A stretch of DNA of 38,092 nt from Treponema sp. (GTDB taxonomy: Bacteria > Spirochaetota > Spirochaetia > Treponematales > Treponemataceae): contig JAFZWX010000183.1 of assembly GCA_017617145.1 (NCBI GenBank), forward strand, positions 1 through 38,092, written 5' to 3'. Made by a program: the position numbers and the translations under genes. Positions 1 to 38,092 of the stretch are shown here, piece after piece (within the stretch, counting starts at the first letter, position 1; each line of letters begins with the position of its first letter). A model generated the notes under the pieces. It worked only from the letters and a program-made list of their open reading frames with translations. It was not told where the DNA came from and did not search any database.

Positions 1-193
1 CCGTCTGGTACCCGTTTGAAACACCCTTGTTGTACCCAAGCAGCCAGAGATCGTGACGAATCAACGAATCCTTCCAGCCAGTCTGTTCGCTAATGTCCAC
101 CGAAGTGATCTTATCCTTAGGCCAGACACCAAGCAGATTAAGCAGAAGCAGCATGCGCTTTCTGGTAGCTTCTGGAATTACAACTGTGGTCAT
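1..193 (-). CDS. Rex-like redox-sensing repressor, N-terminal part (partial)
   Basis: Only the first 64 residues are in the window; the gene runs off the left edge. The start ATG at 193 is preceded by a good AAGGAG ribosome site about 9 nt upstream. The visible part matches the winged-helix DNA-binding domain of Rex: an opening IPEATRKRMLLLL, then a SVDISEQTGW helix-turn-helix start, LIRHDLWLLG in place of the family's T(V/I)RRDLSYFG, and a VSNGYQ ending like Rex G(V/Y)GYNV. Rex proteins sense NADH/NAD+ through a C-terminal Rossmann domain and repress fermentation genes; that domain is outside the window. Another winged-helix regulator remains possible. Confidence 0.6.
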   Translation of the reverse strand, partial: MTTVVIPEATRKRMLLLLNLLGVWPKDKITSVDISEQTGWKDSLIRHDLWLLGYNKGVSNGYQT

Positions 194-355
194 TATACGG
201 AAACTCCTTGTAAAATGGAATGTAAATTCAAGAGAAAAAATGCCGAATTCAGGTAAATTATAGCAAAATTTATAAAAAAATGTAAATACTGTTAAAAATA
301 TAACAATATATTCCATCATGTGGAAAAAGTTCTGTCACTCTCGTGGGAACCTGCG

Positions 356-455
356 CGTGCCTGCGGGCTGAGCTGTGTTGTGAAGAAATCCTGCGGTTTG
401 CTGTGCAAATTCTCGGATTTCCTCTATGACCGGTCCCCACTCAGATGCAGTCACG
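356..455. repeat. Imperfect long inverted repeat in the intergenic region
   Basis: The 194-560 interval holds no gene. Nested complementary blocks are visible: CGTGCCTGC (356-364) with GCAGTCACG (447-455, one mismatch), CTGAG (368-372) with CTCAG (440-444), GAAGAAATCC (382-391) with GGATTTCCTC (415-424, one mismatch), and an apical TTTGC-tgt-GCAAA (397-409). Together they could form a long interrupted stem. It is not followed by a T tract. The function is unknown; it may be a decayed palindromic element. Confidence 0.5.
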
Positions 456-492
456 CACTGTTCCATAAAGATCACAATGCAAACTTTTAGTC

Positions 493-535
493 AAAAAAAA
501 AGGAACCCGGAAAAAACTATAAAAACCGGGTTCCT
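493..535 (-). terminator. Rho-independent terminator of the lytic transglycosylase gene
   Basis: A perfect 10-bp stem, AGGAACCCGG (501-510) with CCGGGTTCCT (526-535), has a 15-nt A-rich loop. It is followed on the minus strand by eight T (493-500). It lies 25 nt past the stop codon of the upstream minus-strand gene. Confidence 0.9.
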
Positions 536-560
536 GTAAAAAATTAGGAGGCTTGTTTAA

Positions 561-1337
561 TTAACGCTTGTCTGCAACGGCAACTGTAATACCTGGCAGA
601 AGTCTTGTTTCATAGTAAGCTTCAACTTCGTCTGCAAAAAGACTTTCAAGCATTTTCTGGTATGTTATTATTTTGCCTACATAATTCAATGTAGACTGAG
701 GTGTTTTGTTTGAACGAACACGACCTGTTCCTGCATTGTACATTGCAAGTGCCGAAACCTCATTGCCTGCTGAGTTCAAACAAAACTTAAGGTGCGACAT
801 ACCATATTTCGCACTTATATAAGGATCAAAAAAATCTGCTTCAGTAAGGGCAGGAAATGAATTGCTGTTGAGCTGAAAAAGGCCCCTGTCAATTGTTGTA
901 TTTGAGTTACTGTTAGTCGCCTTTGGATTGTAACGGCTTTCCGTATAAGCCAGAGCAAATGCAAGTGCTAACGGAATATCGTTTTTGTCTGCTTCAGAAA
1001 GAATTGCAAGTGCAACATCCTTATCATGTGTGATGCAAGTGTAAAACTTTTCTACAGAACTGCGTGAAAAAGACTGACGGTAAAGCTCAAGACCTGAATC
1101 TGTATCAGAATTAATTTTTTCAAAAGAAACTTCTGTCAGATGGTCAAACAAATCTTCTGAAAAATCATCCTCTGGTTCTTCAATAGTATCTGTTATTGCA
1201 ATTTGAGGTATTGGTTCTGCAACAGGGTTTGGAAGACAAAAATAGATTGATAGAGCAATGCCTGTAAGCATAACGCACAAAGCTAGTGATGCAAAGCATG
1301 AGTTAACAAATCTGTTTGTCTCTGTTTTATATTGCAT
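561..1337 (-). CDS. Membrane-anchored lytic transglycosylase (SLT domain)
   Basis: The protein is 258 residues, with a single N-terminal hydrophobic segment at about 14-36 that should act as an uncleaved anchor or signal. An acidic linker (about 50-65) leads to a Slt70/MltC-like catalytic domain at about 105-235. The expected motifs are in order: AYTESRYNPKA with the likely catalytic Glu133, RGLFQLN (151-157), AMYNAGTGRV (198-207) and NYVGKI. The family cleaves the glycan strands of peptidoglycan to 1,6-anhydro products in the periplasm. The gene appears monocistronic, with its own terminator downstream. The ribosome site GAGG sits in a short hairpin (1346-1359). Confidence 0.88.
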   Translation of the reverse strand: MQYKTETNRFVNSCFASLALCVMLTGIALSIYFCLPNPVAEPIPQIAITDTIEEPEDDFSEDLFDHLTEVSFEKINSDTDSGLELYRQSFSRSSVEKFYTCITHDKDVALAILSEADKNDIPLALAFALAYTESRYNPKATNSNSNTTIDRGLFQLNSNSFPALTEADFFDPYISAKYGMSHLKFCLNSAGNEVSALAMYNAGTGRVRSNKTPQSTLNYVGKIITYQKMLESLFADEVEAYYETRLLPGITVAVADKR

Positions 1338-1345
1338 TAATCAAA

Positions 1346-1359
1346 ATCCTCACGAGGAT
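1346..1359 (-). promoter_or_regulatory. Hairpin covering the Shine-Dalgarno of the transglycosylase gene
   Basis: ATCCT-CACG-AGGAT forms a 5-bp stem with a 4-nt loop. On the minus strand it contains the AGGA ribosome-binding bases 9-12 nt before the ATG at 1337. It could limit translation, or be a protein-binding palindrome. Confidence 0.45.
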
Positions 1360-1499
1360 AATGACATAATTGCAAAAAATGTTCAAGTAAATTTTCAAGA
1401 AAATTTATAATTTTATATGATTTTAACCGATTTTTTTAGATTTTTGCGAAATAATTAGCGTTTTGTTTGAAAACTGTGTAATATTTCGCAATTGTTACA

Positions 1500-1976
1500 T
1501 CATATTGTCGCAATATTATCGGGTAAATTTGCCTGCTGAATAGAAGCAGAGTTTACAAAATAAACATATTGTGCGTGTTTTATTGCAAGAGTTTCCATAA
1601 AAGAAGCAGCAGGAGAGCCTGCATCAAAGCCTTTTGAGGTGATGATATCTGGTAAAATAAACCCGGCAACGCTTGTACAGTCCTTTACACGACGGGCAGT
1701 GTGATTATATGTATTTACAAAGGCTTCAAGTTGTTCTGGATTATCAAGAGGCTTATCGACAACAGGAATAAGAACAGCATATTTACCGATCATTTCCATT
1801 GACTTAAGTTCGTCGCGTAGTTTTGCAAGAAAATCTTCGTTGTAAGAATCTTCGGAAAGCTCTACAGTGCTCCAGATAATTTTTATTTGCTTTAAGTCTG
1901 ATGTGTCAAAAGTAGTGTTGTCGGATATTTTATAGAGTGTATGATTTTTAATGGTAAAAACTGGATCTAGTTTCAT
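1500..1976 (-). CDS. Hypothetical protein, 158 aa
   Basis: I do not recognise this family. I chose the ATG at 1976 (MKLDPVF) because an AGAGGA ribosome site lies just upstream; a start at 2000 would add eight residues without one. There is no signal peptide or membrane segment, so it should be cytosolic. The middle reads like one beta-alpha unit of an alpha/beta protein, with a KYAVLIPVVDKP strand followed by an EAFVNTYNHTARR helix and a GFILPDI strand. It lies just downstream of the ptsN terminator, so it needs either read-through or its own weak promoter. A 9-bp inverted repeat (TTGCGAAAT 1444-1452 with ATTTCGCAA 1483-1491) follows it. Confidence 0.7.
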   Translation of the reverse strand: MKLDPVFTIKNHTLYKISDNTTFDTSDLKQIKIIWSTVELSEDSYNEDFLAKLRDELKSMEMIGKYAVLIPVVDKPLDNPEQLEAFVNTYNHTARRVKDCTSVAGFILPDIITSKGFDAGSPAASFMETLAIKHAQYVYFVNSASIQQANLPDNIATI

Positions 1977-2000
1977 AATTATTCCTCTTATAAGGGCCAT

Positions 2001-2034
2001 AAAAAAAGACCTTTACGCACAAAGCATAAAGGTC
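2001..2034 (-). terminator. Rho-independent terminator after the PTS IIA gene
   Basis: GACCTTTA (2008-2015) pairs with TAAAGGTC (2027-2034). Seven T follow on the minus strand (2001-2007). It lies 25 nt past the IIA stop codon and just upstream of the 158-aa gene. Confidence 0.85.
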
Positions 2035-2058
2035 TCGTATTTTCAATAAATAAAAATC

Positions 2059-2505
2059 CTATTCTGTAAGGATACGGATAACCTCAGCCTTGTCTTGTGT
2101 ATCAAGAATTTCCTGACGTTTTTCAGGACTCTTGAAAAGAAGACTAACTTCTGCAAGGAACTGAAGGTGTGGACCTGTTTTGTTTACAGGTGACAGTGTC
2201 ATAATAAAAATGCGGCATGGTTCCTGATCAAGTGAATCAAAATCTACAGGGTTATCAGAAATACCAATGCAGGCAACTAAATCGCTAACTGTATCTGTCT
2301 TACCATGTGGGATTGCGATTCCATGTTTCATACCAGTTGACATCTTGCGTTCGCGGTCTAATACACATTCTCTGGCAGCTGCTTTATCTGTAACTTTTCC
2401 TGCCTTGTAAAGAACGTCAAGCATTTCGTCAACTATTTCTTCTTTAGTAGTTCCCTTTAAGTGAAGGTTTACTGTGTCTGTTGTTAATACTGTTCTTAAG
2501 TCCAT
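2059..2505 (-). CDS. ptsN: PTS IIA component, fructose/nitrogen type (PtsN-like)
   Basis: A 148-residue single EIIA type-2 domain. The phosphorylation site is in KHGIAIPHGKT, with His67 as the predicted phospho-histidine. The later segment around RIFIMTLSPVNKTGPHLQFLAEVS is typical of this domain. The full length matches stand-alone PtsN proteins. No IIB, IIC, HPr or enzyme I gene is nearby, which fits the regulatory, transport-independent PTS known in treponemes. The role here is inferred: a phosphorylation-dependent regulator of carbon or nitrogen metabolism in the cytosol. It is followed by a strong terminator. Confidence 0.85.
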   Translation of the reverse strand: MDLRTVLTTDTVNLHLKGTTKEEIVDEMLDVLYKAGKVTDKAAARECVLDRERKMSTGMKHGIAIPHGKTDTVSDLVACIGISDNPVDFDSLDQEPCRIFIMTLSPVNKTGPHLQFLAEVSLLFKSPEKRQEILDTQDKAEVIRILTE

Positions 2506-2750
2506 ACTATTTATTGTATTCCATTAATAAAATTTGTCAAGGGTACAAATACATAAAGTATAAAAAATCGCCCTTGTAATTATATACTTGGCCGCCTTGC
2601 GGCGCACTTCAGAATGTTTTTGAATCTGGCCACTCCCTCGCGCCATTTTTTAGCTTGTTTTTTATGTAATGCCAGAATTGCCTGCCACAATTTTTTTTCA
2701 GTTTATTCTATATTGTACGACTTTTCATAATTTACTATAATATTTTCATT

Positions 2751-2780
2751 ATCGGGTATATCCCCGATGTTATTTTTTTT
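2751..2780 (+). promoter_or_regulatory. Attenuator-like hairpin in the pgi leader
   Basis: ATCGGG (2751-2756) and CCCGAT (2763-2768) form a 6-bp stem with a 6-nt loop. A run of eight T (2773-2780) follows, ending 17 nt before the pgi ATG. It resembles a weak intrinsic terminator inside the leader. No promoter or leader peptide was identified with confidence. Confidence 0.4.
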
Positions 2781-2797
2781 ATAATTTGAGGTATAAA

Positions 2798-4381
2798 ATG
2801 ATTACATGGACAAACGCAGATAATCTTTCTTCATGGAAGAAGCTTCAGTCTTTAAAAGGCATGGTTTCTGTTGCAAGCGAGCTTAGTGCTCCAACAGCAG
2901 CAGACAGAATTGCTAAATATTCAATTCCGATGGGCGGAAAACTTACATATAATTATGCATCAAAACAGGTAAACGAGCAGATTCTTAAAACACTCGCAGA
3001 ACTTGCAGAAGAACAACAGCTTGTAGAAAAATATCAGGAGCTTTTGGACGGTGCTGTAATCAACACAGGTGAGAAGCGCATGGTTCTTCATCAGCTTACA
3101 CGCGGCCAGCTTGGAAAAGACGTTATTGCCGACGGCGTAAACAAGCGTGAATTCTATATCAACGAAGTAAAACGTATTGCAGATTTTGCAAACGACGTTC
3201 ACTCTGGAAAACTCACTAACGAAAAAGGTGAAAAATATACAACAGTATGCCAGATTGGAATCGGCGGTTCAGACCTTGGTCCACGTGCCATGTACATTGC
3301 TTTGGAAAACTGGGCAAAGAAAAACAACACCTTTAAAATGCAGGCTCACTTTATTTCTAACGTAGACCCTGATGATGCTGCAAGCGTAGTAAAATCACTT
3401 GATATTTCAAAGACAATCTTTATTCTTGTTTCAAAATCAGGAACAACTCTGGAAACACTCACAAACGAATCTTTTGTAAAAGACTTCATCAAAAAAGCAG
3501 GCTGTGACGCAAGCAAACACATGATTGCAGTAACAAGCGAAACATCTCCTCTTGCTCACAATCCGGATTACATGGCTGCCTTCTATATGGATGACTACAT
3601 TGGTGGACGATATTCTTCAACTTCTGGAGTAGGTGGAGCAGTTTTGAGTCTTGCATTCGGACCAAAGGTTTTCCAGGAATTCCTTGACGGTGCCGCAGAA
3701 GAAGACAAGCTTGCACTCAATAAAGATATTACAAAAAACCCTGCTCTTATGGACGCCCTCATTGGTGTTTACGAACGCAACGTTCAGGGATATCCAGCAA
3801 CTGCAATTTTACCATACAGTCAGGCACTTGCACGTTTCCCGGCTCATTTACAGCAGCTTGATATGGAATCAAACGGAAAATCTGTAAACCGCGACGGACA
3901 GCCTTTGAATTATCTTACTGGTCCTGTAATTTTTGGTGAACCTGGAACAAACGGTCAGCATTCTTTCTATCAGCTGCTTCATCAGGGAACAGATATTATT
4001 CCGCTTCAGTTCATCGCCTTCCGTCAGAATCAGACAGGCGAAGATGTTGTAATTGAAGACTCTACAAGTCAGGTTAAACTTGCTGCAAACGTAACTGCAC
4101 AGATTGTTGCTTTTGCCTGCGGTAAGACTGATGAAAATCCAAACAAGGCTTTTGCAGGTAACAGACCATCAAGCCTTATTTACGGAGATCAGCTTAATCC
4201 ATCTTCACTTGGTGCACTTCTTGCTCACTACGAAAATAAAGTTATGTTCCAGGGCTTTGTATGGAATGTAAATTCATTTGACCAGGAAGGCGTTCAGCTT
4301 GGAAAGAAGCTTGCCAAAACTGTTTTGAGCGGAAACATGGAAGGTGCCCTTAAGGCTTACGCCGGACTTTTAATAAAGTAG
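2798..4381 (+). CDS. pgi: Glucose-6-phosphate isomerase
   Basis: Interconverts glucose 6-phosphate and fructose 6-phosphate in glycolysis and gluconeogenesis; cytosolic. The 527-residue length is within the family's range. Sugar-isomerase motifs are clear: GIGGSDLGPRAMY for phosphate binding, SKSGTTLET, GGRYSSTSGVGG, and GTNGQHSFYQLLHQGT with the catalytic His. The start is the ATG at 2798, preceded by TTGAGG 7 nt upstream; a TTG at 2786 in the same frame overlaps that ribosome site and is less likely. The gene ends 9 nt from the convergent GGDEF gene. Confidence 0.97.
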   Translation: MITWTNADNLSSWKKLQSLKGMVSVASELSAPTAADRIAKYSIPMGGKLTYNYASKQVNEQILKTLAELAEEQQLVEKYQELLDGAVINTGEKRMVLHQLTRGQLGKDVIADGVNKREFYINEVKRIADFANDVHSGKLTNEKGEKYTTVCQIGIGGSDLGPRAMYIALENWAKKNNTFKMQAHFISNVDPDDAASVVKSLDISKTIFILVSKSGTTLETLTNESFVKDFIKKAGCDASKHMIAVTSETSPLAHNPDYMAAFYMDDYIGGRYSSTSGVGGAVLSLAFGPKVFQEFLDGAAEEDKLALNKDITKNPALMDALIGVYERNVQGYPATAILPYSQALARFPAHLQQLDMESNGKSVNRDGQPLNYLTGPVIFGEPGTNGQHSFYQLLHQGTDIIPLQFIAFRQNQTGEDVVIEDSTSQVKLAANVTAQIVAFACGKTDENPNKAFAGNRPSSLIYGDQLNPSSLGALLAHYENKVMFQGFVWNVNSFDQEGVQLGKKLAKTVLSGNMEGALKAYAGLLIK

Positions 4382-4390
4382 TAAAATAGT

Positions 4391-5680
4391 TTACTGAATC
4401 ATCACGCAGTTGCGGCCACTGTTTTTTGCATCATACATTGCTTTGTCAACACGATCAAAAATAGAAGAGGAATCGTCTCCGTCTTTTATTTGGGTCAGGC
4501 CAAGACTGCAGGTGAGAGTTCCAATATATTCAAAGGATTCCTGTTCAATTCGCTCTCTAAGTTTTTCTGCAAGCTCTTTAATTTCTTCAGAGGTTTTTCC
4601 ATAACATACGCAGACAAATTCCTCGCCGCCCCATCTTCCAGGTTTAATATCATAAGGCTCAAGAAAATCGCTTAAAAGTTTAGCAAATTGTTTTAGTACA
4701 ATATCGCCGACAGCATGACCAAATTTATCGTTTACCTTTTTAAAGAAATCAATATCAAGCATCATAAGCGAAACCTTTTCGCCCTTTGATTTGTACAATT
4801 CTACAGCGTTGATGATTTCGGTTTCAATGCGTCCGTGATTATAAAGATTTGTGAGCGGATCTTTAGAAGCAAGTTCTTCATATTTTTTAAGGGTTTCATT
4901 AAGCTGCATTGATTCGTCGTGAATATTCTGAACCATAAATACAAAGCGGAAATCGTCGGCATTTGTTGTTTTTGCACGGCTGAATATGAGCTTTACCCAA
5001 ATAAAAACGCCTTCAAGATTTTTCATCTGACAGTCAAACGAAGTAGTGCGTCCTGGAAGAAGCTTGTTTTTAAGATATTCAGGGTCGGTGCGCTCAAGGA
5101 ACAGACTCTGATCTTCCGGCCAGATCATATTAACAATCATCATGCGCCAGTCTGTATAAGAAACATCATAGTTTACAGTGTCGTTTGAAATTTCAGAAAC
5201 GTTAATGTTGTTTGTAGTATTTTTAATAAGGTCAACATACATTGAAAAAAGATATGTATTTTGAATTGTGTTGATTTTTGAGTCCGAAAGGAATTCCTTT
5301 ACATAATCACTCTTATCAAGCTCATCAAGTACAAACAGATATTTTGTGTTTTCTTCATCAAGCGGGTAAATTGAAATCTGAACATTGTGAACTTCATTAT
5401 CAAGCACAAGACTTATTCTGTTAGAATATTTGCCGCTGAATTTTCCGATTGTTGGAATAAAAACATGGTAGTCTTCGGTAATTTTGTCGGAACTGTTCGC
5501 AAAATGAAACCACAGTTTTTCAATAAGGTCGTGGTAAATTCCTTCATCTTGTATAAATTTTTCAAAGAATCCCGATTTTTTAACGGTTTTGTAAGTATTA
5601 TATTTTGCATCAACGATTATTATTGAATCAACTTTTTTATATAGTAAGTCAGAAACGTATTCCTTAGAATAATCGCTCAT
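4391..5680 (-). CDS. Diguanylate cyclase with N-terminal sensory region (GGDEF)
   Basis: The protein is 429 residues and has no obvious membrane segment. A PAS-like segment at about 165-265 (DWRMMIVNMIWPEDQ to GVFIWVKLIFSRA) and a short coiled-coil-like linker precede a C-terminal GGDEF domain (about 280-429). The signature is GGEEF at 351-355, and the nucleotide-binding segment DPLTNLYNHGRIE is intact, so cyclic-di-GMP synthesis is likely. I see no RxxD inhibitory site five residues before the signature. An AGAGGT ribosome site precedes the start. The signal sensed by the N-terminal half is unknown. Confidence 0.9.
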   Translation of the reverse strand: MSDYSKEYVSDLLYKKVDSIIIVDAKYNTYKTVKKSGFFEKFIQDEGIYHDLIEKLWFHFANSSDKITEDYHVFIPTIGKFSGKYSNRISLVLDNEVHNVQISIYPLDEENTKYLFVLDELDKSDYVKEFLSDSKINTIQNTYLFSMYVDLIKNTTNNINVSEISNDTVNYDVSYTDWRMMIVNMIWPEDQSLFLERTDPEYLKNKLLPGRTTSFDCQMKNLEGVFIWVKLIFSRAKTTNADDFRFVFMVQNIHDESMQLNETLKKYEELASKDPLTNLYNHGRIETEIINAVELYKSKGEKVSLMMLDIDFFKKVNDKFGHAVGDIVLKQFAKLLSDFLEPYDIKPGRWGGEEFVCVCYGKTSEEIKELAEKLRERIEQESFEYIGTLTCSLGLTQIKDGDDSSSIFDRVDKAMYDAKNSGRNCVMIQ

Positions 5681-5771
5681 ATTGTACCTCTATATAATGT
5701 ATGTATATTATATTATGACACATTATAAAAGATTTGCAACATATTTATTAAAAATAGAATGTAAACAAGTA

Positions 5772-5905
5772 GAAAACAAATCTGCTCCCGCGCAGGTACG
5801 TCCGCAAACTACAACGAAACTTGCTAGGAAAATTATCCAACTCGCTTCGCTCGGCAAGCTTCGGAGTAGTTTGCAGCCGTCCCTGTGCTCCGCAGCTTTG
5901 TTTTC
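5772..5905. repeat. Long imperfect inverted repeat (about 54-bp arms), MITE-like
   Basis: The left arm starting GAAAACAAA (5772-5780) pairs with TTTGTTTTC (5897-5905). GCAAACTAC (5804-5812) pairs with GTAGTTTGC (5865-5873), and CTTGC near 5820 with GCAAG near 5854. The rest of the arms match with scattered mismatches and one indel. The loop includes a small CTCGCTTCGCTC palindrome. AAATCTGCT occurs as a direct repeat at 5778-5786 and 5919-5927. This element fills most of the 322-nt gap between the GGDEF gene and argR, is more GC-rich than its surroundings and encodes nothing convincing. Confidence 0.75.
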
Positions 5906-5960
5906 AAACGTATTCTTTAAATCTGCTTTCTAGATTTTTATAAAATTCTAATAATATGCA

Positions 5961-5966
5961 TATAAT
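5961..5966 (+). promoter_or_regulatory. Candidate -10 box of argR
   Basis: A perfect TATAAT lies 36 nt before the argR ATG. No good -35 is visible 17 nt upstream, so an activator or a different element may be needed. No clear Shine-Dalgarno precedes the ATG at 6003. Confidence 0.4.
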
Positions 5967-5986
5967 TGAAAAATATGTATAAAAAG

Positions 5987-6000
5987 TGTATATTTATACA
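5987..6000. promoter_or_regulatory. Palindrome before argR, possible autoregulatory ARG-box-like operator
   Basis: TGTATA-TT-TATACA is a perfect 6+2+6 palindrome ending 2 nt before the argR start codon. Its AT-rich palindromic form recalls ARG boxes, but it lacks the usual GAAT/ATTC core. Binding would block transcription or translation start. Confidence 0.45.
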
Positions 6001-6002
6001 AT

Positions 6003-6473
6003 ATGAAAGAACGGCAGTCACGTCTTAAGGCAATTAAGAATCTCATTAAAAATAACACAATCGAAAGTCAGGATGATTTGCTGGCTCTGCTTTTAAAAGA
6101 AGGATATGAGGTGACTCAAGCTACTTTGAGCCGCGATTTAAAACTTCTAAAAGTTGGTAAGGTACCCGATGGAAAGGCGGGCTACATGTATGCTCTTCCT
6201 GGTGATGATGAAAACAGCGAAACTGAAGCTATTTATGTTCAGGATTTTTTACGCGGATATTTAAGTATTGATTATAGTGGAAACATTGTTGTTATAAAAA
6301 CATTCCCCGGACATGCAAATACTGTTTGTAATGCGCTTGATAATCTTAATTTAAATGAGGTTCTTGGAACGGTCGCCGGTGATAACTGTATGTTTGCGTG
6401 TCTGCGCGAAGGTATTACAGGAGAACAGTTTCTTGAAAAACTGAAGAAACATATTCCCGGCATAGAAGATTAA
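6003..6473 (+). CDS. argR: Arginine repressor
   Basis: A 156-residue protein of standard ArgR length. The N-terminal winged helix carries the family signature around VTQATLSRDLKLL (about 38-50). The C-terminal oligomerisation and arginine-binding domain has GNIVVIKTFPGHANTV and GTVAGDNCMFACLREG, matching the usual GT(I/V)AGDDT region. The family senses arginine as a hexamer and controls arginine synthesis and breakdown. It is the first gene of a likely operon with the threonine-synthase-like gene 27 nt downstream. No arginine biosynthesis gene is in the window. Confidence 0.93.
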   Translation: MKERQSRLKAIKNLIKNNTIESQDDLLALLLKEGYEVTQATLSRDLKLLKVGKVPDGKAGYMYALPGDDENSETEAIYVQDFLRGYLSIDYSGNIVVIKTFPGHANTVCNALDNLNLNEVLGTVAGDNCMFACLREGITGEQFLEKLKKHIPGIED

Positions 6474-6500
6474 GGCTTTCTTAATAAGGGTGGATAAGGG

Positions 6501-7835
6501 ATGTTATTTACAAGTACACGCAATAACAAGCTTGAAGTTTCTTTTTCTCGTGCGGTAAAGGATTGTTTACCAGAGGATGGAGGTGTTTTTGTCCCTTCGC
6601 CAAATGCTTTTGAAGATCTTCGTCGCTGGATTTACTACATAAATGAACAGACTTCCTTTACTTCAATAGCTGGAACCTTGACTTCGGCTTTTATGCAGAA
6701 TGAGTTTTCTCCTATTATCTGTCAGACGATTGCAGAAAAAGCTTTTCCTTTTTCTCCTGTAATTACTCAACTTGATGATAATCTTTTTAATCTTGAACTA
6801 TATCACGGTTACACAGGCTGCTACCGTGATTTTGGTGTAAGTTATCTTTGTTCTTATCTTGAAACAACACACGAACTTAATGGTGGAAATTCTGTTTTTG
6901 TAGATTTTACCCATGGCGAGCTGGGAACTTTACTTGCAAAAGTGTTACGGGGCAAGAAGCATATTAAAGCAGTTCTCGTTTATGAAACTGGAAGTGTTCG
7001 AGGACTTGAGTCACAGGATTATATATGGAACGGTGGAAATATTCTTCCTTTGGAAATGGAAGGCAGCGAATCTCATATAAAAACACAAATAGCAAATCTT
7101 TTTACAGATAAAGAATTTGTAGCTTCTCATAATCTTACACTTGCAAATACAACAAATGTCTGCCGCCTTATGGCACAGGTTTTTCATTTTCCGTATGCCT
7201 TTGCTCAGATTAAGAATAAAGTAGACGGCGATATTTTCTATTCAATGGAAGCAGGAAATTATGGAATGCTGGCAGCCGGACTTTACAGCTGGCGTTTTGC
7301 ACTTCCTGTGAATGGCTTTTATGTACCAGCTACTCCTGCTCTTGGTGTAGATGCAGCAGGCAATGCTCAGATTCTTGATTCTTTTGTTAGTCTTCACAAA
7401 CGTAATGGCGCAGATCCTGTGTTTCCTGCAAATATTGAACGGCTTGAAACCTTTTTTGGAAGCAATTCTTTAATGATAAGAAACTTTGTATTCCCAGCTA
7501 CTGTAAATGAACGCCAGCGCGAAAAAGCAGCAAAGGAACTGTTTATAAAATATAATCTTTTTGCAGATCCTGGTACTGCCAGTGCATATGCTGCTGCTAA
7601 AGAAAGTGCTGAGCTTGCAGCGGGTGGTGAAGCAGATGGTGCACTTGTTCTTGTTTCACAGAATCATCCTTCATTGAGCAGTCATTACTGTCGCCTTGTA
7701 GTTGGAGAAACCCCTGTTATGCCTGAAAATATAGCCGCAACCTTAAAGCCTGTTCGTCTTGAACGAGATGTAATAAAAAATACCACAGAACTTAAAAAGG
7801 AAATATCCGCATTTCTTAAGCTTGTCGAAAGGTAA
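6501..7835 (+). CDS. Threonine-synthase-like protein lacking the PLP lysine
   Basis: The 444 residues align along the whole length with ThrC: an opening MLFTSTRN, the GGVFVP segment, and AGNYGMLAAGLYSW near residue 250. The Schiff-base motif, normally HGPTxAFKDFG, reads YHGYTGCYRDFG, so the PLP lysine is Arg109 (codon CGT at 6825-6827). The usual SGDTG phosphate-binding loop reads THGELG. Such a protein is unlikely to make threonine by the normal PLP mechanism. It may be a pseudoenzyme or a regulatory paralogue. The frame is intact, so this is not simple decay. An AAGGGTGG ribosome site precedes the ATG. The stop is 16 nt from the esterase start. Confidence 0.85.
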   Translation: MLFTSTRNNKLEVSFSRAVKDCLPEDGGVFVPSPNAFEDLRRWIYYINEQTSFTSIAGTLTSAFMQNEFSPIICQTIAEKAFPFSPVITQLDDNLFNLELYHGYTGCYRDFGVSYLCSYLETTHELNGGNSVFVDFTHGELGTLLAKVLRGKKHIKAVLVYETGSVRGLESQDYIWNGGNILPLEMEGSESHIKTQIANLFTDKEFVASHNLTLANTTNVCRLMAQVFHFPYAFAQIKNKVDGDIFYSMEAGNYGMLAAGLYSWRFALPVNGFYVPATPALGVDAAGNAQILDSFVSLHKRNGADPVFPANIERLETFFGSNSLMIRNFVFPATVNERQREKAAKELFIKYNLFADPGTASAYAAAKESAELAAGGEADGALVLVSQNHPSLSSHYCRLVVGETPVMPENIAATLKPVRLERDVIKNTTELKKEISAFLKLVER

Positions 7836-7851
7836 AAAAGAAGGTCAGAAC

Positions 7852-8862
7852 ATGTCGAAGAATCTGTTATTTGTCGCCTTAACAGTCTGTATTATTCTGT
7901 TTGTCGGCTGCAATAAGAAAACAAAAAATCCGTTTACGGAAGGAGAAGGTCAGTTTTCCCTGACAGCTTCTAATCAAAGTGCGGTCCCTGAGCATGTTGA
8001 AGGGGTCGAAGTGCAAAAAAAGGAGTTGAATTCTATGAAAATCCAGAACGAAATGTCGCCGCAGCTTATGCTTGAATTTTACAAAGACAGACCTGAAGTA
8101 AAGCTTGGTACAGTAAAACACGAAACTTATTATTCAAACACCTGTCGTATGGAACGAGGTTTCAGTATTCTTCTTCCTGCAAGCTATGATGGCGTAAAAA
8201 AATATCCTGTTGTGTACTTTCAGCACGGAATTTTTGGTGATGAAAACGGTATTATTCAGGATGACAGCAATAAATTCAAACAGATATCTGCAAATCTTGC
8301 TGCCGATGGCAAAGCAAAAGAAATGATTTTTGTATTTGGTCACATGTATGCAACTGATGATCCGAATCAGAAACCAGGTTTTGATTCTGTAGCAATAAAG
8401 CCTTATGACAATTTTATAAATGAGCTTGTAAATGACCTTATGCCATACATAGAAACTAACTATGCGGTCTTAACCGGACGTGAAAATACTGCAGTCTGTG
8501 GATTTTCAATGGGTGGACGCGAATCGCTATATATAGGATTATTGCGCCCGGATTTGTTTGGATACATAGGAGCAATTGCACCGGCCCCGGGTCTTGTTCC
8601 TGGAAAAGACGGCTTTATGACACACGAAGGTTCTCTTCAGGAAAACGAAGTAAAATATCCTGATGGAATGCCTCTTCCTGAATTCGTAATGATCTGCTGC
8701 GGAACTCAGGATAGTGTAGTAGGAAAGTTTCCTCTTTCATATCACAAACTGTTTAATCAGAATGGAATAGAACATTTATGGTTTGAAATAAATGGCGCTG
8801 ATCACAACAATATTGCAATTCGAACAGGACTATACTATTTTCTACAAGAAATCTTCAAATAA
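7852..8862 (+). CDS. Esterase lipoprotein, CE1/esterase-D type
   Basis: 336 residues from the ATG at 7852, which has GAAGG about 9 nt upstream. A lipoprotein signal ends at LFVGC (Cys20), so the enzyme should be lipid-anchored. The alpha/beta hydrolase fold is shown by YPVVYFQHGIFGDE for the oxyanion region, the nucleophile elbow GFSMGG (Ser219) and GADHNN with the likely catalytic His318. This resembles feruloyl and acetyl-xylan esterases of CE1, which would suit the GH5 genes further right; the substrate is not proven. Residues about 44-54 (VPEHVEGVEVQ) come from a palindromic repeat embedded in frame in the low-complexity linker. Confidence 0.82.
   Translation: MSKNLLFVALTVCIILFVGCNKKTKNPFTEGEGQFSLTASNQSAVPEHVEGVEVQKKELNSMKIQNEMSPQLMLEFYKDRPEVKLGTVKHETYYSNTCRMERGFSILLPASYDGVKKYPVVYFQHGIFGDENGIIQDDSNKFKQISANLAADGKAKEMIFVFGHMYATDDPNQKPGFDSVAIKPYDNFINELVNDLMPYIETNYAVLTGRENTAVCGFSMGGRESLYIGLLRPDLFGYIGAIAPAPGLVPGKDGFMTHEGSLQENEVKYPDGMPLPEFVMICCGTQDSVVGKFPLSYHKLFNQNGIEHLWFEINGADHNNIAIRTGLYYFLQEIFK
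7983..8003. repeat. Intragenic palindromic repeat (GAGC-x-TGT-x-GAA family)
   Basis: GGTCCCTGAGCATGTTGAAG is a variant of a short repeat whose other copy here (23195-23217) contains GAGCCTGTCGAAACC. It has CCCT/AGGG ends and encodes VPEHVEG in the esterase linker. A third half-site, AAGCTTGTCGAAAGG, forms the 3' end of the upstream gene (about 7818-7832). Confidence 0.5.
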
Positions 8863-8889
8863 GAGGCTCTTGTTAAAAAAAATCACTTG

Positions 8890-8919
8890 TTGAAACTCAA
8901 CTCCCTCTTGTTGTATAAT
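8890..8919 (+). promoter_or_regulatory. purA promoter
   Basis: TTGAAA (8890-8895) and TATAAT (8914-8919) are separated by 18 bp. The purA ATG is 37 nt downstream and has its own strong ribosome site. Confidence 0.75.
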
Positions 8920-8956
8920 ATCTGCGGTGCGAAAAATATCGCGGAGGTAAAAAATA

Positions 8957-10183
8957 ATGAATGTAGTTGTAATTGGAGCCCAGTGGGGTGATGAAGGAAA
9001 AGGTAAGATTGTTGATTATCTTGCAGAGGATGCTAAGTATGTTGTTCGTTATGCAGGTGGTCCAAATGCCGGTCATACAATTGTAGTAGACGGAAAGCAG
9101 TATGCACTTCATCAGGTTCCTTCTGGAATTCTTTATGCAGACAAAAAGGTTTTCCTTGGTTCTGGAATGGTAATTGATGCCGAAGCTTTCTTTAATGAAC
9201 TTCAGATGCTTAAAGACAACGGAATTAACTGGGAAGGCAGAGTATTTATTTCTGACAGAGCACAGCTCATCCTGCCACGCTACCGCCAGATGGATAAAGA
9301 CCGCGATGCTGCACGTAAACGACCAATTGGAACTACAGGACGAGGAATGGGTATTGCTTATGCCGAAAAAGCCCACCGCGATGGAGTTCGTCTTGCCGAT
9401 TTAGACTGGCCAGAAAAAATGGCTGAATTTGATGGCGAAGATAAGGAATATCTTGATAAATACCGCGACCGCCTTATGAACATGCGTGTTAATATGGCTG
9501 CCGAAATGTATAAAGTAAAGGGTGAAAATATTTTGTTTGAAGGTGCTCAGGGTGCAATGCTCGACCTTGATAGCGGAACATATCCTTATGTAAGCTCTGG
9601 TGCTTCTTGTGCTGCAGGTGCTGCAAGTGGTTGTGGAATTGGCCCTCATGACCTTGACCAGATTATTGGTGTATTTAAAGCTTACGAAACACGCGTTGGA
9701 AATGGACCGATGCCTTCTGAATTCAACAACGAAAGCGAAGGAGAACTTTGCCAGTATGTTCGTGATACAGGCCGCGAATATGGAGTTACAACAGGTCGTG
9801 CACGCCGCTGTGGATATCTTGATCTTGTAGCACTCCGTTATGCCTGCCGTGTAAACTCACTGGATGGGCTTGTTCTTACCCACCTTGATATTTACGATGC
9901 AATGGATCAGATTGAAGCTTGTGTTGCTTATGAGATTAACGGTAAACAGGTAACAGATTTCCCTTCAAACGTAAAAGACCTTGAAAATGCTAAACCTGTT
10001 CTTGAAAAGTTCAAAGGCTGGAAAACAGTTCTCAAAGACTGCCGTTCTTACAAAGAACTCCCAGAAAACGCCCGTGCCTACATTAAATACATAGAAGACT
10101 ACTGTGAAACTCCGGTAACAATAGTTTCTGTAGGCTACGAACGCAACGAAACCTTCGTAAGAAAGGATCCTTGGGTTAAATAA
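8957..10183 (+). CDS. purA: Adenylosuccinate synthetase
   Basis: Converts IMP, aspartate and GTP to adenylosuccinate, the first step from IMP to AMP; cytosolic. The N-terminal GTP-binding motif QWGDEGKGKIVD (9-20) has the catalytic Asp, and GGPNAGHTIV follows with the catalytic His. Later conserved segments include RPIGTTGRGMG, LFEGAQG, GVFKAYETRVGNGP and TTGRARRCGYLDL. The 408-residue length is slightly shorter than usual. A strong GGAGGT ribosome site lies 8 nt before the ATG. It is transcribed from its own promoter and ends at a long stem-loop. Confidence 0.97.
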   Translation: MNVVVIGAQWGDEGKGKIVDYLAEDAKYVVRYAGGPNAGHTIVVDGKQYALHQVPSGILYADKKVFLGSGMVIDAEAFFNELQMLKDNGINWEGRVFISDRAQLILPRYRQMDKDRDAARKRPIGTTGRGMGIAYAEKAHRDGVRLADLDWPEKMAEFDGEDKEYLDKYRDRLMNMRVNMAAEMYKVKGENILFEGAQGAMLDLDSGTYPYVSSGASCAAGAASGCGIGPHDLDQIIGVFKAYETRVGNGPMPSEFNNESEGELCQYVRDTGREYGVTTGRARRCGYLDLVALRYACRVNSLDGLVLTHLDIYDAMDQIEACVAYEINGKQVTDFPSNVKDLENAKPVLEKFKGWKTVLKDCRSYKELPENARAYIKYIEDYCETPVTIVSVGYERNETFVRKDPWVK

Positions 10184-10190
10184 TTATCAG

Positions 10191-10245
10191 AACCCGAAAC
10201 TCATTTTTTTTATGTTTTTCCTTGAAAAAAATGAGTTTTAGGGTT
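10191..10245 (+). terminator. Stem-loop after purA, terminator-like
   Basis: AACCC then AAACTCATTTTTTT (to 10210) pairs with AAAAAAATGAGTTT (from 10225) then GGGTT (10241-10245). The arms are long and the loop short. The T run lies within the ascending arm rather than after the stem. The right arm overlaps the promoter of the next gene. Confidence 0.55.
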
Positions 10246-10251
10246 TATAAT
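10222..10251 (+). promoter_or_regulatory. Promoter of the GHKL-ATPase gene
   Basis: TTGAAA (10222-10227), an 18-bp spacer and TATAAT (10246-10251). The ATG at 10262 is only 10 nt past the -10, which predicts a leader of a few bases at most. Confidence 0.65.
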
Positions 10252-10261
10252 ATAAGTAGTT

Positions 10262-10948
10262 ATGAAAGTAGATACAGTTGAACTGAGCATGGATGACATT
10301 CAAAGTATTAAGGACGCAGTTAGAGAGAGACGTCCTATAAATTTTTATTGTTATACTCTTACTCTTGAACAAAAGCAAAGATTCCAGAATATTCTTGATG
10401 TGTTTTTAAAAGAATGCGACGAATATTATTTATTCAACTGTCTTTCATATTGTCTTTTTGAACTTCTTGATAATGCAAGTAAAGCTAACGCAAAGCGTAT
10501 TTATTTCAAAGAACAAAATCTTGATATTGATAACCAGAAAGATTATGCCAGCGGAATGAAGAACTTCAAGTCAAATCTTTCTGATAACAAACAGCATTAT
10601 AAAGATGAACTTGAGTCCGGCTTGTTACAGGTTCATCTTCAACTTTCTGCAAATGATGTTATTTCGCTTTCGGTTTCAAATAATACAAAGATAACAGAAA
10701 ATGAATATAGACGTATTCAGGATAAAATAGATAAAACAAAAAATTACGATAATGTTGCAGATGCCTTTGCAGATATTGATCAGACAGAAGGTTCCGGTTT
10801 GGGTATTATTACAATTGTAATTATGCTTCGCAAACTTGGACTAACTATGGACTGTCTCAAATTCAGTACTACCGAAGAAGAGACAGTTGCCAGTATCGTT
10901 ATTCCAAAGAATCTTCTGAAAGATGCAGAAGATTTAATGGAATTGTAA
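10262..10948 (+). CDS. Stand-alone GHKL (histidine-kinase-like) ATPase-fold protein
   Basis: 228 residues with no membrane segment. The N box is CLFELLDNASKANAKR (Glu67, Asn71) and the glycine-rich G2 box is TEGSGLGIITIVIML (about 175-189). The usual DxGxG G1 box is replaced by LSVSNNTKIT (about 136-145), so ATP binding may be altered. There is no phospho-acceptor domain. It could be an anti-sigma-like kinase or the ATPase half of a split signalling system; no partner is adjacent. No Shine-Dalgarno is seen before the ATG, consistent with a leaderless message. Confidence 0.7.
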   Translation: MKVDTVELSMDDIQSIKDAVRERRPINFYCYTLTLEQKQRFQNILDVFLKECDEYYLFNCLSYCLFELLDNASKANAKRIYFKEQNLDIDNQKDYASGMKNFKSNLSDNKQHYKDELESGLLQVHLQLSANDVISLSVSNNTKITENEYRRIQDKIDKTKNYDNVADAFADIDQTEGSGLGIITIVIMLRKLGLTMDCLKFSTTEEETVASIVIPKNLLKDAEDLMEL

Positions 10949-10956
10949 GAAGCAAT

Positions 10957-13900
10957 CTACTTTTTTTTACTGCCTCGTCGCTGCGTTCCTTTCAATGACT
11001 TGGTTTGTTTCGGGGCATACGCCTTTGCTAACAATTCACACTTATATGCTGCCTTTAATTTTGCTGCACGTAAATCCTTAAACAATTTCAGAATATTTTC
11101 AAGGTCTGCACTCTTTGCATTCATCATCATTAAAAGTTCAATAAGATTTATACTGTAATCTGTTATTTCTTTGTTGAACCATAAGATATTATCAAAGGTA
11201 TTTGCACCACTTAATAATCTTCTGTGTTTACTTATTACAAGGAGTTCTGTTATTCTTGCAGCGGTAGCGCGTTTTCCTGAAGGTGTTGCAATTTTTGAAA
11301 CATCACTTACACGGGCTAGAATAAACATTCTTGTAAGGTCTGTGCGAAGATTTTTTTCAAGGTCTGTGTAAGTAGTAATAAACTGATTGAACTTGCGGGC
11401 AAAATTCAAGAAGTCTGCAAGCCCCGAAGTTGCATATTTTCCGCTGAGTGCTCGACACAGTAAAACAACTTCTAAATTAGGGTCTGCACCTTCCATGAGT
11501 TTCACAAATTGTAGAACTTCTTTTGCATTTACAATTGCTTTCTGCAAGTCTGCAGGTTTTTTACCAGCTTTTGCATTATGAACTTGAACTAAAAGCTTTA
11601 AAAGTTGTTGAACATCTTTTGTAAGGGTGCATGTCTGAACTTTTTTAGAGTCAGTTTTTGCGTTTGTTTTTGCCTTAGTCTTTGCTTTAGTTGGTTTTTC
11701 TGTTGTTTTTTCCTTGAAACTTCCTTCCGAAGCTTTTTCTATCTTTTCACATTCAGTTTCAAAGGCAAGGGCTTGTTTTTCGGCAGCTTTAAGAATTTTA
11801 TTTATTTCTGAAGAACTGACTTTTGGTTCTTCTTTATTTGTAAATGCCTGAATAACAGGTGGAAGTACAGCTTTTGCGTAATTTTCCATTGCGGCATAAA
11901 GGTCTTTGTAAATAATTTCCTGCCAGGCCGATTCTATGTCTTCGCAACCTGCGCCGTTCAAATGTTCGCACAAGATTCTGTAACGACCGTCGGCTTCGTC
12001 TGTTACCTGATGAACATCCATGTAAACCTGGTATTCAAAACCGTTGAGCATTACGAACAAGCCTTTCTCGCAGATTTCCTTGCTCTTACGGATATACCAT
12101 AAGCCACTGCGGTTTTCGCGGAATATACAGTATTTGTCGTCTTCGCCGTTGAGGTTTAGTCCTTCGGAAATTGAACGTGAAATAAGTTTTGTTTCGTCGC
12201 CGTTGCCTGTTTTTACTGCGTACGGGTCAGACTGTTTGATCCAGCCGTAAGCGCGGTCGTACTTGTTGTTGTATACAACAAAGGTTCTTTCGTTACCGGC
12301 ACCGTTTGAATAGGCAAATACGTTTTCGTTTACAACGCCGTCCTGCCAGAGGTCATAGAACAAGAAGTTTTCTACTCCGCTAAAGAGGTAGCGTTTTTTC
12401 ATGAGAGGGAATATTTCGCGCCAGTGCCTGTCTACCAGATACTGACTTGGTTTTTCGTCTTTGTAGGCCTTGGTGTATTCCATGCCGTATTTTTCTGTAA
12501 AGCCTTCAATCTGTCCGTGACCAAACATTGGCAAGCCCGGCATAGTAATCATGAGTGTACATACACCAAAATATTTGTCGCCGTCACCAAACTGGGCAAT
12601 TGCAGTTTCTTCATCAGGGTTGTTCATAAAGTTTACGTAGCGTTTAAGAACCTGCGGGTCAAAAGTGATTGTATTTTTTACAGTCTGCCTGTATTTCTGA
12701 TTCTCTTCCTTTTTAAGCATGTTCATGAATGCAGAGTTGTATACGCGGTGCATACCAAGTGTGCGTACAAAATATCCTTCCATCATCCAGAAGGCTTCGG
12801 CAAGCAGCAAAGTATCCGGGCATTCGCGGGCAACACGGTCTACAACTTCGCGCCAGAATTCGTTTGGAATTGCTTTGTTGAATTCTTCGTAGCTAAGGCC
12901 TGTTTCGCTACGGGTTGCAATGTCTCCTCCGTGTCCTGGCTCCGGGTACCAAAGGCGGCGTATAGATTTTTTTGCAAGAACCATTGCGGCATCAAAACGG
13001 ATAATCGGGAAGTTCTGTGCAACATGTAAAATTTCCTGCATTACAGCTTCGCGGGCTTGTGGGTTCAAAAAGTCAATCTGGGCTGTGTCGTTCCATGGAA
13101 GTCCTGTTCCGTCGTTTCCGTGGTAGATGTAGCGGGTGTCGCCAGTCTGATTGTCTACGCGCTTGAAAACTACAGAACAGTCATTTTTTGTGTAGTAGTG
13201 GTCTTCAAGGTAAAGAGAAACTCTGCCGTCCTGCGAAAGGTTTTCTCCATTAAAGGTGTAGTGCGGGAACGGGCAGTCGCGGCGCTGAATAAAAAGATCC
13301 GGGCGGTTTATAACCCAGTCGCCGTCCATACCTGTGTGGTTTGGTACCATATCAGAAGCAAGACGGATTCCTCGCTGCCACAAGCGGGTGCGTAAGTTTG
13401 CAAGGGCATCCCAGCCACCAATATTCTGTGCAATGTTGTAGTCGTAAAGAGAGTAAGCACTGGCAGCTGCTTCGGGGTTTCCGCAAATCTGTTTGATGCG
13501 GCGGCTTGCTTTTGAGCGTTCCCAAAGTCCTATGAGCCAAAGGCCTGTAAATCCTTCGTCACGCAGCTTATCAAGTTCAGGGTCTGGAATCTGGTCAAGG
13601 CGGGTAATAGGGTAGCCGTATTGTTTTGTAAGCTGGTCCAGCCATACAAGAACTGTTTTTGCAATAAGAATTACTTTTGGCATCCAGTCACTGTCGGGGC
13701 TGTAGCGTTCGTATTCGTTCATCAAGTTTTCAAAGGAGTAGGCAGTCATATCGGGGAGGTCGCCGCCACCAAAACCATGCCAGGCAGCCTTTTCTTCTTC
13801 GCTGATTGTGTCCATTCCGGCAAGGATTCGCTTGAGCCATTCACCAAGGAATTCTGCCCAGTATTTCTGAATATATTCAAGCTGTCCTTTAAGACTATCC

Positions 13901-14571
13901 GGAGCAAAAGCCTGAGGTTCCTTAAGGAGATTTATAAGATCGTGGTCAAAAGGCCCGAAGGTTGGCTGTGATTTAGCGTATGCCTTAATGCTTGTCCAGG
14001 TTTTACCGTATAGTTTGTTTTTTGCAAGCGGCTTGTCATCAAAAAGCAATTTGAACGGTTTGAAGGCTGCGTTTTCATTTGCAAGGTGAAGAAGTATGAG
14101 CTCTTCGAGTGTTTGCTCTCGGTTTGAACGCTGTTCCCCGGTTGCAAGGTCGGTGCCTTTTCGCAAGAGGTATTCGCTGGCAGTACATTTTTCCTTATAA
14201 ACTTCAACAGGCGGGAACTCCTGCAAAAAATCAAGCAGCAGAGTGTCAATTTCTTTTTTTGTATATTGCTTTTCAAGCTCTGCCATCAGGTTGTGCATAA
14301 AGGTTGGCACCTTGTTTCGCCTGTAAAGCATGCACACATGATGGAGAATTTCATCAATAAGCCCCATTGCATTGAGCTGTCCTGCACTTACGCGTTTGTT
14401 TTCATCACCGGTAACAGTATCAATATAATTATTAAAGAGGACCTGAAAATTGCGCACGTTCCTCATATTGGCAAAAACAACATTTCCGCTCGAAGCAAAA
14501 AGCCCCTCTTCAAAAGAGCAAAGATCGCGCACTTTTCTGGAAATATGGAACTCGTTATATGAAAGTTTCAT
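10957..14571 (-). CDS. Large GH13 alpha-amylase-family protein with C-terminal extension
   Basis: The protein is 1204 residues. The N-terminal ~300 residues are helical and not recognised. A GH13 barrel follows (about 310-750) with GFTGLWLIGLWE, DMVPNHTG, the nucleophile IRFDAAMV (Asp527), the acid/base LLLAEAFW (Glu592) and NNPDEE (Asp653) in place of the usual HD. A C-terminal region of about 350 residues includes a lysine/threonine-rich linker (about 905-945) and ends in RRGSKKK. There is no signal peptide, so it is probably cytosolic and acts on glycogen or imported maltodextrin. Its start codon overlaps the malQ stop as ATGA, so translation is likely coupled. The subfamily is not assigned. 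Confidence 0.85.
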   Translation of the reverse strand: MKLSYNEFHISRKVRDLCSFEEGLFASSGNVVFANMRNVRNFQVLFNNYIDTVTGDENKRVSAGQLNAMGLIDEILHHVCMLYRRNKVPTFMHNLMAELEKQYTKKEIDTLLLDFLQEFPPVEVYKEKCTASEYLLRKGTDLATGEQRSNREQTLEELILLHLANENAAFKPFKLLFDDKPLAKNKLYGKTWTSIKAYAKSQPTFGPFDHDLINLLKEPQAFAPDSLKGQLEYIQKYWAEFLGEWLKRILAGMDTISEEEKAAWHGFGGGDLPDMTAYSFENLMNEYERYSPDSDWMPKVILIAKTVLVWLDQLTKQYGYPITRLDQIPDPELDKLRDEGFTGLWLIGLWERSKASRRIKQICGNPEAAASAYSLYDYNIAQNIGGWDALANLRTRLWQRGIRLASDMVPNHTGMDGDWVINRPDLFIQRRDCPFPHYTFNGENLSQDGRVSLYLEDHYYTKNDCSVVFKRVDNQTGDTRYIYHGNDGTGLPWNDTAQIDFLNPQAREAVMQEILHVAQNFPIIRFDAAMVLAKKSIRRLWYPEPGHGGDIATRSETGLSYEEFNKAIPNEFWREVVDRVARECPDTLLLAEAFWMMEGYFVRTLGMHRVYNSAFMNMLKKEENQKYRQTVKNTITFDPQVLKRYVNFMNNPDEETAIAQFGDGDKYFGVCTLMITMPGLPMFGHGQIEGFTEKYGMEYTKAYKDEKPSQYLVDRHWREIFPLMKKRYLFSGVENFLFYDLWQDGVVNENVFAYSNGAGNERTFVVYNNKYDRAYGWIKQSDPYAVKTGNGDETKLISRSISEGLNLNGEDDKYCIFRENRSGLWYIRKSKEICEKGLFVMLNGFEYQVYMDVHQVTDEADGRYRILCEHLNGAGCEDIESAWQEIIYKDLYAAMENYAKAVLPPVIQAFTNKEEPKVSSSEINKILKAAEKQALAFETECEKIEKASEGSFKEKTTEKPTKAKTKAKTNAKTDSKKVQTCTLTKDVQQLLKLLVQVHNAKAGKKPADLQKAIVNAKEVLQFVKLMEGADPNLEVVLLCRALSGKYATSGLADFLNFARKFNQFITTYTDLEKNLRTDLTRMFILARVSDVSKIATPSGKRATAARITELLVISKHRRLLSGANTFDNILWFNKEITDYSINLIELLMMMNAKSADLENILKLFKDLRAAKLKAAYKCELLAKAYAPKQTKSLKGTQRRGSKKK

Positions 14572-16640
14572 GAATGAATCTCCTTTATTTTATCTATCAG
14601 TTCTTTATTATCTATTAAATCTTCTACTGCGCATGGCATTCGGTAGGTCCAGTTAAACTTTGTTACTGTTCCCGGGATATTTATGCGTTCGGCGCTGGCT
14701 TTTGTTAACCAGAAGGATTTGTCCATATATAAGAAATCCTGCAGTGGTGGAATGAACCATTGGCTTGCGCTGGTTGCAGACACGCTTAGGATTGTTTGGG
14801 CCAGTTCCGGTGTGAAGTCTCGTTGTGCAAGAGCCTTGGCGCCCTGAGAGATTTCATTTTCTGGTTTATCGAACAACGGCCCTTCTGCATCTTCTTTGAG
14901 TCCGAATGCGGCAGGATTTGCTTTTATAAAGGCTTCTACACTTTCTTTTTCGGTTTCCCACCATTCGCGGATTGTGCTTGAATCGTGAACGGAAGTTGTG
15001 GTAACGCTGAGCGGTTCGTATTTTTTGAATGGAACATAAGGCTGTCCATCTTCTGCCCATTCGCGGCACCAGCGTACAACACGCAAACCAAGGATGTTGT
15101 GCTTTTTCATTGTCTCCGGTACACACGAAATGCCAACTCCTAAATCTTCACCGCACGGAATCATTTTAAGACCGCTGGTTATGGCATTAAAAATTTCATC
15201 GGCCTGTTTTTTCCAGAGATTCGTGTTTTTCTTTCCAAGCTTGGTGAACAGTTCTTCAAGCGCAGTTTTTTCTGCCTCGTTGAGCGACTTCCACGAAGTA
15301 GACTGGTTGTATGTCCAAAGCGGAATAAACTTATTTTTGCCCACTTCCAGAAGAGTTCTGTTTGACCAGTATTCACTTAATTTCTGGCGGATTTTTTCCT
15401 GGGCAGGCTCGTCTACAAAAGCAGTAAGATTCAAGTTTGCAAGCTGGGCGTTTCCTTTAATTGAATTATCAAAAAGCCAGAGTTCCTCGTTTCCAATTTG
15501 AGTACAGCAGGTTTCAAGAATCTTGTGGGCAACTTCGCGGTTCCAGGTAATGTCTTCTACAGCGCTTGTAGGAATATGAGGATGGCTTAACCATCGGATT
15601 CTGTCATCGTCAAAACCAAGCTCGTAAAGGTCATCAATTTTAAAAGAAGCATAAGGTTCTGTGTGGCCTGTAAGAGCGTTGCAGTCTGTGCTAGGAATTG
15701 CCCAGATGCGGAAAAAGCCCAGAATGTGGTCTAGTCGGTAGGCATCATAATAGCGGGATGCAGTTTTGAGACGCTGCTTCCACCAGCTGTAATCCTGTGC
15801 TTTAAGATTTTTCCAGTTGTAAGTTGGGAAGCCCCAATTTTGTCCGGCAGGGTTTTCTCCGTCGCTTGGAGATCCTGCACGCAGGTCATGATTAAAAAAT
15901 TCCGGATAAGCCCAGGCATCGCAGGAATCTTCGTTCATAAGGATTGGCATGTCGCCTTTAAGGAGCAGCCCCATCTTGTGTACTTCTGCCACGGCAGATT
16001 CAAACTGTGAGGCAGCAAGCATCTGGCACCAGGCGTAAAAAAGATGTTCCTTTTTGAAGGCCTTTGTGTTCCACCTTTTTGTAATCTGCTCGGCGGTCAT
16101 TGTTTTATCATCTTCATGCCAGCTTTTCCAGCTTGCCTGCATGTAGTTCCATTTAAGGTTTTTGTAAACGGCGTAGGTTTTTATCCAGCTGTTTGATTTG
16201 ATCCAGCTTTCCAGTGCTTCATCAGGAGTGCCTGTTTTTCCAACCTGGCTTGCATCATAAAGCTTCATCAAAAGGGAAGTTTTTGTGTTCAAAATTGAAT
16301 CATAGTCGTAGCGCAAGGTGTAGGCATTTGCAGAAATAAAATCATCGTAGGCTTTTTTGAATTTTGCGTCTGATTTGTATAAATCGTCAAACCCCGGAAC
16401 ATCCTTAATGCGGATATAAATAGGATGCAGCGCAAAAGCCGAAAGTCCCGAGTAGGGTGAACTTTGGGTTCCTGTATCATTTACAGGAAGCAGCTGAATT
16501 ATACCAAGTCCCGCCTCTTTGCAAAAACGGGCAAAAGGAACAAGGTCCGCAAATTCTCCAATCACAGGATTTTCTTTTGTATATAAGGCGCCAAGCGGCA
16601 CAGCCACGCCAGTAAGTTTCTTTTTCTGCATAGTTTTCAT
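14568..16640 (-). CDS. malQ: 4-alpha-glucanotransferase (GH77)
   Basis: 690 residues from the ATG at 16640; the second ATG at 16631 is equally plausible, because an extended -10 box ends immediately before 16640. GH77 features are clear: a GSPYSG-like SSPYSGLSAFALHP near the start, the nucleophile region DAYRLDHILGFFRIWAIP, the acid region IPCGEDLGVG, LGLRVVRW and SVHDSSTIREWW. The enzyme transfers glucan chains between maltodextrins in the cytosol. It is the first gene of a two-gene operon with the GH13 protein. The MalQ/GH13 pair suggests internal glycogen or starch-oligosaccharide turnover. Confidence 0.93.
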   Translation of the reverse strand: MKTMQKKKLTGVAVPLGALYTKENPVIGEFADLVPFARFCKEAGLGIIQLLPVNDTGTQSSPYSGLSAFALHPIYIRIKDVPGFDDLYKSDAKFKKAYDDFISANAYTLRYDYDSILNTKTSLLMKLYDASQVGKTGTPDEALESWIKSNSWIKTYAVYKNLKWNYMQASWKSWHEDDKTMTAEQITKRWNTKAFKKEHLFYAWCQMLAASQFESAVAEVHKMGLLLKGDMPILMNEDSCDAWAYPEFFNHDLRAGSPSDGENPAGQNWGFPTYNWKNLKAQDYSWWKQRLKTASRYYDAYRLDHILGFFRIWAIPSTDCNALTGHTEPYASFKIDDLYELGFDDDRIRWLSHPHIPTSAVEDITWNREVAHKILETCCTQIGNEELWLFDNSIKGNAQLANLNLTAFVDEPAQEKIRQKLSEYWSNRTLLEVGKNKFIPLWTYNQSTSWKSLNEAEKTALEELFTKLGKKNTNLWKKQADEIFNAITSGLKMIPCGEDLGVGISCVPETMKKHNILGLRVVRWCREWAEDGQPYVPFKKYEPLSVTTTSVHDSSTIREWWETEKESVEAFIKANPAAFGLKEDAEGPLFDKPENEISQGAKALAQRDFTPELAQTILSVSATSASQWFIPPLQDFLYMDKSFWLTKASAERINIPGTVTKFNWTYRMPCAVEDLIDNKELIDKIKEIHS

Positions 16641-16649
16641 ATTATACCA
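16641..16649 (-). promoter_or_regulatory. Extended -10 promoter of malQ
   Basis: On the minus strand TGGTATAAT abuts the first ATG (16640). A start site 7-9 nt downstream would fall just before the second ATG (16631), giving a nearly leaderless message starting at MQKKKLTG. No convincing -35 is seen. Confidence 0.5.
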
Positions 16650-16703
16650 CGAAATTTGCAAAAAAAATGAAGAATTTTTCACTTTTTTTGAGGATTTTTT
16701 TCC

Positions 16704-16734
16704 TTGACGGTTTTTTGCGGGGGGGGGGTATAAT
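16704..16734 (+). promoter_or_regulatory. Promoter of GH5 copy 1 with poly-G tract in the spacer
   Basis: TTGACG (16704-16709) and TATAAT (16729-16734) are separated by 19 bp, of which 10 are an unbroken run of G (16719-16728). Eight G would give the optimal 17-bp spacer. The sister promoter at 19674 has the same layout with the tract interrupted by an A. Confidence 0.8.
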
Positions 16735-16766
16735 AGAAGAAACATTCTAATTTCTGGAGCTTTCTT

Positions 16767-18869
16767 ATGAAAAAACTATTGAGCCTTCTGATCGTTGTCT
16801 GCTGTTTATTGTCTGTTATTTCCTGTGGCACATCTCCTGCTTCTGAGCAAAATGAAAAGCCGTATAAAATTGATTTAAGTCATATTGAGACATCAAATGA
16901 TGATAATTCGATGACCTTTGATAAGGCTTCGGGGATTGTTACAGTAAATCGCGATTATATAAATCAATCTTGTTTAGGTTTATGGGTTGATGAAGATATT
17001 ACAAATTATAATATCCTGAGAATAAAATATAAGGCTCTTGGCGATTACGGATTCCATATTAACACAGAGTATGAGAATGATCCTACCTCAGACTGGTGGG
17101 GCGACAATACTTACTGTCCGTCCTATCTTACAGAAATGGTGATCCCGATAAAAACTGGTGTTACAAAGCTGAAGTTCATTACTATATCTTCTGTAAGTTA
17201 TATCTGGACTTATAAATTCAGAATTGATGAAATTACTCTGGAGAAGGTCAGCAATCCTCAGAAAACTGATGTTGCAGTAAGTAATGAGCCTCCGCTTATT
17301 GATACTGCTTCAGACGGAACCTTTAATGATTCAATCAGCGCATGGGATTTTGTAAACGGTCTTGGAGCCGGCTTTCATTATGGGGCTTTTCATTCTGTTA
17401 GTGCCTGGCAGGATTTTGGTCTTGACAGTTATTCCTGGAGCGGAGATATAAAACCTAAAAAAGAAATAATTCAGACCATCAAAAACAAAGGCTTTAAAAC
17501 CCTAAGGCTTCAGGTAGCTTCTTACTGTCATCTTCTTGATGATGATTACACGATTGATCCGCGCTTTATGAAGACTGTAAAGGATGTTATCGACTGGGCT
17601 ATTGAAGAGGATATGTATGTCATTCTATGTGGACCGCTTGCAGAAATGTTTCAGGATCAGAAGTATCTGGAAAAGGCATCAGAGAGCGTTCATTTTGCAG
17701 GTTTTTCTGTAAGTGAAAATGAGAAAGAAGAATCCTTGAAGTTTTTAAAGGCAATCTGGCTACAGTATGCAAAGACCTTTAACAATTCCTATGATGAACA
17801 TCTGATTTTCGAAACTTTAAACGAGCCTATAGACTGTTTTCATGAGCATGCCTGGAGGCCAAGACTTGATTGTTCTGTGTGTATAAAAGATTTTGAAATC
17901 CTAAAGGAATATAATCAGCTGATTGTAGATACGATCCGTTCAACCGGAGGAAACAATGAAAAACGCTTTATAATGGTAGAAGGTCTTGCCGCAGGAAATC
18001 TGAATTGTATAAGTATTGCAAATGAAAACTCGTTCACCCTTCCAAATGACACGGCTGAAGATAAACTTATTCCTACTTTCCATTACTATCCTATGGAATG
18101 CGGAAAGCCCTTTTCAAAAAAGGTGTATTCGCGAAGTGTGAAAATTGCTACTCAAGAAATGTTTGCATCTTTTGACAGTCTGTATTTCTCTAAGCATATT
18201 CCGGTTTATATGTCCGAAGGTTTTCATGATCGCTCAATTCCAATTATGGAACGCATAAGTTGTCTTAAGGATTTTATGGCAGAAGCAAAGAAGACTGGAC
18301 GTAGCTGTAATGTAACTATGATTAACGATGGTGATTATTTGTGTCAGTCGAGTGCTTTTGGAACTTTATCATACCAGGATTTAAAATGGTACGACAATGA
18401 GTATGTTGATACGCTGATTTATGCCTGCGAAGGAAAAGAATATCCATTAAGTGATGACTTTGTTAAAAAAAATACGCTGATAATTGAGAGTATAGTAGGA
18501 AAAAATCTTTTACCCGAACCTGTTGAAAAAAATGGATCTGATGATGCTACCGTAATTAAAACTGATCTTTTAGTGCGCTCAACTCCTTCAGAATATAAGT
18601 TTGAATTCCAGATTGAAACGACTGGCCCTGATGCAGTATTGCAGGTTAGTTATAATGATTTAAAATTAGTCTGGCGTGAGCTTGTTCAGCAAGAGAACGT
18701 AACCATACAAGGCGGAACTCTTAAAGACGGCTGGTGCATTGCAATTTCAGAAAGCGGCACAGTTACACTTAGCATTGACGAAAAGCTTGCCCTGGACCTT
18801 GAGTGTGCAGAGGCTCTTTATATAAATGGTTGTAACATCATAATCAAGTCGATGAAGGTTGTGGAGTAA
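16767..18869 (+). CDS. GH5 family glycoside hydrolase lipoprotein (copy 1)
   Basis: The protein is 700 residues. A lipoprotein signal ends at SVISC (Cys20). A beta-rich N-terminal domain (about 30-165) resembles a carbohydrate-binding module. The GH5 barrel (about 185-530) has TLRLQ, acid/base FETLNEP (Glu353), HYYPM and nucleophile PVYMSE (Glu484). A second beta-rich domain follows (about 570-700). The GH5 substrate-site HH after strand 3 is replaced by LCGPLAE, and an HEH...CSVC motif follows the acid/base. It probably cleaves beta-glucan at the cell surface; substrate unknown. The gene has a GGAGC ribosome site and a poly-G promoter. Its stop codon abuts the convergent toxin gene's stop. 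Confidence 0.86.
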   Translation: MKKLLSLLIVVCCLLSVISCGTSPASEQNEKPYKIDLSHIETSNDDNSMTFDKASGIVTVNRDYINQSCLGLWVDEDITNYNILRIKYKALGDYGFHINTEYENDPTSDWWGDNTYCPSYLTEMVIPIKTGVTKLKFITISSVSYIWTYKFRIDEITLEKVSNPQKTDVAVSNEPPLIDTASDGTFNDSISAWDFVNGLGAGFHYGAFHSVSAWQDFGLDSYSWSGDIKPKKEIIQTIKNKGFKTLRLQVASYCHLLDDDYTIDPRFMKTVKDVIDWAIEEDMYVILCGPLAEMFQDQKYLEKASESVHFAGFSVSENEKEESLKFLKAIWLQYAKTFNNSYDEHLIFETLNEPIDCFHEHAWRPRLDCSVCIKDFEILKEYNQLIVDTIRSTGGNNEKRFIMVEGLAAGNLNCISIANENSFTLPNDTAEDKLIPTFHYYPMECGKPFSKKVYSRSVKIATQEMFASFDSLYFSKHIPVYMSEGFHDRSIPIMERISCLKDFMAEAKKTGRSCNVTMINDGDYLCQSSAFGTLSYQDLKWYDNEYVDTLIYACEGKEYPLSDDFVKKNTLIIESIVGKNLLPEPVEKNGSDDATVIKTDLLVRSTPSEYKFEFQIETTGPDAVLQVSYNDLKLVWRELVQQENVTIQGGTLKDGWCIAISESGTVTLSIDEKLALDLECAEALYINGCNIIIKSMKVVE

Positions 18870-18876
18870 TTACTCC
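18863..18876. other. Palindrome spanning both convergent stop codons
   Basis: GGAGTAATTACTCC is a perfect 14-bp palindrome holding the TAA of GH5 copy 1 and the TAA of the toxin gene on the other strand. There is no intergenic space, so the 3' ends of the two transcripts must overlap. Confidence 0.6.
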
Positions 18877-19274
18877 CACAAAAGCTGCAGGCCGTTTTCT
18901 TCGTATTGAGAAAATTTTTCATCTTTACTGATCAGGACAAGATTATTGCGGATTGCCTGTTGAATTAGCATGCGGTCAAAAGGGTCGTGGTGATTTTCTT
19001 TTTGCGGAATCTGACCTATTGTCAGGTAATCGTATGGTTCGGGGTTTAGGATGGTAAAATCATATTCTTTGGCAATATGGGGAATGTGGAGTATGTTGAC
19101 TTTTCCAAGATCAAGTTTTTTGTTTTGATGTTTAATTGCAATTTCCCAAAAGCTTATAGGACTTACAAATATAGTATTTCTTTCGTCTTCCAGTACCTGT
19201 TGTGCTTTTTTTGATAATTTATAAGAATCCATAATTGTCCAAAGAAGAATATGAGTATCGATTAAATATTCCAC
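18870..19274 (-). CDS. PIN-domain toxin, VapC-like
   Basis: A 134-residue single PIN domain. Acidic metal-binding residues are in place: Asp6 in YLIDTHILLW, Glu44 in SFWEIAIK, Asp97 and Asp100 in HHDPFDRML and Asp118 in ISKDEKF. PIN toxins are Mg-dependent RNases that stop translation when freed from their antitoxin. It lies 9 nt downstream of the antitoxin gene on the same strand, the normal order for such pairs. It sits between GH5 copies 1 and 2. Confidence 0.88.
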   Translation of the reverse strand: MEYLIDTHILLWTIMDSYKLSKKAQQVLEDERNTIFVSPISFWEIAIKHQNKKLDLGKVNILHIPHIAKEYDFTILNPEPYDYLTIGQIPQKENHHDPFDRMLIQQAIRNNLVLISKDEKFSQYEENGLQLLWE

Positions 19275-19283
19275 AAGCTCCTC

Positions 19284-19538
19284 CTACATTAAATCATCCA
19301 TATCATCAAAAAGCCATTCCGGAGTTATTTCAAAGCTTTCATCTTCCCAAAGTGGGCCTAAGTGATTGTATGATCCGAGAGGACGTTTTTTTCTCTTAGG
19401 CATAGTATTAATCTGCGTAAGCTGTGCAACAGGCTTCTTTGCGCGTCCGTATAAAATGTGGACTTCTTCGCCCTGCATAACCTTATCCAAAACCGAGGAA
19501 AAATTTGCTTTAAAATCGCCGACAGTCATTTCTATCAT
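19284..19538 (-). CDS. Phd/YefM-family antitoxin
   Basis: 84 residues from the ATG at 19538. The N-terminal IEMTVGDFKANFSSVLDKVMQGEEVHI is the Phd/YefM DNA-binding fold, and the C-terminal acidic, tryptophan-containing tail (LGPLWEDES, EWLFDDMDDLM) should bind and block the PIN toxin. There is no Shine-Dalgarno; a TTGACA/TACACT promoter ends 6 nt before the ATG, so the message is probably leaderless. A longer start at 19565 would overlap the promoter. A palindrome at 19555-19569 is the likely autoregulatory site. Confidence 0.82.
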   Translation of the reverse strand: MIEMTVGDFKANFSSVLDKVMQGEEVHILYGRAKKPVAQLTQINTMPKRKKRPLGSYNHLGPLWEDESFEITPEWLFDDMDDLM

Positions 19539-19544
19539 GACTAT

Positions 19545-19573
19545 AGTGTAAGAGCAACTTGTCAAGTTGTCAA
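19545..19573 (-). promoter_or_regulatory. Antitoxin promoter and operator
   Basis: On the minus strand TTGACA (19573-19568), a 17-bp spacer and TACACT (19550-19545) precede the ATG at 19538 by 6 nt. CAACTTG-T-CAAGTTG (19555-19569) is a perfect palindrome within the spacer, suited to repression by the antitoxin or toxin-antitoxin complex. Confidence 0.6.
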
Positions 19574-19585
19574 GATAAAATCAAC

Positions 19586-19666
19586 ATGGAAACCAAAACC
19601 GAACCACTTTCTGCCCGCGTGGTAGAAAAAATCATCAGTGAATTTTTGACTTCTCAAGCCGGCTGA
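19586..19666 (+). other. Possible 26-codon small ORF
   Basis: An open frame from ATG to TGA encodes a peptide with an amphipathic stretch (SARVVEKIISEFLTSQ). No ribosome site is visible. It lies in the 172-nt gap between the antitoxin gene and GH5 copy 2, and could be a fragment of a lost gene. Confidence 0.2.
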
Positions 19667-19673
19667 TTTTTCC

Positions 19674-19703
19674 TTGACGCCTTTTTGCGGGGAGGGGTAC
19701 AAT
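19674..19703 (+). promoter_or_regulatory. Promoter of GH5 copy 2 with interrupted G tract
   Basis: TTGACG (19674-19679), an 18-bp spacer ending in GGGGAGGGG, and TACAAT (19698-19703). The sequence from TTTTCCTTGACG onward is clearly related to the copy 1 promoter. Confidence 0.75.
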
Positions 19704-19737
19704 ATAAGAAGTATTTCAATTCAGGAGCTTACAACAT

Positions 19738-21771
19738 ATGAAAAAACTTTTGTGCCTTTTGATCCTTGCCTGCTGTGCGATAGCTGCCTTTGCGCAGAAT
19801 GTAAAACCTTACACTGTTGATTTGAACCGCATGGATACATCCAACGATGACAAAACAGTAACCTTTGACAGAAAGACGGGGACTGTTACAATTAAAAAGA
19901 ATACTGCAAATATCTATCTTTGGCCTGGTGATATAGACATTTCTAACTATAACATTGCAAGAGTTAAGTATAAAGCTTCTGGAGATTGCGGATTCATTTT
20001 TGTTTTAGATTATGATGATGAAACGCTATCCTGGACAGACAAATCTACCTATTGTCCCTCTTACCTTGATGAAATGGTTGTTACAATACACCCTGGTCAG
20101 AAAAAAGTTAATGGCATATTCTTTCAGGGAACATGGAACGTTGATAATTACCAGTTTATTATAGAGTCAGTCACTTTTGAAAAAGTCGCAAACCCTGTTA
20201 CGACCGATGTTTTTGCCTGTGATGAACCGCCTGTAATTGATACAGCGACCAGCGGCAAAATTGATGAAAAACTCAGCGCTTGGGATTTTGTTTCTACAAT
20301 GGGAGTAGGCTGGCAGTATCCTGTATTTGGCCAAAGCGGATACGGAAATCTGGATTTTGGAATGGATTTTTATTATTGCTGGAACCGCTATGGAAAGCCA
20401 ACAAAAAAGATAATTGAGCTAATAAAACAAAAGGGATTTAAAACTATTCGTCTTCAGACTACACCAGGAGACCACATATTAGACAGTGCTTATACGATTG
20501 ACCCGCGCTATATAGCTGCCATAAAAGAAGTAGTCGACTGGGCATTAGAAGAAAATTTGAATGTAATTATCTGCGGTCCTTTTGCAGATTACATGAAAAA
20601 TGAAACTTACAGAAAAGTTGTAAAAGAAAACGTTCATTATGCAGCTTATCTTGTAAATGAAGAAAATAAAACCGAATCAAAGGAATTCATAAAAGCTGTG
20701 TGGACGCAGTATGCACGAGCTTTTAATAATTCTTATGATGAACATTTGATTTTTGAAACCTTGAATGAGCCTGTACATGTTTTTCATGAACACGAAGTGC
20801 TTGCAAGAACAGACTGCGAGGTATGTAAAAAGGATTATGCAATTTTAAATGAATATAATCAGTTGATTGTTGATACAATCCGTTCAACCGGCGGTAATAA
20901 TGCAAAACGATTTATTATGGTTGAAGGCCTTGGATATGCAAGGTGGCAGTGTATAACAAATAATCTTTTTAAACTGCCAAAGGATAAAGCTAAAAACAAA
21001 TTAATTCCTGCTGTTCATCATTATCCTTTGGGTGATGGACCGGATGCGGTTTTGTTGTATTCAAAAGGTATAAAAAATCAAATTACAGAAGAATTTGCAG
21101 CGCTGGATAAGTATTATTTTAAAAAGCATATTCCAGTTTATTTTACTGAAATAGGTTTTGATCCAGATAATATCCCGGTTTTGGAGCGACTAAACTGCAT
21201 GAAAGATTTGATGGCAGAAATGACTAAGAAGGGTCGCTCTTGTGCTGCTAATCATGATGATAATTTTAGTTATATAAACCTTCTGGAAGCCAAATGGAAT
21301 GAAGATGAGGCGCCATATTTGAATTCTCTAATTTATGCTTCGCAGGGAAAAGAGTATCCTTTGAGTGAAGATTTTATTAAACAGAATGAAATTAAAATAG
21401 AAAGCATTGTGGGTAAAAATCTTTTGAGCGAAGCCTTTGATCCAAAAAATTGGGAAAACTCTTATGAAATAAAACCTGCAATACTTGTTCGTTCTGTTTC
21501 TGAAAAATATAAACTTGAATTCCAGATAGAAAAAACTGGTTCCAAACCAATTCTACAGGTTTGTTTTATTGACAAGAACGAGAATTTCACCGATATTTCC
21601 GCAAGAAGCGATGTAAAAGTAACTGGTGCCGTAAAAGGCTGGTGTTTTGAAGTTCAATCTGACACTATAGTTATAACCGTAAGTGAAAAACTTGCCATAG
21701 ATTTTGAATCCAACGGTTTTTATATAAACGGCCAGGACATCATCATAAAATCCGTAAAGGTAATAGAGTAA
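19738..21771 (+). CDS. GH5 family glycoside hydrolase, secreted (copy 2)
   Basis: The protein is 677 residues with a signal peptide ending near AAFA (residue 20). The layout is as in copy 1: N-terminal beta-rich domain, GH5 barrel, C-terminal beta-rich domain. Acid/base is FETLNEP (Glu344), HHYPL replaces HYYPM, and the nucleophile is PVYFTE (Glu471). The LCGP segment of copy 1 reads ICGPFAD, again without the usual HH, and HEH is followed by CEVC. Unlike copy 1 it has no lipobox before the mature N-terminus, so it is probably released to the periplasm or outside. GGAGC precedes the ATG. A small AGAGT/ACTCT hairpin (21765-21777) covers the stop codon. Confidence 0.86.
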   Translation: MKKLLCLLILACCAIAAFAQNVKPYTVDLNRMDTSNDDKTVTFDRKTGTVTIKKNTANIYLWPGDIDISNYNIARVKYKASGDCGFIFVLDYDDETLSWTDKSTYCPSYLDEMVVTIHPGQKKVNGIFFQGTWNVDNYQFIIESVTFEKVANPVTTDVFACDEPPVIDTATSGKIDEKLSAWDFVSTMGVGWQYPVFGQSGYGNLDFGMDFYYCWNRYGKPTKKIIELIKQKGFKTIRLQTTPGDHILDSAYTIDPRYIAAIKEVVDWALEENLNVIICGPFADYMKNETYRKVVKENVHYAAYLVNEENKTESKEFIKAVWTQYARAFNNSYDEHLIFETLNEPVHVFHEHEVLARTDCEVCKKDYAILNEYNQLIVDTIRSTGGNNAKRFIMVEGLGYARWQCITNNLFKLPKDKAKNKLIPAVHHYPLGDGPDAVLLYSKGIKNQITEEFAALDKYYFKKHIPVYFTEIGFDPDNIPVLERLNCMKDLMAEMTKKGRSCAANHDDNFSYINLLEAKWNEDEAPYLNSLIYASQGKEYPLSEDFIKQNEIKIESIVGKNLLSEAFDPKNWENSYEIKPAILVRSVSEKYKLEFQIEKTGSKPILQVCFIDKNENFTDISARSDVKVTGAVKGWCFEVQSDTIVITVSEKLAIDFESNGFYINGQDIIIKSVKVIE

Positions 21772-21786
21772 AACTCTGAATTGTTA

Positions 21787-22224
21787 TTAAAGATTCTTTA
21801 TAAACCTCAGCTGCGTCTTTTCGTCAGCATATCCCTGTGTGCGGTAAAAGTCGTGGGCTTGTGTGCGGGTGCTGCCGGAGTTGAGGCGCATGCAGGTGAT
21901 ACCGTTCTGACGGGCCCAGGCTTCTGCTTGTTTCAAAAGGGTCGTGCCTATTCCCTGGCGGCGGAAGTCTGATGCAACTGCAATGCCTAAAAGATTTGCC
22001 ATTGGCGGGAAGTAGAGGACGTTGTATTTTTCTACGTGGATTACTCCGGCTATGCGACCGTCACACTCTGCAACAAAAACGGCTTCGCGGGTGAGGTCCA
22101 GGACTGCAAACTGATTTTGTACAATTTCCAGGGTGCATTCTGCGTATCCCAAATCGTTTCTAAAAATCTCGCTCATTTGAGGAATGTCAGAGGCGATTGC
22201 CTGTCGGATTATAACTTTTTGCAT
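21787..22224 (-). CDS. GNAT-family N-acetyltransferase
   Basis: 145 residues spanning one GNAT fold. Motif A is visible as LLGIAVASDFRRQGIGTTLLKQAEAWA, with the acetyl-CoA pyrophosphate loop RRQGIG. The C-terminal DFYRTQGYADEKTQLRF fits the family's last strand. The substrate cannot be told. A strong AAGGAAAA ribosome site precedes the ATG. The gene starts 12 nt after the radical SAM gene's stop, so it is probably the last gene of a three-gene operon. Confidence 0.85.
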   Translation of the reverse strand: MQKVIIRQAIASDIPQMSEIFRNDLGYAECTLEIVQNQFAVLDLTREAVFVAECDGRIAGVIHVEKYNVLYFPPMANLLGIAVASDFRRQGIGTTLLKQAEAWARQNGITCMRLNSGSTRTQAHDFYRTQGYADEKTQLRFIKNL

Positions 22225-22236
22225 TGCGTTTTCCTT

Positions 22237-23283
22237 CTATATTTTATGCTGGCAGTGCCATATAGGAGTTGCAAGTTTATTGCTGAATGGCTGTGCACGC
22301 CTGAAATCCGGGAGCCAGCTGGTGTCGTCGGTGAGCTGCTGGTAGAATAAATATTCAAAGTCGTACGCTTCTATGAGGTCTTGAATATCGGAGTCTTCCT
22401 CTGGTGTGACGAGGTGGTTTTCCAAAGTTGAAAGCGCTTTGTGGCGGGCTGCGAGTTGCGGGGCTTCTTCTTCAAACGGCACCGGCGTGTACTGATTCAT
22501 AAGCGAAATGATTGCTCGTCCGTCTGCATTTTCCTTGAGCCATCCTAAAACATCTGCGGTCTGTTCAAACTTGCCGGGCATAAAAAGATGACGGATGATT
22601 ACGCCAGACATCATTTTATCTCGTGGCTGGCCAGGTTCTGCCCATTCTGCGGGTTTTGCGTCTGGCGGTTCTGCCAGGCTTACAATTTCAAGCGGATTAT
22701 TTTCTATCATCCAGCGGATTGCGGTGGTGGCAGCGTTGGGGTAGTCTGGCGCTGCAAAAAGCCCACGTGAAAGGTCTCCGTCAAGCGTTTTCAAATCAGG
22801 CAGCCAGATTGTGACGAGGCCTTTGAGCAGCTCCAGCATTTCAACAGATTCATACGCAGAGCTGTTCCAGCAGAAAGGTACGGTAACTCCGCCATCACGT
22901 GCGGCTCTCAAATATTCTGCAAGCACAGGAATATGATGACTTCCTGTTACAAGATTAATATTTTCCGCCCCGGCAGCCTGCAACTTTAAGCAGATGTCTA
23001 CAAACTCGGAGCGGTTTACTGCTCGTCCAAGTCCATCCTGGCTTATCTGATAGTTCTGGCAAAAGGCACAGCGCAAAGTACAGCCTGTAAAAAAGATTGT
23101 TCCGCTGCCACCAAAAACTGTGATTAAAGGTTCTTCGCCAAAATGAAGGCCCGCAAAGGCAATGCGAAGGTCAGCAGGTTCACGGCAAAAGCCTGTGGTT
23201 TCGACAGGCTCAACCACCATACGATTTGCACCACATCGTCTTGGGCACTGCACGCAATTTTTATAAAGGGCATCCAAATCCAA
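22237..23283 (-). CDS. Radical SAM protein, PFL-activase-like
   Basis: 348 residues. The [4Fe-4S] SAM motif is CTLRCAFC (Cys68, 72, 75). An N-terminal cysteine set (Cys10, 13, 17, 33 in CVQCPRRCGANR...GFC) is typical of the uncharacterised pyruvate-formate-lyase-activase-like family. Residues 22-31 (MVVEPVETTG) come from a palindromic repeat inserted in frame between two of these cysteines, where relatives have a short ETGFC loop. The frame opens with TTG at 23283, 2 nt after the upstream stop, with GGGAG about 11 nt upstream; no in-frame ATG is better placed. The physiological target is unknown. Confidence 0.83.
   Translation of the reverse strand: MDLDALYKNCVQCPRRCGANRMVVEPVETTGFCREPADLRIAFAGLHFGEEPLITVFGGSGTIFFTGCTLRCAFCQNYQISQDGLGRAVNRSEFVDICLKLQAAGAENINLVTGSHHIPVLAEYLRAARDGGVTVPFCWNSSAYESVEMLELLKGLVTIWLPDLKTLDGDLSRGLFAAPDYPNAATTAIRWMIENNPLEIVSLAEPPDAKPAEWAEPGQPRDKMMSGVIIRHLFMPGKFEQTADVLGWLKENADGRAIISLMNQYTPVPFEEEAPQLAARHKALSTLENHLVTPEEDSDIQDLIEAYDFEYLFYQQLTDDTSWLPDFRRAQPFSNKLATPIWHCQHKI
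23195..23217. repeat. Palindromic repeat inside the radical SAM gene
   Basis: GTGGTT (23195-23200) and AACCAC (23212-23217) flank TCGACAGGCTC. On the coding strand it gives VVEPVETT. It is the same family as the copy in the esterase gene (7983-8003). Confidence 0.7.
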
Positions 23284-23285
23284 AA

Positions 23286-23690
23286 TCAGTAAGCTCCCTT
23301 TGAGACTAAAATCATCATCATGTCCTGCAAAATATTTACAGGTAAATCTTCTGCTTCGTAATTTACAAGGCGTCCAAGCTCCTGCCAGTCTTCATTGGTA
23401 ATCAAATCCTGGTCTTCGTCGCTGTTGTCTAAAAATGCAAGAAAGGCACCAAGCTTTGCAGAGTTATCGGCACTCGGCTCGTAAGTTAAATCGGCACCGT
23501 TAAGAATATATGTATTTTCCCAATACTCAAAAACCGAACCAGGCAATCCCATTGGGCAGGAGGTTGCGCGTTCAAAAAGATTTCTCAAATCGTCACGAAG
23601 ATCATTGTAGCCCGAAAATCCAGGTTTGTTTTGTCGGGTATGTTTTTTGAGCTTTTCTACATCACTTAGAAATTTTCCGATATCTGTCAT
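23286..23690 (-). CDS. Hypothetical protein, 134 aa
   Basis: I do not recognise it. It is acidic, has no signal or membrane segment and should be cytosolic. The first half is helical and charged; the second contains a DEDQDLITNEDW stretch and ends in MMMILVSKGAY. It is the first gene of a likely operon with the radical SAM and GNAT genes, with 2 nt to the next start. The ATG at 23690 has no ribosome site; a TATAAT ends 6 nt upstream, suggesting leaderless translation. Confidence 0.75.
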   Translation of the reverse strand: MTDIGKFLSDVEKLKKHTRQNKPGFSGYNDLRDDLRNLFERATSCPMGLPGSVFEYWENTYILNGADLTYEPSADNSAKLGAFLAFLDNSDEDQDLITNEDWQELGRLVNYEAEDLPVNILQDMMMILVSKGAY

Positions 23691-23696
23691 GGAGTT

Positions 23697-23725
23697 ATTA
23701 TAGAATTAAAATTGGTGCTGTACAA
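23697..23725 (-). promoter_or_regulatory. Promoter of the 134-aa/radical SAM/GNAT operon
   Basis: On the minus strand TTGTAC (23725-23720), a 17-bp spacer and TATAAT (23702-23697), then 6 nt to the ATG. Confidence 0.6.
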
Positions 23726-23730
23726 TATGG

Positions 23731-23811
23731 ATTGTCGGGTCAAGCCCGACAATGACAAATGTGTCATTCCTGACAATGACAAATGTGTCATTCCCGCGCT
23801 TGACGCGGGAA
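23731..23811. repeat. Palindromic repeat cluster downstream of the two-component operon
   Basis: ATTGTCGGG (23731-23739) pairs with CCCGACAAT around the loop TCAAG. TTCCCGCG (23791-23798) pairs with CGCGGGAA around the loop CTTGA, the complement of the first loop. Between them, a 20-bp unit containing ATGACA-AATG-TGTCAT occurs twice (23751-23770 and 23775-23794). Related units lie at 26149-26238. Confidence 0.9.
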
Positions 23812-23815
23812 TCTA

Positions 23816-24418
23816 TTACTTAAACCTTTCAATCAACTCATCGCGGTTCTTGACGCCGATTTTGGAGTAGAGCCGGCTTGTGTAATTTTCAACTGTACGC
23901 GGCGAAATAAAAAGCTCGTCGCAAATCTGTTTGTTTGATTTTTCCTGGAGAAGGGCTTCAAAAATAACACGCTCCTGTTTTGACAAAACCGAAACAATTG
24001 AATCAATTTTGTTCTGCGCGTCGCTCATGTATTGTTCCATGTAAGTTCCACCATTCTGGACAACTTCAAGACAATGTGCAAGCTCTTCTTCTTTTGCCGC
24101 TTTTGAAATGTAGCCTTTTGCGCCCGAATCCTTTGCCTGTAAAACAAAGCCTGTTGTGTCATACATGGAATACATTACGCATTTAATCTGCGGCCATTTT
24201 TGGGTAATCTGCTTTACAAGTGAAAATCCGGTTTCGTTTATAAGCTGAACATCAACAATAATAATTTCGGGAAAGGCAGTTTCTGAAAGTCCTTCAAGGC
24301 ATTCAGGCGAAGAAGCAAAATCTTTTTCAACGCGCCACTGGGTATGATTTTCGAGCCAGGCTTTAAGGCCGTTTCGAACCATGTTGTGGTCATCTACAAT
24401 ATAAACAACATTTTTCAT
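23816..24418 (-). CDS. NarL/LuxR-type response regulator
   Basis: 200 residues. The receiver domain (1-120) has the acidic pair Asp9/Asp10 and phospho-acceptor Asp56 in IIIVDVQL. A GAKGYISK segment holds the conserved Lys. The C-terminal LuxR-type helix-turn-helix (about 138-200) includes LSKQERVIFEALLQEKSNKQICDEL and SPRTVENYTSRLYSKIG. Its start overlaps the kinase stop by 4 bp, so the pair is co-translated. The palindrome shared by the kinase promoter and two GH5 promoters is a candidate binding site, which would make this the local regulator of the GH5 genes. Confidence 0.93.
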   Translation of the reverse strand: MKNVVYIVDDHNMVRNGLKAWLENHTQWRVEKDFASSPECLEGLSETAFPEIIIVDVQLINETGFSLVKQITQKWPQIKCVMYSMYDTTGFVLQAKDSGAKGYISKAAKEEELAHCLEVVQNGGTYMEQYMSDAQNKIDSIVSVLSKQERVIFEALLQEKSNKQICDELFISPRTVENYTSRLYSKIGVKNRDELIERFK

Positions 24419-26088
24419 ACGCCGCCCTCCAGAGGTAATTCAATTTTAATTTCCATACCGTCGTTTTGCGAGGTAAAAAACTCTATACTGCCACCAATCA
24501 GTTCCATCCTGTCTTTCATTGAACGTAAGCCCAGATGCTCTTTGCTTTTGAGTCGTCGTTCAAGCTCGTTTTGATTGCAGCCAATGCCGTCGTCGGTAAC
24601 ATAAATCAAAAGAGAGTCGCCTTCTTTTTCTCCATCCTTTTTCATAAAAATAGAAGCCTGCGTTGCATAAGAATGTTTTTCTATATTTGTAAGCGCTTCC
24701 TGAATTACGCGGAAAAGATTCTGAGTAATTTCTTTTTCGAGCACCGGATATTCAAAGCCGTCATCAACTTTAAAAACACAAGGAATATGAGTTCGCGACG
24801 TAAACTGCTGAACAAGTGAATTGATAATAGAAATAAGTTCAACCTTGGAAGATTCTCCATCACTATGACTTGCAAGCTCGGCTGGAGTTAGATTGTAGCA
24901 GATATTGCGCAGCTTAATGATACAGTCTGTTGCAAGATCGGCAATTTTTGTCTGCCTCTGACGCGAAGCTTCATCAATAACAAGATTTTCAGTTTCGAGC
25001 CTGAGCACACGGATATCCTGAACAACAGAATCGTGAATATCGCGGCTGATTTTTGCTCGCTCTTTTTCCTGAATATCAAAAATCATTTTGTTGCGTTCTT
25101 TAAGAAGCTTTTCGGTAAGCTTGTTCTGTCTGATTTTTTTGATAAGCAGAATTATTAAAAAGACTGCTGTAAAAATAAGACAAACAAAAGCTAAAGCCTG
25201 TAATGCAAGCTGCCACGGTTTTTGCTGACGGAGCATTGGAAGTAATCCGTTTTCGTAACGCTTATCAATAATCAGAGCTTTCCTTTTTGCAGCCCAATAG
25301 CTTTCATATTTTTTAAGCCTGCCGTTTACACAGTTGTACAGCCACCACGAACTTGTATCTATGTCGCAAATTAAAAGAGAGTAGTCTGTAGTTTGAAAAA
25401 CTCCTTCATCGAGAGATTTTATAAGTAAGGATTTGTCCTTGTTTGTCTGATGTTCATAATTTTCAAAGGCATTAAACGAAACTGTGTCTGCAGCGCGCGG
25501 TACCCTAAAAACAAAATTTCCTTTTGAATCTTCTATTTGATAAAGTCTGCTTCCCAAAACATTTCCATTACTATAACTGTCATGCAAAAACCACACGCCT
25601 GTTTTGTTTACAAGAAAATGTCCGATTCCGCTTTCCATGACCTGATATTCTAAATTTACAAAAGGCTGATTTGTATTGTAAGTCTGCGTTGCAATGTAAA
25701 GTCCCTGAGTGTTTTTTTCTGAATTGTCATTTGCCCAGGCCGAAGTAAAATAAAACTTTTTTGAATAAGGACTGAACACAAGGCTTTTTATGGAATTAGA
25801 TGATGTATAAAGCATATCCCACAATGGCCTGATTTTAGAATCTCTGTTAGTTCCTGCGTGAAAAACCCAGACAACAGAATGTTCACCGTCTGCCTGATTT
25901 GTTGCCATTAAAAAAAGAGAATTATCTTCGTTGCCCGCACATGCCACAACATCAGTTTTTAAAAATTCATTTTTCTGAATTGTCCAGCTTTCTGCATATT
26001 CAGCCGCTTCTTCTTCCGTAAGCGAAAAAAGTGCAGTTGATGATATTAGTAAAAGTGCAGCAATAAAAAGGATTTTTCTACGCATCAT
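24415..26088 (-). CDS. Membrane sensor histidine kinase (HisKA_3 type)
   Basis: 557 residues from the ATG at 26088. A signal-type segment (about 2-22), an extracytoplasmic sensor region of about 260 residues rich in strands, and a membrane segment (ALQALAFVCLIFTAVFLIIL) precede the kinase core. The phospho-acceptor helix is ISRDIHDSVVQDIRVL with His352. The ATPase domain shows VIQEALTNIEKHS and VTDDGIGC. It pairs with the overlapping NarL-type regulator. The ligand is unknown; a beta-glucan breakdown product is a reasonable guess from the adjacent GH5 genes. Translation appears leaderless, since TATTAT ends 6 nt before the ATG. Confidence 0.9.
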   Translation of the reverse strand: MMRRKILFIAALLLISSTALFSLTEEEAAEYAESWTIQKNEFLKTDVVACAGNEDNSLFLMATNQADGEHSVVWVFHAGTNRDSKIRPLWDMLYTSSNSIKSLVFSPYSKKFYFTSAWANDNSEKNTQGLYIATQTYNTNQPFVNLEYQVMESGIGHFLVNKTGVWFLHDSYSNGNVLGSRLYQIEDSKGNFVFRVPRAADTVSFNAFENYEHQTNKDKSLLIKSLDEGVFQTTDYSLLICDIDTSSWWLYNCVNGRLKKYESYWAAKRKALIIDKRYENGLLPMLRQQKPWQLALQALAFVCLIFTAVFLIILLIKKIRQNKLTEKLLKERNKMIFDIQEKERAKISRDIHDSVVQDIRVLRLETENLVIDEASRQRQTKIADLATDCIIKLRNICYNLTPAELASHSDGESSKVELISIINSLVQQFTSRTHIPCVFKVDDGFEYPVLEKEITQNLFRVIQEALTNIEKHSYATQASIFMKKDGEKEGDSLLIYVTDDGIGCNQNELERRLKSKEHLGLRSMKDRMELIGGSIEFFTSQNDGMEIKIELPLEGGV

Positions 26089-26094
26089 ACAACT

Positions 26095-26136
26095 ATAATA
26101 CTTCAAAATACCCGAATGCGATAGAGAGTTAAACTC
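26095..26136 (-). promoter_or_regulatory. Two-component operon promoter with GAGTTNAACTC palindrome
   Basis: The palindrome GAGTT-A-AACTC (26126-26136) is centred at 26131. A TATTAT -10 starts at 26100 on the minus strand, 31 bp away. No good -35 is present, which suits an activator-dependent promoter. An overlapping TATAGT could also be the -10. Confidence 0.55.
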
Positions 26137-26148
26137 ACAAATTTCATC

Positions 26149-26238
26149 GTCATTCCCGTACTTGAAATACTTGTGTCATTCCCGTGCTTGACACGGGAAT
26201 CTCTCTTGTAAATAGATTGTCGGGTCAAGCCCGACAAT
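26149..26238. repeat. Palindromic repeat cluster between the kinase and GH5 copy 3
   Basis: A partial unit, GTCATTCCCGTACTTGA (26149-26165), is followed by TTCCCGTG-CTTGA-CACGGGAA (26179-26199) and ATTGTCGGG-TCAAG-CCCGACAAT (26216-26238). The last is identical in the 23-bp core to 23731-23753. Confidence 0.9.
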
Positions 26239-26257
26239 GACATTCTCATAAAATTGT

Positions 26258-26299
26258 GAGTTCAACTCTGTATTTTTTTAGAAAAAGCTGGTGCATAAT
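26258..26299 (+). promoter_or_regulatory. GH5 copy 3 promoter with GAGTTNAACTC palindrome
   Basis: GAGTT-C-AACTC (26258-26268) is centred at 26263, 31 bp before the first base of the -10 CATAAT (26294-26299), which is preceded by TG as in an extended -10. The -35 is poor. Confidence 0.6.
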
Positions 26300-26318
26300 T
26301 AAACTAAAGGAGATTTTT

Positions 26319-28397
26319 ATGAAAAAACTATTTTTTGTTTTGATTCTTGTGTGCTGTGTGGCATTGAGTTTTGCGCAGAATGTAAAACCGTATACAGCTG
26401 ATCTGAACAGTTTTCCTGCCACAAACGGTGACAAAACTGCAAGTTTCAATAAAACAACAAAAACAATAACAATCAAACAAAATCAGCCGGGTACAGAAAA
26501 CGGTATATATCTTGATCTTAAATACCTTGATATCAGCGATTATAACATAGTCAGGTTTAAATATACTGTTCCGACAGATTACGGTTTTTATTTTATTCTT
26601 AACTATGATGACAACAGTAATCTTGCGTGGAATGAATATTGTACCTATTGTCCAGGTTATCTTACAGAAATGGTAATTCCCCTAAGCCCGGAAAAGAAAA
26701 GATTAAATGGAATTGAATTAAAAAATCTTTGGAATATAAGTTGTCAGCAGATTATTCTTGAAGCAATTACGCTGGAAAAAGTTTCAAATCCTCAGAAAAC
26801 TGATGTTTTTGCAAGTGATGAGCCGCCTGTAATTGATATTGCAACATCCGGCACAATTAACGAAAAACTTACAGCCTGGGATTTTGTACAGAAGCTTGGA
26901 GCTGGTTTTCAGTATATGTGTTTTACATGTGGCACAAACTCGCTTGATATGGGAATGGATATTTACAGCTGGACAGGTTTTTCAAAACCAACAAAAGAAC
27001 AGATTCTGTTTTTAAAAGAAAAAGGTTTTAAAACTATAAGGCTTCAAACAAGTCCAGGACTGGGACATATTCTTGACGAAAACTACACTATAGATCCAAG
27101 GTATATTAATGAAATCAAGAAGGTTATTGACTGGTGTATAGAAGAAGATTTGTATGTTATTCTTTGCGGTGCTTTTGCAGAAGACACTGGCGGGAATGAA
27201 TTCAAAAGAAGGGTGGAGATTGGTGATAAACATTTTGCCGATTACTATGTAAATGAAAAATATAAAAAAGAATCAAAAAAGTTTATTGAAGCAATGTGGA
27301 GACAGTATGCACAGGCCTTCAACAATTCTTATGACGAGCATCTTATTTTTGAAACCTTGAATGAACCTGTAGATATGCTTCACGAGCATGCCTGGCAACC
27401 ACAGAATAATTGTTCTGGGTGTAAAAAATCTTTTGCAATATTGAATGAATATAATCAGCTTATAGTAGATACTATCCGTTCTACCGGTGGAAACAATGCT
27501 ACCCGTTTTGTAATGATAGAAGGTCTGGGTGCAAGATGGTACACTATTACATCTAATCTTTTTAAGTTGCCAAAAGATAAAGCAAAAGACAAGTTAATTC
27601 CAACATATCATCATTATCCTATGGGTGGTGCAGAAGAGTATTCTAATAAATATTATACCGACGGAATAAAAGAAACAATTACAGAATCTTTTGCTGCTTT
27701 AGATAAAAAATATTTTTCTAAGCATATTCCGGTTTATCTTGGTGAAACAAGTCAGAGCCGTCACACTCTTATTCTGGAACGCATAAAAATGATGAAAGAT
27801 ATAATGGCAGAAGTTACAAAAGCTGGTCGTTCCTGTGCTGCCTGCTTTCATAGTGACGGTGATTTAACCGGATATTCAAGTCCTTTCTTTGGTTATTATG
27901 ATTGCTGGGAGCTTAAATGGTATGATGAAGAATTTGTCGACACATTTGTTTACGGTGCTAGTGGCAAGGAATATAAGCTGAGTGACGATTTTGTAAAAAA
28001 GAATACTGTGAAAATTGAAAGCATTGTTGGTAAGGAATTGTTGCAGGGACCTTATGAAATTAAAAGCTGGAATGCCTATAGAATGAAATCATCAACATTC
28101 TATGACTCAACGCCTGCAAAATATAAGCTTGTTATTGAACTTGAAAAGACTGGTTCAGATCCAAGACTGGAACTTGCTTATATTGATTTTAATGGAGTCT
28201 GGCATAACAGTGCTAATACACCATTATTACAAAGCCTTAAAGTAAAAGGCGGTGCTTATGATGGAAATGTTCTTGTTAATTCAGATACTGTTGAAATTAC
28301 CATTAACGAAAAGCTTGCAAAAGTTCTTCCGAATTGTGATTCGGTTTATCTTAATGGTCAGAACATCATTTTGAAGTCTGTGAAGGTGGTGGAGTAA
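26319..28397 (+). CDS. GH5 family glycoside hydrolase, secreted (copy 3)
   Basis: 692 residues from the ATG at 26319, which has AGGAG upstream. A signal peptide ends near LSFA. Domains are as in the other copies. Acid/base is FETLNEP (Glu349), followed by LHEH and CSGC; HHYPM and nucleophile PVYLGE (Glu476) come later. The strand-3 segment reads LCGAFAE. The 5' region from the GAGTT palindrome to the signal peptide is nearly identical to that of copy 4, so the duplication included the promoter. The neighbouring ATPase gene ends 2 nt past its stop codon on the opposite strand. Confidence 0.86.
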   Translation: MKKLFFVLILVCCVALSFAQNVKPYTADLNSFPATNGDKTASFNKTTKTITIKQNQPGTENGIYLDLKYLDISDYNIVRFKYTVPTDYGFYFILNYDDNSNLAWNEYCTYCPGYLTEMVIPLSPEKKRLNGIELKNLWNISCQQIILEAITLEKVSNPQKTDVFASDEPPVIDIATSGTINEKLTAWDFVQKLGAGFQYMCFTCGTNSLDMGMDIYSWTGFSKPTKEQILFLKEKGFKTIRLQTSPGLGHILDENYTIDPRYINEIKKVIDWCIEEDLYVILCGAFAEDTGGNEFKRRVEIGDKHFADYYVNEKYKKESKKFIEAMWRQYAQAFNNSYDEHLIFETLNEPVDMLHEHAWQPQNNCSGCKKSFAILNEYNQLIVDTIRSTGGNNATRFVMIEGLGARWYTITSNLFKLPKDKAKDKLIPTYHHYPMGGAEEYSNKYYTDGIKETITESFAALDKKYFSKHIPVYLGETSQSRHTLILERIKMMKDIMAEVTKAGRSCAACFHSDGDLTGYSSPFFGYYDCWELKWYDEEFVDTFVYGASGKEYKLSDDFVKKNTVKIESIVGKELLQGPYEIKSWNAYRMKSSTFYDSTPAKYKLVIELEKTGSDPRLELAYIDFNGVWHNSANTPLLQSLKVKGGAYDGNVLVNSDTVEITINEKLAKVLPNCDSVYLNGQNIILKSVKVVE

Positions 28398-28399
28398 AC

Positions 28400-29707
28400 T
28401 TAATTCCTTAGACAGCCAACAGGTATTACTTTTACACCATTTTCGGTTGTGTATGACATTGAGGCATTTGCACAAATTATAATCAGCAAATCAGGTTCAC
28501 GATATAAAACACCAGGATGTTCTTTGTTTTCTGAGGCTTCCTGGTTGTGTTTTTTTATTACATCAACAAATTTAAGCAGATTCTTTTCAGCTGCAGGAAC
28601 TGCATTTTCGCCGGTTTTGATTTCTATAAGGGCATATCGTCCGTCTGCAAGCTGATACACGGCATCAGCCTCAAGCCCCATGTCATCACTATAGTGCATG
28701 ACTCTGGCATTTTGGATTTCTGCATAAGCCAGAAGATCCCTTAAAACCATGTTTTCAAATACATGCCCAAATAGATCTAAATCTTTATAGAAATAATCAG
28801 GTTTTATTCCAAGCGCTGCCAGACCAATGGACGGATCTATGAAGATATGTTTTTTTGCAGCCCTGATTGCTGTTCTGGATCTTATTTGAGGTGTCCATGC
28901 ATCAATGTCCTTTATTACAAACAGGTTTTCCAGTACTTCAATATACGAAGAAAAAGTAATATCCGTAATGTTTTGTGTTGCCTGTACATCAGCAAAGAGA
29001 ACCTTCTTCTTTGCAAGCGTTGCCATGTTTCTGGCATACGACCATAAAATTGTTCTTGCCCATTCCGGATTCCTTTTTACTCCATCAATGGCACTTACAT
29101 CTTTTTTATATATTTGTTCATAATAGTCTGTTGCAATCTGAAGTTTTGCCTCTTTGTCATCTATTGCAAGACATCTTGGCCATCCGCCTCTGGAAACAAT
29201 ATAGAATAAATCTTCTAATGTAATATCGCTTTTATTACCATCAATATTGTATTCTTTTTCCTCAAATAGTTTAGAAAGAGAAATCGAACCATTAGAATCG
29301 TTTGTTTCAAATAGTGTCATAGGAAACATTACAATTTCCGAAATTCTTCCTGTCCCTGTATGAGGAGTATCCGCTTTTTTACTTGTTGAACCGGTCAGAA
29401 AGTATTCTCCTGTTGATTCGGGATTATCATCGCAGTCTTTTCTTATAGTGCCCCAAATCTTTGGAGCATCCTGCCATTCATCAAAGAGAATTGGCTTTTC
29501 ATTTTTCAAGAACAATTTTGGAGAGGTTTCTGCTATGTTTAAATAACCGTCTCTTTTTTCTTCATCCTGGAATTCAATTATAGTCTTACAGCGTTCCTTT
29601 GCGGTTCGTGTTTTTCCGCATCCCTTTGGACCTACTATATTTATTGCATTGAATGCCTTTATCCTGTCGTCAATTTCTTTATCAACAAGTCTTGGAAAAT
29701 AATTCAT
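28400..29707 (-). CDS. AAA_14/DUF4143 ATPase (copy 1)
   Basis: 435 residues. Walker A is GPKGCGKT (26-33) and a Walker B-like ILFDEWQDAP follows near 73-82; LTGST is the sensor-like segment. The C-terminal DUF4143 part ends with a possible PD-(D/E)XK-type site: EADAVYQL followed by YALIEIKTGE. Families of this build are common, often mobile or accessory, and mostly uncharacterised. The start ATG has a weak TAGG ribosome site with TATAAT upstream. Three 16-bp direct repeats lie 54-115 nt upstream of the start. It sits between GH5 copies 3 and 4. Confidence 0.85.
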   Translation of the reverse strand: MNYFPRLVDKEIDDRIKAFNAINIVGPKGCGKTRTAKERCKTIIEFQDEEKRDGYLNIAETSPKLFLKNEKPILFDEWQDAPKIWGTIRKDCDDNPESTGEYFLTGSTSKKADTPHTGTGRISEIVMFPMTLFETNDSNGSISLSKLFEEKEYNIDGNKSDITLEDLFYIVSRGGWPRCLAIDDKEAKLQIATDYYEQIYKKDVSAIDGVKRNPEWARTILWSYARNMATLAKKKVLFADVQATQNITDITFSSYIEVLENLFVIKDIDAWTPQIRSRTAIRAAKKHIFIDPSIGLAALGIKPDYFYKDLDLFGHVFENMVLRDLLAYAEIQNARVMHYSDDMGLEADAVYQLADGRYALIEIKTGENAVPAAEKNLLKFVDVIKKHNQEASENKEHPGVLYREPDLLIIICANASMSYTTENGVKVIPVGCLRN

Positions 29708-29760
29708 TATTTAACCTACCTATCACTATTATTATAGATTTAAGACCATAAATCAAGTTT

Positions 29761-29822
29761 ATTTTGTATTTTTCGAGTATTTTATTTTGTATTTTTCGAA
29801 AGATTTGTTTTGTGTTTTTCGA
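29761..29822. repeat. Three direct repeats upstream of ATPase copy 1
   Basis: ATTTTGTATTTTTCGA occurs at 29761-29776 and 29784-29799, and as GTTTTGTGTTTTTCGA at 29807-29822. The period is exactly 23 bp. They lie between the divergent ATPase and GH5 copy 4 starts. Confidence 0.9.
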
Positions 29823-29885
29823 TTTTTTTATGTAAAAACACAGTGGATTGGTAAAAACCTAAAGTCAATAAATGAATAAAATTGT

Positions 29886-29927
29886 GAGTTCAACTCTGTA
29901 TTATTTTAGAAAAAGCTGTTGCATAAT
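29886..29927 (+). promoter_or_regulatory. GH5 copy 4 promoter with GAGTTNAACTC palindrome
   Basis: GAGTT-C-AACTC (29886-29896) is centred at 29891, 31 bp before the first base of CATAAT (29922-29927). The block matches the copy 3 promoter closely. Confidence 0.6.
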
Positions 29928-29946
29928 CAAAATACAGGAGATTTTT

Positions 29947-31980
29947 ATGAAAAAACTACTTTGTATTTTGATTCTTGCGTGCTGCGGGGCACTTGGTTTT
30001 GCGCAGAATGTGTACCAGCTTGATTTGAACAAGTTTCCGGCCACAAACGAAACTAAAACTGCGGCATACGACAAGGCTTCCAAAACTGTCACACTAAATT
30101 CCAAAGGTGATGACGCCAATTTGTTTATGTGGCTTGATCAGCTTGATATTTCAAAATACAACATCATAAAAGTAAAGTATTCTCCATTAGATAATTGTGG
30201 TTTTTATTTTTCATTAAATTATGCAGACAGCAATGTAAACTGGGAAGATGCAGTTTCGTGGTGTCCGTCATATCTTTCCGAAGTAGTTATTCCCCTTATA
30301 AGCGGTCAGAAAAAGCTGAATGGTATTTCAATTAATAAAGACAAGTTTTACTGCTATGACAAAATGCGAATTAAGCTTGAGTCAATCACGCTGGAAAAAG
30401 TTGACAATCCAAAGAAAACAGATTTTTATGACTATGAGGAAACTCCTGTAATAGACACCGCTGCAACCGTAACGATTAATGCAAAAGCCACAGCCTGGGA
30501 TTTTGTAAAAGGCTTTGGTGTAGGAAAAGAATTCCTGGCTTTTTTAAGCTTTGATACAGGTGGAATTGATACTGGCCTGGATTATAATTATGCAGGTGAA
30601 CGCAGGCCTACAAAAGAGATTCTGCATTTCCTGAAAGAAAAGGGTTTTACAAGCATAAGACTCCAGACTCATCCTGGAACACACTTGATGGATGATAAAT
30701 ATACAATACACCCGACTTTCCTGAAAATGATAAAAGAAACTATCAACTGGGCGATTGAAGAAGATATGTATGTAATTCTTTGCGGACCGCCAAATGATGT
30801 TATGAACAGACCTGAAGTTACAGACGATGCCAATTTTGCAGGTTATCTTGTAAGTGCAGATTATAAGAAAGAATCAGAAGCGTTTTTAAAAGCTGTATGG
30901 AAACAATATGCAACTGCCTTTAATAATTCTTATGACGAGCATTTGATTTTTGAAACTCTGAATGAACCTGTAGACCGTTTTCATGAGCATAATTTTTATG
31001 AGACAGAAGATTGTGCTGTATGTAAAAAAGATTTTGCAATCTTGAATGAGTATAATCAGTTGATTGTTGATACAATCCGTTCTACCGGCGGAAACAACGC
31101 TAACCGGTTTATTATGGTTGAAGGACTTGCCGCCCGATGGAGCACTATTGCAACAAATCTTTTTAAGCTGCCTAAGGATAAAGCAAAAAATAAACTGATT
31201 CCGACAATTCATATTTATCCTATGCAGAATAGTAATATTTATACAGATGCTCTTAAGAAAGATGTTATTACTGATTGTTTTGCGGCTTTGGATAAATATT
31301 ATTTTTCAAAAAAGATTCCGGTTATTGTTTCAGAAATCAATACATCACGTTTTAATAATGTTGTTGAGCGCATAAATTGTATTAAGGATTTTATGGCAGA
31401 AGTCAACAAATCTAACCGTTCCTGTGCCGTTTCATTTTTTGAATGTCCGGACAATGATAATACAGACGGATTCCGTTATTACGACCGTGAAACCTTGGAA
31501 TGGCTGGATCAGGAATATGTGAATACCTTTTTGTATGCTGCAAGAGGAAAGGATTACCCTTTGAGCCAGGATTTTATAAAGCAACACGAAATCAAATTTG
31601 AAAGTATAACAGGTAAGAATCTTTTAAAAGAACCTGTAGAAATGAAGTCCTGGGATAATATGTACAAAATAAGTGGAAACAGCTTGTATCGTACAACGCC
31701 GTCAAAGTATAAGTTTGTTTTTGAATTTGAAAAAACAGGTTCAGAGCCAATGCTTCAATTCGGCTACATCGATCTGAAAAAAGGCTGGCACGAAATTCCG
31801 CCGATTAAAAATGTCAAAATTAAAGGCGGAACACTTAAGGACGGCTGGTGCATAACAATAAAAGACGATGTTGTTGAATTAAGCATAGATTCCGCCCTTG
31901 CCAAAGACCTTGCTGAATCTGAAAACCTTGTCTTGAATGGTCAGCAGATCATCATCAAGTCGGTGAAGGTGGTGGAGTAA
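29947..31980 (+). CDS. GH5 family glycoside hydrolase, secreted (copy 4)
   Basis: 677 residues from the ATG at 29947 with AGGAG upstream. A signal peptide ends near LGFA. Acid/base is FETLNEP (Glu340), then FHEH and CAVC; HIYPM, and nucleophile PVIVSE (Glu463). The strand-3 segment reads LCGPPND. The N- and C-terminal beta-rich domains are retained, the latter ending IIIKSVKVVE like the others. It is flanked by two minus-strand DUF4143 ATPase genes, one divergent and one convergent 46 nt downstream. Confidence 0.86.
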   Translation: MKKLLCILILACCGALGFAQNVYQLDLNKFPATNETKTAAYDKASKTVTLNSKGDDANLFMWLDQLDISKYNIIKVKYSPLDNCGFYFSLNYADSNVNWEDAVSWCPSYLSEVVIPLISGQKKLNGISINKDKFYCYDKMRIKLESITLEKVDNPKKTDFYDYEETPVIDTAATVTINAKATAWDFVKGFGVGKEFLAFLSFDTGGIDTGLDYNYAGERRPTKEILHFLKEKGFTSIRLQTHPGTHLMDDKYTIHPTFLKMIKETINWAIEEDMYVILCGPPNDVMNRPEVTDDANFAGYLVSADYKKESEAFLKAVWKQYATAFNNSYDEHLIFETLNEPVDRFHEHNFYETEDCAVCKKDFAILNEYNQLIVDTIRSTGGNNANRFIMVEGLAARWSTIATNLFKLPKDKAKNKLIPTIHIYPMQNSNIYTDALKKDVITDCFAALDKYYFSKKIPVIVSEINTSRFNNVVERINCIKDFMAEVNKSNRSCAVSFFECPDNDNTDGFRYYDRETLEWLDQEYVNTFLYAARGKDYPLSQDFIKQHEIKFESITGKNLLKEPVEMKSWDNMYKISGNSLYRTTPSKYKFVFEFEKTGSEPMLQFGYIDLKKGWHEIPPIKNVKIKGGTLKDGWCITIKDDVVELSIDSALAKDLAESENLVLNGQQIIIKSVKVVE

Positions 31981-32026
31981 ACACTTTTTCAGGAGACTAA
32001 AATCAAAAAAAAAGAGTATCAAATTT

Positions 32027-33376
32027 TTATATACCTTCCAGATTTACTTTATAAACAAAATCTGGAAGTTTTGAATTTTGAATGAACATTGTCATGTAAA
32101 TTGGAAGGTATGAAATTTTTCCTGAGGTCTTGAGGTTTTCATTGCACAGGACATACGCTTTTTTTATATCATAATCAGGATATGTAAGAACATTTTTCAA
32201 GGCATTATGGCGGTCGTAGTCTTTCCCTGATTTTACTTCTATTGGTACAATTTCATCATCGACAGTAATAACAAAATCAAGTTCGCCTTGTTTTTTACTG
32301 TTATAATAGAAAAGGTTGAAACCGTGTGCTTTTAGTTCCTGTGCAACTGCATTTTCAAAGATAGCCCCAAAGTTAATTCCGTTTTCATTATTCAAAATCT
32401 TAAGCTGAATTCCCTGTGCATATTGGCTTGCAAGTAGTCCAACATCATTAGAAAAAAGCTTGAACAAATTGCGCTGTTTTGCAAGTTCCAGTGGAAGTGA
32501 AGGTGCTTCGACATTATATGTTGGCAATGCAACTCCTGCTTCTCTTAGCCAGATAAAACTGTTTTCATAGCGGCTGAACTTCAGGTTTTCATTAAGCTTT
32601 TTTAGAATGAAACGTTTGTTTTGAGAATTAAGCTCTGCAGGAATTAAATCAAAAATATCTTCAATGTAGAGTTTATTCTGTGGATCATATTGGGAAATAT
32701 CTTTTCTGTACATCTGCAGAATTGATTTTTGAACAGCCAGCACATTCTGAATATTATTGGTATCAATATAAGTCTGAACAACCGCAGGCATTCCTCCTGT
32801 TATCATATAAAGTCTGAAAAGCTGCATCATCTTTTCATGGATAACAGAATCAACGGGTGTCCGCTGTGCAAAGTTTTCTTTGAGTGTTTCAAAAATCTGC
32901 GGCTGAACTTTGCATGCTATGAAAAACTCCTCCAGATCCAACGGGTACATTTCTTTTATTGTCATAAAACCAACTGGCACGGAACGAATACTTTTTAATT
33001 CTATACCCAAAAGAGAACCACTCAAGGCATAACGATAGCTTCCTTCTTCAACAAGAAATTTTATTGCAGTTATAATTTCAGGTACCTTCTGAACTTCGTC
33101 AAAAAATATAAGGGTATTGCCTTTTTCCATAGGCTGATTCGTCAAGGCTGATATTCTAAGAAGGATGTCGTTTGCGTCTTTTGCATTATTAAAAGTTTCT
33201 ATTGCCTGAGGCATTTCAATAAAGTTAATTTCAATGAAGTTTTTGAAATGCGATTTCCCGAATTCGCGTATTACAAAGGATTTTCCAATCTGACGGGCCC
33301 CAGTTATAAGGAGAGCTTCGGTTCTATTTTCTGTGTAAAATTTTTCCAATTCCGAATAAATCTTTCTGAATAACAA
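32027..33376 (-). CDS. AAA_14/DUF4143 ATPase (copy 2)
   Basis: 449 residues. Walker A is GARQIGKS (26-33), Walker B is LIFFDEVQKVP, and ALSGSLLG is the sensor segment. The DUF4143 part ends with GELDFVITVDDEIVPIEVKSGK, a PD-(D/E)XK-like D...ExK arrangement. It is only distantly similar to copy 1. Translation starts at TTG (33376), fixed by a strong AAAGGAGG 7 nt upstream. Three 17-bp direct repeats extend from this ribosome site upstream (33389-33470), so any protein bound there would block expression. Confidence 0.87.
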   Translation of the reverse strand: MLFRKIYSELEKFYTENRTEALLITGARQIGKSFVIREFGKSHFKNFIEINFIEMPQAIETFNNAKDANDILLRISALTNQPMEKGNTLIFFDEVQKVPEIITAIKFLVEEGSYRYALSGSLLGIELKSIRSVPVGFMTIKEMYPLDLEEFFIACKVQPQIFETLKENFAQRTPVDSVIHEKMMQLFRLYMITGGMPAVVQTYIDTNNIQNVLAVQKSILQMYRKDISQYDPQNKLYIEDIFDLIPAELNSQNKRFILKKLNENLKFSRYENSFIWLREAGVALPTYNVEAPSLPLELAKQRNLFKLFSNDVGLLASQYAQGIQLKILNNENGINFGAIFENAVAQELKAHGFNLFYYNSKKQGELDFVITVDDEIVPIEVKSGKDYDRHNALKNVLTYPDYDIKKAYVLCNENLKTSGKISYLPIYMTMFIQNSKLPDFVYKVNLEGI

Positions 33377-33388
33377 AATTATACCTCC

Positions 33389-33470
33389 TTTGTCCGTTTT
33401 TCCAATATGATTTTAACACATTTTGTCCGTTTTTCCAAGAAAAAAATGTATATTTTGTCCGTTTTTCCAA
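33389..33470. repeat. Three direct repeats upstream of ATPase copy 2
   Basis: TTTGTCCGTTTTTCCAA is repeated exactly at 33389-33405, 33422-33438 and 33454-33470, with periods of 33 and 32 bp, about three helical turns. Its pattern TTTTGTnnnTTTTTCnA resembles the repeats before ATPase copy 1. Confidence 0.93.
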
Positions 33471-33483
33471 GAAAATTATCCTA

Positions 33484-33513
33484 TTGACCCTGTAAACCTT
33501 TATGCAATAGACT
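33484..33513 (+). promoter_or_regulatory. Candidate tatD promoter
   Basis: TTGACC (33484-33489), an 18-bp spacer and TAGACT (33508-33513), then 6 nt to the ATG at 33520. No Shine-Dalgarno is present. Confidence 0.45.
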
Positions 33514-33519
33514 CTCCTT

Positions 33520-34407
33520 ATGTTCAGCGATACACACTTTCACTTTAAGATGATGACAGAAGAACGCGGCGTGGATGGAGTTGAGGTTTTGAGCCAGCTT
33601 GCGCGACGTGACTGTTTTTTTGGACTTGATATTGGAACCCGCGCGGGAGATTTGCAGGGAAGACAGCTTGCCGTAGAAAAATGCATTGCGGGAGTGGCGG
33701 ACGCACGTCTTGCAGATAAAGCCCGCTCATTTATGTATTTTTCTGCCGGAATCTGGCCTGATGTTGAAAGCATTAAAGACAGGGAAAATCAGGTGAAGTT
33801 GCTGCGCGATTCTATTGTTGCCGCCAGTGCAGACCCCGATCAGGACACTCTTAATAGAAAAATCATCGCTGTAGGTGAGTGTGGACTTGACCATCACTGG
33901 AACCCAAGTGGCGAAGATGGCCGCTGCGAAGAAGATTTTGACGAACAGGTTTATCGTGGAGAACGCGAACTTTTTGAAGCACAGATTGAACTTGCCCGCG
34001 AACTTAAGCTCCCGGTTATTGTTCACAGCCGCGACGCCTTTGAAGACACACTTGAATGCATAAACAACATAGGCTATCACAACGGAATTATTCACTGCTA
34101 CAGTTACGGCATTGAAGAAGCACGCACCTTCCTTGACCTTGGCTGGTACATTGCACTTGGCGGCGGCATAACTTACACAAAAAAATCAAAACTCGAGCAG
34201 CTGCAGCAGCTTATCCGCTTTATTCCGTCTGACCGCCTTCTAACCGAAACTGATGCGCCATACCTTGCACCGGTTCCTTTTCGTGGACAGGCTAACTCAC
34301 CTGTTCTTGTAGAGCATGTTTTTAATTACATTGCACAGGCCCGCGACATTACGGTGGACGAATTAAACGCAACAGTAGATTCAAACATAAAATCATTATT
34401 TTTCTGA
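33520..34407 (+). CDS. tatD: TatD-family metal-dependent hydrolase/DNase
   Basis: 295 residues of the amidohydrolase-type TatD fold. Metal ligands are visible in order: DTHFH (His6, His8), VGECGLDHHW with the bridging Glu, VIVHSRDAFEDT, IIHCYSYG and LLTETDAPYLAPVPFRG. Members act as 3'-5' DNases or related phosphodiesterases in the cytosol. The N-terminal half has a longer than usual loop (about 25-75). The ATG at 33520 lacks a ribosome site, and a weak promoter ends 6 nt upstream, suggesting leaderless translation. Confidence 0.9.
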   Translation: MFSDTHFHFKMMTEERGVDGVEVLSQLARRDCFFGLDIGTRAGDLQGRQLAVEKCIAGVADARLADKARSFMYFSAGIWPDVESIKDRENQVKLLRDSIVAASADPDQDTLNRKIIAVGECGLDHHWNPSGEDGRCEEDFDEQVYRGERELFEAQIELARELKLPVIVHSRDAFEDTLECINNIGYHNGIIHCYSYGIEEARTFLDLGWYIALGGGITYTKKSKLEQLQQLIRFIPSDRLLTETDAPYLAPVPFRGQANSPVLVEHVFNYIAQARDITVDELNATVDSNIKSLFF

Positions 34408-34423
34408 TATTCCTGAAATTATG

Positions 34424-34432
34424 TGATATAAT
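34424..34432 (+). promoter_or_regulatory. Extended -10 promoter of the small membrane protein gene
   Basis: TGATATAAT (TG-n-TATAAT) lies 21 nt before the ATG, with AGGAGG between them. No clear -35 is seen. Confidence 0.55.
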
Positions 34433-34453
34433 ATTTTTATCAGGAGGAGCGTT

Positions 34454-34732
34454 ATGCAAACAGCAGCTTTGGTTTTGGGAATTGTTTCCCTTGTAATTGC
34501 AGTTGGTGGTGGAGCCGCAGGAATGGGCTGGGTTGGTTCAATCTGTGGTATTCTTGCAATCATTTTTGGTGCTATTGGTAAGAAAGCCGGAGGACCTCAG
34601 GCAAAAACAGCAAAGACCGGTATGATTCTTGGAATTATTGCACTCTGCTGGGGACTCATTGTTACAGTAGCATGTCTTGCCTGCATTGGTGCTGGAGCCG
34701 GAATTGGAGCTGGACTGGGACTCTTTGACTAA
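34454..34732 (+). CDS. Small membrane protein, DUF4190-like
   Basis: 92 residues with two or three hydrophobic glycine/alanine-rich segments (about 3-40 and 54-88) around a short basic loop (KKAGGPQAKTAKTG). The repeated pattern LGIVSLV...ILAIIFGAIG and TGMILGIIALCWGL is typical of small DUF4190-type membrane proteins of unknown role. AGGAGG lies 8 nt before the ATG. It precedes the lgt-like gene closely and may be co-transcribed with it. Confidence 0.8.
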   Translation: MQTAALVLGIVSLVIAVGGGAAGMGWVGSICGILAIIFGAIGKKAGGPQAKTAKTGMILGIIALCWGLIVTVACLACIGAGAGIGAGLGLFD

Positions 34733-34747
34733 ACTCTTCTTTTGAGG

Positions 34748-35539
34748 ATGTTCCCTTTTATAAATCTTGGTTTTATAAAACTGCCTCTTTACGGTCTTAT
34801 GATTGTAACAGGTATTCTGAGCGGTGGTGCAATCTGTAAAAAATTGTGCGCTGTTCAGAATATCAATTTTTATGATTTTATAATAATTTCGACAGTTGCG
34901 GGCGGTCTTGGTTTTGCAGGCGCCAAGCTTTTTTATCTTCTTGATTTTTACACACCCAAATATTTTTTTAAGGCGCTGGGCGATATGTTGCTTCATCCAA
35001 AGTCATCCGGTCTTATCGAAGGCGGATTTGTTTTTTACGGCGGATTACTTGGCGGCATTGCAGGATATTTTCTTGGGATAAAAATTGCAGGAACTGATGC
35101 CCGTACTTTTTTGAATACCTTTGCTTTTGCAATTCCATATGTTCATGCCTTTGGCCGCATAGGATGTTTTTGTGCCGGCTGCTGTTATGGAATTGAATAT
35201 ACAGGACCTTTGTCTGTTGCGGGGCATTTTCCGGTTCAGCTGGTTGAGGCGGCGTTGCTTTTTGTGTTTGCGTTTGTGGTGCTTGCACATATTTCGGCAT
35301 CTGTACCACTATTCCTATATTACATTCTTTACTATTCCACCCTCCGATTTTTTCTTGAGTTCCTGCGCGGCGACGAGGCAAGGGGCAGCGTGAACTTTGG
35401 AGCTGGAGTCTCTCTTTCAACATCCCAGCTCATCAGTCTGATTTTATTTATGGTCGACATAATCCTTATTGTTTTGATAAAATGCCGCAAAAGTGATAAA
35501 GTAAAACAAGAAGAGGCAACTGAGATTCAAAATGATTAG
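34748..35539 (+). CDS. lgt: Prolipoprotein diacylglyceryl transferase-like membrane protein
   Basis: About 263 residues and roughly seven membrane segments. Lgt landmarks are present: LPLYGLMIVTGI, FVFYGGLLGGIAGY, HAFGRIGCF, PVQLVEA and the final RFFLEFLRGDEARG. The Lgt signature, usually GRIGNFxNGE, is changed to GRIGCFCAGCCYG with four cysteines, so it may be a paralogue rather than the main Lgt. Lgt attaches diacylglycerol to the lipobox Cys of prolipoproteins in the inner membrane. The start is uncertain: ATG at 34748 or TTG at 34742, neither with an ideal ribosome site, perhaps coupled to the upstream gene. It overlaps the NUDIX gene by 8 bp. Confidence 0.8.
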   Translation: MFPFINLGFIKLPLYGLMIVTGILSGGAICKKLCAVQNINFYDFIIISTVAGGLGFAGAKLFYLLDFYTPKYFFKALGDMLLHPKSSGLIEGGFVFYGGLLGGIAGYFLGIKIAGTDARTFLNTFAFAIPYVHAFGRIGCFCAGCCYGIEYTGPLSVAGHFPVQLVEAALLFVFAFVVLAHISASVPLFLYYILYYSTLRFFLEFLRGDEARGSVNFGAGVSLSTSQLISLILFMVDIILIVLIKCRKSDKVKQEEATEIQND

Positions 35540-36023
35540 CACAACGCTTTGTTATATAGAAAAAAATAATTCTTATTTAATGCTCCACCGCACAAAAAAG
35601 CAGAAGGATGTTAACAAAGACAAATGGATTGGCATTGGCGGAAAGTTTGAGCCTTGCGAAAGTCCCTTTGACTGTGTAAAGCGCGAAGTTTTTGAAGAAA
35701 CGGGTTTTACTTTGAACAAGCCTGAATACAGGGGGCTTGTAACTTTTGTTTCGCGCACTTCCGACGGAGCCGAGCCTTATTATGAGCTTATGCACATTTT
35801 CTGGTGCGAAGATTTTTTTGTACCCGAAGGCAAAACTTATAAAAATCTTCCACAGTGTGATGAAGGTGAACTTGCATGGGTTCCAAAAGAAAAAATGAAA
35901 GATTTACCTCAGTGGGAAAGTGATGTTTTGTTTTTGGATTTAATAGAAAAGCGTGCCCCGTTTTTTTCCATGAAGGTAGAATATTTTGACGGAAAAATGG
36001 TCCGCGCCGTGCAGGAGAATTAG
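35532..36023 (+). CDS. NUDIX hydrolase, MutT/8-oxo-dGTPase-like
   Basis: 163 residues. The NUDIX box (37-59) is complete: GG, then five residues to Glu, then REVFEETGF with the metal-binding REXXEE core. The upstream WIGIGGKFEPCES fits MTH1/MutT-like enzymes that remove oxidised purine nucleotides, but the exact substrate cannot be read from sequence. It overlaps the 3' end of the lgt-like gene and ends 3 nt before the acyltransferase gene, so the three form an operon. Confidence 0.88.
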   Translation: MISTTLCYIEKNNSYLMLHRTKKQKDVNKDKWIGIGGKFEPCESPFDCVKREVFEETGFTLNKPEYRGLVTFVSRTSDGAEPYYELMHIFWCEDFFVPEGKTYKNLPQCDEGELAWVPKEKMKDLPQWESDVLFLDLIEKRAPFFSMKVEYFDGKMVRAVQEN

Positions 36024-36026
36024 CTG

Positions 36027-37280
36027 ATGAAAACTAAAGTAAAAGAACTAGCTTACGAAAAAGTCCTAGCTCTTAAACCCGAGCCATCAAAAAAGCCGAT
36101 TCGTCCCGGCTTGTTCTGGCGCCGTCTTATGGTGCTGCTTGGTAAGGGTGAGCTTAAGACAACAAACTTTAAGGCAAATTACATCGGCATGGAAAAGCTT
36201 GGAAAACGCGAACCGTGTCTTATTCTTATGAACCATTCCTGTTTTACCGACCTTTTGATTGCAGAAACTGTTTTTGCTAAACGTCCAATGAATATTGTCT
36301 GCACCAGCGATGGTTTTGTTGGAAAGAACTGGCTCATGCGCCACCTTGGCTGTATTCCTACAAACAAATTTGTTACCGATTTTGTTCTTGTAAAGAATAT
36401 CAAATACGCACTGGAAAAACTTAAAACTTCGGTTCTTATGTACCCCGAAGCAAGCTATTCCTTTGACGGAACTGCAACCCCACTGCCGGATACTCTTGGA
36501 AAATTCTTAAAGCTTTTAAAAGTGCCTGTTGTAATGGTGCGCACTTACGGAGCTTTTGCACGCGACCCGCTTTACAATAATCTTCAAAAGCGTCAGGTAA
36601 ATATCAGTGCCGATATAAAATATCTTTTATCGCCAGAGGATATTGAACAAAAAACTCATGCTGAACTCAATGATATTCTCAAAAAAGAATTCACCTTTGA
36701 TAACTGGGAATGGCAGTGCCAAAACAATGTAAAAATCACAGAACCTTTCCGCGCAGATTATTTGAACCGCGTGCTTTACAAATGCTGTAAGTGTGGTACA
36801 GAAGGAAAAATGCATGGCAAAGGCACAAAACTCACTTGCAGCGCCTGTAACTCAGAATGGACTCTTACAGAAGAAGGCACTCTTGAACCTGCTGATAAAT
36901 TCGCCATGATTCCCGCCTGGTTCCAATGGGAACGCGAACAGGTACGCAACGAAATTACCCAAGGAAAATATCACCTTAAAACCGAAGTCGAAATTTACAT
37001 GATGGTCAATACAAAAGCAATTTACCATGTAGGGCAGGGCGTGCTCGAGCATTCTGCTGCGGGCTTCACCTTAGACGGCTGCAACGGCAAACTTCACTAC
37101 GAGCAAAAACCTCAGGCAAGTTACAGCCTTTATTCCGACTACTACTGGTACGAAATTGGCGATATGATCTGTATTGGCGACATGAAAACCCTGTACTACT
37201 GCTTCCCAAAACAATCAGGCGATATCGTAGCAAAGGCACGAATTGCAACAGAAGAGTTATATAAAATGAATAAACAATAA
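36027..37280 (+). CDS. PlsC-type acyltransferase with C-terminal zinc ribbon
   Basis: 417 residues. The acyltransferase motif NHSCFTD (His70, Asp75) and the glycerophosphate-binding MYPEASYS (Glu141) place it with 1-acylglycerol-3-phosphate acyltransferases. After the catalytic domain (to about 240), a CCKC...CSAC zinc-ribbon-like site (Cys253-274) begins an extra domain of about 165 residues. That domain is not part of ordinary PlsC. The lack of a clear membrane span suggests peripheral membrane location. AGGAG lies 7 nt before the ATG. It may acylate a glycerolipid or another acceptor. Confidence 0.82.
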   Translation: MKTKVKELAYEKVLALKPEPSKKPIRPGLFWRRLMVLLGKGELKTTNFKANYIGMEKLGKREPCLILMNHSCFTDLLIAETVFAKRPMNIVCTSDGFVGKNWLMRHLGCIPTNKFVTDFVLVKNIKYALEKLKTSVLMYPEASYSFDGTATPLPDTLGKFLKLLKVPVVMVRTYGAFARDPLYNNLQKRQVNISADIKYLLSPEDIEQKTHAELNDILKKEFTFDNWEWQCQNNVKITEPFRADYLNRVLYKCCKCGTEGKMHGKGTKLTCSACNSEWTLTEEGTLEPADKFAMIPAWFQWEREQVRNEITQGKYHLKTEVEIYMMVNTKAIYHVGQGVLEHSAAGFTLDGCNGKLHYEQKPQASYSLYSDYYWYEIGDMICIGDMKTLYYCFPKQSGDIVAKARIATEELYKMNKQ

Positions 37281-37400
37281 AAGAAGATATGAAAGTGTAA
37301 GAAAAATCCTTTCTATTGCATTTTTTTTTTAATATGGTTAAAATTATCCAAAAGTTAAAAACCTGCGTTGCGGGCTAAAAAAAATGTTTTGGAGGACACT

Positions 37401-37847
37401 ATGTCTCTTAAGAAAACATATTCCGCTGATGGAAAAAAATGTACTGTAGTTTTTAATGTAAATGCAAATGCCGCAGCTGGTGCTGAAAAGATTTATCTTG
37501 TTGGAGATTTCAACAGCTGGGACGAAACTTCTATTCCTATGAAAAAAGGTCCGGACGGCTCTTTTTCTGTAAAAAAGCAGCTTGATACAAACAAGGAATA
37601 CCAGTTCCGCTATCTTTTGGATGGCAAAGCCTGGATTAACGACTGGAAGGCCGACAAATATGTTCGCTCAGAGTTTGCTAACGATGACAACTCTTGCGTA
37701 GATACAACTGTACCAAAGGCAGCTAAGGCTGCAAAAAAGCCGGCTCCAAAATCTGCAGCAAAAACAGCAGACAAAAAACCAGCTGCAAAGAAACCTGCCG
37801 CTAAGAAAGCTGCAAGTACAACAGCTAAAAAAACTGCAAAGAAATAA
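37401..37847 (+). CDS. CBM48/glycogen-binding domain protein with Lys/Ala tail
   Basis: 148 residues from the ATG at 37401, preceded by GGAGG 8 nt upstream. A single isoamylase-N/AMPK-type glycogen-binding domain occupies about 12-103 (KIYLVGDFNSWDE, then KEYQFRYLLDGKAWIND). Residues 106-148 form a histone-H1-like tail of repeated AAKKPA units. There is no catalytic domain and no signal peptide. It may tether something to glycogen, or bind nucleic acid through the tail. The GH13 protein in this window also has a lysine-rich stretch. Confidence 0.85.
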   Translation: MSLKKTYSADGKKCTVVFNVNANAAAGAEKIYLVGDFNSWDETSIPMKKGPDGSFSVKKQLDTNKEYQFRYLLDGKAWINDWKADKYVRSEFANDDNSCVDTTVPKAAKAAKKPAPKSAAKTADKKPAAKKPAAKKAASTTAKKTAKK

Positions 37848-37859
37848 TACCTGCATAAG

Positions 37860-37941
37860 AAGTCCTGGCACTCCCGCAGAAAATGCCTTCAGCCAACAGA
37901 GGAAGTTGTCATCAGTCATTTTCTGCTCCGTACCAGGACTT
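37860..37941. ncRNA. Large interrupted hairpin, possible structured RNA or terminator
   Basis: AAGTCCTGG (37860-37868) pairs with CCAGGACTT (37933-37941), and GCAGAAAATG (37876-37885) with CATTTTCTGC (37917-37926). The two stems are separated by near-symmetric internal loops of 7 and 6 nt. The apical loop holds CTTC/GAAG and CAAC/GTTG pairing options. No T tract follows on either strand. It lies between the CBM48 gene and a convergent gene. Confidence 0.5.
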
Positions 37942-37957
37942 ACTTTATATATACGTA

Positions 37958-38020
37958 TTAAATCATGTAAAAATCTAACCGAAATCTAACCGTAAATCAT
38001 GTTAGAATTCTAACCGAAAT
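37958..38020. repeat. Direct repeats TAAATCATGT / TCTAACCGAAA
   Basis: AAATCTAACCG occurs in tandem at 37971-37981 and 37982-37992, and TTCTAACCG recurs at 38008-38016. TAAATCATGT precedes both clusters, at about 37959 and at 37993. Together they form two related units of about 34 and 26 bp. Confidence 0.7.
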
Positions 38021-38092
38021 TATTTAGGTTTGATGGACATTTTCAGGAGCTGTTCCTGGAGAATGTCCACATTCTTTTTCAGTTCAAGCAGA
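38020..38092 (-). CDS. C-terminal end of an unidentified protein (partial)
   Basis: An open frame enters from the right edge and ends at TAA (38020-38022). The 23 visible residues, ending LLKMSIKPK, have a leucine/isoleucine heptad pattern (LLELKKNVDILQEQLL) like a coiled coil. Too little is present to name it. Confidence 0.55.
   Translation of the reverse strand, partial: LLELKKNVDILQEQLLKMSIKPK

Follow-up and report, generated by a model that had tools for sequence, protein, structure and literature searches.

The promoter at positions 16704 to 16734 of the window, the whole 38,092-nucleotide stretch of Treponema DNA analysed here, probably represents a phase-variable switch, with a likelihood that we put at roughly three in four. 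A run of ten G occupies the spacer upstream of the gene for a GH5 glycoside hydrolase, GH5a. The first-pass annotation had proposed this reading, and it gains support from the same plan before exported proteins of relatives, from an orthologous promoter whose tract differs between genomes, and from G tracts in both ON and OFF frames in the leaders of related GH5 genes. The promoter and its gene are made up as follows.

16704..16709, + strand: -35 hexamer TTGACG (read directly)
16710..16718, + strand: linker GTTTTTTGC, 9 bp, between -35 and tract (read directly)
16719..16728, + strand: G10 tract, the proposed slippage switch (read directly; run statistics)
16729..16734, + strand: -10 hexamer TATAAT (read directly)
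16756..16759, + strand: GGAG, likely ribosome-binding site of GH5a (read directly)
16767..18869, + strand: GH5a, a GH5 enzyme of 700 aa whose N-terminus resembles a lipoprotein signal (Pfam PF00150, E 1e-33)

Direct reading of the sequence reproduces exactly the ten-G run and 19-bp spacer that had been reported between TTGACG and TATAAT. Both hexamers are near-consensus, and the run lies wholly inside a spacer composed of the 9-bp linker and G10. The accompanying claim that dropping two G would give a 17-bp spacer is likewise correct, the linker and G8 together making 17. The ATG of GH5a is 38 nt past the end of the tract, which therefore falls outside the coding sequence, and translational poly-G phase variation, in which the tract lies within coding sequence, does not apply at this gene. 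The run is the sole G or C run of eight or more within the 38-kb window, the runner-up G run being five and the longest C run four. In a shuffle control, G or C runs of at least eight gave a mean of 0.24 matches and a largest value of 2, with 3 reached in 0 of 100 shuffles, and a second-order Markov estimate puts G or C runs of at least ten at ~0.0003 per window. Assemblies are prone to errors in homopolymers and most of the relatives compared are metagenome bins, yet at such an expectation it is scarcely credible that a G run reached a promoter-like context by accident or had its length miscalled.

We infer slippage in this strain, together with where transcription starts, which way tract length acts on expression and what the ecological role is, along the following lines. 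Slipped-strand mispairing would lengthen or shorten the run of G that separates the -35 from the -10 in a promoter of sigma-70 type. Given a 9-bp linker, G8 yields a spacer of 17 bp, G9 of 18, G10 of 19 and G11 of 20; G8 would be strong and G10 weak or off. The assembled G10 allele would be expressed at a low level that rises on losing one or two G, and cells of one clone would come to differ, on or off, in a single exported GH5 enzyme of beta-glucanase type.

The geometry was compared across the window and ten related genomes, nine of which had a match, giving 26 sites, 25 with a -10 matching at least 4/6. A 9-bp linker and a -10 starting no more than one base from the tract end are found in 19 of these 25 poly-G promoters (pure G8-G11), a figure partly shaped by a search pattern blind to linkers longer than 9 bp. 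In a pattern-independent census of tracts of at least G9, the linker was 9 bp in seven of 11 promoters, and 10, 8, 7 and 6 bp once each. Spacers of the 25 measured 16 bp (two), 17 (seven), 18 (six), 19 (nine) and 20 (one). The ordinary set comprised 137 distinct strings of 253 matches, 135 of them without a G run (from G001, G002, G003, G135 and G136, with three from G006). Among the matches listed, these 135 TTGACA-TATAAT pairs had spacers of 17 bp (43), 18 (27), 19 (7) and 20 (6), about one third of the ordinary matches being expected by chance (88 control matches). Spacers of 15-18 bp against 19-21 bp stand at 99:18 for the ordinary promoters, again among the matches listed, and at 15:10 for the poly-G promoters (Fisher p 0.01). 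Ordinary promoters peak at 17-18 bp whereas poly-G ones reach 19-20, a contrast repeated in individually examined loci, and from this ordinary peak the window's assembled 19-bp allele is predicted to be weak.

The GH5a product and its neighbouring paralogues

GH5a scores above the cut-off for PF00150 (Cellulase/GH5), and its best matches among solved structures are the endo-1,4-beta-glucanase Cel5C, a beta-1,3-1,4-glucanase and endoglucanase A. Besides the cellulase domain it has Glu353 (in NEP) and Glu484, both invariant in an alignment of the window's four GH5 paralogues, which we take to be the GH5 catalytic pair. Of the earlier description of the product as a surface glycoside hydrolase lipoprotein, the GH5 assignment is borne out by PF00150; export as a lipoprotein is a prediction from the N-terminus MKKLLSLLIVVCCLLSVISC, which resembles a lipoprotein signal by inspection only, and the surface location is presumed. 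The three remaining paralogues have ..FA-Q where GH5a has its lipoprotein-like signal. None of the three carries a pure G tract, so only one member of the enzyme set would be switched, and the suggestion of a switch in fibre-degrading ability as such is too strong.

Upstream of two of these paralogues, at 26258-26286 and 29886-29914, stands a nearly identical element, GAGTTCAACTCTGTATT.TTTTAGAAAAA, which contains a GAGTT/AACTC dyad. Similar stretches lie upstream of GH5 relatives free of poly-G (L002, L003, L004, L006, L008, L010 and L031), and the element may be the operator of a regulated, non-switching GH5 class. A dispersed repeat, GATTGTCGGGTCAAGCCCGACAATGACA, occurs at 23727-23796 and 26212-26242 in copies 97% alike and is also found upstream of GH5 in other loci such as L002. 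Two candidate regulators are encoded among the GH5 genes: a response regulator of LuxR type at 23816-24418 and a histidine kinase at 24415-26106.

The presence of this regulator pair at 23816-26106 would fit a reading in which the tract does not switch autonomously but, through its length, adjusts how the promoter responds to a DNA-binding protein. According to excerpts of PMC7864442, a CRP homologue acts alongside poly-G length at T. pallidum tprE, G and J, and tprL expression does not simply track G number. However, reading of 16640-16740 found no operator, and the element of the 26258 and 29886 paralogues has no match in that interval with up to three mismatches allowed. Such regulatory tuning therefore appears quite unlikely at the 16704 promoter, for which autonomous phase variation is preferred.

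A second promoter and the locus in close relatives

A paralogous promoter lies upstream of a second GH5 gene, GH5b. Features that define its context are listed below.

14568..16631, - strand: GH77 4-alpha-glucanotransferase, divergent, the syntenic anchor in relatives (Pfam PF02446)
19586..19666, + strand: remnant of a 292-aa ORF, its last 26 codons and stop; the ORF is whole before the orthologous promoter in L195
19674..19703, + strand: promoter TTGACG-N9-GGGGAGGGG-TACAAT with an 18-bp spacer and a broken tract, paralogous to the 16704 promoter (read directly)
19674-19679, + strand: TTGACG of this promoter
19680-19688, + strand: its linker CCTTTTTGC
19689-19697, + strand: its broken tract GGGGAGGGG
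19698-19703, + strand: its TACAAT
19738..21771, + strand: GH5b, GH5 paralogue downstream of the broken-tract promoter (PF00150, E 1.4e-36)

The first-pass annotation had described this promoter as sharing the layout at 16704 with the tract interrupted and an 18-bp spacer, and direct reading agrees. To judge by the hits obtained, the window's Treponema is probably close to T. bryantii and to rumen metagenome bins. GH77 and its neighbours are common to G144, G136, G135 and G182 at 73-88% DNA identity; the GH77 start codon is at 16631, not at the mechanically called 16745, the relatives beginning alike with MQKTKLTGVAV. In L195 (G144), the 292-aa ORF is followed by a TTGACG-N10-G9-TATAAT promoter and a lipoprotein-like gene, and at the equivalent position in L196 (G136) TTGACG, an 18-bp spacer lacking a pure tract and TATAAT precede a GH5 gene. 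As the remnant of this ORF directly precedes the 19674 promoter in the window, the promoter is orthologous in the three genomes, with a pure G9 tract in one and broken 18-bp spacers in two, and with different genes downstream. Between GH77 and the 292-aa ORF, L195 and L196 also contain palindromic units, CCGACTTAACA...TTAAGTCGG, repeated in several tandem copies. In L197 (G135) and L205 (G182) other genes follow GH77, and the stretch examined holds no tract of G7 or longer.

The 16704 promoter itself seems to be another copy of the type found at 19674. The GH5a orthologues L001, L002 (the same locus as L198) and L003 (the same locus as L200) have other promoters and no tract, which counts against conservation of a switch at GH5a. 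L198 and L200 align with the window only from ~16838 onward, and with the difference in promoters this suggests that GH5a gained its poly-G promoter and a new signal region through recombination. Same-species copies comprised four sequences on four contigs (P0001), and a scan of viral contigs for the sequence following the G10 tract gave 0 matches.

Persistence of 18-bp spacers at the impure 19674 and L196 promoters, and the ability of GH5a orthologues to manage without a tract, would also be compatible with a static promoter element, in which the G-rich spacer serves a constant structural or protein-binding purpose and determines promoter strength, and length changes are only drift between species. 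A static element has no need of a pure run, yet 25 promoters carry pure G8-G11, and we regard this explanation as unlikely.

Poly-G promoters and leaders across relatives

The pattern TTGAC-N-G8 occurs in 138 of 274 genomes of the Treponema family and is absent from the other 136; its reversed form occurs in 26 of the 274. Forward matches number 184 against 19 reversed; reverse-strand counts (394 against 13) include overlapping matches. Of 46 distinct sites, 30 have next to the tract a -10 that matches at 5/6 positions or better, a proportion that falls to 3 of 45 and 2 of 44 when the position is shifted as a control. The other 16 inspected sites lack such a -10, so that pattern counts overstate promoters, and L128, L129, L133, L134 and L137 look like chance coding hits. 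The isolate genome of T. bryantii XBD1002 has four comparable promoters (L078, L084, L109 and L191), which, like the forward excess, speaks against accident or assembly error as the source of these tracts. An ORF lies behind 27 of the 30 promoters, and a crude rule of our own, under which at least one protein that is probably cytoplasmic (L185) receives a signal peptide, classes 13 as predicted lipoproteins, eight as having other signal peptides and six as neither; among 422 background ORFs, taken from GH5 neighbourhoods, the corresponding numbers are 54, 117 and 251.

Some more distant Treponema genomes have many TTGAC-N-G8 matches, and in this distant group (L138, L143 and L145; single-contig genomes such as G037, G043 and G047) tracts reach G13-G16 with linkers of 4-6 bp. 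The string TATAATRGAAGAAA was considered as a Treponema -10 signature and rejected, as most of 30 examples were judged to be coding or other sequence and its excess over the reversed control is therefore no evidence of promoters. Among these examples a -35 together with a long G run is seen in L178, L185 and L191, and TTGAC with a run of four in L181.

The census of tracts of at least G9 in six genomes found 40 distinct tracts. By reading, 11 have TTGAC on one side and a -10 on the other (L097 being at a contig end, and L092 and L109 having -10s of 4/6), another 11 fall within an ORF's leader or signal region, and the remaining 18 are elsewhere or unclear in position. The GH5 family holds seven of the 40, against ~0.02 expected from the DNA that its genes occupy, an expectation that allows 350 bp per gene and 20-24 genes (the six genomes contain at least 23, with at most four scored in each). 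From a search for GH5 relatives 77 loci were kept, and the upstream DNA of 31 was read, that of L011 and L018 being identical. A pure tract of at least G8 is in a switch position in 14 of the 31: two are of the promoter type (L007, G9; L012, G10, its -35 visible in L116) and 12 have a pure G8-G9 tract just past the start codon.

These 12 leader tracts include both in-frame (ON, five) and out-of-frame (OFF, seven) alleles; L029 and L030 are broken again downstream, L019 runs into the end of its contig and L016 contains a gap of N. Four leaders outside the family (L081, L083, L087 and L099) are all out of frame, bringing the total in frame to five of 16, which is about what random frames would give (one third) and far from normal coding sequence. 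L014 (G8, in frame) and L016 (G9, immediate stop) share the same leader, with flanks 81.8% identical. Short or broken leader tracts (L006, L021, L024 and L031) are all in frame, as frozen alleles would be, and the comparison of four of four with five of 12 (Fisher p 0.09) is suggestive only. In G006, three different lipoprotein-like genes (L081, L087 and L099) have a common leader, ACT(A)TACTGGGGGGGGGCGTTT, each with G9 out of frame, as if a switch leader had been copied between genes. A leader has no promoter role, and the coexistence of ON and OFF tracts in one enzyme family is hard to explain without slippage, which argues further against a static spacer and for phase variation.

Significance and comparison with known systems

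With less assurance than for the single promoter, we lean towards a multi-locus poly-G contingency system in gut treponemes, in which members of an expanded family of fibre-digesting GH5 enzymes, along with other exported proteins, would be switched stochastically, some at a promoter of 9-bp linker and Gn spacer and some through a frameshift soon after the start codon. Promoters and leaders would be shuffled among paralogues, and point mutations would freeze tracts. Even a clonal population would then contain cells that differ in their digestive-enzyme sets. If the tracts switch, gut treponemes would provide a commensal counter-example in which digestive enzymes, and not antigens alone, are hedged, and GH5 genes of these genomes that appear frameshifted may represent alleles in the off state and not pseudogenes. 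The wider finding worth following is that a fibre-digesting enzyme family carries G tracts in its promoters or leaders. In PMC8049484 the commensal T. ruminis is reported to have the fewest homopolymer tracts of the treponemes compared, which tells a little against such tracts being of general importance to gut treponemes.

In the open-licence literature searched, poly-G switching of gut-treponeme digestive enzymes at promoter and leader was not found, nor was phase variation of Treponema glycoside hydrolases, and no title among those listed dealt with phase variation in gut treponemes. On slipped-strand phase variation of glycoside hydrolases, the accessible part of PMC3234257 mentions these enzymes only in its methods, and for rumen phase variation with cellulase the open-licence excerpts concerned only E. 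coli in calves.

Precedents for the mechanism itself exist. Translational switches of the Helicobacter, Campylobacter and Neisseria type resemble the leaders of GH5 relatives, where a pure tract close to the start codon occurs in frame in some alleles and out of frame in others; they differ in that the GH5a tract is upstream of transcription and that the leader targets are an exported hydrolase family of rumen treponemes. Excerpts of PMC7864442 describe Neisseria porA as having, like the 16704 promoter, poly-G between -10 and -35 with spacing-dependent transcription, although in an unrelated bacterium and with an antigen rather than a digestive enzyme as product. The same excerpts report that 76% of 17 further T. 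pallidum tracts examined varied in length, that tprE, G and J are transcribed only with eight G or fewer, and that the tprL tract overlaps part of the -10 and leaves the spacer unchanged. These tpr genes, whose poly-G varies in length, resemble the present case in having the tract upstream of genes for exported proteins (by prediction here), but the tprL tract reaches into the -10 whereas that at 16704 is wholly within the spacer. The first-pass annotation had pointed to tpr promoters as its precedent; T. pallidum does provide a poly-G precedent, but the exact match is TP0126 and not tpr (PMC7864442, in part). In this OmpW homologue poly-G lies between -35 and -10 and transcription is best at 17 bp, according to the excerpts, so that the mechanism proposed for the 16704 promoter is not new. 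As far as these excerpts go, the likeness is close: a pure tract of at least eight G wholly between near-consensus hexamers, a 17-bp spacer within reach through G number, and the same genus. The TP0126 product is exported, and that of GH5a is predicted to be, by inspection of its N-terminus. The difference lies in what would be switched, here a GH5 hydrolase of plant polysaccharides in a gut treponeme, in a family whose paralogues in relatives carry tracts in their leaders.
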